The position numbers were made by a program, and so were the translations under genes. The notes under the pieces are model-generated. The model had not been told where the DNA came from. It ran no database searches and was given only the letters and a program-made list of their open reading frames with translations. A stretch of 64,000 nucleotides of DNA, taken from NCBI GenBank assembly GCA_022823085.1, contig JAJDXV010000132.1, positions 1 to 64,000 on the forward strand, written 5' to 3'. Shown one piece after another: positions 1-64,000 of the stretch (its first letter is position 1; every line of letters begins with the position of its first letter). Source of the DNA: Candidatus Poribacteria bacterium (GTDB taxonomy: Bacteria; Poribacteria; WGA-4E; WGA-3G).

Positions 1-181
1 CTGAATTTCTGCTACAATGTTAGACATGGTATCTTCTCCTTACGATACTCAACTTTATCATCTTTGCGAGAGGATACCATTTTTATGCACAAACTTCAAC
101 TCATATCTTCAAAAATACGCTGCCAAAAACTTTACACACCCTATACTAATAGATATAATGATTCGAAAAGAAGGTGACATT

Positions 182-790
182 GTGGCTTATAGAAACAAAT
201 TCTACGTTTGCTTTGATAGCGATAGTGACATTCATTATTATTGGTTGATGCGGGCATGGAAGCAAGACGATGGAACAAAATTTAATTTTTATGACGCTCA
301 TGATTTAAACACGGTGTATAACGCAAGTTTTGAGGAAACTGTCAAGCATCAACTCAGAGCACATATCCAAGATACGCGAGCCTTTGTCGTTTTAGTTGGG
401 GAAAGGACACGTTATCTCCAGTTTGTACAATGGGAGATTGAGGAAGCGTTGGCGTTAGATTTGCCAATAATCTGTGTTAACTTGAACGGTTTAAGACATC
501 GTGATCTTATAAGGTGTCCCTCTATCATTGGGGACAAGCTCTCAGTTCATATCGGTTTTAACGCCCTTATTTTACAGCACGCCCTAGAAACATGGCCGGA
601 GAAACATAGTTTGCTTAGACGACAGGCAGACTCCAGTCCGTACTATTACAAGCCGGATGACTATGTTAGCTTAGGATTGGAAACATCCAATCAAGGATCG
701 CTCTTTGAAAATCCTCCTGACAGCGAAGACAGATTTTCCAAGAAAATTCCACTATGGGAGCGTCTCCCACTTTTACGGAGAATGAAGTAA
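182..790 (+). CDS. ThsB-like TIR-domain protein (Thoeris type)
   Basis: Probable Thoeris sensor: ThsB TIR-like proteins turn NAD+ into a nucleotide signal after phage infection. The open frame runs from an ATG at 17, but I place the start at the GTG at 182. It follows AAGAAGG at a good distance, and the protein then opens with MAYRNKFYVCFD, the usual opening of this family; the 55 residues upstream look non-native. About 202 aa. The beta strand FYVCFD, the FYDAHDL segment, the AFVVLVGE strand (about residues 62-70) and the WEIEEALALDLPII helix-strand match the MTH538/ThsB fold. The Glu-rich helix is where TIR NADases keep their catalytic Glu. The stop lies 9 bp before the start of a macro-domain ThsA-like gene, so the two look like one operon. 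Family call is good; activity is inferred. Confidence 0.78.
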   Translation: MAYRNKFYVCFDSDSDIHYYWLMRAWKQDDGTKFNFYDAHDLNTVYNASFEETVKHQLRAHIQDTRAFVVLVGERTRYLQFVQWEIEEALALDLPIICVNLNGLRHRDLIRCPSIIGDKLSVHIGFNALILQHALETWPEKHSLLRRQADSSPYYYKPDDYVSLGLETSNQGSLFENPPDSEDRFSKKIPLWERLPLLRRMK

Positions 791-799
791 CTTTAGCCT

Positions 800-1873
800 A
801 TGAGATGGCCTATCTATCTTTCATGGCAGCATTTAAAAAATTGCCAACCGTTCAAGGCGATAATAACAACTGCTTGTTATGTGTATAGCACCAGTTGGTT
901 AGTCATTGAGATATTATCTCATTTCTATTCTAATACCAATTCTAATTGACGATTCGTCTTAAAAGTGCCACCATTTTTGAGTTATGCCCGGTTCGGTTAG
1001 GAAACCGAACCTACCGGGCCTGGGTGGACAGTGTATGGTTAATGCAATATAAACTTTTAGAAATGGTATAAGTTTGAGGATTGGTCACGCGGTAACTTTA
1101 GGCTGCTTATTATCATTTTTTTCTTAGGATTAATGATTGGCACTGCTCGGTACTTACGAAAATGTGCAAAAATGCTTTCAGTAACTCACAGGTTGGAAGG
1201 GCAAGATATCTCAATAGAAATCCGAGTTGGAGATATTTTTAGTATTGAGGGTGCCTTTATTATAAGTGCGAATACAGCATTTGAGACGGATATGTTAGAC
1301 GGCCCGGTTTCACCTGAAAGTTTACAAGGGCAATTCACAAACAAATATTATGACAAGGTAGAATACCTGAAGCAAGAATTAACGGATGCCTTAATTGCGG
1401 AAGAATTTGTTTTAGATGGGGAAAAACCTGAGAGGAAAGAAAGTTATGAGATTGGTAAGGTAATAAAAGTATCACCGAGAGGGCAGGTTGCTTACTTTGT
1501 TGCAATTGACGAACTCCGTGAATATGGAGGTATTGAAAGTTCCCTTGATAATGTAAGAGAGGGTTTAGGAAGTCTTTGGTATTATATTGGGGTGCAGGGG
1601 ACATTGAAGCCTCTTGTAGTACCTGTTTTAGGTACCGGACATTCTGGGATTCCTATTTCAAGGGAACAGATGATTATAGAAATCATTACATCGTTTATTG
1701 CTGCCTGTACCGAAAAGAAATTCTGTGAAAAACTGACAATTATTATTTCTGAGAATGACTACCGACAACATGACGTAAATTTGGAGGAATTAGGGACTTA
1801 TCTCCGACTTTATGCTCGTGAGGTCCATCGGAAAGCCCATGATCTCATTGCTCCAATTGATGAACCAATTTAA
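800..1873 (+). pseudogene. ThsA-like membrane/macro-domain effector, split by a small insertion
   Basis: The intact 3' part (open from 1061, first ATG 1133) encodes a hydrophobic helix, LLIIIFFLGLMIG, followed by a macro-like domain. Its segments GDIFSIEGAFIISANTAF and SPESLQGQFTNKYYD are typical of ThsA of type II Thoeris (DUF6430-like). The frame has no ATG, GTG or TTG between the stop at 1058-1060 and 1133, and the helix is already under way there. An ORF from ATG 800 to TGA 947 supplies a plausible missing N-terminus: a first membrane helix around AIITTACYVYSTSWLVIEIL, in the same reading frame. Between them lies a MITE-like element (931-1071). The ancestral protein would have had two membrane helices followed by the macro domain. 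A shortened product from ATG 1133 would lack most of the membrane anchor. Could still be expressed as a soluble macro protein, but loss of function is likelier. Confidence 0.72.
931..1071. mobile_element. MITE-like element 1 inside the thsA-like gene
   Basis: Imperfect terminal inverted repeats: TAATACCAATTCTAA (931-945) against the complement of TTAGAAATGGTATAA (1057-1071), 13 of 15 matching. The middle holds a palindrome, GGTTCGGTT-AGGA-AACCGAACC, with CCGG on both sides. No coding capacity. Exact ends are uncertain by a few bases; a TA target duplication is possible but not clean. It interrupts a reading frame that is open on both sides. Confidence 0.7.
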
Positions 1874-1934
1874 GAAAGCGCTGTTATCCAAATCGCAGAT
1901 TTTTTAGTTATTATCGGCTATGTTAGCACAAAAA

Positions 1935-2246
1935 TTAAGACGGGCCACGCCGTTGCTTCTTTTTCCATTCCCTCGCCCCTTCTCGTGTTGTACGGTTCCC
2001 AACTTGTTGAACATGGACATCTTTACCATAGTTCCGCTGGTGTTCCTTTTCACGACGGTCCAAGTCGTTTGTGATTCCACTACGGATAACTTTGTTACCG
2101 CGCTTCAGATGATATTTATAGGTGTCCCGTTTAGGCTCTATAGGGACCCCTCTCGCCTCAAGAACTTCTCTTACTGCCCGCTTGACTTTTGATCTTGGAA
2201 TCTGTCCTCGTTTGGGTGGGTATTTGACAATTCTTTGTCCTGCCAT
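1935..2246 (-). CDS. GIY-YIG-like small protein
   Basis: 103 aa, basic. The N-terminal third (QRIVKYPPKRGQIPRSKVKRAVREVLEARG) is Arg/Lys rich. The C-terminal part, YKYHLKRGNKVIRSGITNDLDRREKEHQ, resembles the core of GIY-YIG nuclease-like domains, where SGITNDLDRREKEH stands for the conserved YVGxTxDLxxRxxEH segment. The first GIY motif is not canonical, so nuclease activity is doubtful. Seen often as a stand-alone small protein in bacteria, function unknown. A short gap with a weak AGGAGG-like sequence precedes the start. It sits between the Thoeris-like pair and a broken TIR-like gene. Confidence 0.6.
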   Translation of the reverse strand: MAGQRIVKYPPKRGQIPRSKVKRAVREVLEARGVPIEPKRDTYKYHLKRGNKVIRSGITNDLDRREKEHQRNYGKDVHVQQVGNRTTREGAREWKKKQRRGPS

Positions 2247-2269
2247 TCTAATTACCTCCTGAAAATATG

Positions 2270-3084
2270 TTAGGGTTCGCTACGAGGCTGAAGACTCAGC
2301 CACTCCGCAATGGCGAAAGTATAATCATTGAATGCATTGAAGAATTTGAAATCTTCAATTTCTAACTGCAATTTTTGAGCCAGTTGGGGTAAATCATTCA
2401 GAAAATCTTGATAATGTCTCCAAATAATGCCGCCTCCTGGAATTTTCTGGCGTTCCGATGAGGTACGAAGCCAATCCCGAACTACTCTTACTACTTCTTC
2501 AGGGTTGTTGTTATGCATCGAAATGTCTTGACCTGCAATATCGGAAATAAATTTTTGATACCGATATTCTTCTTTGTCCATTACAAGACACTTTTTTCTT
2601 TTTTGGTCTTCTACACCAAATCTTTTTGCTCCGAGAAAAATTCCTAACTCCAAGGGCATATTAAACCGAGGAAGACGCGAAACCTCATCTAATTCCGTCC
2701 GAGATATATCATGGATTCCGTAGCGACAATCCTCAATAATATTAGACATTATAACAGTTTAATTGAGGTTTTCCTTATGAGTGGCGAAAACTGTGTTCTA
2801 TCCACTGTCGTTTTGCTGTCACTGCTTATATCCTGCGTTTGAATTTTGCGGTAGCCTCTAAAGCCCACAATCTAACAGATTGTGGTACAAATTCTTAAAT
2901 CACTATAATGTCTATTATAGATTTTGTCAATCCGAACTTGGCTTGCATCACCTTCTTCAAGTGCACAGCGGGCAACAAAACCACAATCATGTACGGCAAA
3001 TACTATAGCATCAAACAACGGTTTATAAGCTGAGTCAAATGGGCAATTGATAAAAACATTGTCGCTATAATCGGTTGACTTCAT
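2270..3084 (-). pseudogene. TIR-like nucleotide-binding protein gene, split by a MITE
   Basis: The 5' part (3084 down to about 2915) encodes DNVFINCPFDSAYKPLFDAI...SQVRIDKIYN. The 3' part (from about 2742 down to 2270) encodes NIIEDCRYGIHDISRTELD...RFNMPLELGIFLGAKRFG...KFISDIAGQDI. Together they make one conserved protein with a TIR-like/STALD-like nucleotide-binding fold of about 214 aa, known as a hypothetical in many genomes. Removing 2743-2912 with one copy of the flanking TA rejoins the frames exactly, giving RIDKIYN-N-IIEDCRYG. This is direct sequence evidence that a 168-bp element broke an intact gene. With the element present the upstream fragment ends after a few foreign codons and the downstream fragment starts at an accidental ATG (2749). 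Confidence 0.85.
2743..2914. mobile_element. MITE 2 with TA target duplication
   Basis: The element spans 2745-2912 and is flanked by TA on both sides (2743-2744, 2913-2914). Terminal inverted repeats start with GACATTATA; after that they diverge (left ACAGTTTAATT, right complement GTGATTTAAGAA). Near the right end it carries the palindrome CACAATCTAACAGATTGTG followed by GTACAAA, a core also present in element 3. TA duplication and short repeats point to a Tc1/mariner or IS630-type mobiliser acting in trans. No coding capacity. Confidence 0.82.
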
Positions 3085-3203
3085 GAATGTCTACTCGGTT
3101 TTACCTACATGGAAGTTTTTTGAAAACAATTTTAACTTTTTCTGCTTAGAAGTGTACCATAAATTCTATAAAATGTCTATGTAAAGTTGCATCGGTGCTA
3201 AAT

Positions 3204-3232
3204 TTGACAAAAAAAGCAATGCGTGTTATAGT
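3204..3232 (+). promoter_or_regulatory. Sigma-70-like promoter of the gamma-glutamyltransferase gene
   Basis: TTGACA at 3204-3209, 17-bp spacer, TATAGT at 3227-3232. The start codon lies 29 bp further on, after GGAGAAAG. Confidence 0.75.
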
Positions 3233-3261
3233 GGTATTAGTCTGAAGATAGGAGAAAGTGA

Positions 3262-4872
3262 ATGTTTGATGGGTACGCCCCAAACCGATTTGGACCGGGT
3301 CGTTCTGCTGTGATGTGCCAACACGGTGCAGTTGCAACGAGTCAGCCACTTGCAGCACAGGCGGGATTACAAGTTCTACGCGACGGTGGAAATGCGATTG
3401 ATGCAGCGGTCGCGACTGCTGCTGTCCTCAACGTCGTCGAACCGATGTCAACCGGTATCGGTGGCGATGCTTTCATGCTGGTTTATCAGCCTAAAGATGG
3501 GAGCATCCGCGGCTTAAATGCAAGCGGTAGGGCACCTTACGCTGCAGAACTGGAATTCTTTACCAAGCAGGGATTGACCCGTATTCCGGCTTTTGGGAGT
3601 ATGTACCCGGTTACGGTGCCTGGCACAATTGATGGATGGGCAACGCTCCTTGATGCATGCGGTACGATGCCGTTGGCAGAGGTGCTACAACCTGCGATGG
3701 ATTATGCTGAGAACGGATTTCCGGTCAGTCCGCAAATTAGTCTCTCTTGGCAAGGTAGTGCGGCGATGTTGGCACAGCATCCCGATTCAGCACAGAATTA
3801 TTTGATGAACGGTAAGGCACCTGTACCGGGTGAAATCTTTCGTCAACCGAATCTCGCTCGGACGTTTCGACTGATTGTGGAAGGTGGACGCGATGCCTTT
3901 TATCGAGGTGAGATTGCGGATAAGATTGTCCAGTTCTCCGATGAGAATGGCGGGTTGTTCACACGACAAGACTTCGCGGATCACAAATCTGATTGGGTAG
4001 AACCGATTTCTACGAATTACCGCGGTTATGATGTCTACGAGATTCCGCCGAATGGACAAGGGATCGCTGCGTTGCTTGCGCTGAATATCGTTGAGGGATT
4101 TGGTCTCGGTGCGATGGGACATAACAGTTCCGAACATCTGCATTACGCGGTTGAGGCGATGAAATTGGGGTTCGCAGACCTCTATAAGTATGTGACAGAC
4201 CCGACTTTTGTAGATGTACCGGTAGCTGGACTGCTCGCTGACGATTATACAAAAAGCCAGCGGTCACGTATTTCAGCAGAACGTGCACACGTCGGACCGA
4301 GTGCCGGTGTTCCTTCAATGGGCAGTGATACGGTCTACCTCTGTGTCGTTGATAGTGAGCGGAATGTTGTCTCTTTCATTAACAGCCTCTTTGCCGGTTT
4401 CGGTTCAGGTATAACGGCTGGTGATACCGGTATTATGTTGCAGAACCGGGGTGCCGGTTTTTCGCTTGACCCGATGCATGCGAATTGCATTGCGCCCCAT
4501 AAACGGACCCTGCACACGATTATCCCGGGCATGATTGTCCAAGATGGTGTGCCGTTGGTCGCCTTCGGTGTCATGGGTGGACAGATGCAAACACAGGGGC
4601 ATTTGCAGTTTGTGTGCAATCTGGTTGATTTCAATATGGATGTTCAGAGTGCCTTAGATGCGCCGCGGTTCCGAGTGTTGGACGATTCACAGGTTATGTT
4701 AGAAGCGGGTATTCCGATGAATGTGCAAGCCGCGTTGGCACAGCGGGGACATCGTATCGTATCGGGGAACACCTTTTTTGGTGGCGGACAAGCGATTTTT
4801 ATTCATCCGTCTTTCGACACACTGATCGCCGGTTCGGATCCGAGGCGTGACGGATGTGCAGTCGGATATTGA
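3262..4872 (+). CDS. ggt: Gamma-glutamyltransferase (GGT) family protein
   Basis: 536 aa, the usual length. Ntn-hydrolase that cleaves or transfers gamma-glutamyl groups from glutathione and related compounds. Family signatures: DGGNAIDAAVATAAVLNVVEP and MSTGIGGDAFMLVY near the N-terminus, and the autoprocessing site MGSDT-VYLCVVD with the nucleophile Thr at about residue 357. The C-terminal part holds FGVMGGQMQTQGHLQ and AGSDPRRDGCAVGY, as in the cytosolic YwrD-like branch. No signal peptide, so it probably acts in the cytoplasm. The start follows GGAGA. It is transcribed from its own promoter and no gene follows closely. Family call is firm; the natural substrate is not known. Confidence 0.93.
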   Translation: MFDGYAPNRFGPGRSAVMCQHGAVATSQPLAAQAGLQVLRDGGNAIDAAVATAAVLNVVEPMSTGIGGDAFMLVYQPKDGSIRGLNASGRAPYAAELEFFTKQGLTRIPAFGSMYPVTVPGTIDGWATLLDACGTMPLAEVLQPAMDYAENGFPVSPQISLSWQGSAAMLAQHPDSAQNYLMNGKAPVPGEIFRQPNLARTFRLIVEGGRDAFYRGEIADKIVQFSDENGGLFTRQDFADHKSDWVEPISTNYRGYDVYEIPPNGQGIAALLALNIVEGFGLGAMGHNSSEHLHYAVEAMKLGFADLYKYVTDPTFVDVPVAGLLADDYTKSQRSRISAERAHVGPSAGVPSMGSDTVYLCVVDSERNVVSFINSLFAGFGSGITAGDTGIMLQNRGAGFSLDPMHANCIAPHKRTLHTIIPGMIVQDGVPLVAFGVMGGQMQTQGHLQFVCNLVDFNMDVQSALDAPRFRVLDDSQVMLEAGIPMNVQAALAQRGHRIVSGNTFFGGGQAIFIHPSFDTLIAGSDPRRDGCAVGY

Positions 4873-4974
4873 TCGTGTAGCTGCCTGACTCAATTTGCTC
4901 AGAGGGTCGATATGTTTTCAGTTAAATAAGGAGATACCTAAGGCGGAGTAGACCTAAGTGACAAGTGAAATGAT

Positions 4975-5003
4975 TTGACTTTTCGCTTAAATTAGGATAT
5001 AAT
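4975..5003 (+). promoter_or_regulatory. Near-consensus promoter upstream of glutamate synthase
   Basis: TTGACT at 4975-4980, 17-bp spacer, perfect TATAAT at 4998-5003. Transcription would begin near 5010, about 360 bp before the gltB start. Confidence 0.7.
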
Positions 5004-5368
5004 ATTAAGACGAATAAACGGCTTTGACTCAAAAAAATGGAGATCAAACCTAATGATGTAAACCCGCCAAATTGTTCGCGGATCGTCGTCGGTACGATTG
5101 CGGATCTTTGTTGATTCCAGAGGTTCTCTCTTGCCTACGGGCGCGCTATGTTCGGCAGGATACGAATGGACAGCGTCCGATTTGATCTGTCCACCAGATT
5201 TATCCAATCGCGAAGTGGTGTCCATTCTCCGATTTGTTTGTATCTTAGATAGAGGAACGTCAAGTTATGGTACGCGAGTCCTGCAATGAAATGGCGAAAT
5301 GTAAAAGTCCACTCAACAAAGCCACAATATAAGAAATATGGAAGAATGTATGGAGAGTTAGCTTACAA
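5004..5368 (+). other. Long leader between promoter and gltB
   Basis: About 360 bases with no convincing gene. It contains a short ORF (ATG 5039 to TGA 5116, 25 codons) and an overlapping 63-codon frame (5098-5289). Neither has a good ribosome site or recognisable family. If the promoter at 4975 drives gltB this is an untranslated leader, possibly regulatory; I did not recognise a glnA-type or other known riboswitch. The stretch 4873-4974 upstream holds nothing I can name. Confidence 0.35.
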
Positions 5369-8300
5369 ATGTACAACGATGTAAATGAGAAGGATGCCTG
5401 TGGCGTCGGTTTTGTTGCGAACCGCTGTGGAAGTCGGAGCCACGAGATTATCAAGATGGCGACACAAGCGGTCACGAATTTAACGCACCGAGGCGCAGTG
5501 GCGGCTGACGCAAAAACAGGTGACGGGGCAGGCATCTTAACACAGATTCCAGAAAAATTATTTAAAAAGGTACTTGAGAAACTCGGAGTCCGCTTAGATT
5601 CAATGAATGACGTGGGAGTCGGGATGATTTTCCTGCCACGGCATAATAAGGATGCACAGGCACAGGGACGCGCGCGCATTGAAAAGGCTTTACAGGCGTA
5701 CGGCATTCCGCTCCTCGGATGGCGATCGGTTCCGGTGGACCTTTCCGCGCTTGGAGACAAGGCGTTGGAAACGCTACCAGAAATCGAACAAGTATTGATA
5801 GGGCGGCCGGAACAACTCAGCGACGACGCTTTTGAACAACGTCTATACCTGATATGCAAAGAGTTGGAACATCGGATCACCGCTGCAGGACTTGATGAGT
5901 TCCATATCGCCTCGTTTTCGCATCGAACGATTGTTTATAAAGGACTGTTAGTCGCACCGCAACTCACACAATTTTACCTCGACTTAAAAGACCCTGACTT
6001 TGCGGCAGCACTCGCTGTTTTCCACCAACGTTACAGCACAAACACCTCTTCTACATGGATGCTTGCGCAACCCTTTCATACGCTCGCACACAACGGTGAA
6101 ATCAACACCTTAATGGGCAACCGGAATTGGATGCGGGCGCGAGAGTCTGATTTGCAATCCCCACTCTGGGATGAAGACCTTCAAAAACTCGCACCGATTA
6201 TCAATCCACACGGTAGTGATTCCATGAGTTTGGATAACGTGCTGGAATTGCTAACGCATTCTGGACGCGATATCCTACACGCTATGATGTGTTTGATTCC
6301 AGAGGCTTACGAACAGATTTCGGATATGCCGGATGTACTCAAAGCTTGTTACGAGTATCTCTCATGTGTCGGCGAACCTTGGGACGGACCGGCGGCGGTT
6401 GCGTTTACAGATGGTGTTGTCGTTGGTGCCTGTCTGGATAGAAACGGTTTAAGACCGGCACGTTATAAGGTAACTGAGGACGGCATCGTTGTGATGGGTT
6501 CTGAAGTCGGTATTATTGAACTTGACGACAATCGCGTCGTGGAAAAGGGGCGTTTGGGACCGGGGCAAATGATTGCTGTCGATACAGCGCAAGGGAAACT
6601 ACTGAAAGATTCGGAAATTAAGCACGGTGTTGCCGAGCGGAAACCTTATGCCGAATGGGTACAGAAAGGTATTGTAACACTACCGAGCAAAAAAGACGAT
6701 GCCGCGCCTACAACAGAGACTGTTCCTGAGCAGCTTCCGATATATCAGAAAGCCTTCGGTTATATGACTGAGGATGTTGAACGGTTTATCAAACCGATGG
6801 TAACGGAAGCGAAAGAAGCGGTCGGTTCGATGGGTGATGATACGCCACCAGCAGTTATTTCTCGCAACCCGCATCTGCTTTACAGTTACTTCAAGCAACG
6901 TTTTGCACAGGTAACGAATCCGCCTATTGACTCAATCCGAGAACGGTTGGTGATGTCGCTGACAACTTACTTAGGGCGGCGACATAGCCTACTTACGGAA
7001 ACTGAAGCACACGCTCGACTCATCCGGATACCATCACCGATCTTGACGAATGCAGATTTACAGGCGTTACGGGAGCTCAATAACCCTGATTTTCAGGTAG
7101 CGACGCTTTCTGTCTGTTTCCGAGTATTTTCTGGGACAGAATGCTTAGAGACTGCTTTGGAAGCGTTGTGTCAACGGGCTTCAGAAGCGGTTGATGCAGG
7201 AACGACACTGCTTGTGTTAAGTGATAAGGATGTCGATCGTGATTCCGCACCGATTCCGATGGCACTTGCTGTTGGTGCTGTCCATCACCATCTCATCCGG
7301 GAAGGGAAACGGATGCGGGTGAGTCTCATCGCTGAAACCGGAGACGCAAGGGAAGAACACCATTTTGCCGTCTTAATCGGTTATGGCGCAGCGGCGGTCA
7401 ATCCGTATCTCGCTTTCTCGACGATTGTTCATCTCACTGAGGAAGGCGAACTTGAAGAATTTACAGCAGCGCAAGCGATTGAGACCTACAAAGCGACTGT
7501 CGAAAAAGGGCTTCTGAAGATTATGGCGAAGATGGGGATATCGACGGTCTCAAGCTATCGCGGTGCGCAAATTTTTGAGGCGCTCGGCATCAATGCAACG
7601 GTTATTGATAAATGTTTCACGGGGACAACCTCACGCTTAAGCGGCATCGGGTTTGCTGAGATCGCTGCAGAGACACTCCATTTCCACGCAAAAGCGTTTT
7701 CAGAGAGCGGAGACGACGCTTCACTTGAAGAGGCAGGCTATTTCCGATTCCGTCGGAACGGCGAGTTCCATGCGTTTAACCCGACAGTATTTAAATCGCT
7801 CCATAAGTTCGTCAAGGCGGGTGAATCCGAAGATTATGAAAAATATGTTGACGCTATTGAGGAAGGTGAACCTGCAAGTCTGCGTGATCTACTCGAATTC
7901 AGACCGAGTACACCGATCCTGATTGAGGAAGTAGAACCAGCGGAGGCCATTGTTCGGCGGTTTACAACCGGTAGCATGTCTTTTGGTGCGTTGAGCCGTG
8001 AAACACACGAGACCTTAGCCATCGCGATGAACCGGATCGGCGCGAAATCGGGGAGTGGAGAAGGTGGAGAGAGTTCGACGCGTTTCAAACGGCAGCCTAA
8101 CGGCGACCTCGCTTCAAGTGCTATCAAACAGGTGGCATCTGGACGTTTCGGTGTGACACCGACGTATCTGATTTCGGCGAAGGAATTGGAAATTAAGATG
8201 GCGCAAGGCTCTAAACCGGGCGAGGGTGGACAGATTCCGGGGCACAAAGTGACCGCTGAAATCGCCTCTATCCGACACTCTGTGCCAGGTGTTCCGCTGA

Positions 8301-9862
8301 TTTCACCGCCACCCCACCACGACATCTACTCTATTGAAGACTTAGCGCAACTCATCTATGATTTGAAGCAGGCGAATCCGCGAGCGAAAGTCGCCGTGAA
8401 ACTGGTATCTGAATTTCTGGTTGGAACGATTGCGTCAGGTGTCGCAAAAGGATATGCGGATGTCATCCAGATAAGCGGACATGAAGGGGGGACGGGTGCG
8501 TCTCCGCTGAGTTCTATCAAGAATGCTGGTACCCCTTGGGAACTTGGACTTGCGGAAACACAACGTTCACTTGTGATGAACCAGTTGCGCGATCGCGTTG
8601 TTTTACGCGCGGATGGCGGAATGCGTTCCGGACGTGATATTGTCATCGCCGCAATGTTGGGCGCGGAGGAGTATGGCTTCGGCACAATAGCGATGGTCGC
8701 AACCGGATGTGTGATGGCGCGTCAGTGCCACCTAAATACGTGTCCAGTCGGTGTCGCTACGCAAGACCCTGCACTCCGTGCGAAGTATCCGGGGACCCCG
8801 GAGATGGTCGTCAATTTCATGCTCGGTGTGGCGAACGAGGTCCGTGCTATCTTGGCAAATCTCGGACACAGATCCTTGAATGATATTATCGGTCGCCCTG
8901 AATTGCTGCAACCGATTGACCTCGCCGATTATCCGAAAGCTGCGATGCTTAATTTAAGTGAAATTCTCACACCTGCTGATCCAACTGGCACACAGCCTCG
9001 CTATCATCTACAGGAACGCAATGATCGAGAAGACATTCCGCTTGATGATCAGATTTTGAATGATACAGAGGAAGCGATTGCAAAGAAAAAATCGATTCAG
9101 CTCTCTTATGCGATTCGCAATACGCATAGAACGGTAGGCGCGAAGTTATCTGGCGAAATCGCACGGTGTTATGGAGACGCTGGTTTGCCCGATAGAACGA
9201 TTCAGTGTAACTTTGAGGGGAGTGCAGGACAGAGCTTCGGTGCCTTTTGCATCAGCGGTGTGCAGTTCGTGCTAACCGGTGAAGCCAATGATTATGTCGG
9301 TAAAGGTATGGCAGGGGGTGAACTTGTTATCAAGCCTGCGTTAACCGCGTCGTTCAAGACGCACGAGAATGCAATCGTTGGAAATACAGTATTGTATGGT
9401 GCTACGGGGGGGACGCTTTACGCAGCAGGTAGAGCCGGTGAACGGTTCTGTGTCCGTAATTCTGGCGCGACGACTGTCGTAGAAGGTGTTGGCGACCACG
9501 GTTGTGAATACATGACCGCGGGGACAGCCGTGATTCTTGGTGAAACAGGTAGAAACTTCGGTGCCGGGATGACCGGCGGTACTGCATACATCTTGGACGA
9601 AAAACAGCAGTTTGAGAAAAAGTGCAATTCGGATTGGGTAAAAATCGGAAAGGTGGCAGGTGAGACAGATATTAAGAACCTGATGGCACTTATACAGAAT
9701 CACGCAGCCTATACCGGTAGTCAACACGCTGAGAAGATTCTTGCCAATTGGGAAACCTTCCTCCCGTACTTCTGGAAGGTTGTGACACCACCGCCACCGC
9801 CTCTGCCAGCACCTGTCAAACTTAAAAGGAGAGCCGCATCCCGTAGAAGACGAAAACGTTAG
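5369..9862 (+). CDS. gltB: Glutamate synthase, large (alpha) subunit
   Basis: 1497 aa, normal for GltB. Makes glutamate from glutamine and 2-oxoglutarate. The class II amidotransferase domain begins at Cys11 (DACGVGFVAN), which would be exposed by removal of ten residues. The central domain is followed by the FMN-binding synthase domain (about 860-1200; GGESSTRFKR, GHEGGTGASPLSSIKNAG). The 3Fe-4S cysteines are C1114, C1120 and C1125. Last comes the glycine-rich GXGXG domain (about 1240-1450). An odd tail follows: proline run, then KLKRRAASRRRRKR. No small subunit (gltD) lies in this window, so electrons may come from ferredoxin or a distant GltD. Very safe identification. Confidence 0.97.
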   Translation: MYNDVNEKDACGVGFVANRCGSRSHEIIKMATQAVTNLTHRGAVAADAKTGDGAGILTQIPEKLFKKVLEKLGVRLDSMNDVGVGMIFLPRHNKDAQAQGRARIEKALQAYGIPLLGWRSVPVDLSALGDKALETLPEIEQVLIGRPEQLSDDAFEQRLYLICKELEHRITAAGLDEFHIASFSHRTIVYKGLLVAPQLTQFYLDLKDPDFAAALAVFHQRYSTNTSSTWMLAQPFHTLAHNGEINTLMGNRNWMRARESDLQSPLWDEDLQKLAPIINPHGSDSMSLDNVLELLTHSGRDILHAMMCLIPEAYEQISDMPDVLKACYEYLSCVGEPWDGPAAVAFTDGVVVGACLDRNGLRPARYKVTEDGIVVMGSEVGIIELDDNRVVEKGRLGPGQMIAVDTAQGKLLKDSEIKHGVAERKPYAEWVQKGIVTLPSKKDDAAPTTETVPEQLPIYQKAFGYMTEDVERFIKPMVTEAKEAVGSMGDDTPPAVISRNPHLLYSYFKQRFAQVTNPPIDSIRERLVMSLTTYLGRRHSLLTETEAHARLIRIPSPILTNADLQALRELNNPDFQVATLSVCFRVFSGTECLETALEALCQRASEAVDAGTTLLVLSDKDVDRDSAPIPMALAVGAVHHHLIREGKRMRVSLIAETGDAREEHHFAVLIGYGAAAVNPYLAFSTIVHLTEEGELEEFTAAQAIETYKATVEKGLLKIMAKMGISTVSSYRGAQIFEALGINATVIDKCFTGTTSRLSGIGFAEIAAETLHFHAKAFSESGDDASLEEAGYFRFRRNGEFHAFNPTVFKSLHKFVKAGESEDYEKYVDAIEEGEPASLRDLLEFRPSTPILIEEVEPAEAIVRRFTTGSMSFGALSRETHETLAIAMNRIGAKSGSGEGGESSTRFKRQPNGDLASSAIKQVASGRFGVTPTYLISAKELEIKMAQGSKPGEGGQIPGHKVTAEIASIRHSVPGVPLISPPPHHDIYSIEDLAQLIYDLKQANPRAKVAVKLVSEFLVGTIASGVAKGYADVIQISGHEGGTGASPLSSIKNAGTPWELGLAETQRSLVMNQLRDRVVLRADGGMRSGRDIVIAAMLGAEEYGFGTIAMVATGCVMARQCHLNTCPVGVATQDPALRAKYPGTPEMVVNFMLGVANEVRAILANLGHRSLNDIIGRPELLQPIDLADYPKAAMLNLSEILTPADPTGTQPRYHLQERNDREDIPLDDQILNDTEEAIAKKKSIQLSYAIRNTHRTVGAKLSGEIARCYGDAGLPDRTIQCNFEGSAGQSFGAFCISGVQFVLTGEANDYVGKGMAGGELVIKPALTASFKTHENAIVGNTVLYGATGGTLYAAGRAGERFCVRNSGATTVVEGVGDHGCEYMTAGTAVILGETGRNFGAGMTGGTAYILDEKQQFEKKCNSDWVKIGKVAGETDIKNLMALIQNHAAYTGSQHAEKILANWETFLPYFWKVVTPPPPPLPAPVKLKRRAASRRRRKR

Positions 9863-9897
9863 AAACTACAATTTGCTTGTTATAGTGGTCAGAGTTT

Positions 9898-9927
9898 AAA
9901 AAAAAAAGGCAGCGAACGCTGCCTTTT
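9898..9927. terminator. Bidirectional intrinsic terminator
   Basis: GGCAGCG-AA-CGCTGCC (9908-9923), with an A run before it and TTTT after it. It serves the convergent gltB and exbD genes. Confidence 0.85.
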
Positions 9928-9950
9928 CTAATTTAACTGTGTTGTATTCC

Positions 9951-10373
9951 TCAGTCTTCTTCCGACACCGCGAAAGCGATTTCAAGCCCCTCTGTTTTAC
10001 TGGAACGCATTTTCGCACGTTCTACCACATCAATGACAACACCGTGCTTCGCACGTTTATCTGCCTTGATAATCAAGGTGCTGATCTGGTTTTCGTGTGC
10101 TGCGATAAAGAGTTCCATATCTTCGAGTGTCAGCATCTCTTGGTCATCGATTGAGATACGTCCGTCACTGTTAATGAAGAGGTTGAATTTCTTCCGCGTG
10201 AATTCGTGTTGCGTCGCGGAATCGGGTAAGGTGACGGTGAAAGGCGGAGGAACTTTCATGACAGCAGATACCATGAAGAAAATGAGCAACAAGAACACAC
10301 AATCGATCATTGGTGCCATGGGAATATCATCGTCATCGCCTGTTTTCTTCCGTCGAGCCATGTTTAGAGCCAT
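9951..10373 (-). CDS. exbD: ExbD/TolR-family biopolymer transport protein
   Basis: 140 aa. One N-terminal membrane helix (PMIDCVFLLLIFFMVSAVM, about residues 22-40) containing the conserved Asp used for proton flow, then a periplasmic domain (about 60-130) with TLIIKADKRAKHG. Works with ExbB and a second ExbD encoded just upstream to energise outer-membrane transport or another envelope process. Third gene of an exbB-exbD-exbD operon; the two ExbD proteins may form mixed stators. The start follows AAGGAG. Confidence 0.92.
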   Translation of the reverse strand: MALNMARRKKTGDDDDIPMAPMIDCVFLLLIFFMVSAVMKVPPPFTVTLPDSATQHEFTRKKFNLFINSDGRISIDDQEMLTLEDMELFIAAHENQISTLIIKADKRAKHGVVIDVVERAKMRSSKTEGLEIAFAVSEED

Positions 10374-10426
10374 CTGATTTCTCCTTTGATAGAAAATGGA
10401 TTACGGTTGGTGTTGCGTGAGGGTTG

Positions 10427-10876
10427 TTAGTCTCGCGCAACGATAGCGAATCCGATTTTGTCTATACCTGCCTGTTTCGCGATATCCATCACCTGTACAA
10501 TCTGTTCATGCAGTACATCCCGCTCGGATTGTATGATCAACATGTTTTTGGCTTCGTCAGGTGCGTTGATGAATTGGTTGAACATTTCTTCGACTTGTAC
10601 AACGACATCATTTAGCACCATCGTCCCTTTCTCCTCGCCGGCTTCTGGGTTTGCGATCCGTACTGTCAAACCTTTCGGTTTGTCAGGTGAAGGTTTCCCT
10701 GGAGGTGGAAGCTGGACCCGGAGTCCCGGGATCGGCGAGAATGTTGTTGATACCATAAAGAAAATCAGGAGCAGGAACACGCAATCAATCATAGGTGCCA
10801 TGCTGAGGGTTGGTGCCTTGCGTTCTCTCATTTTATTCGCAAGCAGGCTCAATTTGGCCTCACCGACTTGTTGCAT
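10427..10876 (-). CDS. exbD: ExbD/TolR-family biopolymer transport protein
   Basis: 149 aa. Same plan as its downstream neighbour: cytoplasmic N-terminus, membrane helix APMIDCVFLLLIFFMVSTTF (about 26-45) with the proton-carrying Asp, and a periplasmic domain. It differs by a proline-rich linker (PGLRVQLPPPGKPSPDKPKG) after the helix and a longer periplasmic part with MLIIQSERDVLHEQIVQVMDIAKQAG. Lies 53 bp upstream of the other exbD and about 105 bp downstream of exbB in the same orientation. Paired divergent ExbD paralogues are common in Planctomycetes-like genomes. Confidence 0.92.
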   Translation of the reverse strand: MQQVGEAKLSLLANKMRERKAPTLSMAPMIDCVFLLLIFFMVSTTFSPIPGLRVQLPPPGKPSPDKPKGLTVRIANPEAGEEKGTMVLNDVVVQVEEMFNQFINAPDEAKNMLIIQSERDVLHEQIVQVMDIAKQAGIDKIGFAIVARD

Positions 10877-10945
10877 TTCAAAGTCTCCTTTCTCGTTAAT
10901 GAGATTAGGGCTGGTGTATTCGCACGCTACCGGGTTATCAGAATT

Positions 10946-10967
10946 GGGCGGGTATGCGTCCCCGCCC
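10946..10967. other. GC-rich hairpin between exbB and exbD
   Basis: GGGCGGG (10946-10952), 8-base loop, CCCGCCC (10961-10967). No T run on either side, so more likely an mRNA stability or processing element, or a copy of the palindromic repeats seen elsewhere, than a terminator. Confidence 0.45.
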
Positions 10968-10981
10968 GTCCCGATTCACGT

Positions 10982-11986
10982 TTAGGCGTTACCAGCTTCG
11001 CCGACAATCAACTGGTTGACAATTTCGGTGGAAACCTGTGAAATCTCAACCATGTGTCTGTTGACCCAGCTGTCAAAGAGTTGGAAGAAAATCAGACACG
11101 GGATTGCGACTGTTAAACCGGCAGCAGTTGTAAGAAGTGCCTGTGAGATACCACCTGCGAGCTGCTGCGGGTCACCCGTACCTTCAAGTGCGATTGTGGT
11201 AAATGCGTTAATCATACCGGTAACTGTTCCGAGCAAGCCGAACAACGGTGAAACGACTGCGACCGTACCGAGGACCGGTAGATTTCTTTCAAGTTCCGGG
11301 ATTTCAAGGAGGCTTGCTTCCTCAATCGCTTCCTGAATCTCTTCTTTGCTAATATCGCGTTCTTCGATCTGTGCTTGGCTGTAGCGGAGTAACCCTGCTT
11401 TAAGAACGTTCGCAAGCGGGCCACCGGCTTCTTCACAAGTCGAAACGGCTTCCATGATGTTTTCTTTCCGCAATGAATCTGTGATACTGGCGATGAACTC
11501 TTCAGTTCCGATTCGGGAACGACTGCGGACAAAGGTAAAGAGTCTTTCAATAATGAAAGTTAGAGCTGTGATGGAGCAGAGCGCAAGCGGCCAAAAGACG
11601 AATCCAAACTTCTGGAAGAAGGTGACGATATTATCTTTTTTCGTCATTTTAAGTGGCAAGAAATGATCACCGCCGTTAACGACTGTTACAGGTTTTCCGA
11701 CGCGATCCCCGTATCCTTCTCTGTAGATACTGACGAGGTAACGGCCTGCCGGGATACCTGATCTCTCGTAATCACCGTTGGCATCGGTTGTCGCTGCGTA
11801 TTCTTCACCACCGGTAGCAACGATTTTGACTTCAACGCCCTCAATTGGACTTTGGGCTGCGGTTGTATCAACAATCTGACCACGGACAGTTCCGCCGGAT
11901 GCGCCACCATCATCTTGGGCAAAGACGATGCCAGTAGACAAACCGACACAAGCGACTAATATTAAAATGAAACTAAAACGAATCAT
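10982..11986 (-). CDS. exbB: MotA/TolQ/ExbB proton channel protein with N-terminal CarboxypepD-reg domain
   Basis: 334 aa. Signal peptide (FSFILILVACVGLSTGIVFA), then an Ig-like carboxypeptidase regulatory domain (about 34-112; VRGQIVDTTAAQSPIEGVEVKI, GDYERSGIPAGRYLVSIYREGYG). A first membrane helix at about 125-150 follows, then the MotA_ExbB core with two further helices (LPVLGTVAVVSPLFGLLGTVTGMINAF and LLTTAAGLTVAIPCLIFFQLF). ExbB forms the pentameric proton channel around ExbD. The periplasmic beta domain fused in front is unusual for E. coli-type ExbB but known in Planctomycetes and Bacteroidetes relatives; it may bind cell wall or a partner. First gene of the exbB-exbD-exbD operon. Confidence 0.92.
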   Translation of the reverse strand: MIRFSFILILVACVGLSTGIVFAQDDGGASGGTVRGQIVDTTAAQSPIEGVEVKIVATGGEEYAATTDANGDYERSGIPAGRYLVSIYREGYGDRVGKPVTVVNGGDHFLPLKMTKKDNIVTFFQKFGFVFWPLALCSITALTFIIERLFTFVRSRSRIGTEEFIASITDSLRKENIMEAVSTCEEAGGPLANVLKAGLLRYSQAQIEERDISKEEIQEAIEEASLLEIPELERNLPVLGTVAVVSPLFGLLGTVTGMINAFTTIALEGTGDPQQLAGGISQALLTTAAGLTVAIPCLIFFQLFDSWVNRHMVEISQVSTEIVNQLIVGEAGNA

Positions 11987-12007
11987 TCGTTCTGATCCTC
12001 CTTAGGA

Positions 12008-12036
12008 AGACTTGCCGATTACGTTGTGGCAAGTCT
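12008..12036 (-). promoter_or_regulatory. Hairpin in the exbB leader, next to the ribosome site
   Basis: Perfect 9-bp inverted repeat AGACTTGCC / GGCAAGTCT with an 11-base loop. In the minus-strand transcript it ends just before AAGGAGG of exbB, so it could affect translation or mRNA stability. The rest of the 337-bp gap (11987-12323) shows no gene. Confidence 0.45.
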
Positions 12037-12280
12037 CTACAAGTTATATCGTAATGCGTTGCATGGCTATAAAACGGGAGCAGTGCCTTAACAACTTGGT
12101 TTTTATATATAAGCGTGCATCGACGCGAATCTTCAGGGTGGGAGTTGGTATCTATATCTATAGATTTTTCGACTCCGAATATAACACTATCTTTCGTTAA
12201 AAACACCTGAGTGCCTCAGAAGTTACGCGCGGATTTGAAGGTTGGCGAAAACAGCATCCCAGGTGATGTCGTTAAAAGCG

Positions 12281-12313
12281 GTATCGCTGGACACGCGATG
12301 TGTCCAGCGATAC
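12281..12313 (-). terminator. Strong hairpin terminator after the large lipoprotein gene
   Basis: Perfect 14-bp stem GTATCGCTGGACAC / GTGTCCAGCGATAC with a 5-base loop. On the minus strand it is followed by CGCTTTTAACG, so it ends the 12324-15725 transcript. Confidence 0.75.
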
Positions 12314-12323
12314 GCCAAACCAT

Positions 12324-15300
12324 TTAGAAACCCATCATTGCTCGCACGAAGGTTGTGTTACTCGTCGTGTGATCAAGCAGGATGGTGGTTCGCCGGTAAC
12401 CGGCGAGGATGACAATGTTAAATCCGAGCCACTCACCACGGTTGATCGCTTGAACTTCAAAGATTCGTGTTCGCAAATCTGGTCGGTAGAGTACTGGAAC
12501 ATCCTCATCTGCTGGGAAATTCGTCAAATAGTTTTTGAAGTTATTATCCCGGTTGGTGAATTTCCGATATTGGAAACCCCCAAGGATGTTCATCCGCTGT
12601 GAGAACTGATAGTCGAGCCGGACACCGAGTACATCTTCACGGCTTCTGCGATTGAAGCGTAGGTATTCGACGGGTTCATTATCAGTAGGTAGGAATAGAC
12701 GCGGGTTGAGTGCGTCTCCTATTTCTTCAGCACTACGGTCAAATGCGCGATCCCAGATGTACTTAACCATCGGTGTGAGTGTTAAATCTTCACCGATTCT
12801 ATCGACGAAAGGCAGTTCACCGAGCGGAATCTCGTATCTTGCCTTGAGAATCGTCTGTTGGTTGCGAATATCGCGTTCTGGGTAGCGACGCGTTTTCCAG
12901 TTATTCGGGTCGTAGATTAGCCCCGTATCATCTGGGTCAAGTGCGTTAATCCCGTGATCTGGATAGAACGGGAATTCGCGTCTGTCACCACTTGAGCGGA
13001 CCTGTTCATCGGGTACCATGAAATCGACGCGTTGGTCAGCCGTAAGGGGATCATCTAAGTTTTCAGGGTCCGCTGCCTCAACATCTAAGAAGATCGCATT
13101 TTCTGCATCCTGCTCATACTGATGTTGCAGGACGACGAGGAACTTCGCTTCGAGTGTGAGGTTCGGGACAGCCGTGTAGAGGAACTGGAGTGTTGTTGTA
13201 TTGACACGGGCGTTGTAGAAATCGAGTTCGTCAGAAATTTGGACAGGTTCCAATTCACCGACACGCAATGTAATCGTATAATCTGGGATGTCGTCTTGAA
13301 CTCGGACGAAACGGTTTTGGAAAAGTATGGTTCCAAAGTCCGGAATATCACGTTGATAAGTGACATGTAGGTATTTGGAGTCGTTCTGTCGGCGGCTCGA
13401 AATTTCGTTTTCGTTGAGCCATCCAACCTTGAGTGAAAGGTTATCCAGGAGATCGTATTCAGCGAAAACATGGTAGCCTTCCCTATCCACTCCATATTCA
13501 TACTGCGGTTCAAAATCGTCCTCAAGGGAGTCAATCGTTCCGTTGTTGTTCAAGTCAACGAGGTCTGTGAAGACGGGCGGATCAGCATCAAAGATAAGGA
13601 AATCTTCTTGGAAGTCCAAGACACCGTTTTGGTCTCTGTCATCGGCGCGTGGTAGGACTCCGTCGAAGTCGATGTCATCCGGCCAGTCGTCGTCATCGTC
13701 ATCATCTTCAATGAGGGCGTAATTGGTTTCATCCCACGGGTCTTGTTCGGATTGCGATTCAGGTGTCCGTGGTAGTGAGTAGGGTTGATCTCTGTCACTA
13801 TTAGAACCGAAATTCAGATAGGTTGTCGTGTACCCGGGGTCGATATGGTAGTAGACACCTTCGAGGTACAACTTGCCGAAACGAGATTTGAGTTGGACGA
13901 ACCATGCGGTTTCTCGTCCGAGGGCTCCGTCGCCGTCTTCGTCGGTTCCATCGCCGCCTAACATTGCTTCAAATCGTTCACCCTCAGTTTCAGAATAGGT
14001 CGGTATTCCGTTGGCATCTACTGGTAAGTTCGTAACGGGATCAATGGAGATACCGGTGCTTTCCTCACCATCTTCGCCTTCGATGGTTTCTGTGACTCGG
14101 CTAAACCCGACCTTATCTTTCGGAATGGTGGGGTACTGCTTATATTTACCGTTAATGGAGTAGTGCGCTCGGACAAAGACGTTACCGATGGTACCTTCTA
14201 AGTCGAGACCATAAAGGAGTGCCGCGCGTGCTGCGCCGTAACGATAACTGACTTTACGCGGTCTGCCTTCACCTGTCCATGAACTCGGATTGTCGAGTTG
14301 TGTTGTTCGGTTACTTGTGTAATCTGAGGACTGTCCATAGTTCCCCGGGGCTTCAATAACATCCCGATAAGGCATCTGGATGTGTCCATCTTCGGTTTTG
14401 ATCCATTCTTGGATTTCTGGATCTGAATCAGCTCTGTTGGCTGCACTGGATCCGATTATCGCGATATTGTAGTCACCCGCGACAACCATTTCAAAGTTGA
14501 CAGATTGAACGGTGCGTGGGTCCGCTTCAACTTCGATTGCGCCTTCTGAAACAAGTTGCGCGACTTCAGGAGAAGGTGTGCCATCTGGATCGGCAAAAAC
14601 GAGAACAATTCTCATCTTGTTGAAACCCTCTGCGATTTTCCATTCTCCATCAGTGGAGTCGCGAATTGTAGCTGGCAATCCACCGATAGTCATCGGGATG
14701 ATATCGCTAATACCGATTTCAATCGTTTGGGTTTCAGCTGGCAGTGACTTCGGTTCAGGCGGAATAACACCCTCTTCAATTTCTTGGGGCGTTAAGGGTT
14801 CAACTTCTTCCAAAGCTTGCGTGACGATCGTAACTTTCATGTTTTTGAAAGCCGCACCGACACCTCCCTGAATATTCTCACTGTGTAAATTTTCATCAAA
14901 ACCGGAGAATTGCTTCACGATTTCGTGATTGTCTTCGGGTGAATCGTCACGAAAGATAACAGAGATGGTTTCTGGGGGAGTATTTGCCACGGTACCCATG
15001 AGCGGGTTTTCAACACGTTCGGGGTGTTCTTTATGGAGATTGATGTAAGTGAACCCGACACGGAAGATGTCACCTAATAGACCTTGTGCCCGGAATCCGA
15101 CGAGACGTGCGTTTTCAATGTGCCGGACACCGGCATCTTCGTTCAAACCGTTCCGACGACCGAGCGTCGGTGCGAGGTTCGCCGCTGCGTCTGTCAGTTG
15201 CACAGGGTTCGAGATACGGGAGTTGATGAGTGTGAAGAGGTGCCGTTCTTGTGCGAAAGAAATATCCCATCGAAATCCGTCAAACTCTGTTTTATAGAGG

Positions 15301-15725
15301 ATATAGCGGTTCGGAAACAGTGTAGACGGCTTGAAGCGCATGCTATCACCGATAGCAAATTCGGTATATCTTCCACGGTAACTATCTTCTGTTAAAACTG
15401 TTCTGTCCAATTGTGCTGAGAATCTTTCACTATCCAACTGACCGGTCCAACCGACAAACAGTTCGCCGTTTTGGTCGAACTCTTTCTGTTCACGATAGTT
15501 GTAGACCTCGTTACCTTCAAGCAGCTCTTTTCCGAACAGGTCATAGAAGAATTGCGGTTCTTCTTCTAACTGGAAACGCGCTGAGAATTTAGAACTCCCC
15601 TCAATCGTTGGTAATAGGGGTTCTTGTGGACCAAGGCTCTGTGCTCCACAACCGTAAAGCACAAAAGCACTCAGGATACAGGTCGCTACAAGTAAAACAT
15701 CAATTGATTGTTTTAGCCTGTTCAT
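12324..15725 (-). CDS. Large outer-membrane lipoprotein/beta-barrel protein
   Basis: 1133 aa from the ATG at 15725, which follows AAGGAGG; the open frame extends 25 codons upstream without support. Lipoprotein signal with lipobox VLYGC (Cys about 26). The body is rich in alternating hydrophobic and aromatic strands (FSARFQLEEEPQFFYDLF, LSLKVGWLNENE, NLTLEAKFLVVLQHQYE), typical of outer-membrane barrels. An acidic calcium-binding-like insert lies in the middle (EDDDDDDDWPDDIDFDGVLPRADDRDQNGVLD, like EF-hand or thrombospondin type 3 repeats). The protein ends in Phe (MMGF), a barrel-assembly signal. No enzyme family recognised. It may be a surface structure or uptake protein. Promoter and tandem repeats about 350 bp upstream. 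Confidence 0.7.
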   Translation of the reverse strand: MNRLKQSIDVLLVATCILSAFVLYGCGAQSLGPQEPLLPTIEGSSKFSARFQLEEEPQFFYDLFGKELLEGNEVYNYREQKEFDQNGELFVGWTGQLDSERFSAQLDRTVLTEDSYRGRYTEFAIGDSMRFKPSTLFPNRYILYKTEFDGFRWDISFAQERHLFTLINSRISNPVQLTDAAANLAPTLGRRNGLNEDAGVRHIENARLVGFRAQGLLGDIFRVGFTYINLHKEHPERVENPLMGTVANTPPETISVIFRDDSPEDNHEIVKQFSGFDENLHSENIQGGVGAAFKNMKVTIVTQALEEVEPLTPQEIEEGVIPPEPKSLPAETQTIEIGISDIIPMTIGGLPATIRDSTDGEWKIAEGFNKMRIVLVFADPDGTPSPEVAQLVSEGAIEVEADPRTVQSVNFEMVVAGDYNIAIIGSSAANRADSDPEIQEWIKTEDGHIQMPYRDVIEAPGNYGQSSDYTSNRTTQLDNPSSWTGEGRPRKVSYRYGAARAALLYGLDLEGTIGNVFVRAHYSINGKYKQYPTIPKDKVGFSRVTETIEGEDGEESTGISIDPVTNLPVDANGIPTYSETEGERFEAMLGGDGTDEDGDGALGRETAWFVQLKSRFGKLYLEGVYYHIDPGYTTTYLNFGSNSDRDQPYSLPRTPESQSEQDPWDETNYALIEDDDDDDDWPDDIDFDGVLPRADDRDQNGVLDFQEDFLIFDADPPVFTDLVDLNNNGTIDSLEDDFEPQYEYGVDREGYHVFAEYDLLDNLSLKVGWLNENEISSRRQNDSKYLHVTYQRDIPDFGTILFQNRFVRVQDDIPDYTITLRVGELEPVQISDELDFYNARVNTTTLQFLYTAVPNLTLEAKFLVVLQHQYEQDAENAIFLDVEAADPENLDDPLTADQRVDFMVPDEQVRSSGDRREFPFYPDHGINALDPDDTGLIYDPNNWKTRRYPERDIRNQQTILKARYEIPLGELPFVDRIGEDLTLTPMVKYIWDRAFDRSAEEIGDALNPRLFLPTDNEPVEYLRFNRRSREDVLGVRLDYQFSQRMNILGGFQYRKFTNRDNNFKNYLTNFPADEDVPVLYRPDLRTRIFEVQAINRGEWLGFNIVILAGYRRTTILLDHTTSNTTFVRAMMGF

Positions 15726-16071
15726 TATTTTGTTTTTCCTCCTTGGAAATAATGAATCGGATATTTGGGAAACAGCGTTACGATATAAGTAAGTTGTCAA
15801 TCGTTCCGAGTACCCGGGTTTCCGATGAAAAACCTTGAAAATGGACGAAAACTGCTTGTCTTGTAAACGGAAGTCTAAAAATTGCGTCGTTTAAAAGTAG
15901 CGTAAGTGCAATTTTTTTACTTCGCGCCAGTGTCGGACAGAATACGTGCAAGTTACGGTTACTGTACGATGCGAGAAACAGCGAGTCTCCTTCCAACAAA
16001 TTAAGGGTCTATTTTACGGGAATTTGCGATAAACACGTAATAAAATGCCCGCAAAACTGTTCTTAGCCTTT
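15726..16071 (-). other. Long leader of the large lipoprotein gene
   Basis: About 345 bases between the promoter at 16072-16100 and the start codon. No credible gene: the 73-codon frame at 15778-15999 has no ribosome site and no family features. No known riboswitch recognised. Confidence 0.3.
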
Positions 16072-16100
16072 AAAATAGCACTGATGTAAATTTCTGTCAA
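16072..16100 (-). promoter_or_regulatory. Sigma-70-like promoter, large lipoprotein gene
   Basis: On the minus strand TTGACA (complement of 16095-16100), 17-bp spacer, TATTTT (complement of 16072-16077). Confidence 0.6.
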
Positions 16101-16154
16101 GTTTTTAACAGAAAAAAGCGCGCGTTAAGTTTTTAAGAGAAAAAAGCACGCGTT
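16099..16154. repeat. Two tandem 28-bp repeats abutting the promoter
   Basis: Units 16099-16126 and 16127-16154 both read AAGTTTTTAA-x-AGAAAAAAGC-x-CGCGTT, with two differences. They begin at the -35 box of the promoter at 16072-16100, on its upstream side, the position of activator sites. The remainder of the gap up to 16510 shows no gene. Confidence 0.7.
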
Positions 16155-16511
16155 AAGGTGAAACTTGAGATAAACATACCATAAATGTCATATATTTTCA
16201 AGTTTAATATCAGCACTATCCTACTTTCGATTTTTCGCCCGTCTTAAAGTCGCCTTAAAATCTGGTTCCCCGTCTTCACATTCTTGGCATAAGTGTGGCA
16301 ATAGAGACTGTATCGCGAGAATGTATCTAATGTGTGGATCAATTTTACCTTGCGTTTACTATCTCCCTGAAGACAGTTGAACGATAACAAAATCGTTTCC
16401 TTGCAGTGTTAAGGGATGAACAAATACAGCGATTCCTATTGGGCATGGTATAATTATACTACAATTCAAAAAAAAATGACATTTTTTTTACAAAAATATC
16501 AAAAATAGAAA

Positions 16512-16536
16512 AGCCTCGAACCGAAGATTCGAGGCT
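16512..16536 (-). terminator. Intrinsic terminator after the Wzz-like gene
   Basis: AGCCTCGAA / TTCGAGGCT, 9-bp stem with a 7-base loop, followed on the minus strand by a T-rich stretch (TTTTCTATTTTTG). Confidence 0.8.
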
Positions 16537-16559
16537 ACAGATATTTTCTAACGCTGTAT

Positions 16560-17972
16560 TTATTTTAAGTTTTCCTTGGTTTTATTGAAATATTCAGTAA
16601 ATAAAGCAGTTGTAACACCTAAAACCAGCCCTGCGATGCCTGCGATAACAAGAATGAGTTTGATCTGTGGACTGACAGGGATCTTTCGTGGTGAAGCGCG
16701 ATCGACAATTTCTATACCGCCTATCTGATTCCGACGAGCCGGCACCTTGGATTCGGCATATAATATCTTCACTTCAAGCGAACGTTTGACTATTTCTTCG
16801 GCGAGCATATTCATTTTCTGGATTCTGGCTTGTATCTGTGTCAAAATCGCGTGGTTTTCGGGGATCTGTTCGAGGGCTTTTGCCAGTTCAGCTTTTAGGT
16901 CTTCATATTCCTGTTTAAGGCGCGCTTCGGTATTTTCATAACTTGCTAAGATGGGTAGGAGTGCGACCAACTGGTTCTGTATGAAAGTATAATGCGAAGA
17001 AGGACCGTAGGTCGTTGTGGTAGTGGTCGAGGGTGTATTTTTATGTTTATTCTGTATTTCGGCGATTTGTGCGTTAAGACCTTCCAATTCTGATGAATGC
17101 TTGCCGACCTTTTTTGTATCTGCTACGCGCTGCGATTCGAGGTTGAAGAGTTTCTCCTGCTGAAAGAGCCAAACCGGATTATGAGCAGAGGTTTCTGAGA
17201 GTCGCGTCTGCTGAGGCAATTGCTTAAGGCGGTCTTGGAAATGTGCGATGCCTGCACGCGTGATATGGAGTTGTTGCCGATTCGTTTCAATCCTTTCTCG
17301 GACGCTGACATTGCGCTCCAGCAAGTTCGTCAACATAGGCCCCCACGTTTCTGGGCTTCCATTTTGGCGAACGAATTCGAGAAGCTCTTGTAATTTTGCT
17401 GCGATTTTTGCTTCGATGTCTCGCTGTTCACTTTCGAGGAGTGCCATGTGTTCTCTAAGTCTGTTTTCTTCATCTCCGCTTCGTAATGTTTGCATGTCTT
17501 TTGCGAGTTGGTTGACTAAGAGGGCTGCGTTGCGTTCTCCACCTTCTGCCTCGGTCAAGTTAATGGCAATGTTGATATAATCGGAATCTGGATTTACTTG
17601 TGCTTTCAGCAATTGTTTGAGTTTACCGACCGGCGGGAAAAGATCGACAGCACCTGTGTGTCCGCTGTCTTCGAGATTTTCGATGGCCGTGTTGAGCATT
17701 GATTCGGTGGAAAATCGGGTGCTGATGGTTTCCATCTCACGCCGGTCAACGCCGCCGGAGAGGACATCTTGAAAGATGTTCGTTGAGGAAAAGGAGGGTG
17801 CCGTGCTCGGTTGTACGAGTAGTATTAAAGTGGATGCGGCATAAGTTTTCGGCAAACGGAGCGAAACGATTAGGGCAATCCCTAACACCAATAGGACACT
17901 TAGACAGATTGTGAAGTCATGCTTTCGGATGAGTTGAAGGTAATCGCGAAGGTGTTCCTCCTGTTGCGGCAT
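16560..17972 (-). CDS. Wzz/GumC-like polysaccharide chain-length or export protein
   Basis: 470 aa. N-terminal Wzz domain with a first membrane helix (about 18-38, FTICLSVLLVLGIALIVSL), the RLPKTYAASTLILL strand region, a long coiled coil in the periplasm (about 170-400, with many LEREL/QRDIEAKIAAKLQELLE-type heptads), and a second membrane helix near the C-terminus (LILVIAGIAGLVLGVTTALF). Proteins with this plan set the chain length of surface polysaccharides or form the inner part of an exporter. No tyrosine-kinase domain is attached and no glycosyltransferases are next to it. It lies 3' of three other envelope genes on the same strand and may be in their operon. Confidence 0.85.
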   Translation of the reverse strand: MPQQEEHLRDYLQLIRKHDFTICLSVLLVLGIALIVSLRLPKTYAASTLILLVQPSTAPSFSSTNIFQDVLSGGVDRREMETISTRFSTESMLNTAIENLEDSGHTGAVDLFPPVGKLKQLLKAQVNPDSDYINIAINLTEAEGGERNAALLVNQLAKDMQTLRSGDEENRLREHMALLESEQRDIEAKIAAKLQELLEFVRQNGSPETWGPMLTNLLERNVSVRERIETNRQQLHITRAGIAHFQDRLKQLPQQTRLSETSAHNPVWLFQQEKLFNLESQRVADTKKVGKHSSELEGLNAQIAEIQNKHKNTPSTTTTTTYGPSSHYTFIQNQLVALLPILASYENTEARLKQEYEDLKAELAKALEQIPENHAILTQIQARIQKMNMLAEEIVKRSLEVKILYAESKVPARRNQIGGIEIVDRASPRKIPVSPQIKLILVIAGIAGLVLGVTTALFTEYFNKTKENLK

Positions 17973-18040
17973 GAATATCTGCTATTTCTGCCCGACATAT
18001 TGACATATTAGGGTAGAAATTGCCCCTCCTTTTCTTCGAC

Positions 18041-18601
18041 CTATAGATTATTGGCGATACGGATTTCTTCTTCGTTGAAGGCTTCGTCGTGCCATTCAGC
18101 GATACGCCATTCGTTATTTCTCTTTTCAAAGATAAAGAGGTTGTCCCCTTCGGCGTATGCGCCGCTGTATCCACCCTCAAGTGCGTAGCCATCTGACACG
18201 AAAAATTGGATTCTGTAGTGATTCCGTACCTCCGCCTCTGTGCCCTCTTTATTCATTGAGACTTCCGGCGGGGATGAGAGTTCTATTTCGATGTCTTGAA
18301 ACCGTTCAAAGACTCGAGTCGCGGCGGCACGTTCCTGTCGAATATCGTCAAATTCTACATCGTCTGTTTTGTCTCCATCTGTTCCCATGTCGGAAACATA
18401 GAGAAAACCTTCTTCCCAGAAGGTGCCAATGTAGGTATTAACATCTTCTGTTTCATAGCCTTCCCGCCACTGGTCTAAGACGCTGCTAATTTGCAGCATT
18501 TCTTCAGCTGGAATTTGACCGTATTTATCGGCATCTCCACACCCCATAAAAGCTATCAGTAGGATGAGTACACCGCTAATTTTGGCGAAAATCTTGAACA
18601 T
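18041..18601 (-). CDS. Lipoprotein with SnoaL/NTF2-like domain
   Basis: 186 aa from the ATG at 18601, which follows AAGGAG at 9 bases; upstream in-frame ATGs lie too close to the ribosome site or overlap the neighbouring gene. Lipoprotein signal MFKIFAKISGVLILLIAFMGC (lipobox AFMGC). The rest looks like a DUF4440/SnoaL-like fold: helix ISSVLDQWREGYETEDVNTYIGTFWEEGFLYVSD, then strands ending GGYSGAYAEGDNLFIFEKRNNEWRIAEWHDEAFN. Such domains bind small ligands, but this one has no identified enzyme function. Directly downstream of the DUF5683 gene. Confidence 0.65.
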   Translation of the reverse strand: MFKIFAKISGVLILLIAFMGCGDADKYGQIPAEEMLQISSVLDQWREGYETEDVNTYIGTFWEEGFLYVSDMGTDGDKTDDVEFDDIRQERAAATRVFERFQDIEIELSSPPEVSMNKEGTEAEVRNHYRIQFFVSDGYALEGGYSGAYAEGDNLFIFEKRNNEWRIAEWHDEAFNEEEIRIANNL

Positions 18602-18621
18602 GTTAAGCATTCTCCTTAAAT

Positions 18622-19185
18622 TCAAAAGGTTTTAACAATACCTAAATAAAGACGTGTAGGGGTCGCACCGATTTCAATCCCCAAATTTTCAATATCTCGG
18701 GCATCCTGTTCGATAGACTGAATCAGGGTCGTCGCGTTGTTAAAGTGTGCACTTACATAAGAGTCAATGAGGCTGTAGAGCCAAATACCGATACCGGTAT
18801 ACATAAAAAATGTTCGGAGTTTGAAACGTTGGTTTGCGTATTCATAGCTTGCTAAAATCTCTGCTTCGCCATGAAAACCGCTCCAAACCATACTCTCATA
18901 AACTGCATACCGATCACTAAAGGAGTTTTGTGCTAACAAGGCACCGATGATAGAGCCACCGATCCCTAAGACTGTTAGACTGCCTCGGTAGTAGCTGCCA
19001 CTATAAAACTGCCCCCATCCGGGAACAAAGGCGGAGCGCACCATTGCGCCGACGGGTGAAGCAAGTTTAACCTGTTCCACTGTTTCAGCCGTTTTTTCTG
19101 TGGTTTCTATGTTGTTTTCAGCCTCCTGCGCAAAACTGGCATGGAGGCTGAAAAACAGGAGCGAGATGATTAGCAAAAGTCGCAT
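18622..19185 (-). CDS. DUF5683-type membrane protein
   Basis: 187 aa. Signal peptide MRLLLIISLLFFSLHASFAQ, a Glu/Thr-rich linker, then SAFVPGWGQFYSGSYYRGSLTVLG, the conserved pattern of DUF5683 proteins, with a glycine-rich membrane helix (VLGIGGSIIGALL) and a second helix around TFFMYTGIGIWLYSLIDSYVSAHF. Function unknown; family members occur in envelope gene clusters of Bacteroidetes and relatives. Stop and next start are close, consistent with co-transcription with the lipoprotein gene at 18041. Confidence 0.7.
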   Translation of the reverse strand: MRLLLIISLLFFSLHASFAQEAENNIETTEKTAETVEQVKLASPVGAMVRSAFVPGWGQFYSGSYYRGSLTVLGIGGSIIGALLAQNSFSDRYAVYESMVWSGFHGEAEILASYEYANQRFKLRTFFMYTGIGIWLYSLIDSYVSAHFNNATTLIQSIEQDARDIENLGIEIGATPTRLYLGIVKTF

Positions 19186-19245
19186 CTGATTCTGTAGGCT
19201 TCGTGTCTGCAGAGCGTTCTACGAAGCCTGTTTTACTCCTATCAA

Positions 19246-20838
19246 TTAGCGTCTCCGCTTCGTGCGTTGCGTTGTCTGACTGCGATCGTCATCGTCATCG
19301 TCACTTGAACTGCTTGAACGACTGCGCGATGAACTTGAACTTGATGTCGTCGGACGTGTCCGGGTCTTTGTAGAAGATGCGCTGTTTACGCGTGTGCGTG
19401 AGCTCGTTGCGCTTGAACTACGGACACTTGATTTTTGACGTGACGAACTTGTCGTTGCGCTGCTTGCGCGTGCGCGCGAACTTGAAGTCGTACTTCTATA
19501 CGTCGGGCGCGAAGTACTGCTTGTACTTGAAGATAACGACTTGCTCGTTGAAGCGGTTGAACGTCTGTAAAGCGGCGTTGCCCGTTGGGTCTGAGTGGAA
19601 CTTTTGTAACGACTCAGATTCTGTGTTGTGGTCGGGTAGCGCCGCTGTTTACTGACGGTACGCTGTGAAGCATAGGTACTCTGCCTTACCCTGTTTTGAC
19701 GGAGCGTTGAAGCAGGGGCGACCGTGCGTCGTTTCTGTGCGATAATTGATTGACGTGCAACGCGTTCTGTTGTTGCAGGTGTCTGTTTCCGGTGATTTTC
19801 GAGCGTGGTGCGAACGCTCCTCCGGACTGCCCCCCGATCCTGTCTTTGAGGGTTCGCAGACAATCTGCTACGACTGTACTGTTGACGTGTATTTTCATGC
19901 TGCGCACTCCACCGATTCAACTGTGTCCGTCGTTGGTGAACTTTCGGTGTACCGCGATAAGCACTATAGGAGCCGTAGTACGGCGAATAGTAGCGGTAGT
20001 ATGCGCGTGGATAGTAGCCGCGGTAGCGTCCGAGATAACCACCATAATGCGAACGGATTGAGAGATAGTGGTGGTCGTAAATCGGATAACTCCACCGGAG
20101 ATAGTAGTCATAGTCTGTCGCGTAATAGATAGGACCGTCGTAAAAGTAGAGGTATGTGTAACGATGCCACGGCCGCCAACGGTAGGTCGGTGTGTAGCGT
20201 TGAATCACTCTAACTTTCGGTTGCCTGCGATATGTGGATACCTCAAGGTACTCTACGTCAATCTGCTCGCCGCCTTCGGCAACAATGTGGAGTTCCATCC
20301 ATCCATCTTCGACATGACCGGCTGCTGGGATTTTAATATGTTCGGACCGATTTTTGGCTCGGAGGACAAAGGTATCGCCGTAACGTGTCTCTTTAGCGTT
20401 TTTATCGTAGTAGCCACGACGCGTCGCCTCACGTTTGGTATTACGGATCCAGGCGCGCCCTGCGATCGGTTCTTCATAGTCTTCAATTTCGAGTCGATGG
20501 GGTTCACCTCGGTACCGTACCAACACTTCAATATATTGTGTCCCTACCGGAATCTCAAACAGATATACTGCACTGGCGATTGCGAATTCGTAGTTGTCTG
20601 TGTCCTGAGCATCGTTTGCCCAAGCGGTGAGTCGAACGCCGTCTTCAAACCGAGGACTGGCAGTAATTGTTGCATTCCCGCGTTCTATCCATTCATCGAC
20701 ATCGCTTGCGATGCGATGCTCGCGACTCAATCGGTCTCCGTAATAGTCGTAGTCTGCATTCGCGAGGGTTGACAACCCAGTGATTACAAAGCAGCTGATG
20801 AGGCATACTACGCTTAAAGTCGAAATCCGGGTTTTCAT
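19246..20838 (-). CDS. Secreted Tyr-rich / Ser-Arg-rich low-complexity protein
   Basis: 530 aa from the ATG at 20838, which follows GAGGAGA; 13 codons upstream are open but lack support. Signal peptide (TLSVVCLISCFVITGLSTLANA). The N-terminal third folds as a likely beta domain (VRLTAWANDAQDTDNYEFAIASAVYLFEIPVGTQYIEVLVRY). The middle (about 225-310) is extremely Tyr/Arg rich (YRWRPWHRYTYLYFYDGPIYY, YRGYYPRAYYRYYSPYYGSY). The C-terminal 200 residues are mostly Ser, Thr, Arg and Gln, ending in Ser-Arg repeats, DDDDDD and KRRR. Possibly a matrix, surface or polyanion-binding protein; no family recognised. Bias is due to composition, not a frameshift: the frame is open throughout. Confidence 0.65.
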   Translation of the reverse strand: MKTRISTLSVVCLISCFVITGLSTLANADYDYYGDRLSREHRIASDVDEWIERGNATITASPRFEDGVRLTAWANDAQDTDNYEFAIASAVYLFEIPVGTQYIEVLVRYRGEPHRLEIEDYEEPIAGRAWIRNTKREATRRGYYDKNAKETRYGDTFVLRAKNRSEHIKIPAAGHVEDGWMELHIVAEGGEQIDVEYLEVSTYRRQPKVRVIQRYTPTYRWRPWHRYTYLYFYDGPIYYATDYDYYLRWSYPIYDHHYLSIRSHYGGYLGRYRGYYPRAYYRYYSPYYGSYSAYRGTPKVHQRRTQLNRWSAQHENTRQQYSRSRLSANPQRQDRGAVRRSVRTTLENHRKQTPATTERVARQSIIAQKRRTVAPASTLRQNRVRQSTYASQRTVSKQRRYPTTTQNLSRYKSSTQTQRATPLYRRSTASTSKSLSSSTSSTSRPTYRSTTSSSRARASSATTSSSRQKSSVRSSSATSSRTRVNSASSTKTRTRPTTSSSSSSRSRSSSSSDDDDDDRSQTTQRTKRRR

Positions 20839-20952
20839 GAGAGAGTTCTCCTCTATGTCGTGTCCTTCATGTGGCATTACCGACAGGCTTTTTAACCCGT
20901 TGCGCGCTGTGCCGCGTGAACAACTTCCTTTAATTTCTTATCTATTGAAAAA

Positions 20953-20981
20953 ATAATACAATTTTCTCCAAAAATTGTCAA
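20953..20981 (-). promoter_or_regulatory. Sigma-70-like promoter of the Tyr-rich secreted protein
   Basis: Minus strand TTGACA (complement of 20976-20981), 17-bp spacer, TATTAT (complement of 20953-20958). Probably starts transcription of the envelope genes down to 16560. Confidence 0.65.
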
Positions 20982-21120
20982 GGATTAATCGAGGTTGACC
21001 GATTTCTCGTTAGCCTCAATCTCTTTTACCCATGATTTAGATATTCTGATCGCAATTCCGGATTTAGTTATAGATAGACTCATTGCTAATGCGCCTGAAA
21101 CCTAACGAGTCTCAGGTTTC

Positions 21121-21867
21121 TTAACGCTTAGGTATCAGTTTGATACCTCTCTTTTTTGCGTGCTCACGCGCAAGTGGCGTGATAATTGTCTGTTTGGCGT
21201 AGACCAATTCCCGCACATTTGCGTCCAGGTTTGAAATGGTTGACGCACTCATCAGAGGTCCGTCCAAACTAACGGATGCGTCGTTTGTTTTCTCGTTAAC
21301 CGACTCGGCGATCTGTATCATAGGTACCAATTGAACGCCGAGTTCGGACAAAACGTTTACATATTCGACCTCAATAGCGTTAATTTGCTCAGAGGTCTTA
21401 TCTTGATTAAGCGCGTCAGAAATCGCTATGACTGTTTTTCCGCTCAAGAGTGCTTCATACACGAGGTAAGTAGACGGTGTGTCCACTAATCCTAATGCAA
21501 GTTTCGCTGCCATCGGGTGTGAGAAAACAGGGAGCACAATTTGCTGGTAGAGGTCCACGAAAGCCGGTATATCTGTTAGGCCGTTCTCTTGTAGGACGTT
21601 TTCTTCACCAAAGGCTGCATGAATCGGTTCGAGATTTAGAACTTTAGTTGCGAGATCGGACAAAATTATTGTAATTTTCCATCCATCTCGCGTGCAAGCC
21701 CGCAGCTGCTGGATCGGTTCATCCAATTCGAGTTGTGTTGCACCGAAGATCGCGAGGAGTTTTTGCTCGTCAGCGGCCTGTGCATCGGTAGATGCGCGCG
21801 CTTCGAGTACCTGCTCTACGATTTTCCTGATCTGATCAATCAGTTCTTGGTTCATATTGTCTTGCAA
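21121..21867 (-). CDS. Flavoprotein-like microcompartment-associated enzyme
   Basis: 248 aa. The N-terminus (NMNQELIDQIRKIVEQVLEAR) is an amphipathic helix typical of peptides that target enzymes into microcompartments, followed by a disordered linker. The body resembles the flavoprotein (Dfp/PF02441-like) proteins found in bacterial microcompartment loci of Planctomycetes and Verrucomicrobia: VLPVFSHPMAAKLALGLVDTPSTYLVYEALLSGKTVIA and the C-terminal TIITPLAREHAKKRGIKLI. Such proteins may handle flavin or reactive intermediates; the reaction is not established. Last of three same-strand microcompartment genes, 9 bp after pduL. A weak inverted repeat (GAAACCT / AGGTTTC, 21097-21119) follows its stop. 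Confidence 0.78.
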   Translation of the reverse strand: MQDNMNQELIDQIRKIVEQVLEARASTDAQAADEQKLLAIFGATQLELDEPIQQLRACTRDGWKITIILSDLATKVLNLEPIHAAFGEENVLQENGLTDIPAFVDLYQQIVLPVFSHPMAAKLALGLVDTPSTYLVYEALLSGKTVIAISDALNQDKTSEQINAIEVEYVNVLSELGVQLVPMIQIAESVNEKTNDASVSLDGPLMSASTISNLDANVRELVYAKQTIITPLAREHAKKRGIKLIPKR

Positions 21868-21876
21868 TTGGGAGAC

Positions 21877-22581
21877 CTATCGCACGATTTCGACGGGTTC
21901 GCCGCCTTTCAGACCTGCGGCATTGGCATCGTCGGTATCTAAGTGCATCTGAAGTACATAACTTTCAGAGATTTTGGGTCGGACGTTTTCAAAGGTCAAT
22001 GCACGTTCACCGCTGAAGTGGACTTTTAGGAGTTCGCCATCGCGGATGTTGAGTGCGTCGGCATCACTCGGTGTCATGTGGATGTGCCGTGTGGCGCAGA
22101 TAGCACCTTCTTCCAAATAGATGCTTCCTGCCGGTCCGACGAGTGTAATCGGTTCAGCACCGGCGAGGTCGCCTGAGTCTCGAATCGGTGGATTGAGTCC
22201 GAGCCGAATTGCTTCGGTTTGTGCGACTTCAACTTGTGAGTAATCTCGGACGGGTCCGAGTATGCGCACGGCTTCAATAGCGCGCATCCGTTTTCCGATG
22301 ACAGTCAATGTTTCATTCGCGGCGAATGCTCCGGGTTGATAGAGCGGCGCGTAGACGGTCAGTTGGTGTCCAGCACCATAAAGGATTTCAAGATGTTCTT
22401 GCGTTACGTGGGCATGTCGTGCTGAAACACCGACAGGAATTTGCTGTTGCTCCGTAACAGCATCACATGCTCGGTTTCCCGAGGTACAGCTTTTCAAAGC
22501 GCAACCACTGCACGCTTGATCTGTCGTCAGTTTGTTCACAACACGGCGGGTAATCAGTTCTACAAGGGCACGGTCTGGCAT
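21877..22581 (-). CDS. pduL: Phosphate propanoyltransferase PduL
   Basis: 234 aa. Converts acyl-CoA and phosphate to acyl-phosphate and CoA inside the shell. Two PduL repeats with zinc-binding His motifs: PVGVSARHAHVTQEHLEILYG and ICATRHIHMTPSDADALNI. A short N-terminal helix (ALVELITRRVVNKLTT) is a likely shell-targeting peptide, followed by a Cys-rich insert (CSGCALKSCTSGNRAC) that could bind a metal or cluster and is not part of the common PduL core. Between the shell gene and the flavoprotein gene. No aldehyde dehydrogenase or aldolase is nearby, so the upstream reactions are encoded elsewhere. Confidence 0.93.
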   Translation of the reverse strand: MPDRALVELITRRVVNKLTTDQACSGCALKSCTSGNRACDAVTEQQQIPVGVSARHAHVTQEHLEILYGAGHQLTVYAPLYQPGAFAANETLTVIGKRMRAIEAVRILGPVRDYSQVEVAQTEAIRLGLNPPIRDSGDLAGAEPITLVGPAGSIYLEEGAICATRHIHMTPSDADALNIRDGELLKVHFSGERALTFENVRPKISESYVLQMHLDTDDANAAGLKGGEPVEIVR

Positions 22582-22638
22582 CTGTGATTCGCCTTTTTTG
22601 TTAGGGTATTCCGAAAGTTCTTAGGCAAGATGAACAGT

Positions 22639-22914
22639 TTACGCTTTCTTTAAGATGGTTTCGACGTCAGCGTGTGGGCGCGGGATCACGTGTACAGAGA
22701 CGACTTCGCCGACACGCGCGGCGGCTTCAGCCCCAGCATCCGTCGCAGCTTTCACTGCACCGACATCCCCACGGACCATGACAGTCACATACCCACCACC
22801 GACTTGTTCGTAGCCGATGAGTTGAACATTCGCTGCTTTCACCATAGCGTCCGCAGCCTCGATACTGCCAACCAAACCTCTTGTTTCGATTAAACCCAAT
22901 GCATCTCCGGTCAT
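22639..22914 (-). CDS. BMC-H microcompartment shell protein
   Basis: 91 aa. One BMC domain: [53 protein letters not shown], the classic PduA/CcmK-like pattern. Hexamers of such proteins tile the facets of the compartment. Only one shell gene is present here; pentamer (BMC-P) genes needed for vertices are not in the window. First gene of the three-gene unit, about 130 bp downstream of a promoter at 23053. Confidence 0.95.
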
Positions 22915-23052
22915 ATTAACCTGTTAGCCTCCTGTTAAAGATTCCGAAATGAGTGTAAGTTTTTAACTTCTGAATCGTCGTGCGATAAGAGCCATTATGT
23001 TTGTAAACGTAGTCGAAAAATTCAAGCGGAACGCCAAAAATCTTCCTCTTAA

Positions 23053-23081
23053 AGTATATCACAATTTTCGGATTTTTTCAA
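23053..23081 (-). promoter_or_regulatory. Promoter of the microcompartment genes
   Basis: Minus strand TTGAAA (complement of 23076-23081), 17-bp spacer, TATACT (complement of 23053-23058). It sits just past the stop of the upstream TPR gene. Confidence 0.65.
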
Positions 23082-23089
23082 GAAAAAAC

Positions 23090-23866
23090 TCAAAACGCGC
23101 CTACGTTTTTTATCAGCGTTAGCATCAACTGTTTCTGGATCGCCTTCGTCAAAAGTCCGATAGCGTGTGTATAATCTCGGTTTGCTAATGTGCGGGAAGC
23201 GGCGTGGGTGTGAACCTGGGCCCGGCTGATATAGGCAATCGCGAAACCCGGTTCGAGTGCGATCGCCTGATCAAGGTCTGAGAGGGCAAGTTTTAAACGG
23301 TTCTCATAACTTTGCGTTCCAAGTTGGAGATAAACGTTACCGCGTGCGTAATATGCCATCGCCGTCGGTTTCCGCTTAATCAGAGCATCGTAGTCGGCGA
23401 GTGCGTTTTGAACGTCTCCGTGTTTGAAATAGGTTTCTGCCCGTTTCTGCATAACTTGTGGATTCCGCCGCCTCTTAAGCGAGGCGGAGTAGTCTTCAAT
23501 AGCACGCTGCAGATCCCCTAATGATTGGTAGGCATCCGCACGACTTGCGTAGGCATCGGCTTGATACCTTTTGAGTTTTAACGTTTCGGTGTAATCCGCG
23601 ATAGCGGTCTTGTACTGTTCGGAACGGTAGTAGGCGAGTCCACGTTTCACATAGGCTTCGGCATATTTGGGTTCAATTTCAATCGCACGTGTAAACGCGT
23701 TGATCGCTTGCGGCAGTTTCCATGATCTGAGCGATGCCGTCCCTTCTTGAACATATATCTCGGCTTGCCGATCCACACCTTTTATCGCCTCCCACGTTAC
23801 GAAGCGAGAGGCGAGCAGGATAGTAAGGATCAGTACCGGGGTCATGACGTAAATCAGTGGTCTCAT
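23090..23866 (-). CDS. Membrane-anchored TPR protein
   Basis: 258 aa. N-terminal membrane helix (IYVMTPVLILTILLASRFV), then about five to six TPR units from residue 30 on (ALPQAINAFTRAIEIEPKYAEAYVKRGLAYY-type repeats, with the usual A, G, Y and P positions). TPR repeats bind partner proteins. Last gene of the msrP-serpin-peptidase-phosphoesterase operon: its start lies 11 bp past the stop of the phosphoesterase gene. Specific partner unknown. Confidence 0.8.
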   Translation of the reverse strand: MRPLIYVMTPVLILTILLASRFVTWEAIKGVDRQAEIYVQEGTASLRSWKLPQAINAFTRAIEIEPKYAEAYVKRGLAYYRSEQYKTAIADYTETLKLKRYQADAYASRADAYQSLGDLQRAIEDYSASLKRRRNPQVMQKRAETYFKHGDVQNALADYDALIKRKPTAMAYYARGNVYLQLGTQSYENRLKLALSDLDQAIALEPGFAIAYISRAQVHTHAASRTLANRDYTHAIGLLTKAIQKQLMLTLIKNVGAF

Positions 23867-23876
23867 GGTGTGTCTT

Positions 23877-24875
23877 TTAGTCTGTTTGTCGTTTTTCTGT
23901 CTTACCGTAGAGGTGATGAATATTGACCCCTAACTTTAGGGTATGTACGGACGGATATATTTCTGCCAAATCGATTTCAATATAGGTTGGCACTCCCGGT
24001 AATCCGCTGTACCCTGTTGAAAAGATGAGTTGTTTATCCCCGAATGTAGCGATCCCGTCTCTGACGTTTTTGGCAGGGAAGTATTGAATCGGGGTGTGCC
24101 CAACGATAAGAAGGTTAGCGTGGACGGCTTTAAGAAACTTATTGATATGTTTTAAGGTGTATCCGCCGCTCGCCGCAATAGCAGGACGATGCCAGAGAAT
24201 TTCGTCGAGCGTTTTCGGGCTCGGATCGATGAGATCTGCGAGATGCCTGATAGCACGCGGTGGACCGGCGTGTATGCCGACGAAACCGTTTTTTCCGATA
24301 ACAACGGTCGGCAGGTTCATAAGAAATTCATGGTGTGTATCTGTCATCCGTTCAATAAAATTGAATTGTTCATAGTAGCCACCGAGTGGACTCTCGTACA
24401 ATGAACGGATGAATTGATCCCTGTTTTGTGTCGTCATCCCCTGTCTTTTGAGCATTGCATAAGCGTCTGCGGCGGCAAATTCGTGGTTCCCTCGGATATA
24501 GATCAGTCTGCTGCCCTTCTCACCGAGTTGTCTTCGGAGTTCTATGACCGTGTCAATGATTTGTATATCGCCGTAAGGCGGGTGCCTGGGTTCGTCGGGT
24601 TTGTAGTCAACGGCATCCCCGAGTATTAACCCGTAAACGTCTTCACCTGCTTGAATCCGCGCAACGAGATTTGTGAGTTGCATCCACTGGTTGAAATCGT
24701 CCCAATCTGCGTGCAGATCGGAAATGATATAGACGGTGCCATGGTCGGGTAGGATAACGACTTGTCCGTCGCGTGTGAGTTCGTCTGGGTACTGCGCGAG
24801 CTGTTTAGGGGCTGCAATCGCTACGGAGGCGAAGCAGATGAGGCAGAAAGCAGCATAAATGATGGAGATGTTCAT
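23877..24875 (-). CDS. Exported calcineurin-like metallophosphoesterase
   Basis: 332 aa from the ATG at 24875; the open frame continues 42 codons upstream into the preceding gene, without support. Signal peptide ISIIYAAFCLICFASVAIAA. Metal-binding motifs of the family in order: ISDLHADWDDF (DxH), LILGDAVDYKP (GDxxD), YIRGNHEF (GNHE), and GHTPIQYF (GHTP) near the C-terminus. Hydrolyses phosphate esters in the periplasm; substrate unknown, and Ser/Thr phosphatase-like members also exist. The gene starts 5 bp after the stop of the HEIAH peptidase gene. Confidence 0.88.
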   Translation of the reverse strand: MNISIIYAAFCLICFASVAIAAPKQLAQYPDELTRDGQVVILPDHGTVYIISDLHADWDDFNQWMQLTNLVARIQAGEDVYGLILGDAVDYKPDEPRHPPYGDIQIIDTVIELRRQLGEKGSRLIYIRGNHEFAAADAYAMLKRQGMTTQNRDQFIRSLYESPLGGYYEQFNFIERMTDTHHEFLMNLPTVVIGKNGFVGIHAGPPRAIRHLADLIDPSPKTLDEILWHRPAIAASGGYTLKHINKFLKAVHANLLIVGHTPIQYFPAKNVRDGIATFGDKQLIFSTGYSGLPGVPTYIEIDLAEIYPSVHTLKLGVNIHHLYGKTEKRQTD

Positions 24876-24880
24876 AGGTA

Positions 24881-32994: not shown

Positions 32995-33972
32995 ATGTTA
33001 GCCAAATTCTACCGTTGGACGCAGAACAATGTTCTATTGGCACTCGTATTTTTGATGGTCAGTGCGTCGCTTATCAGTCGCGCGCATGAAACGGAATTTC
33101 CGGGACAGAAACTGGCATCTATTTTCCCAAAAGCAAAAAAATTCGTTCAGAAGAGTGCTGTACTGACACCCAATAAAATTGCGGCAATTGAAAAGGAATT
33201 CGGGGCTAAACTCGGACCGGAAGATATGAAACCGATTTTTTATCTCCCGATTAATGAAAAGAATAAGCCGATGGGGTTGGTCCTGTTTGTTGATGTAAAG
33301 GGACCGCTCGGTGTTATTGATGGTGCTGTCGGCTTGGATATGCAGGGGAAAGTGGTGAAAGTAGCCGTCTATGATCACAAAGAGACGGACGCGATTGCAG
33401 GAGAGGCGTTCCTAAAGCAGTTCGTCGGTAAAGGGATAGACGACGCTTTTAAAGTCGGCGAGGACGTTGAAGCTGTTAGTGGACATGAAGAGGCTTCAAA
33501 CGCTGTCGCCTTGCTGCCAAAAAAGACGTTGGTGATGAGTTACGCCCTTTTCCTCAAGCGGAAGCCGAAGCCTGAACCGGAAGCGAAAGCACCAGCACCG
33601 GATACACCAGTGGAGATGCCTGAAGTTGAAGATTTGAAAGCACTCATGATGTTGATGATAGATGACTATTTCATAGTCCTTGACTACTTTGACGACAAAG
33701 GCGACAAAGCAGATGCCGTTGCAGCAGCGAAGCGGCTCGCTAAATATGCAAAGGCTATCTCAAATTTTGAGCCACCAAAGAACGCAGATCAGATGGAGGA
33801 ATATGTCTATTTGCAAGACAAATTTAGCGATACACTCCTTAAATTTGCTGACGCACTTCAGGAAGAAGGCGTTTCCGAAGAAACACGCAAGCAGTGGGAC
33901 GCTATTGTTGAATTAGTGAATCAGGCACACCTCCGATTTACGCCGGAAGGTATTGATCTTGACACATATTAA
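32995..33972 (+). CDS. Exported FMN-bind-like protein with helical C-terminal domain
   Basis: 325 aa from the ATG at 32995 (after GGAGATTAG). N-terminal helix NVLLALVFLMVSASLIS, then an FMN-bind/RnfG-like domain (about 75-170; YLPINEKNKPMGLVLFVDVKGPLGVIDGAVGLDMQGKVVKVAVYDHKET...FLKQFVGKG). In RnfG, NqrC and flavinylated relatives FMN is attached to a Thr in SGATxx. Here the aligned motif reads AVSGHEEASNAV, without that Thr. A Pro-rich linker leads to an acidic four-helix-like domain (about 210-325) without a CxxCH haem motif. Possible redox adaptor that does not carry covalent flavin. Confidence 0.65.
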   Translation: MLAKFYRWTQNNVLLALVFLMVSASLISRAHETEFPGQKLASIFPKAKKFVQKSAVLTPNKIAAIEKEFGAKLGPEDMKPIFYLPINEKNKPMGLVLFVDVKGPLGVIDGAVGLDMQGKVVKVAVYDHKETDAIAGEAFLKQFVGKGIDDAFKVGEDVEAVSGHEEASNAVALLPKKTLVMSYALFLKRKPKPEPEAKAPAPDTPVEMPEVEDLKALMMLMIDDYFIVLDYFDDKGDKADAVAAAKRLAKYAKAISNFEPPKNADQMEEYVYLQDKFSDTLLKFADALQEEGVSEETRKQWDAIVELVNQAHLRFTPEGIDLDTY

Positions 33973-34031
33973 TCGTAGACATTTTGAGTTCTACTTCTCC
34001 TATTTATGTTTTTGTTTGATGGGATTTAGTA

Positions 34032-35558
34032 ATGCGTAAAACTTTATTTTTCTGCTTGATGATTCTCGTTTGGACGGTAACCGCCGGACAGTCTGCATCC
34101 GCGCTGCCGGCGTTCTACAAGATGTTCCGTGCCAAATATGGGTGGGCAGGTGGTTGCAACGTCTGTCATTCTTCAAAGAAGGGCGGCGATTCGCCGAATC
34201 CGTATGGTAGAGCGTTCTTGAGCAACGGGATGAATCTATCAACGTTCACCAGGATTGAAGAAATGGACTCTGATCGAGACGGGTTTAGCAATATTGCTGA
34301 GCTCATTGCCCGCGCCTACCCGGGGGATGCTGCCAGTACACCAGAAAATACCGAGGTTGTAGAGGATACCTCGGACTCGGATGAGACGTTAAGTCCTGAC
34401 GAAGATAGCGTTTTTAGCTTTGACGGGATAGGCGAAACTGAAGCGGCAGATAGTTCTGAGTTTCTCGGCGGCGCGTTCGGAAATCTTATCTTTGGTGGTG
34501 CTTTAGATATCCGTCGCATCACGCGTGGAACAGATTTAGTGCCGGATGGCAGCAACTGGCATACCGGGACAACGCTTATTCACGTGGCTGAATTGGTAGC
34601 AACAACGAGTGTCGGTGAGCATATTAGTCTATTAGGCGAACAACTCCTGACAACATCGCCGCTCGGCACACAGGTAGCTGACGATCACGGGTTTGTTTAC
34701 GCGATTTTAACAGGGGTACCGGTGTTGCCGAAGGGTGCCTCACTCAAGATGGGTCGGTTCCGGCACGCTTTTGGTATTGATACAAAGTCGGATGCCGCCG
34801 CGAATCCGCTCTATAATCTTGTACGGAAAAATATCGGTTTCATCTCTGATCGTGGGATTCAACTCAACGGTTATGTCGGACCGGTTGCGTATGTGTTATC
34901 GCTTGCAGACGGGCCGGATTCACTACGCACTGTCGGGGATGGAACTGTGGAATCTGGCATTCGGATTGGTCCCCATGGGAGCGGTGGCGGTGTCTTGAAA
35001 CCGATCCATAACAACAGTCCGCCGCTGTTTCTACATGTCAATGGTACGCTTGCGCTGCTCGGTAAACGGATTTGGCTCGGTGGTTCTTACTTTGATGGTA
35101 ATAGTTACCCTTTCAATCCGAACAATGGCGACGTGAATCCATCTACTTTGATCTATAAACGTCGGGTCGGTCTGGCGACGAATTTCAAGATTTGGCGATT
35201 TAATCTCGCTGCTGAGTGGGTCCGTGGTGCGGACACGCAACTCTTAAAATATGTGCAAACGTCAATAGAAGGAGACCGGACGGCGACAGTAGAGGGGTAC
35301 TATTTGCACGCGGAAGTCCCGTTGACAGAAACCGTAGATGTCCGGTTAAAATATGATATATGGAATCCGGACACGGAGCGATACAACACATTTAATTTTA
35401 ACCGAACACGTGAAGCGCAACCGTGGACAACACTCGGTGCGGCATTAACGTGGCATTTTACCGAAGGCGCGCTGGCACGTCTGGTGTATCAGGTAAATAA
35501 CATTGAAAAACCGACACGAAGCGCGATGATCGTGCCGCAGCTTCTCGTTGAATTTTGA
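34032..35558 (+). CDS. c-type-haem barrel fusion (outer-membrane redox protein)
   Basis: 508 aa. Signal peptide, then CNVCH (about residues 42-46), a single c-type haem site, with the second ligand not obvious. Next a calcium-binding-like loop, DSDRDGFSNIAELIA, an acidic linker, then a long beta-barrel region from about 150 to the final Phe (GEHISLLGEQLLTTSPLGTQV..., LPKGASLKMGRFRHAFGID...). Haem-plus-barrel architecture suggests electron transfer across or at the outer membrane. Fifth gene of the plus-strand run and close upstream of a VWA protein gene. Family of unknown function, so the role is inference. Confidence 0.68.
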   Translation: MRKTLFFCLMILVWTVTAGQSASALPAFYKMFRAKYGWAGGCNVCHSSKKGGDSPNPYGRAFLSNGMNLSTFTRIEEMDSDRDGFSNIAELIARAYPGDAASTPENTEVVEDTSDSDETLSPDEDSVFSFDGIGETEAADSSEFLGGAFGNLIFGGALDIRRITRGTDLVPDGSNWHTGTTLIHVAELVATTSVGEHISLLGEQLLTTSPLGTQVADDHGFVYAILTGVPVLPKGASLKMGRFRHAFGIDTKSDAAANPLYNLVRKNIGFISDRGIQLNGYVGPVAYVLSLADGPDSLRTVGDGTVESGIRIGPHGSGGGVLKPIHNNSPPLFLHVNGTLALLGKRIWLGGSYFDGNSYPFNPNNGDVNPSTLIYKRRVGLATNFKIWRFNLAAEWVRGADTQLLKYVQTSIEGDRTATVEGYYLHAEVPLTETVDVRLKYDIWNPDTERYNTFNFNRTREAQPWTTLGAALTWHFTEGALARLVYQVNNIEKPTRSAMIVPQLLVEF

Positions 35559-35569
35559 TTGGAGACCTC

Positions 35570-37003
35570 ATGACCTCTGCTAAGCAAGTTCTGGTTCGCA
35601 AACTGACGCTAAAAATCTGGGTATGTTGCCTATGCGCGATATGTATCTTGATCGGCGCGCTACAAGCATCGGCACAGATTCGTCCACCGCGACGCACCCG
35701 TAATAGGATCATTGTGGATCCGAGCCGGAAAAAACAGGACATCGTTAAGGCGGATATAGGTGCGAGCCTTAAAGATGTTGTGCAACGCGCAACGCAACAC
35801 ATCGAGAACCCAAAAATAGATATTGTGTTCGTGGTTGACGGTAGCAGACGGATGTCAGGAGCACTTATAGACCTTGAGAAGCGACTCGTTGATATGCTTG
35901 CTGTTATAGAGACGAAAACAATGGACTATCGGTTCGCACTCGTCAGTTTTCAGTCGGTCAATGGAGAACCGAAACAGACATTGCATCAGTGGACGTTTGA
36001 CTACATCGGTATTGAAAACGCTTTGCGAGACATACGGTTGGCTGCTGACAATGTTACGAACTCTGGGTATGGACTTGATGCTTTGATAGAAGGTTTGAAC
36101 GAATTAGATTTCCGTGAAGGGGTGACGACGCAGTTTGTTGTTCTCACTAATGCGCGGATGCGAACCTTATGGACAGAGGCGGATGCGAAAAACAGGATTA
36201 GCGAGCAGATAATTGACCGCTGCCGTCGCCACAACGTACAACTCAATATTATCGGTATGAGCGAAAGCGTCCAGGCGGAACTCGCTGACCGAACAAACGG
36301 CAAATGGTATCCGATTCATTCGGGGCAACGGCGGATAGATGCCCAACGCATTGAGAGCGGCGGAACAGTCGTTGACAAGGCGCTGCTTCGGGTGGATGGA
36401 TTGTTTAGGCGTATTGCTGAAAACTTGGTTGCAAGTAAACCGGACAAGGTCGATGTCGTTTTTATTTTCGATTATAGTCTGAGCATGGCTCCCAAAACAG
36501 AGGCGACGTGTGAAGGGTTAGATCAGATGCTCGCTGTGTTTACGGCAGCAGGATTGGATTACCAATTGGGGATTATCCGATTTTGGGCGGCTGTTGGCGG
36601 CGGCGAAAGCACCGTCGTTGTTACCAAGCCGCCGTTGGAACCTGAGCAGGTAAAGACGATGTTTCGGCTCCCGAAAACGGGGGATGAGCATCTGCTTGAT
36701 GCTGTTATTGAAGGCGTACCGAAACTTCGGACGGCACCCGATCGCAACCTTGTTCTTATCATTGTCACCGATGAAGCAACAAGCAAACGCACCGAAAAAG
36801 GGTATACGGCAGGCAAAGCGATTTCAGTGTGCCGTGGCGCGCGCGCAAAGGTTTACGTCATCGGCGGCGTTACCTCTATGCAGACTGGGTCTTTTGGCGA
36901 TAACTTCCAGCGGCAAGTCGCTCAACTCACCAAAGGTGAGCACTATGTTATGCCGGGTGCCGTGATATGGCGCGGCACCGGTGGTGCCGACGAACGCCGG
37001 TAG
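35570..37003 (+). CDS. Exported protein with two VWA domains
   Basis: 477 aa from the ATG at 35570, after GGAGAC; the in-frame TTG at 35555 is less likely. Signal peptide (IWVCCLCAICILIGALQASA). VWA domain 1 (about 75-270) has DIVFVVDGSRRMSG (MIDAS-like). VWA domain 2 (about 290-470) has DVVFIFDYSLSMAP (DxSxS, intact), with LVLIIVTDEAT in the second. Domain 1 keeps D-G-S but has RR in the MIDAS and may bind metal poorly. Such proteins scaffold surface complexes. The gene starts 12 bp past the stop of the haem-barrel gene. Confidence 0.82.
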   Translation: MTSAKQVLVRKLTLKIWVCCLCAICILIGALQASAQIRPPRRTRNRIIVDPSRKKQDIVKADIGASLKDVVQRATQHIENPKIDIVFVVDGSRRMSGALIDLEKRLVDMLAVIETKTMDYRFALVSFQSVNGEPKQTLHQWTFDYIGIENALRDIRLAADNVTNSGYGLDALIEGLNELDFREGVTTQFVVLTNARMRTLWTEADAKNRISEQIIDRCRRHNVQLNIIGMSESVQAELADRTNGKWYPIHSGQRRIDAQRIESGGTVVDKALLRVDGLFRRIAENLVASKPDKVDVVFIFDYSLSMAPKTEATCEGLDQMLAVFTAAGLDYQLGIIRFWAAVGGGESTVVVTKPPLEPEQVKTMFRLPKTGDEHLLDAVIEGVPKLRTAPDRNLVLIIVTDEATSKRTEKGYTAGKAISVCRGARAKVYVIGGVTSMQTGSFGDNFQRQVAQLTKGEHYVMPGAVIWRGTGGADERR

Positions 37004-37035
37004 TTGTGTCGTTTCGGCTCTGCGGGGATTGTCTA

Positions 37036-38067
37036 TCACTCTATGGCCAGTTCATCTGGCGTTTTGGCGTGTATCGCGATAAGGACGAAACACGTGGACT
37101 GCAGATTAGCCGTCGGTGCCTTTAGCTCGATCGGTGTATGACTGACGAAGCTGCCATCTTCTTGCCGCGCGTTGGTTAGATAACTGATGGCGACACGGCG
37201 GGTATTGAACGGATCGTTTCCTGCAGCGAGTGCCATAACTGCAATAGCCGTGATTTCGGGGTCGCTGGGACTATTTTTGTATCTGCCAAATCCACCGTCC
37301 CTATTTTGCAGCTGCTTTAACCATGCGACTTGCGGGTTAATGTCGAAAACGGGTTCCAAACCTTGCATTACCCAAGCCGTTAGATAGACATCAGACTGCA
37401 TACCGCGTTGTAACGCCCAACCACCGTCGTGATTGATATATCCTGACAGCCACACAGTTCCTTTCGATAGCCAAGGAATGTCGTCAGTTCCCTCCTCAAA
37501 ATCGCGTTCAAATTTGAGTCCGAGTCTATTGAATCCGGCGAGGATCGCAGCCGTATAAAGTGGATTGCTGGGGCTGCGTTCACCTTTGCCCCAACTCCCG
37601 TTCGGGTTTTGGACTTTCCTCAGCCAACGGAGCCCTTTAAACCGAACATCCGGGTCCGTTTCCGCTTCGGTTAAGGCGATGAGCGCGAAGATCGTGTGTG
37701 CTGTGTTATCGTTCCAACTTCCGTCTTCCGATTGCGTGTTTCGTAGATACGCGACGCCTGTTCGGATCACGCGTGAACCGGTGCCCCATCCCGCCTCAAT
37801 CAGTGACCAAATAGCGAAGGCTGTACTCTCAACGTTACTATCGCCACCGGGGACTAAGGGCCAACCGCCGTCTCGGTTTTGGTGTTGGACAATATAAGTT
37901 TTCGCACCTTCAATGGTTTTGTAGATCGGCGGTCCTTTTGGTATTTCAGTGTTGTTGGAAGTGGCGATTTCGCTATCCGCAACAGCTGTCGCTCTAACGC
38001 CAATTAGGAAGTTTAGCAGTATATAACAACAGAGCAGCATGAAAACGCTTTTGTGGTTTTTCATCAA
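37036..38067 (-). CDS. Prenyltransferase/squalene-cyclase-like repeat protein
   Basis: 343 aa. Signal peptide, then six to seven alpha/alpha repeats, each ending in a QW-like motif: QNRDGGWPLV, TQSEDGSWND, QNPNGSWGKG, YINHDGGWAL, LQNRDGGFGR, ARQEDGSF. These are the repeats of terpenoid-cyclase-like folds. The catalytic DXDD motif of squalene cyclases is not seen and the protein is shorter than SHC (about 630 aa), so it is more likely an exported binding or structural protein. Convergent with the VWA gene 33 bp away. Confidence 0.8.
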   Translation of the reverse strand: MMKNHKSVFMLLCCYILLNFLIGVRATAVADSEIATSNNTEIPKGPPIYKTIEGAKTYIVQHQNRDGGWPLVPGGDSNVESTAFAIWSLIEAGWGTGSRVIRTGVAYLRNTQSEDGSWNDNTAHTIFALIALTEAETDPDVRFKGLRWLRKVQNPNGSWGKGERSPSNPLYTAAILAGFNRLGLKFERDFEEGTDDIPWLSKGTVWLSGYINHDGGWALQRGMQSDVYLTAWVMQGLEPVFDINPQVAWLKQLQNRDGGFGRYKNSPSDPEITAIAVMALAAGNDPFNTRRVAISYLTNARQEDGSFVSHTPIELKAPTANLQSTCFVLIAIHAKTPDELAIE

Positions 38068-38084
38068 GTTCTTCGGTGTGGAAA

Positions 38085-38278
38085 CCCCGTCATTTAGTGC
38101 GGGGAGGAAACACCGCTCCTTTTATGTAAGTAGCAGGCTTTGACTACCAACGTGCCTGCTAAACGTTGCTGTGCTATTAATATCGCCACACAGAGGCGAC
38201 CTGTAGTCAGCGGTTTAACTCGTGGAGTGAACGTTTGGCATACGCTTCGCACAGGTTTCCCCGTCCTTTAGGTCGGGG
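38085..38278. mobile_element. IS200/IS605-like hairpin pair, possible non-autonomous relic
   Basis: Two similar imperfect hairpins in the same orientation: CCCCGTCATTTAGTGCGGGG (38085-38104) and CCCCGTCCTTTAGGTCGGGG (38259-38278), 154 bp apart. The CCCCG...TTTAG...CGGGG form resembles hairpins at IS200/IS605 ends and TnpB guide scaffolds. No tnpA or tnpB lies between them. The second could alternatively end the dehydrogenase transcript at 38368. The 300-bp gap 38068-38367 holds nothing else I can name. Confidence 0.45.
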
Positions 38279-38367
38279 TTACTGACAAGCGCATTGATTA
38301 TCATAGACCTCGCCATAGCTGAATTAAAGCGGTTTTATTTTTCTATCTTATTGATAAATTTAGTACA

Positions 38368-39492
38368 CTACGACTGTGGCTCAATTACGACCTTATAAAC
38401 CCCTTCTTGTCCAAGCATATCAATGCCTTTTTCCAATTGGTGCAGCGGTAGATAATGCGTTATTAATTCGTGCAAGGGTGCGCGTGTGATCTGAAGAAAA
38501 TCTAATGCTGTCTGAAACTGAATTTGTGGATATGCCCATACACCGCAGACATCCAGATCCTTGTTACAAATTTGGTGTGGACGCACACGGGTGTCCCCGG
38601 AGTCTGTGTAGTGTCCGACTTCAATGACTTTCCCGCCGCGTCGGACCACGTCTAACGCTTCGGAGAAAACGACTGGCAAGCCTGCACATTCAATAGCAAT
38701 GTCTGCACCGACACCGTTTGTGAGTGCCTGAATCTGTTCGACCCGTTCTTCAGGCGTTGTGTTTCCGACATTGATAACGACATCCGCCCCCATCTGTTTC
38801 GCCATGTCCAACCGGCTATCAACGAGATCGGTGGCGATAATCGTGCCTGCACCGCTATCCCGTAACACAGCGACGACAAGAAGCCCGATCGGTCCGCATC
38901 CGAGCACTGCCACGCTGCTACCGATGCTGTATCCATCTCCGACTTGTGGCAATCCCGGGGCACAGGCGCGTTCAACGGCGCGCGTCGCAACTGCTACCGG
39001 TTCTGTCAACACGCGGATTTCTTCAGGAATACTGTCGGGTATCTTGTAGACCCAAGAGTTACCGTGGATATAAGTATACTCGGCGAATTCGCCGTTCAGA
39101 TACGGCGGTGTTTCGCTGTTACTGAACCCATAGATCGTTCTACCGGAACACAAAGTCGGACGCCCCGGGACGTGCAAACAGTAGTAGCATCTACCACAGT
39201 TTTTTGAACCCGGTACCACCGTCACACGGTCACCGACTTTGATGGGACCGCCCATCACATTCATCACCTGATTCGCGTTTTTGCCGATCTCAGCAACTGT
39301 GCCGACGACCTCATGTCCGGGAATGACCGGAAATTTCAGGGCAGTGTGTCCGAGATACATGTGTTTGTCGCTGCCACAGATACCGACTTTGTCTACCTGC
39401 AATAGGAATGCGTCATCTGTTGGTGCCGGTTTCTCAAATTCGCGGAGCTCTATCTGCCCCGGTTGGAGCATCACCGCTGCTTGGACTTGCAT
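38368..39492 (-). CDS. Zinc-dependent medium-chain alcohol/polyol dehydrogenase
   Basis: 374 aa. MDR superfamily. Catalytic-zinc region GICGSDKHMYLGH and GHEVVG; structural-zinc Cys cluster KNCGRCYYCLHVPGRPTLC; Rossmann nucleotide-binding motif SSVAVLGCGPIGLLVVAVL; EVGHYTDSGD in the C-terminal half. Oxidises or reduces an alcohol with NAD(P); similar to sorbitol or threonine dehydrogenase-like enzymes, but the substrate cannot be told. Starts about 20 bp after the stop of the VWA/CoxE gene, so it may be its operon partner. Confidence 0.9.
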   Translation of the reverse strand: MQVQAAVMLQPGQIELREFEKPAPTDDAFLLQVDKVGICGSDKHMYLGHTALKFPVIPGHEVVGTVAEIGKNANQVMNVMGGPIKVGDRVTVVPGSKNCGRCYYCLHVPGRPTLCSGRTIYGFSNSETPPYLNGEFAEYTYIHGNSWVYKIPDSIPEEIRVLTEPVAVATRAVERACAPGLPQVGDGYSIGSSVAVLGCGPIGLLVVAVLRDSGAGTIIATDLVDSRLDMAKQMGADVVINVGNTTPEERVEQIQALTNGVGADIAIECAGLPVVFSEALDVVRRGGKVIEVGHYTDSGDTRVRPHQICNKDLDVCGVWAYPQIQFQTALDFLQITRAPLHELITHYLPLHQLEKGIDMLGQEGVYKVVIEPQS

Positions 39493-39514
39493 AGTTAGAA
39501 TTCCTTGTCTTATT

Positions 39515-40681
39515 TTATTTCGACCAGAGTGGGATCAATACTTTTGTTAATTGTGCTAAACTTTCTAAGTTGTGTGCTGGCAAGAAATAATCCACGTAAG
39601 GCAGTGCGGTGCGGATACCTCGGCAGATCGGCTGATAGCCTTCGCTACCGAGCAACGGGTTAAGCCAGATTAACCGATACGCATGCCGATGCAACATCTC
39701 CATAGAACGCCGCAGCACATCTACATCGCCGCGATCCCAACCGTCGCTGATGAGGATAACGACAGAACGATACGCCGAAAGAGAGGGTGCAAACTGTCGA
39801 TAAAATTCCAGCAAACTCTCACCTATTTTTGTCCCGCCCGACCAGTCAGGGACGACATTTGCCACTTCATTCAAGCCTTCCGCCAATCCTTTCCGTTGGA
39901 GGAGTCCGGTGATGTTTGTCAGGTGCGTGCTGAAAACTGCGACCTCTACTTCCCTGAGCTCTTGTTGCATGCCGTAGATAAATTGGATGAGGAACTTGGC
40001 GTAACAGTCCATAGAGCCGCTCACATCACAGAGGAGCAGAATTTTGGTCTTCTTAATCTTCTGTTGTTTCCGCATTAATTCGAGCGGTTCTCCACCGTGG
40101 ACAAGGCTTTTCCGCCAACTCCGTCGGAAGTCGATAGTCCTACCTTTCTTACCGACAACCTTCCGGCGACTCAGTTTTGTCGCCAGCACCGCTGCCAATT
40201 TCGCGACGATCTCGCGTGCTTCCTCCATATCTTCCTTTGTGAACTCACTGAAGTCTTTTCGGGTCAGCATCTCTTCTACGCTATAAGCGATCGGATCGTC
40301 TTCCTCACCTTCTTTTTCGTTATCTTCTGTCTCGGCATCTAACCACTGTTCTACGATGTCCTGTTCATCAATAGCATCGGAGAGGTCTTGGAGGCTTGAG
40401 GGTTCGGGTACTTCGTTTTCTGTATCGACTGCCTCAAATTCCGTGCGCGGGTACCGCCAAAACAGGTTGAAAGCGATATCAAACGTCTCCCGATCCGCTT
40501 CCTGCGTAATAAGATTTGTCCGCGCCGTATGGTAAAACGCGTCCCGCTCACCGATGTCGATAAGTTCAACGCTTTTGCACCAACTGAGTTGGTTGGTTGT
40601 CGTCACGTTGATGCCCTTATGTCGGAGCAACCGGCAGAAGTCTGTGATTTGTTGGAGGAGTGTTTGTTCGTTCATTTTCAT
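39515..40681 (-). CDS. CoxE-like VWA-domain protein
   Basis: 388 aa. N-terminal part helical and acidic in the middle (about 95-150, EQWLDAETEDNEKEGEEDD). The VWA domain (about 190-370) has an intact MIDAS, ILLLCDVSGSMD, with ILISDGWDRGD. CoxE-type proteins usually work with a MoxR AAA+ ATPase in maturation of enzymes such as CO dehydrogenase. No MoxR gene is seen here, so partners must be elsewhere. The start overlaps the stop of the upstream gene by 4 bp (ATGA), a sign of translational coupling. Confidence 0.85.
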   Translation of the reverse strand: MKMNEQTLLQQITDFCRLLRHKGINVTTTNQLSWCKSVELIDIGERDAFYHTARTNLITQEADRETFDIAFNLFWRYPRTEFEAVDTENEVPEPSSLQDLSDAIDEQDIVEQWLDAETEDNEKEGEEDDPIAYSVEEMLTRKDFSEFTKEDMEEAREIVAKLAAVLATKLSRRKVVGKKGRTIDFRRSWRKSLVHGGEPLELMRKQQKIKKTKILLLCDVSGSMDCYAKFLIQFIYGMQQELREVEVAVFSTHLTNITGLLQRKGLAEGLNEVANVVPDWSGGTKIGESLLEFYRQFAPSLSAYRSVVILISDGWDRGDVDVLRRSMEMLHRHAYRLIWLNPLLGSEGYQPICRGIRTALPYVDYFLPAHNLESLAQLTKVLIPLWSK

Positions 40682-41205
40682 ACTTTGTTTGCCAGAGTCC
40701 CGTACGGACTTCTAAAGCCGAGTTGGTGCGCGGCTCGGTGCCCAATACGCACCATGTAAATCACAGCATCAGGGTGCTTTATGAGAAGGCGATTCAGTGC
40801 CACTATGCTCCTGCCACTGATTTCATAGTCTTCTGTCTTGATATCAATTGCCAAGAATTCTCCTTTGTGATGTGGTTCAATTTTGTTTTGGAGTCGTTTA
40901 TAGATCGTTTTGCCTCGTGTAACAACAGTTTCAGAATCATACTCTGTGAGGACCGAAAGCCTGAAACCGAGAGGATTCGCAGTGCGACACCCGATTCGCG
41001 TACAGTAAATCACGAGATTGGGGTGCTTTACACGGAGTCGCGAGGCAGCAACAAAGTCCTTATCATCAATTTCATAGTCACCCGTGTCAATATCAACCAC
41101 CCAAAATTTTCCGTTATGCTGTGGCTCAACTTCCCTCCGCCGTTGCTGATATATGGCGTTGCCACGGGCAACGATGGTTTCAGGTGTGTAATCTGAATAT
41201 GGCAT
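40678..41205 (-). CDS. Duplicated-domain conserved protein
   Basis: 175 aa, made of two similar halves (about 1-88 and 89-165). Each has YxxEtivarGxxIYxxR, EPxHxGxFxxxDIxTxDYEI, a helix near VALNRLLIKHP and the ending IYxxRIGxRxAxxLGFR. The same domain is found alone in many Cyanobacteria and others as an unnamed small protein, often near toxin-antitoxin-like genes. Start follows GGGAGAAGGACA. Translationally coupled with the CoxE-like gene. Function unknown. Confidence 0.65.
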   Translation of the reverse strand: MPYSDYTPETIVARGNAIYQQRRREVEPQHNGKFWVVDIDTGDYEIDDKDFVAASRLRVKHPNLVIYCTRIGCRTANPLGFRLSVLTEYDSETVVTRGKTIYKRLQNKIEPHHKGEFLAIDIKTEDYEISGRSIVALNRLLIKHPDAVIYMVRIGHRAAHQLGFRSPYGTLANKV

Positions 41206-41250
41206 TGTCCTTCTCCCAAGGTTTCAGTATCTATTTTATAGCTGGATTGT

Positions 41251-42147
41251 TCAATCGTTTTCCTGTTTCTTTAGATAAGCAACGAAAACATCCAGTTCTG
41301 TAAAAATGGGGTCAAATACCGTGCTAACTTGCCGTGCCTTCTGCTCGGTTTTTTCATAAGCCAGTTCATCCATGAAATGACGAAGGAAAAGGTAGCGAAA
41401 CTCTAAAAACTCCTGCAAGTGTCTAAAAGTTACTTTGGAAATTACGGGTGGCCGTTCACCGTAAGGTCCCGCCATCTGTACCAACAATGCCTTATGTTTT
41501 CGACTTCCATCGGGCAGGCGTAGATCAACCTCAAGAGCAATTTGCCTAAAAATGTTCTCCATACCCATATAGCAATCTGAGACACGTTTAGCCATCATAA
41601 TTTCCATGTCTGTTCTGTATTCCAGCGGAGCGGTCTCGATTTTCCGTAACGCTTTTTGAATTCCGCTAATGGTTCTTTCTATTTTCGGGCGTTCATCGGA
41701 AATGTCCTGTATTAACTGGCTCCGGTCCACAAGATAGATTTCACCTTTTCCGATTCTAACAGCTTGACTTTCAATTCTCTCGCGAAGTAATCCGTGACAA
41801 CTCTCAAAATCAACCAAATCTATCTCAAACAACCTGCTAATGTCTTCGGCTTCCCATACTGCACGAAAATATTTGTCATTAGGGATCCCCCAAACAGCGA
41901 TGTTGATGTCCGACCATTTTGAGAAAGATTCCCATTTAGTCAGAGAACCAAATACAGCGACCTGTGTTGCACCAAAATCTTCATAAAGCATCGCTGCGAC
42001 CCGGTGTGCCGTTTGCCATGCGCGTTGCAGCAACGCCTCATCCACCTTCCGGTTCTGGAATTGCTGATCGAGCCGTCGGCGATATTCGGCTAACTCTTCA
42101 GGCGATAAATCTTTCGCTGTGCGATGGTCTTCTGTAAGTTGATACAT
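41251..42147 (-). CDS. Fused nucleotidyltransferase-HepT-like protein (copy A)
   Basis: 298 aa. N-terminal minimal nucleotidyltransferase (MNT) domain: VAVFGSLTKWESFSKWSDIN, a GSX11DXN motif; the last Asp of DXD is replaced by Asn, so the active site is probably impaired. The C-terminal part (about 145-290) resembles HepT-like HEPN proteins (YMGMENIFRQIALEVDLRLPDGSRKHKALLVQM, LEFRYLFLRHFM). In MNT-HepT modules the two are usually separate antitoxin and toxin; here they are one chain. Third of three tandem same-strand copies; the copy B stop sits next to its start. The first 65 residues are almost identical to copies B and C. Confidence 0.75.
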   Translation of the reverse strand: MYQLTEDHRTAKDLSPEELAEYRRRLDQQFQNRKVDEALLQRAWQTAHRVAAMLYEDFGATQVAVFGSLTKWESFSKWSDINIAVWGIPNDKYFRAVWEAEDISRLFEIDLVDFESCHGLLRERIESQAVRIGKGEIYLVDRSQLIQDISDERPKIERTISGIQKALRKIETAPLEYRTDMEIMMAKRVSDCYMGMENIFRQIALEVDLRLPDGSRKHKALLVQMAGPYGERPPVISKVTFRHLQEFLEFRYLFLRHFMDELAYEKTEQKARQVSTVFDPIFTELDVFVAYLKKQEND

Positions 42148-42148
42148 C

Positions 42149-43108
42149 TCACAATCTCCTTAACGACTTGTCCAACTCCTGCTGCTTCAGCCATTCTATG
42201 AACATGTCCAATTCTGTAGATAGACCGTCAAATATATCGCAGACTTGCTGTGCGTTCTCAACCGTTTTCTCGATCTCCAATTCAAATACGTAGATGTTTC
42301 TAACACGGTGGCGGAACTTTAAAATAAGCGTTAAAGCGGCGGCTGTTTTTTCAGAAATCACAGATGGACGCGAGGCGCGTGAAGTTGACATTTGTTGTAA
42401 TAAGTCTGTGTGCCAATTTTTTCCTTGAGGTTCATCCATATCAATTTCTTCAGCGACCCGTTTGAAAATGTTCTCTATTCCCATGTAGAAAACAGGAAGA
42501 CGCATGGCAACCAAGTCTTTAAGATCTACCAAATCTTCAGCAGATGCGGATTCCATTTTTTTCAGGCGGACCTTGATTTCTTCGACAGTTCGTTCTATTT
42601 TTTTGCGTTCATCGGCGATTCGCTCAATGAGTTCTCGGTTGTTCATTTCGTCGTCCATTTTTTTAATTTCTGTAGGGATTGTCTGACTGCTATAGTCTGT
42701 TTCTCCCTGTTGAACTGGTATAGCTTGGCTTTGAATCCGCTCGCGAAATCGCCCTTTCGCGCTGTGGAAGTTGACGAGATCGATTTTGAACTCTGGACTA
42801 AAGTTTCTGGTTTCCCACAACGCATTGAGATATGTATCACCAGAAAGTCCCCAAACGGCAATATCGATATCTGACCCTTTTGAGAACCACTTCTGTCCAG
42901 CAAGCGATCCGAACACAGCGACCTGTGTCGCACCGAAATCTTCATAAAGCATTACTGCGACCCGATGTGCCGTCTGCCAGGCGCGTTGGAGCAACGCCTC
43001 ATCCACCTTCCGATTCTGGAATTTCAGATCGAGCCGTCGGCGATATTCGGCTAACTCTTCAGGCGATAAATCTTTCGCTGTGCGATGGTCTTCTGTAGGT
43101 TGATGCAT
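42149..43108 (-). CDS. Fused nucleotidyltransferase-HepT-like protein (copy B)
   Basis: 319 aa. MNT motif VAVFGSLAGQKWFSKGSDIDIAVW with the full DXD. Has about 20 extra residues in the linker. The HepT-like half contains FYMGIENIFKRVAEEIDMDEPQGKNWHTDLLQQM and the conserved LKFRHRVRNIYVFELEIE, close to the RHVVRNIYGF pattern of HepT-like toxins. Start follows AAGGAGATAGCG. Middle of the tandem array; the next copy starts one base before this stop context. The N-terminal part is nearly identical to A and C; the rest is divergent. Confidence 0.78.
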   Translation of the reverse strand: MHQPTEDHRTAKDLSPEELAEYRRRLDLKFQNRKVDEALLQRAWQTAHRVAVMLYEDFGATQVAVFGSLAGQKWFSKGSDIDIAVWGLSGDTYLNALWETRNFSPEFKIDLVNFHSAKGRFRERIQSQAIPVQQGETDYSSQTIPTEIKKMDDEMNNRELIERIADERKKIERTVEEIKVRLKKMESASAEDLVDLKDLVAMRLPVFYMGIENIFKRVAEEIDMDEPQGKNWHTDLLQQMSTSRASRPSVISEKTAAALTLILKFRHRVRNIYVFELEIEKTVENAQQVCDIFDGLSTELDMFIEWLKQQELDKSLRRL

Positions 43109-43112
43109 ATCG

Positions 43113-44024
43113 CTATCTCCTTAACGACTCGTCCGACTCTTGCTGCTTTAACCATGCGATAAACACGTCCAATTCTTTAGAAAGCCTGTCAAATAACTGG
43201 TTAACCTGCTTTGCATGTCTCTCTGCTTTTTCGTAGATGAATTCATCTTCATAGATGTTACGGACAACGTGACGGAGTTCTAAAAGTTCCTCCAGGGCCT
43301 CAAAAGTTTCTTGAGAAATTACAGGTTGCCGGTCCGCTTGCGGTGCTGTCATCTGCGTTAGTAATTCTTTATGCCATCTACTTCCATCTGGCATGTGTAA
43401 GTCAACATCCATGGCAATTTCTGTAAAAATGTTCTCTGTCCCTCTATAGCAGTCCACCAAATTTTTAGTAATTGCGATTTCTATCTCTTCTCTGTATTCA
43501 ATAGGGGCAGTTTTGATTTTCTCTAATCGCTCTGTGATTTTTTTTAACGTGCGTTCTATTTTAATACGTTCATCGGAGATGCGTTGTATGAGTGCGGACC
43601 TGTCCACTTTGTAGAGTGCTCCTTTTTTAATCGGAGTCAGTTGACTCTGAATTCTTTCACGAAATATGCCTTTACACTTTTCAAAATTGACTAAATCCAC
43701 CTTGAACAATCGGCTAATGTCTGCTGCTATTGATGAAGCGCGGAAATATTTGTCATTCGGGAGCCCCCAGACAGCGATGTCGATGTCTGACCATTTTGAG
43801 AACGACTCTGGTTCTGCAAGCGACCCGAACACGGCAACCTGTGTTGCACCAAAATCTTCATAAAGCATCGCTGCGACTCGATGTGCGGTTTGCCAAGCGC
43901 GTTGCAGCAACGCCTCATCTACTTTTCGATTCTGGAATTGCAGATCGAGCCGTCGGCGATATTCCGCTAACTCTTCAGGCGATAAATCTTTCGCTGTGCG
44001 ATGGTCTTCTGTAGGTTGATGCAT
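43113..44024 (-). CDS. Fused nucleotidyltransferase-HepT-like protein (copy C)
   Basis: 303 aa. MNT motif VAVFGSLAEPESFSKWSDIDIAVW (GSX11DXD). HepT-like half: CYRGTENIFTEIAMDVDLHMPDGSRWHKELLTQM and LELRHVVRNIYEDEFIYEKAERHAKQV. First gene of the tandem array, behind AAGGAGATAGCG and a possible promoter at 44046-44074. Fused MNT-HepT could be self-limiting toxins, inactive relics or members of a multi-gene regulatory set. Toxicity is not shown by sequence. Confidence 0.78.
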   Translation of the reverse strand: MHQPTEDHRTAKDLSPEELAEYRRRLDLQFQNRKVDEALLQRAWQTAHRVAAMLYEDFGATQVAVFGSLAEPESFSKWSDIDIAVWGLPNDKYFRASSIAADISRLFKVDLVNFEKCKGIFRERIQSQLTPIKKGALYKVDRSALIQRISDERIKIERTLKKITERLEKIKTAPIEYREEIEIAITKNLVDCYRGTENIFTEIAMDVDLHMPDGSRWHKELLTQMTAPQADRQPVISQETFEALEELLELRHVVRNIYEDEFIYEKAERHAKQVNQLFDRLSKELDVFIAWLKQQESDESLRR

Positions 44025-44045
44025 ATCGCTATCTCCTTAGAGAAT

Positions 44046-44074
44046 AGGATAGCATAAAAAGGGTTTGGGTGCAA
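44046..44074 (-). promoter_or_regulatory. Possible promoter of the MNT-HepT array
   Basis: Minus strand TTGCAC (complement of 44069-44074), 17-bp spacer, TATCCT (complement of 44046-44051), 22 bp before the copy C start. Confidence 0.5.
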
Positions 44075-44106
44075 GGAAAGAAATTAGAGATGAGTATCAA
44101 AAACAA

Positions 44107-44135
44107 TTGATTTCTGGAATACTTCGTGATATAAT
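44107..44135 (+). promoter_or_regulatory. Promoter of the DUF4258/YgiT pair
   Basis: TTGATT (44107-44112), 17-bp spacer, TATAAT (44130-44135). Divergent from the MNT-HepT promoter 33 bp away. Confidence 0.6.
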
Positions 44136-44217
44136 TCGTTTATAAATAAGATTATTCGCCAGTTAGTGCGCGTATACCATCGCGATTCCGGTTTTGGATT
44201 CGTTTATAGGAATAGAT

Positions 44218-44514
44218 GTGAGAAGAAACAGAGTTCTCCAGTCAATTCAGCAGAAGATTGTTAGAAATTGGTATCAAATAACCGAACATGCACTTGATGA
44301 GATGCGAAAGGATGAGCTATTAACGGTTGACGTGAAACACGCGATTCGGAGGGGACAGGTGGTTCAGAGATTTACACATGACCGGAGAGGCATTCGATAT
44401 AGACTCCGTGGGCCCGCTCGCGACGGCAGAGAAGTCAACGTGATTTGCCGAATTTTAGATTCGGGTGAATTGCGAATCATAACGGTTTATGCAACAGAGG
44501 ATACACAATCATGA
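44218..44514 (+). CDS. DUF4258 protein, probable toxin partner
   Basis: 98 aa from the GTG at 44218 (after TAGGAAT); the in-frame TTG at 44194 is less likely. DUF4258 core: WYQITEHALDEMRKDELLTVDVKHAIRRGQVVQRFTHDRRGIRYRLRGPARDGREVNVICRI...LRIITVYAT. The His, Asp/Glu and Arg in this fold are like RelE/MqsR-type small proteins. DUF4258 genes are commonly paired with YgiT zinc-finger genes, as here, with a 4-bp ATGA overlap. Probable toxin-antitoxin or regulatory pair. Confidence 0.78.
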   Translation: MRRNRVLQSIQQKIVRNWYQITEHALDEMRKDELLTVDVKHAIRRGQVVQRFTHDRRGIRYRLRGPARDGREVNVICRILDSGELRIITVYATEDTQS

Positions 44515-44747
44515 GAGCATCTGAATGTGAATATTGCAGTGGTGAGATCCGGCAAAAAAAAGTTACAGTTGATCACTGGTATGAAGGCAAATTAGTAATT
44601 ATTAAAGATGTACCAGTAGGTGTCTGCCAAGAATGTGGTCAGCGGTATTATGCAGCTGCAACACTGGATCGGCTTGATGCTATGGCGCAGAATAGCGATA
44701 CCGCGCCGGAAAGAATATCTGTTCCAGTCATGGTAATGAACCCTTAA
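44511..44747 (+). CDS. YgiT-type zinc-finger protein (MqsA-like N-terminal domain)
   Basis: 78 aa. Two CxxC motifs: ASECEYCSGEI and VGVCQECGQRYYAAATLDRLDAM, the YgiT/MqsA zinc ribbon. There is no HTH domain, unlike E. coli MqsA, so it would bind its partner but would need another protein or a different mode to bind DNA. Starts 3 bp before the end of the DUF4258 gene. Confidence 0.85.
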   Translation: MRASECEYCSGEIRQKKVTVDHWYEGKLVIIKDVPVGVCQECGQRYYAAATLDRLDAMAQNSDTAPERISVPVMVMNP

Positions 44748-44762
44748 AGGTGGTATTGTTTT

Positions 44763-46706
44763 CTACGGCCAGAAGTTGTACATCGGTTGCTGTGTCACGA
44801 CGCTGACGAGGCTCCAAATTCCGCCCACAGTAAAATCGCCTAACATCAACCCAATCGCGAACATCACCAGTTGCTGAGATGCCTTTGGACCACCGATTCT
44901 CAAGACACTCCACTTGATAACCGAACTCACCAACATACAACTCCACAGATACCGCATCCCCCAGTCGCTGGAGACGACGAACCCGATCGGATGGAAGGGC
45001 CACCAGAAGAAACGCGCCCGCATAAACATCAGGAGCGTCGAAAAAAGCAGCCCGAAAAAGATGCCACCGGTAGCAAAAAAATTCGGTTCGGTCGGGTAAT
45101 AGAGCCAACGCTGGAGTCCGTTGAAAACACGTCCACCGAAACCGGTTGACCAGCTACTGCTACCGCTCGTGTTTATCGCACCGTAGGTGTAGAAGATATA
45201 GAGGATAACGCCGAATACCATCACAGCAGCGAACGCTGAAACGCCTAATAGCGCGAAGAATAAGCGTCTCGTTGAGGTCCCTGAACGTTCCGAGAGTTTG
45301 AAACCCTCTAACTGGTGTGGCATCGGGTTACTCGTGTAACTCCGATTGAACCAACGGTAGAGCGTCAAGGCGACGAGGTTGTTCGTACCTAACGCGCGTG
45401 TACCGAAACTATCGACAAGGATATGGTGATTCGGCATGTTCTCCATCGCGTGGACAGGGAACCCCTGCTCGGCGCGCATCCGTGTGAGGACAAGAACAAT
45501 AATAAAATAGATGGCGAAGAAGAGCGGGATCAGCCAGAACGACATACCGATGCGTCTGGAGAAGACAAAGAGCAGCGCGAGTCCGCCGAGGATCCCCCAG
45601 AGCGCGAATCTGTAGGGAATCGGTTCGTCGGCATCTTCACCGGTGCGGTGGCGTGCGATGCGGAACACGCCTCGTAAATGCCGAAGGTTCAGCACGAGGA
45701 CAGAGATGAAAATACCGATGGCAGCACCGAAACACTGTCGGTCGATGTATGGGAATCCGGGTAGGCTCGACAGTCCAGCAGCACTCGCGAAGACTAACTG
45801 CGCCTTATAGAAAAAGAAGAAAAACCAACTGGAGAACGAGAGATCGAGCGGCATTAGCAGTCCGAGTCCGATGACAAAAGGGTAGTACGACATACTGATG
45901 CCCCCGATGGCGTTCCACGGTTTCTCAGTGAACAGATGTCCAAAGCCTTGCCAACCGCCGATCCGTTTGATCGGTAAGGTCGGGAGTGTCGGGTATAAGA
46001 AACTGAAGCCGTTAAGAATCGCAATGGATGCGGCGATTCCGAAACCGAGCCATGTGATACGGTGCGAAAATAGTGATTTTGTGTTATGTGTCACGTGAAA
46101 GGCGATCTGTGTTATCGGGTAGGCGAGGCGTTCGCGTTCGACCCACTGTTTCCGCAAGATGACGTTGATACACAACATCACCAGAACGATGACCGTCATG
46201 AATCCTGCCCAGGATAGCGTCGGCACGATCCAGGCACCGAGGATCTCCAGCGTGGAGAGATTGGTTTCACCGGTATAGTAGCCTGTCAGCACCTTCGGAT
46301 CGTCTACGAGAAGCCATCTGGGGAGGTAATCCCAAAAGAGCTGCTTCCATTCGTTTTCCGGGGTAGCGAACCAGAAGGCGTGTCCAGTTGTCGTGACGAG
46401 GATCGTCATCAGTGTAATTGACGGGAAAGCGCATGCTGTGCTGAGGAGGATATATATCGTGAGGAGTTCCGCATCTGTGAAGAGGTGCCCCCCGGTTGTA
46501 CGATGAACGGCAAGGTTGAGGAGCGTGAAAGCAAATACGACGAACACGACGTTGTAGAACGGGACGGCATAAGTATTGAGCGCATAACCGACAAGTCCGA
46601 CTTCGCCCGCGATGATCCAGTAAAAATTAAACGGAATCAGCACGAGCGTGATGGTGATTGATTTCCATGTGACACCGTGTGATTTTAGGGGGACATCAAC
46701 CTTCAT
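44763..46706 (-). CDS. DUF6785/DUF6784 multi-pass membrane protein
   Basis: 647 aa. About 14 hydrophobic segments. N-terminal ITLVLIPFNFYWIIAGEVGLVGY matches DUF6785; the C-terminal FFWWPFHPIGFVVSSDWGMRYLWSC...WSVLRIGGPKASQQLVMFAIGLMLGDF matches DUF6784. These families occur in Planctomycetes, Poribacteria and relatives as unassigned transport-like proteins. Substrate unknown. The start overlaps the end of an MNT-HepT gene (46696) by 11 bp, so the two are probably co-transcribed. Convergent with the YgiT gene. Confidence 0.8.
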   Translation of the reverse strand: MKVDVPLKSHGVTWKSITITLVLIPFNFYWIIAGEVGLVGYALNTYAVPFYNVVFVVFAFTLLNLAVHRTTGGHLFTDAELLTIYILLSTACAFPSITLMTILVTTTGHAFWFATPENEWKQLFWDYLPRWLLVDDPKVLTGYYTGETNLSTLEILGAWIVPTLSWAGFMTVIVLVMLCINVILRKQWVERERLAYPITQIAFHVTHNTKSLFSHRITWLGFGIAASIAILNGFSFLYPTLPTLPIKRIGGWQGFGHLFTEKPWNAIGGISMSYYPFVIGLGLLMPLDLSFSSWFFFFFYKAQLVFASAAGLSSLPGFPYIDRQCFGAAIGIFISVLVLNLRHLRGVFRIARHRTGEDADEPIPYRFALWGILGGLALLFVFSRRIGMSFWLIPLFFAIYFIIVLVLTRMRAEQGFPVHAMENMPNHHILVDSFGTRALGTNNLVALTLYRWFNRSYTSNPMPHQLEGFKLSERSGTSTRRLFFALLGVSAFAAVMVFGVILYIFYTYGAINTSGSSSWSTGFGGRVFNGLQRWLYYPTEPNFFATGGIFFGLLFSTLLMFMRARFFWWPFHPIGFVVSSDWGMRYLWSCMLVSSVIKWSVLRIGGPKASQQLVMFAIGLMLGDFTVGGIWSLVSVVTQQPMYNFWP

Positions 46707-47637
46707 GAGTGCCTTCGGTTTCGGTTAAAAAAGCGATCAAGGTATCCAGTTCTTTAGAAACGGTTGCAAATAGCTCCCCAATCGGTTTCGCATGTTCTTC
46801 GGCTTTTTCGTAAATTAACTCCTCACGATAAATGTTATTGACTTTGTGGCGGAAGTCTAAGAGTTCTTTTAATCTCGGTAAAGTGTTTGGAGAAATCACG
46901 GGCGGACGTTCTGGTTGCCGTTCTGCCATTTGTTCAAGTAGATCGTTATGCCAGCGACTCCCGCTCGGCATTTGCATATCTACCTCACGGGCAATTCGCT
47001 CAAAAATTCGCTCAATACCGCTGTAAACTTCAGCGAGATCGGAAGCGATTGTCTTTTCTACATATTTTTTGTGGTTAGTGGCAATGATTTCAATATCTTG
47101 TAATGCGTTCGCGATGCCTCGGACAGTTCGTTCTATTTTTCTCCGTTCATCAGAGATGCGTTGAATGAGTTTGTTCCGATTCACTATGTAAGTTTCTCCA
47201 TTTTCTGTTCCCGATGTGTTCATTAATCTGAGAATGTCTGTTCCTGCTTTGTCGATAGGGATCGCTTGGTTTAGAATCCGCTCACGGAATAAACTATCAA
47301 TGGATTTAAAATTGATAATATCTATTTTAAACTCAGTACTCAGGCCTTTTGTCTCCCAGAGCGCGTCCAGGCACTTGTTGTATGAGACCCCCCAAACAAC
47401 GATGTCGATGTCGGAATTTTGGGTGAACCGTTTCGGTTCAGTGAGGGAGCCGAAGACGGCGACTTTCGTCGCACCAAAGTCTCGATAAAGGACAGTGGCA
47501 AGACAGCGCGCCGTCTCCCACGCGCGTTGGAGCAGCGCTTTATCAACCTGACGGTTTTCCCATAGGCGTTTGAGGTTTTCTCGGCATTCCGCGAGTTCTG
47601 ATGGAGACATTTCGCTTGTTGTGGTGGCGCGACGCAT
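46696..47637 (-). CDS. Fused nucleotidyltransferase-HepT-like protein (copy D)
   Basis: 313 aa. Same plan as the 41-44 kb copies but more divergent: N-terminus MSPSELAECRENLKRLWENRQVDKALLQRAWETA, MNT motif VAVFGSLTEPKRFTQNSDIDIVVW with the full DXD, linker ILNQAIPIDKAGTD, HepT-like half VYSGIERIFERIAREVDMQMPSGSRWHNDLLEQM and LDFRHKVNNIYREELIYEKAEEHA. Its RNIY motif has become NNIY. Separated from the tandem array by the DUF4258/YgiT pair and the DUF6785 gene. Confidence 0.75.
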   Translation of the reverse strand: MRRATTTSEMSPSELAECRENLKRLWENRQVDKALLQRAWETARCLATVLYRDFGATKVAVFGSLTEPKRFTQNSDIDIVVWGVSYNKCLDALWETKGLSTEFKIDIINFKSIDSLFRERILNQAIPIDKAGTDILRLMNTSGTENGETYIVNRNKLIQRISDERRKIERTVRGIANALQDIEIIATNHKKYVEKTIASDLAEVYSGIERIFERIAREVDMQMPSGSRWHNDLLEQMAERQPERPPVISPNTLPRLKELLDFRHKVNNIYREELIYEKAEEHAKPIGELFATVSKELDTLIAFLTETEGTHEG

Positions 47638-47669
47638 ATTTAAACCCTCGTATCATCTGATTTGATTCC

Positions 47670-47689
47670 GGCGCGGTTGACACCGCGCC
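47670..47689. repeat. Dispersed palindromic repeat, GGCGCGGT form
   Basis: GGCGCGGT-TGAC-ACCGCGCC, perfect 8-bp stem, followed by TACA. One of several palindromes of this type in the window (see 53287, 62051 and the cores of MITE 1 and 5). No T run, so not a clear terminator. Confidence 0.6.
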
Positions 47690-47712
47690 TACATTTATCG
47701 AGAATCGGATAT

Positions 47713-48696
47713 TTATGGCTGGATGGAGCCAGCATAAACGTCGTTCAAAGCGTCTTCGGGGAGCGGTTCCGGACTGTTCTTGGCAAATTCGAGTGCTTCC
47801 TCAAGTTCGCTTGCGAGTTCTTCTTCCAATGCCGTGAGTTCATCTTGCGTTACACCCTCATCTTCGATGAGGACTTCGGCGAGTCGTCGGATCGGATCAC
47901 GTAACCGCTCCTGTTCTTGGACCTCTTCGCGATCGCGATAAGAGGTTCCCGGATCGCCGATGTGATGTCCTCGGAATCTATAGGTATCACAGTTAAGGAG
48001 CGTCGGTCCGCCGCCTTCACGGGCACGCGTGACGGCTTCCGCTGCTGCTGCGTAAACCTTCAGCACATCGTTTCCATCGACAGTAACACCCGGTATATCG
48101 TAAGAAGGCGCGCGGACAGCGATATCTTCTACACGTTGGTGTTCACGTTGTGGTGTCCCCATACCGAATCTATTGTTCTCACAGACGAAAACGACTGGGA
48201 GTTCCCAGACAGCAGCGAGGTTAAGCGTCTCGTGGAATACACCTTGGTTCGTCGCACCGTCGCCGAAAAAAGACACGGCGACCTGTTGTGTACCGCGTAG
48301 TTTCGCAGAGAGTGCGGCGCCCGCCGCGAGCGGAATCCCAGCACCGACGACACCGTTAGCACCTAAGATGCCTGTCTCTTTGTCGGCGATGTGCATCGAA
48401 CCGCCTTTGCCTTTACAATAGCCGGTTGTGCGTGCGAACAGTTCCGCCATCATCCGGTCGCGTTTGCCACCCTTCGCAATCAGATGACCGTGACCACGGT
48501 GCGTACTCGTGATGTAGTCATCATCTTGCAGGTGGACGCAGACCCCGACGGCTGTGGCTTCTTCACCTATATAAAGATGAAGGAAACCGGGGAGCTGACC
48601 ACTTTGATAAAGTGTGCCAGCGGCTTCTTCAAATTGACGGATCTCCACCATTTTGCGATACATGTAGCGCATCTGATCTTTACTCGGTTTTGACAT
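47713..48696 (-). CDS. 2-oxo acid/acetoin dehydrogenase E1 component, alpha subunit
   Basis: 327 aa, normal for E1-alpha. Thiamine-diphosphate enzyme that decarboxylates pyruvate, acetoin or a branched 2-oxo acid. Markers: STHRGHGHLIAKG, AELFARTTGYCKGKGGSMHIAD, GANGVVGAGIPLAAGAALSAKLRG, and the ThDP motif FGDGATNQGVFHETLNLAAVW. The last segment GTPQREHQRVEDIA...GVTVDGNDVLKV and FRGHHIGDPGTSYR fit PdhA/AcoA. No E1-beta gene is adjacent, so it must act with a partner encoded elsewhere. Substrate not certain. Confidence 0.92.
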   Translation of the reverse strand: MSKPSKDQMRYMYRKMVEIRQFEEAAGTLYQSGQLPGFLHLYIGEEATAVGVCVHLQDDDYITSTHRGHGHLIAKGGKRDRMMAELFARTTGYCKGKGGSMHIADKETGILGANGVVGAGIPLAAGAALSAKLRGTQQVAVSFFGDGATNQGVFHETLNLAAVWELPVVFVCENNRFGMGTPQREHQRVEDIAVRAPSYDIPGVTVDGNDVLKVYAAAAEAVTRAREGGGPTLLNCDTYRFRGHHIGDPGTSYRDREEVQEQERLRDPIRRLAEVLIEDEGVTQDELTALEEELASELEEALEFAKNSPEPLPEDALNDVYAGSIQP

Positions 48697-48756
48697 AATT
48701 ACCTTTCCTGTTTTCTATCTATGCGTGTTAAAAGGGTTCGCGCGTTCTATGGACAT

Positions 48757-49473
48757 TCAGTTCAAGGATTGCGTTATCTCAAAAGGCGCGATGCATTCCG
48801 GTGAATCGTTCGTCGGACGGTTGACAAACGTTGACACGGGGTACGCCTCCATATCTTCATCGGTGTAAGGGACAAGGAGCGGTTGAAGGACATCCGCCGA
48901 TTTCGGTTCTGGCGCAAGCCATTCCGAGTATGCATCTTGCGGTAGAATCACAGGCATCCGATGGTGGATTTTCGCCAATAAAGTGTTCGGTGGACATGTG
49001 ATGATGGTACAAGAACGGAGCGGTTCGTCCGCGCCTTCCGGCTGCCATATTTCCCATAAACCTGCCAATGCGAACGGCTTTTGCGATTCGAGGCGGATAT
49101 AGATCGGTTGTTTGCGTCTTTCCCCCGGTATTTGTCTCCATTCATAGTAACCGTCTGCCAAAATGAGGCATCGTCTGCGCTTGTAAGCACTTCGGAAGGA
49201 CGGTTTTTCGGCGAGCGTCTCCGAACGCGCATTGATCATCCGATTCCCGATTTTCGGATCTTTTGCCCAAGACGGGATAAGTCCCCAGTGAAAGAATTCC
49301 ACCTGTCTGTTTTCAGAATTTCTGTCTGTATTGGATGGTGTATTGGCAATGACAGCGACATCTTGTGTCGGTGTGATGTTATAGCGCGGAGAGAGGTTCA
49401 CCGGTATTGTGAATTCAAAAAACATCTGGTTCATCGCATCCGAATCGCTTGCGAGTGTAAATCGTCCACACAT
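48757..49473 (-). CDS. SOS response-associated peptidase (HMCES/YedK family)
   Basis: 238 aa. Cross-links through Cys2 to abasic sites in single-stranded DNA to protect them during replication. Family residues: MCGRFTL with Cys2, FHWGLIPSWAKDP, NARSETLAEKPSF, ADGYYEWR, and IHHRMPVIL. Stand-alone gene with no lexA-like site that I could identify. Strong assignment. Confidence 0.95.
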   Translation of the reverse strand: MCGRFTLASDSDAMNQMFFEFTIPVNLSPRYNITPTQDVAVIANTPSNTDRNSENRQVEFFHWGLIPSWAKDPKIGNRMINARSETLAEKPSFRSAYKRRRCLILADGYYEWRQIPGERRKQPIYIRLESQKPFALAGLWEIWQPEGADEPLRSCTIITCPPNTLLAKIHHRMPVILPQDAYSEWLAPEPKSADVLQPLLVPYTDEDMEAYPVSTFVNRPTNDSPECIAPFEITQSLN

Positions 49474-49504
49474 TTTAATTCTCCTAAAAAAATGCGGATT
49501 TGTC

Positions 49505-50344
49505 CTACGAATCCGCTTTCGATTGTGGTACGAGGATGTCGTCTCTCCACCGGAGCCGGAAGGACGGTCGTACGAGTGCTTCTGGCGATTGGAGCGTCAA
49601 GCCGCCGTCTGCGGTCAACACGATACCGGTGACGAAATCTGCTTCATCGGATGCCAAGAAGAGCGCAGCATTAGCAATGTCTTCAGGTTTGCCGTAGCGT
49701 CCGATCGGGTAGCAGTCGCGTGAGGCTTGTTCTTCGAGGGTGTCTTCAGCGAGGGAGACTTCGCCGCGTTCCCCGACAATCTGTCCAGGTGCAATAGCAT
49801 TCGCGCGGATCCCCTCTCGACCGTAATCGAGAGCGATGCTCCGTGTCAGAGCGTTCAAGCCGCCTTTTCCGGCACCGTAAAGTCCGAATCCTGGGTTCGT
49901 AATTGTGGCGTTGACGGTAGAGATGAAGACTAAAGCACCACCGCCGATGCGAGTCATTTCGGGGATGCAATACTTGGCACCGAGCCATGGCCCGCCGAGC
50001 GTCACACCGAGGCTCTCGTTCCATTCTTCCATCGTGAATTCAATCGCTTTTTTGGTGTAAGAGTGCGCCGCGTTGTGTACGAGTGTTGTTATTTTTCCAT
50101 AGTTTGATAAAGCAGCGTCAACGAGTGCCTGCCAGGTTGATTCATCGGCGACATCCCCCATGACTGCGACTGCCTCTCCACCGGCATCTTGAATCCGTTG
50201 AACGGTTTCGGCGAGTTTTTCTTCTCGACGGCGCGTGTTCACAACGACTTTGGCACCCTCACATGCGAATCTATAAGCGGTTGCCGCACCGATACCACCC
50301 CAAGCAGCACCGGCGACAATCGCAACTTTTCCTTTCAGTCTCAT
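49505..50344 (-). CDS. Short-chain dehydrogenase/reductase
   Basis: 279 aa. SDR Rossmann fold. Cofactor motif VAIVAGAAWGGIGAATAYRF (a TGxxxGxG variant with AGAAWGGIG), NAA motif VHNAAHSY, catalytic Ser in FISTVNAT and the YxxxK motif YGAGK. Ends with a longer tail after TADGGL (about 25 residues). Likely FabG-like or sugar/alcohol-type SDR; substrate unknown. The 5' end is preceded by AAGGA. Just upstream of the HMCES gene, possibly co-transcribed. Confidence 0.9.
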   Translation of the reverse strand: MRLKGKVAIVAGAAWGGIGAATAYRFACEGAKVVVNTRRREEKLAETVQRIQDAGGEAVAVMGDVADESTWQALVDAALSNYGKITTLVHNAAHSYTKKAIEFTMEEWNESLGVTLGGPWLGAKYCIPEMTRIGGGALVFISTVNATITNPGFGLYGAGKGGLNALTRSIALDYGREGIRANAIAPGQIVGERGEVSLAEDTLEEQASRDCYPIGRYGKPEDIANAALFLASDEADFVTGIVLTADGGLTLQSPEALVRPSFRLRWRDDILVPQSKADS

Positions 50345-50425
50345 GGCAATCCTTTCTTTATAATATTTTGGGTGTATACGTGTTCCAATTATGGCGTATC
50401 TCTATACATTTGAAGTGAATATTGA

Positions 50426-51895
50426 CTATTCCTCTTCTTCTGTATCTATAATTTCTATAAGATTTGTATCTATATCTTCGATGTCTTCCGCGTCTTCCAT
50501 ACCGAATATACCTGCTATGTCTTCCATGTCTTCCATCTCTCCGATATCGAATATCCCTGCTGCCTTTGCCATATTGACTATCTCTGCTAAATGACTTTGA
50601 AGTTGGAGCATATCTTCAACAGCTGCGTGAGCGGCATCCTCTCTGCCAAGCATGGCGTTCGTCTCGATCCGACCGAAATATGCTGGCAGGAAATCTGGCT
50701 CAAATCGAATTGCGTTCTCATAATCAGCGAGAGCGGCTTCATATTGTTCAATGTTATCCTTGTTAGGTTCTTCTACAAGCGTGGAAGTTATGAATCCTCG
50801 CGTAAAATAGGCTACCGCAAACTCTGGGTTCAACCGGATTGCGTCATCGAAGTCCGCCATAGCGGTTTCGTATTGATGAAGTCCAGCCTTGATGAGTCCT
50901 CGGTTGAAATATGCCTCAGAGTAGTCTGGTTTCAGTCGAATAGCTTCGTCGTAGTCTGCGATGGCAGCTTCTGTGTGTCCAAGTTTATCCTTAGCGTAGG
51001 CTCTCCCGCTATAAGCCTCGGCGAATTCTGGTTTTTGACCTATCGTTTTATCAAAGTCGCTGATAGCCGCCTCGAAACTGGCAAGGTGGTTTTGCGCGAC
51101 TGCCCGCTCATAGTATGCCTCGATATCTTCCGGATTTGAACGTATGGCTTCATTAGCGGCTTCAATATCGGCTTCGTGTGCTTCGATTTCTTCATCGTCA
51201 AGCCTCATAAATTCGTCAATCTCAAGAGGTGTATCACCGGCACCTAATAAATTGGCGGGGTCTGGACCTATGACGATCGGCGCATCTTCTTCTAATGCTT
51301 CTATGGCGATGTCACGCATGTGATGGGCAGCATCATTCGTAGGATCTAAGCGTATCGCTTCGTCAAAGTCAGCAATAGCGGCTTCATAGTCCTTTGTGTG
51401 GCCCTTTACAAAACCGCGCTTATAGTATAATTCGGCGTGATCTGGTCGGAGACGTATCGCTTCGTCAAGGTCTTCAATAGCGGACGCGTAATCGTCTAAA
51501 TCAAAGTGGACATCGCTTCGGACGTGATAGGCTTCTGATAAGTCGGGTTTTAGATGGATAGCGGTATTACAGTCCTCCATAGCGGCGGCTTCTTCACTAA
51601 TCATGTTTTTTGAATAGCCGCGCTCTACGTAGGCATTAGCGTTCTCTGGATTTAACTCAATAACTTGATCGAAGTCTTCAATCGCATCATCAAATTCCTC
51701 TAAATGAATATTTGATACCCCACGATTATAGTACGCCTCGGCGTAATCTGGTTTGAGCTGGATCGCCTTGTCGTAATCTTCGATTGCTTCAATGTATCTG
51801 CCTCGCGAGGCTTTTGAAAGTCCAGAGGTATTGTACGCTTTTGGGGATCTCTTTCTTCTGTTTCGACTTCTTGTATTTCGACGTTTTTTAGCCAT
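50426..51895 (-). CDS. Large TPR protein with acidic Met-rich tail
   Basis: 489 aa. Basic start (AKKRRNTRSRNRRKRSPKAY), then about ten TPR repeats of the form IEDYDKAIQLKPDYAEAYYNRG in two blocks (about 25-205 and 245-430), with an acidic linker (about 206-245). The tail is dominated by EDMED, IFGMEDAED and DTEEEE. No signal peptide: cytoplasmic scaffold. The two blocks probably hold partner proteins. Partner unknown. Confidence 0.85.
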   Translation of the reverse strand: MAKKRRNTRSRNRRKRSPKAYNTSGLSKASRGRYIEAIEDYDKAIQLKPDYAEAYYNRGVSNIHLEEFDDAIEDFDQVIELNPENANAYVERGYSKNMISEEAAAMEDCNTAIHLKPDLSEAYHVRSDVHFDLDDYASAIEDLDEAIRLRPDHAELYYKRGFVKGHTKDYEAAIADFDEAIRLDPTNDAAHHMRDIAIEALEEDAPIVIGPDPANLLGAGDTPLEIDEFMRLDDEEIEAHEADIEAANEAIRSNPEDIEAYYERAVAQNHLASFEAAISDFDKTIGQKPEFAEAYSGRAYAKDKLGHTEAAIADYDEAIRLKPDYSEAYFNRGLIKAGLHQYETAMADFDDAIRLNPEFAVAYFTRGFITSTLVEEPNKDNIEQYEAALADYENAIRFEPDFLPAYFGRIETNAMLGREDAAHAAVEDMLQLQSHLAEIVNMAKAAGIFDIGEMEDMEDIAGIFGMEDAEDIEDIDTNLIEIIDTEEEE

Positions 51896-52060
51896 AATTT
51901 ACCCTTCTTGTCCGAAAGCCCTTGTAGCATAGGAAACCGTTAGTTTCCTGTGCATGTATAGGGCGTAAACTAAATAACACTGACCAACTTTTCGAGTATT
52001 ATACCATATTTTTTATTTTAATGCTACAATGTTAATAACCGTAATGAAGGGGGAATTTGT

Positions 52061-52420
52061 GTGAAATCAGCGATAAACGACTGGCTTGACAGTTGTATAG
52101 AAAAACTTAACGCGGGCGAATTGACTGAAACCGACCTGCGCGATGTAACAACCACCTTGAATTCGGAGCGGCAGTTGCTCCTCTATCTCTATTCCAAATC
52201 GACGAACTTACGTTCGCCGCTCGGCGGATGGGCACTCTACGACGCGACCGCGCCGGACGAACCGCTACTACCGTCCCAGGAGCCACCCTATGCATCTGTG
52301 CTTGACGCGGTACGCGATGGGTGGCGGATCGTCCAATTTCCGCGCCCGGAACTTTATAACTTTACAGATGTTGACAATGCCTATCTCGCTTTTGAGTTTA
52401 TTTTAGAGAAAATTGTGTAA
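52061..52420 (+). CDS. Conserved hypothetical protein upstream of PhyH-like enzyme
   Basis: 119 aa from a GTG start. A helical opening (INDWLDSCIEKLNAGELTETDLRDVTTTLNSERQLLLYLY) leads into ERPPYASVLDAVRDGWRIVQFPRPELYNFTDVDNAYLAFEFILEKI-like text (literal: EPPYASVLDAVRDGW...). No family recognised. Twelve bases before the dioxygenase gene, so probably co-translated with it and functionally linked. Confidence 0.6.
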   Translation: MKSAINDWLDSCIEKLNAGELTETDLRDVTTTLNSERQLLLYLYSKSTNLRSPLGGWALYDATAPDEPLLPSQEPPYASVLDAVRDGWRIVQFPRPELYNFTDVDNAYLAFEFILEKIV

Positions 52421-52432
52421 AGGACGGATAAA

Positions 52433-53227
52433 ATGATTAACATTGAACCGACGCTAAATGACCTTCAGGTTATGCAATTTATCCACAACGGCTATATCAC
52501 TTTAGAGAACATTGTTGATGCCGATTTCAATAAGGAATGTGAATCGGTGCACAGCGGACGGATGAACGATTTTGTTCGCACAGATGAATTTCGTCGGAAT
52601 GTGTTGCTCCATCCGGAGGTTGCCGGGGTTGCGCGTTCGCTCTTAGGGGCGAATTTCATCGTGCCGACGAGTGCACACCACCACCTTTTTGAAGCACCGC
52701 ATCGCGGACAGACGTGGCACTCCGATGGCATCACCGAGTACGGGTACGGTATCACGCATCTCCAGTGCTACTACTATCCGAAAGCGGTGAAAATTGAGGA
52801 TGGGCCGACCATGATACTGCCTGGTTCACACCATCGGCTTGTGGATAGGGAGGCAATCGCACATTACGGCGATATCCTCGGACAACTCTCGCTCACCGTT
52901 CCCGCAGGCACCGTTGCAATGACGCGTTACGGTATCTGGCATAAGGCGGGTCCGAAACTCAATGCCGATCGACGTGGGATGATTAAGTTCTCCTATTACC
53001 GAACGGCGATGCCGAAACGGGATTGGGTGCGCGATTCCGACGAGATTCCGCCTTACCAGCACCAAGGCAGGCATCCGTACGTAACCGAGATAGAATCCTA
53101 CCGCGACCGACGGAGAGGCGAATTGACCTGGAACTGGCTCTGCGGATTGGCAGAGGTGGAAGAGCCTATTCCACCGATGCAGATGTTTAACAGAGGCGTT
53201 CCGTTGTCAGAAATCCAATTTCAGTAG
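52433..53227 (+). CDS. Phytanoyl-CoA dioxygenase (PhyH)-like Fe(II)/2-oxoglutarate enzyme
   Basis: 264 aa. Double-stranded beta-helix oxygenase. The iron triad is probably His-Ser-Asp in TWHSDGITEYGYG (HxD) and the distal His in RYGIWHKAGPKL; the Arg for 2-oxoglutarate follows in NADRRGM. Hydroxylates an unknown small organic substrate. PhyH-like enzymes are strongly expanded in Poribacteria. Start after AAGGACGGA. Convergent with the sugar isomerase gene. Confidence 0.88.
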   Translation: MINIEPTLNDLQVMQFIHNGYITLENIVDADFNKECESVHSGRMNDFVRTDEFRRNVLLHPEVAGVARSLLGANFIVPTSAHHHLFEAPHRGQTWHSDGITEYGYGITHLQCYYYPKAVKIEDGPTMILPGSHHRLVDREAIAHYGDILGQLSLTVPAGTVAMTRYGIWHKAGPKLNADRRGMIKFSYYRTAMPKRDWVRDSDEIPPYQHQGRHPYVTEIESYRDRRRGELTWNWLCGLAEVEEPIPPMQMFNRGVPLSEIQFQ

Positions 53228-53286
53228 GGAGACTATCGGGTTGGTATCCGTAGTGCTGCTAACAGACAACCACACTTTGGATTACA

Positions 53287-53311
53287 TAGGCGAGACCTGT
53301 GGTCCCGCCTA
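53287..53311. repeat. Dispersed palindromic repeat between convergent genes
   Basis: TAGGCGAGACC-TGT-GGTCCCGCCTA, one mismatch. Same general form as the other GGTAGG/CCTACC-type palindromes. May also help end both convergent transcripts. Confidence 0.55.
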
Positions 53312-53324
53312 CTCAATTCAGGAA

Positions 53325-54122
53325 TCAGCGCGCACCACACGCTTGCAAGCACGCTTGCATGTGTCCACGCGATTCTGCAGCAATCGTGCAGCACTGTTCT
53401 AAACTATACTCCCTTGCACCGATGACTTCGAGGTTCAACGGACCCGTATACCCGTTTTCATGTAGGACACGAATATAACCGACGAGGTCGATGTCGCCAC
53501 GTCCATTCGCTTGCAATTCAGGGGTGCCGGGACCCCGTTCCATTCCTTTGCAGTCTCGGATATGTACGTGTTTGACGCGGGAAACCACAGCGGCGATCGC
53601 CTCTACAGGATTTTCACCGGCACGATGGATATGCGACGGGTCCATGTCAATCCCGAACGCGGGCGACGAGATCTCTTCCATCGCACGAAGCGTCGTCGGT
53701 GTGTTGTAGATGCTCGCACCGACGTGTGCCTTGACACACAGCGTTACGCCGTAGTGTTCCGCGCGCTCAGAGAGACTCCCCAACGAATCAACCACTTCGG
53801 GCCATTTGGATTCGTCGTCGGAGGCACCACCGGGGCCGCAGTTGATAATTGGAACGCCTATCTCCGCTGCCGCTTGGAAGGCGAGTTCCATTCTCTCAGG
53901 GTCGCGCGAGGGTTGTTCCATCGCTAACAGTTCCAGTTCGTATTCTTTCGCGAAACGTTTGATGTCATCGGCGAGTTCTTGCCAGTTGGCGAGGACGAGG
54001 TGCTGGCTCATCCCGTCGATCGCAGAGAGTTCAATGCCGTCATAACCAGCCATGGCGATGTGCTTGAAGGCGGTCTCCATATCGTAACCGCCGAACAGCA
54101 CCGAATTTGCTCCTAATTTCAA
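53325..54122 (-). CDS. Sugar phosphate isomerase/epimerase (TIM-barrel, AP endonuclease 2-like)
   Basis: 265 aa. Xylose-isomerase-like TIM barrel: MKLGANSVLFGGYDMETAFKHIAMAGYDGIELSAI opening, IINCGPGGASDDESKW, CVKAHVGASIYNTPTTLRAMEEI, FGIDMDPSHIHRAGENP, VKHVHIRDCK and NLEVIGAREY, carrying the metal-binding Glu, Asp and His residues. Substrate unknown; the family includes IolE, hydroxypyruvate isomerase-like and other sugar enzymes. 50 bp downstream of the Gfo/Idh/MocA gene on the same strand; the two probably work on the same sugar or inositol-type compound. Confidence 0.9.
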   Translation of the reverse strand: MKLGANSVLFGGYDMETAFKHIAMAGYDGIELSAIDGMSQHLVLANWQELADDIKRFAKEYELELLAMEQPSRDPERMELAFQAAAEIGVPIINCGPGGASDDESKWPEVVDSLGSLSERAEHYGVTLCVKAHVGASIYNTPTTLRAMEEISSPAFGIDMDPSHIHRAGENPVEAIAAVVSRVKHVHIRDCKGMERGPGTPELQANGRGDIDLVGYIRVLHENGYTGPLNLEVIGAREYSLEQCCTIAAESRGHMQACLQACGAR

Positions 54123-54172
54123 ATGTCATTCTCCTTCTGTAAAGCCGTGAGGGTGGAGTTCCTGTTTGTGCA

Positions 54173-55255
54173 CTATAGTCCTTGCTCGGTTGGGAGCGGG
54201 TGCGGACGCACGAGGATACCGCCTTGCTCATAAGATTCTATCGATGCCCACGTATATTCAAGGGCGGCGAGCGCATCTCTACCGGAGGCGCGCAGCTTCT
54301 CTTTCGACACGCCGTTTGTGATGTCCTCTAAGAACGCATGAATCCGCAACGGGAACGTCTCACCGAAGTCGCTGATACCAGATTCGGAAACGACAGGTTC
54401 ACCGGAGAAATCGGGCGCGCCCGGGGAGGGCCAATACGTTACCTTTTCAATGCAGTTCTCAATACAGAAGGTGCCGCGTGTGCCTGCGAGTTCAACGCTC
54501 CACCAACCACCGAGACCGAATGTCGCATCACCGCGTTGGCTCAGCAGGTAACCGATACATCCGTTCTCGAACCGGAGATGGATACCGTTAATAGAGACCA
54601 TCAGATCACCTGCGCCGCGCCTGAAGTGTGGACGTTCCATAAAGGCTTGCACGTGTGTTATATCACCACAGAAATGGCGCATCACGCTGAACGGGTGCGA
54701 CAGAAACGCCTTCACGTGGAAGTAGGGAAATCCATCAGAACGTGGGGCTTTTGAGTAACTATAGTTGAATTCACCGCCAGCGAATCCCATTTTGTGGAGA
54801 CAATAGACCTGCTCTCCGATATGCCCATCGTCGATATATTTCTTCGCTTGCTCTGCGGGGGGTGTAAAATAGTGGTTCAGATTACAGCCGAGATAGAGGT
54901 CTTCTTCCGTGGCTTTCGCGACCATCTCTCGTGCCTGTCCGATGTCGTTGGAGATCGGTTTCTCGACGAGGACGTGTTTCCCTTTATCGAGTGCTTCCAT
55001 TGTCGGTTCGTAGTGCCAACTGCCGTTTTCGTTCCCACCGGTGGTGACATCAACGATGTCGAGATCTGGTTCGCCGTCAATCATATCGGCAAGGCTGTAG
55101 TATGCCTTAACGCCGAGACGTTCCGCCGCGTTGTCCGCTCGCTCTTTCGCAATATCGCACACCGCAACTAATTCTGCTAAATCGTCATTTGCGTGGCAAT
55201 TTGCATGGTTATTTCCGATGCCACTCATGCCGACAACGCCAACTTTTAATGCCAT
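54173..55255 (-). CDS. Gfo/Idh/MocA-family oxidoreductase
   Basis: 360 aa. NAD(P)-binding start ALKVGVVGMSGIGNNHANCHAN (GxGxxG variant GMSGIGNNH), the EKP motif in KHVLVEKPISND, then the C-terminal alpha/beta domain. Oxidises a sugar, inositol or similar compound; catalytic Lys in VEKPI. The following gene is a sugar isomerase/epimerase, so the pair forms a sugar-processing unit with the promoter at 55359-55386. Substrate unknown. Confidence 0.92.
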   Translation of the reverse strand: MALKVGVVGMSGIGNNHANCHANDDLAELVAVCDIAKERADNAAERLGVKAYYSLADMIDGEPDLDIVDVTTGGNENGSWHYEPTMEALDKGKHVLVEKPISNDIGQAREMVAKATEEDLYLGCNLNHYFTPPAEQAKKYIDDGHIGEQVYCLHKMGFAGGEFNYSYSKAPRSDGFPYFHVKAFLSHPFSVMRHFCGDITHVQAFMERPHFRRGAGDLMVSINGIHLRFENGCIGYLLSQRGDATFGLGGWWSVELAGTRGTFCIENCIEKVTYWPSPGAPDFSGEPVVSESGISDFGETFPLRIHAFLEDITNGVSKEKLRASGRDALAALEYTWASIESYEQGGILVRPHPLPTEQGL

Positions 55256-55358
55256 TTTATTCTTCCTTCCAATAGATGAAATTTGCTCTCGCCTATAGCG
55301 AATCTTGCAAACGAAATGTACCTTTGCAAGTGAAACACCTTACAGCGATTTTGTATCT

Positions 55359-55386
55359 ATTATAAGACTATCTGCAGTTTTGTCAA
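55359..55386 (-). promoter_or_regulatory. Promoter of the oxidoreductase/isomerase pair
   Basis: Minus strand TTGACA (complement of 55381-55386), 16-bp spacer, TATAAT (complement of 55359-55364). Confidence 0.75.
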
Positions 55387-55406
55387 TACTTTCTTGCAGA
55401 ATATGC

Positions 55407-55435
55407 TTGACAGTGATCCGAATGCGTGTTATTTT
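55407..55435 (+). promoter_or_regulatory. Promoter of the second oxidoreductase gene
   Basis: TTGACA (55407-55412), 17-bp spacer, TATTTT (55430-55435). Divergent from the promoter at 55359-55386, their -35 boxes about 20 bp apart, so a shared regulator is possible. Confidence 0.6.
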
Positions 55436-55496
55436 TTCATAAATAGGATTTAATAATCCGCATAAGCGGGCTGTGCGCGTAGAGGAGGAAGAACGA

Positions 55497-56591
55497 ATGA
55501 GTATCAGTGTCGGGATGGTAGGTTTAGGGATGTTCGGACCGTCGTTTATCCAGTCGTATAAGGTGCATCCGGATGTGCATCGGATTGCACTGTGTGATTT
55601 ACGTGAGGACCGGCTCTCAAAATGGGCAAAACAGTTTGAAATTTCGGAGACGTATTCAAGTCTTGACGATATCTGCAAATCGGATTTAGATGCGCTGGTC
55701 ATCATCACTCAGCATTGGATGCACGCACCGCAGGCGATTCAAGCGATGGAGGCAGGCAAACACGTCTATACGGCTGTTCCCGCCGCTGCCTCCTTAGATG
55801 AGTGTGAGCAACTCGTCAGGACAGTTGAGCGGACAGGGATGATCTATATGAACGGTGAGACGAGTTATTTCCGTCCGGAAGCGGTCTTCTGTCGTCAGAA
55901 GGCAGCGGAAGGCGCGTTTGGCGAATTTGTTCACTGTCGTGCTGAGTATTTTCATGATATGGACCACGGACTCTACGATGTGGCAAAGAATCGGTGGGGC
56001 GCGCAGTTCGGACGCGATAAGACCGGTGGTATTCCGATGTACTATCCGACGCACTCAACCTGTTTCCCGATCTCTGTGATGAAAGCGCACGCGACATCGG
56101 TCTCTGCGCAAGGGTATGTCTATCCGAACGACGACTGGTTTCGGACGGACACTATCCACAAGAACCCGTTTTCCAATGAAGTCGGACTTTTTACGATGAG
56201 TAATGGCGCGACGATGCAAATCTGTGAGTTCCGGCGGATTGGGCACCCGGGTTCCGAACGCGTCAGTGGTCTCTATGGAACCGAAGGCAGTTACGAGCAG
56301 AGTCTTGCGGGTAGTGTTTGGGCAAGTAAACGCGAAAGGGAAATTGTTCAACCTTCAAGGGGGCATGAATACCTGCCAGAAGCGCTCGCGGCGGACCTCG
56401 GTGGACACGGCGGTTCGCACGCCTATCTCGTTCATGAGTTCGTGGATGCTGTCAATCACCAACGGCTGCCACGCGTCAATGTTTGGGAAGCGGTTCGGTA
56501 CTGTGCCCCCGGATTTGTCGCACACGAATCAGCGTTACGAGATGGCGAATTGCTCCCGATTCCGGATTGGGGTGATGCACCAGAAAATTAG
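55497..56591 (+). CDS. Gfo/Idh/MocA-family oxidoreductase
   Basis: 364 aa from the ATG at 55497, after GAGGAGGAAG; an earlier in-frame ATG overlaps that ribosome site and is rejected. NAD(P)-binding start SISVGMVGLGMFGPSF (GxGxxG), DALVIITQHWMHAPQAIQAMEAGKHVYTAVP, where the usual EKP is replaced by TAVP. In the C-terminal domain KTGGIPMYYPTHSTCFPISVMKAHATSVSAQGY. Paralogue of the divergent gene at 54173 but a different subgroup. Substrate unknown. Confidence 0.9.
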   Translation: MSISVGMVGLGMFGPSFIQSYKVHPDVHRIALCDLREDRLSKWAKQFEISETYSSLDDICKSDLDALVIITQHWMHAPQAIQAMEAGKHVYTAVPAAASLDECEQLVRTVERTGMIYMNGETSYFRPEAVFCRQKAAEGAFGEFVHCRAEYFHDMDHGLYDVAKNRWGAQFGRDKTGGIPMYYPTHSTCFPISVMKAHATSVSAQGYVYPNDDWFRTDTIHKNPFSNEVGLFTMSNGATMQICEFRRIGHPGSERVSGLYGTEGSYEQSLAGSVWASKREREIVQPSRGHEYLPEALAADLGGHGGSHAYLVHEFVDAVNHQRLPRVNVWEAVRYCAPGFVAHESALRDGELLPIPDWGDAPEN

Positions 56592-56593
56592 AC

Positions 56594-56622
56594 TTGCTTT
56601 TTATTTCACTTTTCTATATACT
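56594..56622 (+). promoter_or_regulatory. Likely promoter of the sulfite/nitrite reductase gene
   Basis: TTGCTT (56594-56599), 17-bp spacer, TATACT (56617-56622). Confidence 0.5.
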
Positions 56623-56736
56623 ATATTATTTAAACGTTTCTAATGGGGATCCTATGCAATATCGGCTTGCAAGTTTCGCCTGAATAGAAAACAATCGGAC
56701 ATTAATTAAGTTGAGGTAATTCTAAGGAGTATCAGG

Positions 56737-59181
56737 ATGGCTATTGAATACGCGGGAGCTTACGATGCATCGGCAATTCCGCCGGATGTTGCCCGCGAAA
56801 TCGAAATTTATGAGATTCAGCTCGATCGGTTCCAAGCCGGTCAGGTGGAAGAAGCCACCTTTACCGAGTTTAGGCTTCGGCGCGGGGTTTACGGGCAGCG
56901 CGATGACCGGTCGCAGATGATCCGTGTCAAGATCCCTTTCGGTGGGCTTACAGCGGCACAACTCGAAATGCTCGCAGATGTTGCCGAAGAATTTTCGGAT
57001 AACATCATTCACATTACGACGCGTCAAGATGTGCAATATCATTACGTAGACATCAACACCACCGCTGAGTTGATGCGTCGCCTTGCAAGCGTTGACATCA
57101 CAACAAAAGAAGCGTGTGGTAATGTTGTCCGAAACGTCACAGCATGCCCTCTCAGCGGTGTGTGCCAAGATGAGACGTTTGATGTAACGCCTTACTCTAA
57201 AGCGTTGTCAGCGTTCCTTTTGGGGCATCCGGATGCACAGGATTTCGGTCGTAAATTCAAAATCGCGTTTTCTGGATGTGAAGAACACGCGTGCGGTTTA
57301 GCAAGTATGCACGACATCGGTGCAGTTGCTGCTGTTAAAGAGGTTGATGGCGAAGTCAAGCGCGGTTTTAAACTTTACGTTGGCGGTGGTCTCGGTGCAG
57401 TCCCGCATCAGGCAAAAATCTTTGACGATTTCGTTTCGGCAGAGGAACTCCTCCCAATTTCACAATCAATTTGCAGAGTCTTCACCCGTTTAGGAGAACG
57501 TAGAAATCGGAATAAGGCACGTTTAAAGTTTGTCATCGCTAAGTATGGTATTGAAGAATTCCGTAGACTGGTACTCGAAGATCGAGAAACCCTACGTCAC
57601 GACCCGGAATGGACAGCGTATCTCGACAATCTCAACGCTTACGATGAGAGCCCGCTCAAGGCACCGACGCAACTCAACGGCACTACGAAACCCGAAGGGT
57701 TTGAAGAGTGGTACGCATCCAATGTGCGGTTACAGAGTCAACCCGGCTACGCTTTTGTGACGATTACGCTACCGCTTGGCGATATTACCGCGGATCAGAC
57801 GCGTGCTTTGGCAGACATTTCACGGAAATACGTGAAAGACACCATCCGCGCCACAGTCGAGCAGAACATCGTTCTCCGCTGGGTGACGATGACGGATCTA
57901 CCCGCACTCTATCGCGAACTGAAGGAAATAGGTCTCGGCGACCCAGGGGCAGAGTCTATGGTTGATATTACGGCTTGCCCGGGTACGGACTCCTGCAAAC
58001 TCGGTGTCTCTTCTTCACGGGGTCTGGCAGCGCACCTGAGAAGTCATTTCATTGAAACCGGTGTGCAAAATGAGATCAAGGATTTTCGGATTAAGATTAG
58101 TGGATGCCCGAACTCATGCGGACAGCATCACATCGCAAATATTGGCTTCTTTGGCTCTTCAAAACGAATGGGTGGACATATCGCGCCTGTTTACTTGGTG
58201 CTACTCGGTGGACACATGGTTGAAAACGCCAGTTCTTACGGACTTGCAACTGGAAAAATCCACGGCAAATATATTCCACAGTTCATTGAAGAGTTGACTG
58301 GAAAATATGTCGATGAAAAACAAGATGACGAAACCTTCACTGATTACGTCGGACGGCTCGGTAAAGTGGAGATCAAATCGATCTTGTCCAAGTACGACCA
58401 GATTCCGCCCTATGAGGAAGCACCGGAATTCTACATAGATACCGGTGACACGAAAGACTACCAGCTCAAAACCGGTGTTGGTGAGTGTGCTGGAGAGGTC
58501 ATCGCACTTGTCTCCATGAAGTTGGAAGAGGCAGATCGACTCATCTATGAATCCGGTTTGAATTTGGAAGATGGAACTTACCAAGATTGTGCAGATAAGG
58601 CATTTAGTGCCATGATCAGAGCCGCTGACGGACTCTTGACGACAGTCGGCTTGCAATATATTGATGATGCAACGACCGTCAATGAATTCCGTACGCATTT
58701 CTTTGAACCCGGTAACTTCTTTGCAGGGTTCGGCGCGCATCTGTTTAAGGCTACGGAAGAAGATAGTTCCACTTTCGACCACGAATTGGCGCACCGCCGC
58801 GTTGAAGAAGCGACGCTCTTCGTCGAAGAATCGCATAACGTTTATAATCGTATGCGCATCAAACAGGAGGAAGAGGAAGCGAGTAAACGCAAGACACGCA
58901 GATCGCGTCCCGCACGGAAACCGAGGGTCGTCAAGGAGACGAAACCGGTTGAGGAAATCACCGATAGCCTCGATCTGAAAGGTGTCGCTTGCCCGTTCAA
59001 CTATGTCCAAGCAAAAGTCCGCTTGGAGACGATGGACATCGGGCAACTTCTTGAGATTACCATTGATGATGGTGAACCCATCGAGAACGTACCGGTGAGT
59101 CTCACCAACGATGGACATGAGGTCGTTGACACCAAGAAGGTCGGAAAACACTACCGCCTCACCATTCGGAAGGGTGAGTAA
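56737..59181 (+). CDS. Ferredoxin-type sulfite/nitrite reductase fused to a helical domain and TusA
   Basis: 814 aa. Residues about 25-560: two ferredoxin-like/haemoprotein repeats of the sirohaem reductase family. The 4Fe-4S/sirohaem cysteines are C414, C420 (CPGTDSC) and C457, C461 (CPNSC). Residues about 585-715: an alpha-helical segment (VSMKLEEADRLIYESGLNLEDG..., HELAHRRVEEATLFVEESHNVYNRM), resembling HEPN-like helical bundles. Then a basic linker and a TusA sulfur-carrier domain (about 742-814; GVACPFNYVQAKVRL, active Cys C752, with CPFN instead of CPxP). Sulfite versus nitrite cannot be told, but the TusA fusion favours sulfite, with sulfide passing to a carrier. Start after AAGGAG. 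Confidence 0.9.
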   Translation: MAIEYAGAYDASAIPPDVAREIEIYEIQLDRFQAGQVEEATFTEFRLRRGVYGQRDDRSQMIRVKIPFGGLTAAQLEMLADVAEEFSDNIIHITTRQDVQYHYVDINTTAELMRRLASVDITTKEACGNVVRNVTACPLSGVCQDETFDVTPYSKALSAFLLGHPDAQDFGRKFKIAFSGCEEHACGLASMHDIGAVAAVKEVDGEVKRGFKLYVGGGLGAVPHQAKIFDDFVSAEELLPISQSICRVFTRLGERRNRNKARLKFVIAKYGIEEFRRLVLEDRETLRHDPEWTAYLDNLNAYDESPLKAPTQLNGTTKPEGFEEWYASNVRLQSQPGYAFVTITLPLGDITADQTRALADISRKYVKDTIRATVEQNIVLRWVTMTDLPALYRELKEIGLGDPGAESMVDITACPGTDSCKLGVSSSRGLAAHLRSHFIETGVQNEIKDFRIKISGCPNSCGQHHIANIGFFGSSKRMGGHIAPVYLVLLGGHMVENASSYGLATGKIHGKYIPQFIEELTGKYVDEKQDDETFTDYVGRLGKVEIKSILSKYDQIPPYEEAPEFYIDTGDTKDYQLKTGVGECAGEVIALVSMKLEEADRLIYESGLNLEDGTYQDCADKAFSAMIRAADGLLTTVGLQYIDDATTVNEFRTHFFEPGNFFAGFGAHLFKATEEDSSTFDHELAHRRVEEATLFVEESHNVYNRMRIKQEEEEASKRKTRRSRPARKPRVVKETKPVEEITDSLDLKGVACPFNYVQAKVRLETMDIGQLLEITIDDGEPIENVPVSLTNDGHEVVDTKKVGKHYRLTIRKGE

Positions 59182-59223
59182 GGTTTAAGATTGCTGTTCA
59201 TCGGGATTAGGTTTCACACGAAG

Positions 59224-59272
59224 GCGATTGCCGCCCGCGCCCAAAACGGATGGGTTAGGCAATCGCTTTTTT
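59224..59272 (+). terminator. Terminator after the reductase-TusA gene
   Basis: GCGATTGCC (59224-59232) and GGCAATCGC (59258-59266), 9-bp stem with a 25-base loop, followed by TTTTTTA. Confidence 0.8.
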
Positions 59273-59310
59273 ATCCATCAGATGGTTGCCTGGGAGAAAT
59301 GAATTAATCA

Positions 59311-59649
59311 ATGATGCGTGACGTACATCCACGACAGGTAGAATTCTACCGGACCTCTAATGAGCAAGAACCCTTCTCCAAATGGTTGCTATCAATTCAA
59401 CATCAAAGCACACAAGATCGGATTTTGGCACGTCTTGAACGCCTTAAGTCCGGAAATCTTGGCAATTATAGATCTGTTGGTGGCGGTGTCTTTGAGTTGC
59501 GTCTTGACTTCGGGCCAGGGTACCGAATCTATTTTGGACAGGTGGGCAACACAATTGTTCTGTTGCTCTGTGGTGGTGACAAATCCTCGCAGACGCGCGA
59601 TATTGAGCGCGCAAAAACTTATTGGTTGGAATACAAGGAGAGACACTAA
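59311..59649 (+). CDS. RelE/HigB-type (phage Gp49-like) toxin
   Basis: 112 aa. RelE-like fold: EFYRTSNEQEPFSKWLLSIQHQSTQDRILARLERLKSGNLGNYRSVGGGVFELRLDFGPGYRIYFGQVGNTIVLLLCGGDKSSQTRDIERAKTYW-type arrangement (shown in short pieces in the family), with the usual Arg-rich strand YRIYFGQ and GGDKSSQ. Cleaves mRNA at ribosomes in studied relatives. The stop overlaps the start of the HTH antitoxin (TAATG), the usual order for this family. Confidence 0.88.
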   Translation: MMRDVHPRQVEFYRTSNEQEPFSKWLLSIQHQSTQDRILARLERLKSGNLGNYRSVGGGVFELRLDFGPGYRIYFGQVGNTIVLLLCGGDKSSQTRDIERAKTYWLEYKERH

Positions 59650-60014
59650 TGCGAAAAATGCGAACCTTGCGGGAGTACCTTATTGAGCGTCTTGTCGACA
59701 AGGAGAGGGCGATTGGCTACCTTCAAGCAATTCTTGACGATTATTATATCTACGGGGGGCCTAATGTAGTTCTCAGGGCTCTTGATACTGTTGTTAAAGC
59801 ACAGGGTGGAGTTGCCAAGCTGGCAAAGCAGGCCGATATGGACCCTGAAATGCTTTCAAAAGTATTATCCAACGAAAAAACACCGCTCATTGACGCACTT
59901 GGCATCGTTCTTAAAGCGCTCGGCTATCAGCTGTCAATTGCACCCTTAGAAAACGAAAACCTAAACCCTGAATTCGCTATGTCGTCTTTAGAGGAGCAGG
60001 ATGGCATTCTATAG
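59649..60014 (+). CDS. HigA-type antitoxin with HTH
   Basis: 121 aa from the ATG at 59649, overlapping the toxin stop by one base. The N-terminal helix RKMRTLREYLIERLVDKERAIGYLQAILDD is followed by a Xre-like HTH in KAQGGVAKLAKQADMDPEMLSKVLSNEKTPLIDALGIVLKALGYQL. This is the usual probable-addiction-module (HigA2-like) layout: toxin binding and operator binding in one protein. Together with the gene upstream it forms a complete type II module inserted between sulfur genes. Confidence 0.88.
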   Translation: MRKMRTLREYLIERLVDKERAIGYLQAILDDYYIYGGPNVVLRALDTVVKAQGGVAKLAKQADMDPEMLSKVLSNEKTPLIDALGIVLKALGYQLSIAPLENENLNPEFAMSSLEEQDGIL

Positions 60015-60204
60015 TGATACACGAGTTACTATTTCTATTTTACTCTCAATCGTAGTTTTCATCGTTGTGACCAGCACACAAGGTTTCGGTGCCGGAGTCT
60101 TCGCAGTGTTTTTAACGCACGCTATCCTGATTCCGAAAGTGATATGGAATTTCGTACTGGATAGGGCCCGAGAACTCGGAAAAGCATTCAGAGGCGAAAA
60201 CTGA
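60001..60204 (+). CDS. Small membrane protein overlapping the antitoxin gene
   Basis: 67 aa. ATG after GAGGAG, overlapping the last 14 bases of the antitoxin gene. Two hydrophobic stretches, ISILLSIVVFIVVTSTQGF and AVFLTHAILIPKVIWNFV, then a basic tail. Unknown function; could be an extra member of the toxin-antitoxin operon or a holin-like protein. Confidence 0.5.
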   Translation: MAFYSDTRVTISILLSIVVFIVVTSTQGFGAGVFAVFLTHAILIPKVIWNFVLDRARELGKAFRGEN

Positions 60205-60230
60205 TTTTCTAAATCTACCAAGAATAAAAA

Positions 60231-60259
60231 TTGACTTTCCGCCAAACTTGCAGTATAAT
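60231..60259 (+). promoter_or_regulatory. Promoter of the 60319 gene
   Basis: TTGACT (60231-60236), 17-bp spacer, perfect TATAAT (60254-60259). Confidence 0.7.
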
Positions 60260-60318
60260 AAAAAAGCAGGAAACTCGGTTAGCAGTGTTGGAACACAATA
60301 CATCTTACGGAGAAATAG

Positions 60319-60564
60319 ATGGCAACAGTCGTTGAGCATAACCAGACAGGCAAACGTTACTATCTGCTCGGTGCAGGGTTTGGGGTCTTTCAATCCTCGA
60401 AGCCGAATATGTTTCTCGGAAATTTAATGGCTGATGTGGAGGATGGAGAATACGCATTGGTTTGCGTTTGTAATAGCCAAGGTGAGATTCTCTGGTTAGA
60501 CGCGACACAAGTTACCGTTGTTAGTATTGATGGGCAGACTCTCCAAGAACTCGCAACCGAATAG
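60319..60564 (+). CDS. Conserved hypothetical small protein
   Basis: 81 aa, after ACGGAGAAATAG. Opens with ATVVEHNQTGKRYYLLGAGFGVFQSSKPNMFLGNL and includes YALVCVCNSQGEILWLDATQVTVVSIDGQ, looking like a small all-beta protein. Similar proteins occur as hypotheticals in Poribacteria-like genomes. Possibly in the sulfur operon, 80 bp before the next gene. Function unknown. Confidence 0.6.
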   Translation: MATVVEHNQTGKRYYLLGAGFGVFQSSKPNMFLGNLMADVEDGEYALVCVCNSQGEILWLDATQVTVVSIDGQTLQELATE

Positions 60565-60643
60565 CACAGTCTTGGTGTTTTTTTTCGGGATGGGTATCCC
60601 AACAATCTTATTACTTACGCATGAAAGGAATTTTTTTTACAGA

Positions 60644-61222
60644 ATGGATCTACAACAGATTAACGTCAAGGTTTTTACAACCGAAGATAGCAACATCAAC
60701 TACACGAACTTCATCAAGGTCTTCAACCGTTGGATGGAGGAAGCGGATTCAGACGATTACCTGAATTACGCCGACTACTCGCACGTCGATGCGGGACCGG
60801 GTGTATTGTTGATTTTGAAACAGGCGAACTATAGTATTGACAACGCGTATCATGAGTACGGTTTCCTCTACAATCGGAAACATGCGGTTGACGGCGATAA
60901 CGCCGATAAAATCCGCCAAGCACTCACGGAGGTACTCTCGAAGTGCGAGCAGCTCGAAGCAGCGGCAGAATTGGAAGATGCAGTGCATTTCGACAGCGCA
61001 AATCTCCTGTTTATGATAAACAACCGTCATATCGCGCCGAATACGGCGGAGACAGCAGAAACCGTTCAGACAGACCTGACACCTGTCCTACAACAGATGT
61101 ACGGCGATGACGATTTCACGGTAGAACGCACCTCCGAAGACGCACGCGAACGGTTCGCCTTAAGAATCTCAGCGAATTCAGATAAACCGATTTCGGAACT
61201 CCTTGCCAATTTGGGAGCCTAA
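60644..61222 (+). CDS. Conserved hypothetical protein of the sulfur cluster
   Basis: 192 aa from the ATG at 60644; the upstream in-frame extension overlaps the previous gene and has no support. INYTNFIKVFNRWMEEADSDDYLNYADYSHVDAGPGVLLILKQANYSIDNAYHEYGFLY-type text is a conserved hypothetical pattern seen in several phyla. No catalytic motif recognised; the second half has an acidic repeat-like region (TAETAETVQTDLTPVLQQMYGDDDF). The stop lies 1 bp before the MoeB/ThiF gene start. Probably works with it. Confidence 0.6.
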   Translation: MDLQQINVKVFTTEDSNINYTNFIKVFNRWMEEADSDDYLNYADYSHVDAGPGVLLILKQANYSIDNAYHEYGFLYNRKHAVDGDNADKIRQALTEVLSKCEQLEAAAELEDAVHFDSANLLFMINNRHIAPNTAETAETVQTDLTPVLQQMYGDDDFTVERTSEDARERFALRISANSDKPISELLANLGA

Positions 61223-61223
61223 G

Positions 61224-62030
61224 ATGTTTAACTTCAGCAACGAACAGATTGAACGTTACAGCCGACATATCATCCTGAAAGAGGTCGGCGGGATGGGGCA
61301 GACGAAGCTGCTGGAATCGAAAGTACTGCTCATCGGTGCTGGCGGACTCGGTTCCCCAGTCGGTGTCTACCTCGCCGCGGCGGGGGTCGGTACGATCGGC
61401 ATCATTGACGACGATGTCGTCGATCTGAGTAATTTGCAACGCCAAATCTTGCACGGCACCAGCGACATCGGTATCCCGAAAACGAAGTCCGCAGAAGCCA
61501 CCATCGCAGAGATGAACCCGGATGTTAAGGTCATTCCTTACAATGAACGGATTACCTCCGAAAACGCCTTCCGAATCCTGGAACAATATGATCTCATTGT
61601 GGATGGGTGCGACAACCTACCGACGCGCTACCTGATCAACGATGCCTGCGTTATGCTCGGTAAACCGATTGTTCACGGCAGTATCTTCCAGTTTGAAGGT
61701 CAAGTTACCGTACTCTATCCCGGTAAAGGACCGTGTTATCGGTGCCTCTATCCAGAACCGCCACCAGCGGGAATGGTACCGAGCTGCCAAGAGGCGGGAG
61801 TCTTCGGCGTGCTGCCCGGCATCATCGGCACAATCCAAGCTGTTGAAGCGATTAAAATCTTGTTGGACATCGGCGACTCGTTAATCGGGAGCCTTCTGCT
61901 TTTCGACGCGCTAACGATGAATTTCAACCGACTCAAACTCCGTCAAGATAGCAATTGCCCGGTGTGCGGTGAAAATCCTACGATCCACGAACTGATAGAT
62001 TATGAAGAATTTTGTCAGGTGCAGTGGTAG
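61224..62030 (+). CDS. MoeB/ThiF/HesA-type adenylyltransferase
   Basis: 268 aa from the ATG at 61224. ATP-binding glycine loop LLIGAGGLGSPVGVYLAAAGVGTIGIIDDDVVDLSNLQRQ, the Arg finger RYSRHIIL near residue 10, zinc cysteines CYRC and CPVC, and the conserved PSCQEAGVFGVLPGIIGTIQA with the catalytic-type Cys. Activates the C-terminal Gly-Gly of a sulfur-carrier protein (MoaD/ThiS-like) as an acyl-adenylate for cofactor or amino-acid sulfur transfer. No carrier gene is seen here. Follows the hypothetical gene by 1 bp, so co-transcribed. Confidence 0.92.
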   Translation: MFNFSNEQIERYSRHIILKEVGGMGQTKLLESKVLLIGAGGLGSPVGVYLAAAGVGTIGIIDDDVVDLSNLQRQILHGTSDIGIPKTKSAEATIAEMNPDVKVIPYNERITSENAFRILEQYDLIVDGCDNLPTRYLINDACVMLGKPIVHGSIFQFEGQVTVLYPGKGPCYRCLYPEPPPAGMVPSCQEAGVFGVLPGIIGTIQAVEAIKILLDIGDSLIGSLLLFDALTMNFNRLKLRQDSNCPVCGENPTIHELIDYEEFCQVQW

Positions 62031-62050
62031 ATGCTGGTTTTGAATCCCCA

Positions 62051-62082
62051 GGTCCGGTAGGTGCGGTTTGTAACCGCGCCGG
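62051..62082. repeat. Dispersed palindromic repeat after the MoeB-type gene
   Basis: CCGGTAGGTGCGGTT-TGT-AACCGCGCCGG. Core GGTGCGGTT / AACCGCGCC pairs with one G-T. A run of A follows, not T. Confidence 0.6.
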
Positions 62083-62137
62083 ATTAAAAAAAAGATTCAA
62101 AAATTTAGACAATCCGATAATTGATTTAATTTGAAAC

Positions 62138-62272
62138 TATAGTAAAACCTAAAAATAAAGAGACACTTTCCTCCCCCCGGTAGGTTCGGTTTTGCGGTGT
62201 ACTCACCCAAATGCGATCTGCATTCCAACCGAACCGGTGCGGAGTGTCCTATTAATTCTAAACTTTACTATA
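62138..62272. mobile_element. MITE 5 with TA flanks
   Basis: Terminal repeats TAGTAAA...TAAAAATAA (from 62140) and its imperfect complement ...TTAATTCTAAACTTTACTA (to 62270), 14 of 19 matching, flanked by TA (62138-62139, 62271-62272). Inside is GACACT, also inverted, and the palindromic core GGTTCGGTT / AACCGAACC with CCGG, as in MITE 1, although the ends differ. No coding capacity. Confidence 0.72.
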
Positions 62273-62302
62273 AATGACCCCTAACCGCGGAGTTTGTTGG
62301 GT

Positions 62303-62392
62303 ATGCTTGCTTTTATCGCATTTATTGTAATTACGACTATTCTGATCATAATTACGAGACTGCTCAGAGATATAGAAAAAAAGTCTGTATAA
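62303..62392 (+). CDS. Possible 29-residue single-helix membrane peptide
   Basis: MLAFIAFIVITTILIIITRL then a charged end RDIEKKSV. ATG 62303 after a weak GGAG ten bases upstream. Typical of tiny membrane proteins (also toxin-like peptides), but short enough to be chance. Confidence 0.35.
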   Translation: MLAFIAFIVITTILIIITRLLRDIEKKSV

Positions 62393-62442
62393 GATTGAGA
62401 AACATCTTGAGCGAATGAATAGAAAGTAGGTAAACGCTATAC

Positions 62443-62814
62443 ATGGCACAACAAACACGGGTTGTTTTCTATCGGGAAAAAAGTGGTCGGGTTCCAATGC
62501 AACGGTGGCTCAATAGGTTATCGGGGATTCCAAGAAGAAAATGTGAAGAATTAATTGCACAGCTGCAAGAATCTGGTCGCGAACTTACGTATCCACATGC
62601 ACATCCACTCAAAGGGGGTATTCATGAACTCCGAGCAAGGCATGGCAGGGTTAGATATCGAATCCTCTACTTCTGGCACGGTAGTACTGTAGTTGTTATC
62701 ACGCATGGAATAATTAAAAAGAGTCGCGCGGTTCCGGAAGCCGAAATCCAGCGCGCTCTCCAGAAAAAACGCAACTTTGAGCAGGACCCAGTTACGCATA
62801 TACAGGAGATTTAG
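62443..62814 (+). CDS. RelE/ParE/Gp49-type toxin
   Basis: 123 aa. RelE-like arrangement: VVFYREKSGRVPMQRWLNRL, ECEELIAQLQESGRELTYPHAHPLKGGIHELRARHGRVRYRILYFWHGSTVVVITHGIIKKSRAVPEAEIQRALQ-type segments, with the YRILYF strand and THGIIKKS. Common in phage-derived HigB-like proteins. The XRE-type antitoxin starts 3 bp after the stop, forming a complete module. A different subgroup from the pair at 59311. Confidence 0.88.
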   Translation: MAQQTRVVFYREKSGRVPMQRWLNRLSGIPRRKCEELIAQLQESGRELTYPHAHPLKGGIHELRARHGRVRYRILYFWHGSTVVVITHGIIKKSRAVPEAEIQRALQKKRNFEQDPVTHIQEI

Positions 62815-62816
62815 CA

Positions 62817-63650
62817 ATGCCGGAAAAAAGCACGCTCACACATAATGTTGCGACTACACCTCAACTCTGTTTTGATGGGACTAGCGAAGATATACCAATT
62901 CTAGACGAACGCCTAAAATTGAAAATTGCCGAACATGTCTATTACTTACGCGACGCTACCAGGTTAACGCAAGAGGAATTTGGTGAATTGGTCGGCATTG
63001 ATCCGATTATTATCGATGACTTGGAAGAATGGGATTATGAAGGCGATTCGCTGGCAGTCCTTGCACACATTGAAAAAGCCCTCCGCAGACACGTTGAAGC
63101 ACCCATTAAACCTGCAGAGACCCTCTATCCGAACGCCCTACTCACTGCAACGATAACCGGACTCAAATTGCGATTGTTCCGATACCATATCGGCAGAAAG
63201 ACAAACACCACGAATAATAAAGGGTTTGGGACGAAAACGCCAGAAGAGAAACAGTATCTCCTTAACGAGTTAGAACCGTGGCAAGATGCGCTTGGACGGA
63301 ATAGGCAAGAACTTCGGATATTCGCACTTGCGGGGATGACGGAGTGGTGCCACCTTGATGGTGGGCTGCGGGGCAATTTCTCAGGAAATCCCGATGAATA
63401 TATTCAAGCATCAGTAGGCCACAACCAGCTAATAGAGGCTCTCAAGCATTATCTCCAAACAGATGAACGTACTCTCCTCAAACAATGGCAACAAAATATC
63501 GGAGTGGAAGAAGAAGCGCGCTATATCAATGAACTGGAAGCTGCCCTGGAACAAAATATTTTTGACGAGTTTCCAGATACAGAATGGCTCGTTCAGACGC
63601 TTCTCGAATTCCTAGCGATCAGGTTTGGTGAGCCTTGTGCGCCGCCGTAA
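62817..63650 (+). CDS. XRE-type HTH protein with long C-terminal domain
   Basis: 277 aa. HTH at about 38-92 ([38 protein letters not shown]). A long helical C-terminal part of about 180 residues follows ([16 protein letters not shown]..., [30 protein letters not shown]). Length suggests more than an antitoxin, but it lies 3 bp after the RelE-type gene and would act as the DNA-binding repressor. Identification of the HTH is firmer than any role of the tail. Confidence 0.8.
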
Positions 63651-63799
63651 TTAAGTGCTGCGCGGTACTTTTCCGGGTCTGAGAGGACTTGTTCACAGCC
63701 GAGTTGAGTCGCTCGGTTCGGGATCGTCCGTTCATTGACGTACCCGACACCGAGGTTAATATCGTGACCATCTCGAAAACCGACAGCAAAATCGGTCAT
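63593..63799 (-). CDS. Uncertain small ORF downstream of the epimerase gene
   Basis: 68 aa on the minus strand, ATG 8 bp after the stop of the TIGR01777-type gene with GACGGAG directly before it. Its C-terminal part overlaps the end of the XRE-type gene on the other strand. No family recognised; could be the end fragment of a larger gene. Low confidence. Confidence 0.3.
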
Positions 63800-63807
63800 C
63801 TCCGTCT

Positions 63808-64000
63808 CTATAACAGATCCCTCAGAGCGGATTCAAGCGTTCGATGTCGAAATTCGTATCCACTGACTTCCGTTTTCTCGGGGAGCACGTTTTGACTCAG
63901 GACGATGAAGTCGGCAAATTCACCCATCATTAGTTTCAATCCGAAAGTCGGTACCGGAAACAGTGTCGGTCTTCGGAGGACTGCGCCGAGGGTTTTGGTG
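63808..64000 (-). CDS. C-terminal end of a TIGR01777-family epimerase (cut by window edge)
   Basis: Reading on the minus strand into the stop at 63808-63810: [30 protein letters not shown]...[26 protein letters not shown]. This is the conserved C-terminal (DUF1731-like) signature of the YfcH/TIGR01777 NAD-dependent epimerase-like family. The 5' part lies outside the window. Function of the family is still unclear. Confidence 0.8.

What the first reader, a model, noticed from the sequence alone, without database searches (positions are those of the whole stretch)
182..1873. Type II Thoeris-like pair with the ThsA-type effector broken by a small insertion
A ThsB-like TIR gene is followed 9 bp later by the N-terminal part of a membrane/macro-domain ThsA-like protein. 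The reading frame runs from ATG 800 through a first membrane helix and stops at TGA 947 inside an element with inverted ends (931-1071). It is open again from 1061 with a second helix and the macro domain. Both parts are in the same frame. The locus seems to have been a working defence system that was switched off by one insertion, perhaps to escape self-toxicity.
Basis: partly seen in the sequence, partly recalled or inferred. Interest (0 to 1): 0.75.

Follow-up and report, generated by a model that had tools for sequence, protein, structure and literature searches.

The report
Phage-defence gene broken by mini-transposon
In a bacterium of the Poribacteria group, a two-gene anti-phage defence system of a known type has had its membrane-effector gene cut in two by a small non-coding transposable element; this is an ordinary, probably recent, gene loss.

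Summary
Bases 182-790 encode a full-length ThsB TIR protein; 800-946 and 1061-1873 encode the two halves of one TM-macro ThsA (PF20016): a type II Thoeris pair, in a genome of Candidatus Poribacteria kinship. The two closest relatives have an uninterrupted ThsA, 65-66% identical; the pieces align with residues 1-43 and 47-312 of L023. The insert is a MITE-like element of 136 bp (933-1068) plus a 2-bp target duplication. Of 20 copies examined in this genome 16 are complete, and all 16 show matching 2-bp flanks; two are identical to the thsA copy. A transposon in G029 with the same ends carries a DDE_3 transposase, so this is probably a non-autonomous IS630-type element. Stops lie in all three forward frames, so full-length ThsA is not expected; the membrane part is cut off, while the macro domain can still fold. 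No sign of decay: probably recent. PF20016 is rare here: 1 of 38 genomes of the genus, 5 of 58 of the family. Escape from self-toxicity is not shown; chance insertion into a dispensable gene suffices. Ordinary, low interest.

The parts
131..159 (+). sigma-70-like promoter match upstream of thsB (TTTACA, 17 nt, TATAAT; 11 of 12)
   Evidence: consensus scan only; 9 promoter-like sites found in 1-2000 against a mean of 5.4 (sd 2.6) in shuffles
182..790 (+). thsB, TIR signalling protein, 202 aa, GTG start, intact
   Evidence: PF08937 1.1e-18; PDLC00429 4e-62; solved chain 8v6t 2.1e-21
800..949 (+). upstream piece of thsA: residues 1 to about 43 with the first membrane helix; last codons and the TGA stop come from the element
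   Evidence: 70% identity over 43 columns to L023 and L022 N-termini; frame
931..932 (.). left copy of the 2-bp target duplication (TA)
   Evidence: 16 of 16 complete copies examined in the genome have matching flanking dinucleotides
933..1068 (+). MITE-like element, probably a non-autonomous IS630-type element, 136 bp, imperfect inverted ends ATACCAATTCTAATTG / ATACCATTTCTAAAAG (the right end reaches 1069 in the symmetric register)
   Evidence: copies in own genome; end pattern at 59 sites against 1 for the reversed control; ends shared with the DDE_3 transposon L113
990..1015 (.). palindromic core inside the element, also dispersed alone in the genome (REP-like)
   Evidence: short matches at query positions 74-111
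1069..1070 (.). right copy of the 2-bp target duplication (TA)
1071..1873 (+). downstream piece of thsA: second membrane helix and macro domain
   Evidence: PF20016 2e-40 for 1061-1870; 65% identity to L023 residues 47-312
1133..1873 (+). longest ATG-started product possible downstream: macro domain without a complete membrane helix (246 aa)
   Evidence: best model pLDDT 81.7, pTM 0.81; best PDB fold match EcThsA 8v6q 1.8e-13

Best explanation
A type II (TM-macro) Thoeris operon, thsB then thsA, was put out of action by transposition of a 136-bp non-autonomous element (MITE), probably of IS630 type, into a target dinucleotide in thsA, between the two membrane helices. Shown: ThsB is intact; thsA is in two pieces; the insert belongs to a repeated family with target duplications; intact relatives exist. 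Inferred: in its working form ThsB would sense infection and make a nucleotide signal (His-ADPR or similar) that makes ThsA oligomerise in the membrane. With the insert, translation stops inside the element, helix 1 is made as a stub, and any macro-domain product from ATG 1133 lacks the membrane part, so the killing step is lost. The insertion is probably recent and a chance event tolerated because the system is accessory.
For: Family hits for ThsB and ThsA-macro. Uninterrupted ThsA of 333 open codons in G043 and G044, 66% and 65% identical; the pieces align consecutively to L023 residues 1-43 and 47-312. Element: of 20 copies examined 16 are complete at both ends and 16 of those 16 have matching 2-bp flanks; the thsA copy differs by 0 bases from two other copies and by 1 from three more, of 14 compared. 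Related sequence in all 38 genomes of the genus searched, near full length (130 or more of 166 query bases) in at least 22 by my count of a capped list. Same ends, 1,145 bp apart, bracket a DDE_3/HTH transposase in G029. Stops in all three forward frames of the insert. Window ThsA has not changed faster than its intact relatives: 13-23 one-sided changes against 19-25, over 250 common columns and three outgroups; dN 0.24-0.25 against dS 1.2-1.7. Patchy distribution: PF20016 in 1 of 38 genus genomes and 5 of 58 family genomes, 0 of 14 controls.
Against: No strain-level empty site was available (one genome per species), so the insertion is dated only by copy identity and lack of decay. dS is near saturation. 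The genome is an assembly of 181 contigs with 92% completeness, and an uninterrupted allele in other cells cannot be excluded. No expression or phage data. Pocket residues described for EcThsA are only partly kept, so the signal molecule is uncertain; intact relatives differ too. The IS630 link rests on the shared ends of one element in another genome; the rest of the mini-element does not resemble it, and the duplicated dinucleotide is not always TA.
Confidence: 0.9

Rival explanations
1. Adaptive switch-off: the insertion was selected because ThsA was costly or self-toxic in this bacterium.
For: Of 13 complete copies with both flanks held, the thsA one is the only one that interrupts a likely gene; TM-macro effectors are proposed to disrupt membranes (PMC11204291, sections read).
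Against: One event only; a neighbouring gene of unknown function is also split by another insert; related elements are common in the genus; a chance hit on an accessory gene explains the same pattern.
Confidence: 0.1
2. Retained partial function: the macro-only product binds the ThsB signal and acts as a soluble sink, and intact ThsB is kept for that.
For: The 246-aa piece is predicted to fold as a macro domain close to solved ThsA domains; ThsB has no frameshift or stop and few private changes, 3 of 55 columns.
Against: The insertion looks too recent for intactness to mean selection; expression from ATG 1133 is untested; the five relatives with a long ThsA frame (G040, G043, G044, G051, G060) are all unsplit.
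Confidence: 0.05
3. Reversible switch: precise excision of the element turns the gene on again in some cells.
For: The insert plus duplication is 138 bp, a multiple of three; the element family is young and two copies are identical to the one in thsA.
Against: No close full-length relative of the L113 transposase was found in the genome: three hits over 49-81 residues, the longest frame (296 codons, L119) being only 31% identical. The multiple of three follows from the family's length (15 of 16 complete copies have the 136-bp core). No empty alleles could be looked for.
Confidence: 0.03
4. Assembly artefact: two unrelated contigs were joined at a repeat.
For: The element is repeated, and three other complete copies lie at contig ends.
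Against: The two flanks encode consecutive parts of one protein with 70% and 65% identity to the same relative, and the flanking dinucleotides match.
Confidence: 0.02

Closest known systems
Type II Thoeris (ThsB TIR plus TM-macro ThsA), e.g. the E. coli and Bacillus amyloliquefaciens Y2 systems (PMC11204291)
   Same: thsB beside thsA, TIR family and macro family, helix-bearing N-terminus, ThsB C-terminal tail, best solved ThsB match in the 8v6 series
   Different: thsA is interrupted; about 20% identity of the macro domain to solved ThsA chains in the fold search; several pocket residues differ
Poribacterial Thoeris pairs in G043 (L022/L057) and G044 (L023/L058)
   Same: Same operon order (thsB is cut by the contig start in G043), ThsA 65-66% identical
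   Different: Uninterrupted thsA, other genus, other neighbours (a peptidase-like gene downstream; that name is recalled)
IS630-derived bacterial MITEs
   Same: Short, non-coding, inverted ends shared with a DDE_3 transposon, 2-bp duplication, many copies, mostly outside genes
   Different: Duplicated dinucleotide is TN rather than strictly TA (the TA rule is recalled); carries a REP-like palindrome

Membership tests
Type II Thoeris | ThsB-family TIR protein encoded next to ThsA | tested here: met
   PF08937 and PDLC00429, 9 bases from the thsA start
Type II Thoeris | ThsA with macro domain | tested here: met
   PF20016 2e-40; the first 8 fold matches are chains of 8v6q, 8v6r, 8v6s and 8r66
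Type II Thoeris | N-terminal membrane helices joined to the macro domain in one chain | tested here: not met
   Helix 1 is cut off by stops in the element; present in one chain in relatives. A broken member, not a working one
Type II Thoeris | Catalytic glutamate and nearby active-site tyrosine of the TM-macro ThsB subfamily | tested here: inconclusive
   A glutamate aligned with 8v6t (QWE) and a Tyr at residue 8 are present in the window protein, but the residue numbers of the published site were not seen, so that these are the right ones is inference; L023 and L025 lack that Tyr
Type II Thoeris | ThsB C-terminal tail described for the subfamily | tested here: met
   Alignment to 8v6t runs to its last residue with the tyrosine-rich tail; PYYY....Y..LG is invariant in 6 of 6 aligned Poribacterial proteins
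Type II Thoeris | His-ADPR or related signal, and phage protection | not testable with these tools
   needs biochemistry and infection assays
IS630-type MITE | Inverted ends shared with an autonomous IS630-type transposon | tested here: met
   L113 ends 1,145 bp apart around a DDE_3/HTH protein; outside the ends the two do not align well. That DDE_3 with such ends means IS630 is recalled
IS630-type MITE | Short target duplication | tested here: met
   2 bp, 16 of 16 complete copies; TA in 11, TT in 4, TG in 1
IS630-type MITE | Target duplication is always TA (recalled rule) | tested here: not met
   5 of 16 complete copies have TT or TG; so IS630 type is called probable
IS630-type MITE | No coding capacity, multiple copies | tested here: met
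   stops in all forward frames (reverse frames not tested); at least 44 matches of any length in own genome (40 of 118 candidates scored)

The most novel reading that the evidence does not exclude
The element is a regulatory split of the operon: intact ThsB and a soluble macro-only ThsA piece form a non-lethal arrangement that mops up the TIR signal, and rare excision restores the lethal form.
Probability: 0.04. Interest if true: 0.65.

Novelty: new member of a known kind. Interest (0 to 1): 0.2.

Why it matters
It is a clean example of how an abortive-infection operon is lost: one tiny non-autonomous transposon separates the membrane part from the sensor part of the effector while the signal-making enzyme stays intact. 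It also warns annotators that this locus still gives strong ThsB and ThsA profile hits although the effector is broken. Beyond that it is ordinary genome decay.

Tried and rejected
Rejected: that the first fragment is unrelated to ThsA. Rejected: that two-piece ThsA is the normal form in this group. Not found: a second, intact ThsA elsewhere in the genome (one match only). Looked for an autonomous parent element in the own genome by end pattern: no pair 0.5-3 kb apart among the 59 sites listed, and three hits over 49-81 residues with the L113 transposase, one of them in a 296-codon frame (L119) that looks like another transposase of the same superfamily but is only 31% identical. A close parent was found only in G029 (L113). 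A second candidate in G018 (L114) holds an unrelated-looking 487-codon frame and a third in G029 (L115) was only printed; neither was pursued. DUF6737 match of the first fragment (E 0.012, under the curated cut-off) taken as chance. NCBIfam gave no name for ThsB, ThsA or the neighbour family; PADLOC and Pfam none for the neighbour family.

Literature: a search for Poribacteria with Thoeris found 0 papers. Searches on Thoeris with macro and His-ADPR, on Poribacteria with MITE terms, on Thoeris with insertion or pseudogene terms, on defence with inactivation terms, on Poribacteria with transposase, and on IS630 MITEs listed nothing whose title or abstract start speaks of a MITE-broken Thoeris locus; only the top rows of each list (8 to 20) were seen. 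Read: PMC11204291 (abstract, sections 7, 9, 11, 12 and passages), and passages only of PMC12847820, PMC10969869 and PMC5099237.

The count of copies in genes used a threshold (40 open codons on both sides, same strand, flanks of at most 1.5 kb) set after seeing the data, and can miss an insert near a gene's end. L017 passed it but lies between two longer frames on inspection; only L006, L009, L015 and L017 were inspected by frame listing. Three copies at contig ends (L010-L012) and four incomplete ones (L016, L018-L020) were left out of that count. A first relative comparison used different columns for different pairs; it was repeated on 250 common columns with the same result.

Full report
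What was checked. The window begins at base 1 of contig 13 of a 5.2-Mb, 181-contig genome, 92% complete. Contigs of the same lengths as those of the related genomes G043, G044, G060, G040 and G051 are titled Candidatus Poribacteria, so the genome is placed in that phylum by kinship; its own record is unnamed. The frames named in the finding are present at the stated places.

ThsB. The 202-aa product of 182-790 matches the Pfam ThsB TIR family (1.1e-18) and a PADLOC ThsB profile over its full length (4e-62). Its best solved relative is 8v6t (2.1e-21), which by its accession series belongs to the structures of PMC11204291 (EcThsA is 8v6q and 8v6r, PcThsA 8v6s; that 8v6t is EcThsB2 is my inference). 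That paper (abstract and sections 7, 9, 11, 12 read) describes TM-macro Thoeris: a ThsB can make adenine dinucleotides, and ThsA macro domains oligomerise on binding, which is proposed to cluster the membrane helices. PMC12847820 (passages) uses the name type II for it and names His-ADPR as the signal.

ThsA in two pieces. The downstream frame gives PF20016 at 2e-40 and PADLOC ThsA from profile position 57 on, so the N-terminus is lacking there. Of 193 genomes searched with the downstream protein, 7 had a match, the window's own included. Five others have a long unsplit frame (322 to 334 codons). The seventh, G031 of the same genus, matches over 74 residues only, in a 113-codon frame with a weak PADLOC ThsA hit (6e-4) and no PF20016 match; it may be another ThsA remnant and was not followed further. 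The two closest, G043 and G044, have an unbroken 333-codon frame with 66% and 65% identity, preceded by ThsB (cut by the contig start in G043). The window's upstream piece is 70% identical to their first 43 residues, and the downstream piece aligns with residues 47-312 of L023.

The insert. The stretch 915-1080 has at least 44 matches in the own genome, many of them short (40 of 118 first-look candidates were scored). Of the 20 taken as loci, 16 are complete at both ends: 15 with a 136-base core and one with 167. In 16 of 16 the two bases before and after the core are the same dinucleotide (TA 11, TT 4, TG 1); three of the 16 lie at contig ends, where these bases are the last ones held. Because T is constant, an equivalent reading is a 137-base element with a 1-base duplication. 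The thsA copy is identical to two of 14 other copies compared and one base away from three more. In the genus, 38 of 38 genomes have a match, but the best E-values run from 4e-82 to 8e-6 and the weakest may be the palindrome alone; near full-length matches (130 or more of 166 query bases) are listed for 22 genomes, own included, in a capped list. The end pattern occurs 59 times in the own genome with up to one mismatch, against one for the reversed control. In G029 the same ends, 1,145 bases apart, enclose a 365-aa protein with DDE_3 (1.1e-21) and helix-turn-helix matches; apart from the ends the mini-element does not resemble it. DDE_3 with such ends points to IS630-type transposons, whose duplication is usually TA (both recalled); the TT and TG cases here depart from that. 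In the own genome that transposase has three hits over 49-81 residues, the longest in a 296-codon frame at 31% identity, so a close source of transposase was not found. The element folds as a strong hairpin (-44.5 kcal/mol, z -4.2).

Consequence. Stops lie in all three forward frames of the insert. The upstream piece can only make a 49-aa stub. The downstream frame has no ATG, GTG or TTG before 1133; from there the product starts near the end of helix 2 and has no 19-residue window over 1.6 by Kyte-Doolittle in its first 110 residues. That product is predicted to fold (best model pLDDT 81.7, pTM 0.81; the five models range from 66.0 to 81.7), and its best matches in the PDB are the solved ThsA macro domains (8 of the first 8 rows). 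Of ten EcThsA residues named in the paper that I placed on the alignment (numbering offset of 37, my inference, consistent at D83, N96, D100, N114, S217, H259 and K262; other named residues such as S175 were not placed), four are identical (D83, N96, L113, G218), three are conservative (D100 E, S217 T, T220 S) and three differ (N114 Q, H259 S, K262 D). The intact Poribacterial relatives have their own differences, so these do not mark decay.

Age and constraint. On 250 columns common to six proteins, window ThsA is as close to the three outgroup relatives as the intact ThsA of G043 and G044 are or closer (47, 45, 44% against 45-47, 43-44, 41%), and one-sided changes are 13-23 in the window against 19-25 in them. 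dN is 0.24-0.25 against dS 1.2-1.7, near saturation. Ten private changes in the window row at 67 columns invariant in the others (one is the artificial first residue) compare with 1 to 23 in the other rows. With some element copies still identical, the insertion is probably recent, and the lack of decay in ThsB or the macro piece says nothing about selection since.

Why here. PF20016 was found in 5 of 58 genomes of the family and in 1 of 38 of the genus, this one (0 of 14 control genomes). The block 1931-7262 is collinear with G036 (86-94% identity), but nothing of 1-1930 matches the 7 kb of G036 compared, and G036 has no PF20016 match. The pair is thus an accessory locus. Next to it, a minus-strand gene of unknown function (3084 to 2270) is split by another insert (about 2745-2912) that is absent in G036; relatives of its longer piece were found in 44 of 97 genomes, own included. 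Of 13 complete mini-element copies with both flanks held, only the thsA one interrupts a likely gene by a simple open-frame rule. This fits a neutral hit on a dispensable gene; selection for loss is possible but untested.

Verdict. A broken member of a known system, broken by a member of a known kind of element.

Noticed in passing
window 2270-3084 (minus strand), insert about 2745-2912: A second gene next to the Thoeris pair, of a family of unknown function found in 44 of 97 genomes searched, own included, is also split by an insert with inverted ends (2739-2762 / 2895-2918); G036 has the unbroken gene beside the same gamma-glutamyltransferase gene.
   Followed up: partly
window 990-1015, 2865-2885, 28324-28344: Two kinds of short palindromes, one inside each insert, are also dispersed on their own through the genome, like REP sequences.
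   Followed up: partly
L113 (G029:C219:3600-5050): Transposon with the same ends as the mini-element and a 365-aa DDE_3 transposase.
   Followed up: yes
L027 1405-1743 (G031:C65): A 113-codon frame in the same genus resembles only the C-terminal part of ThsA (39% over 74 residues; PADLOC 6e-4); perhaps another remnant of a lost ThsA.
   Followed up: partly
L119 880-1767 (G000:C174): A 296-codon frame in the own genome distantly related (31%) to the L113 transposase; a possible but unproven helper.
   Followed up: no
L114 (G018:C1:2344700-2346650): Similar ends about 1.7 kb apart around a 487-codon frame that does not look like a transposase; cargo or coincidence.
   Followed up: no
G018:C1:1583207-1583643: Four left ends of the element family repeated every 90 bases before one right end, suggesting tandem growth of the element.
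   Followed up: no
window about 1874-1931: Collinearity with G036 stops just after thsA, so the Thoeris pair sits at a variable boundary.
   Followed up: partly
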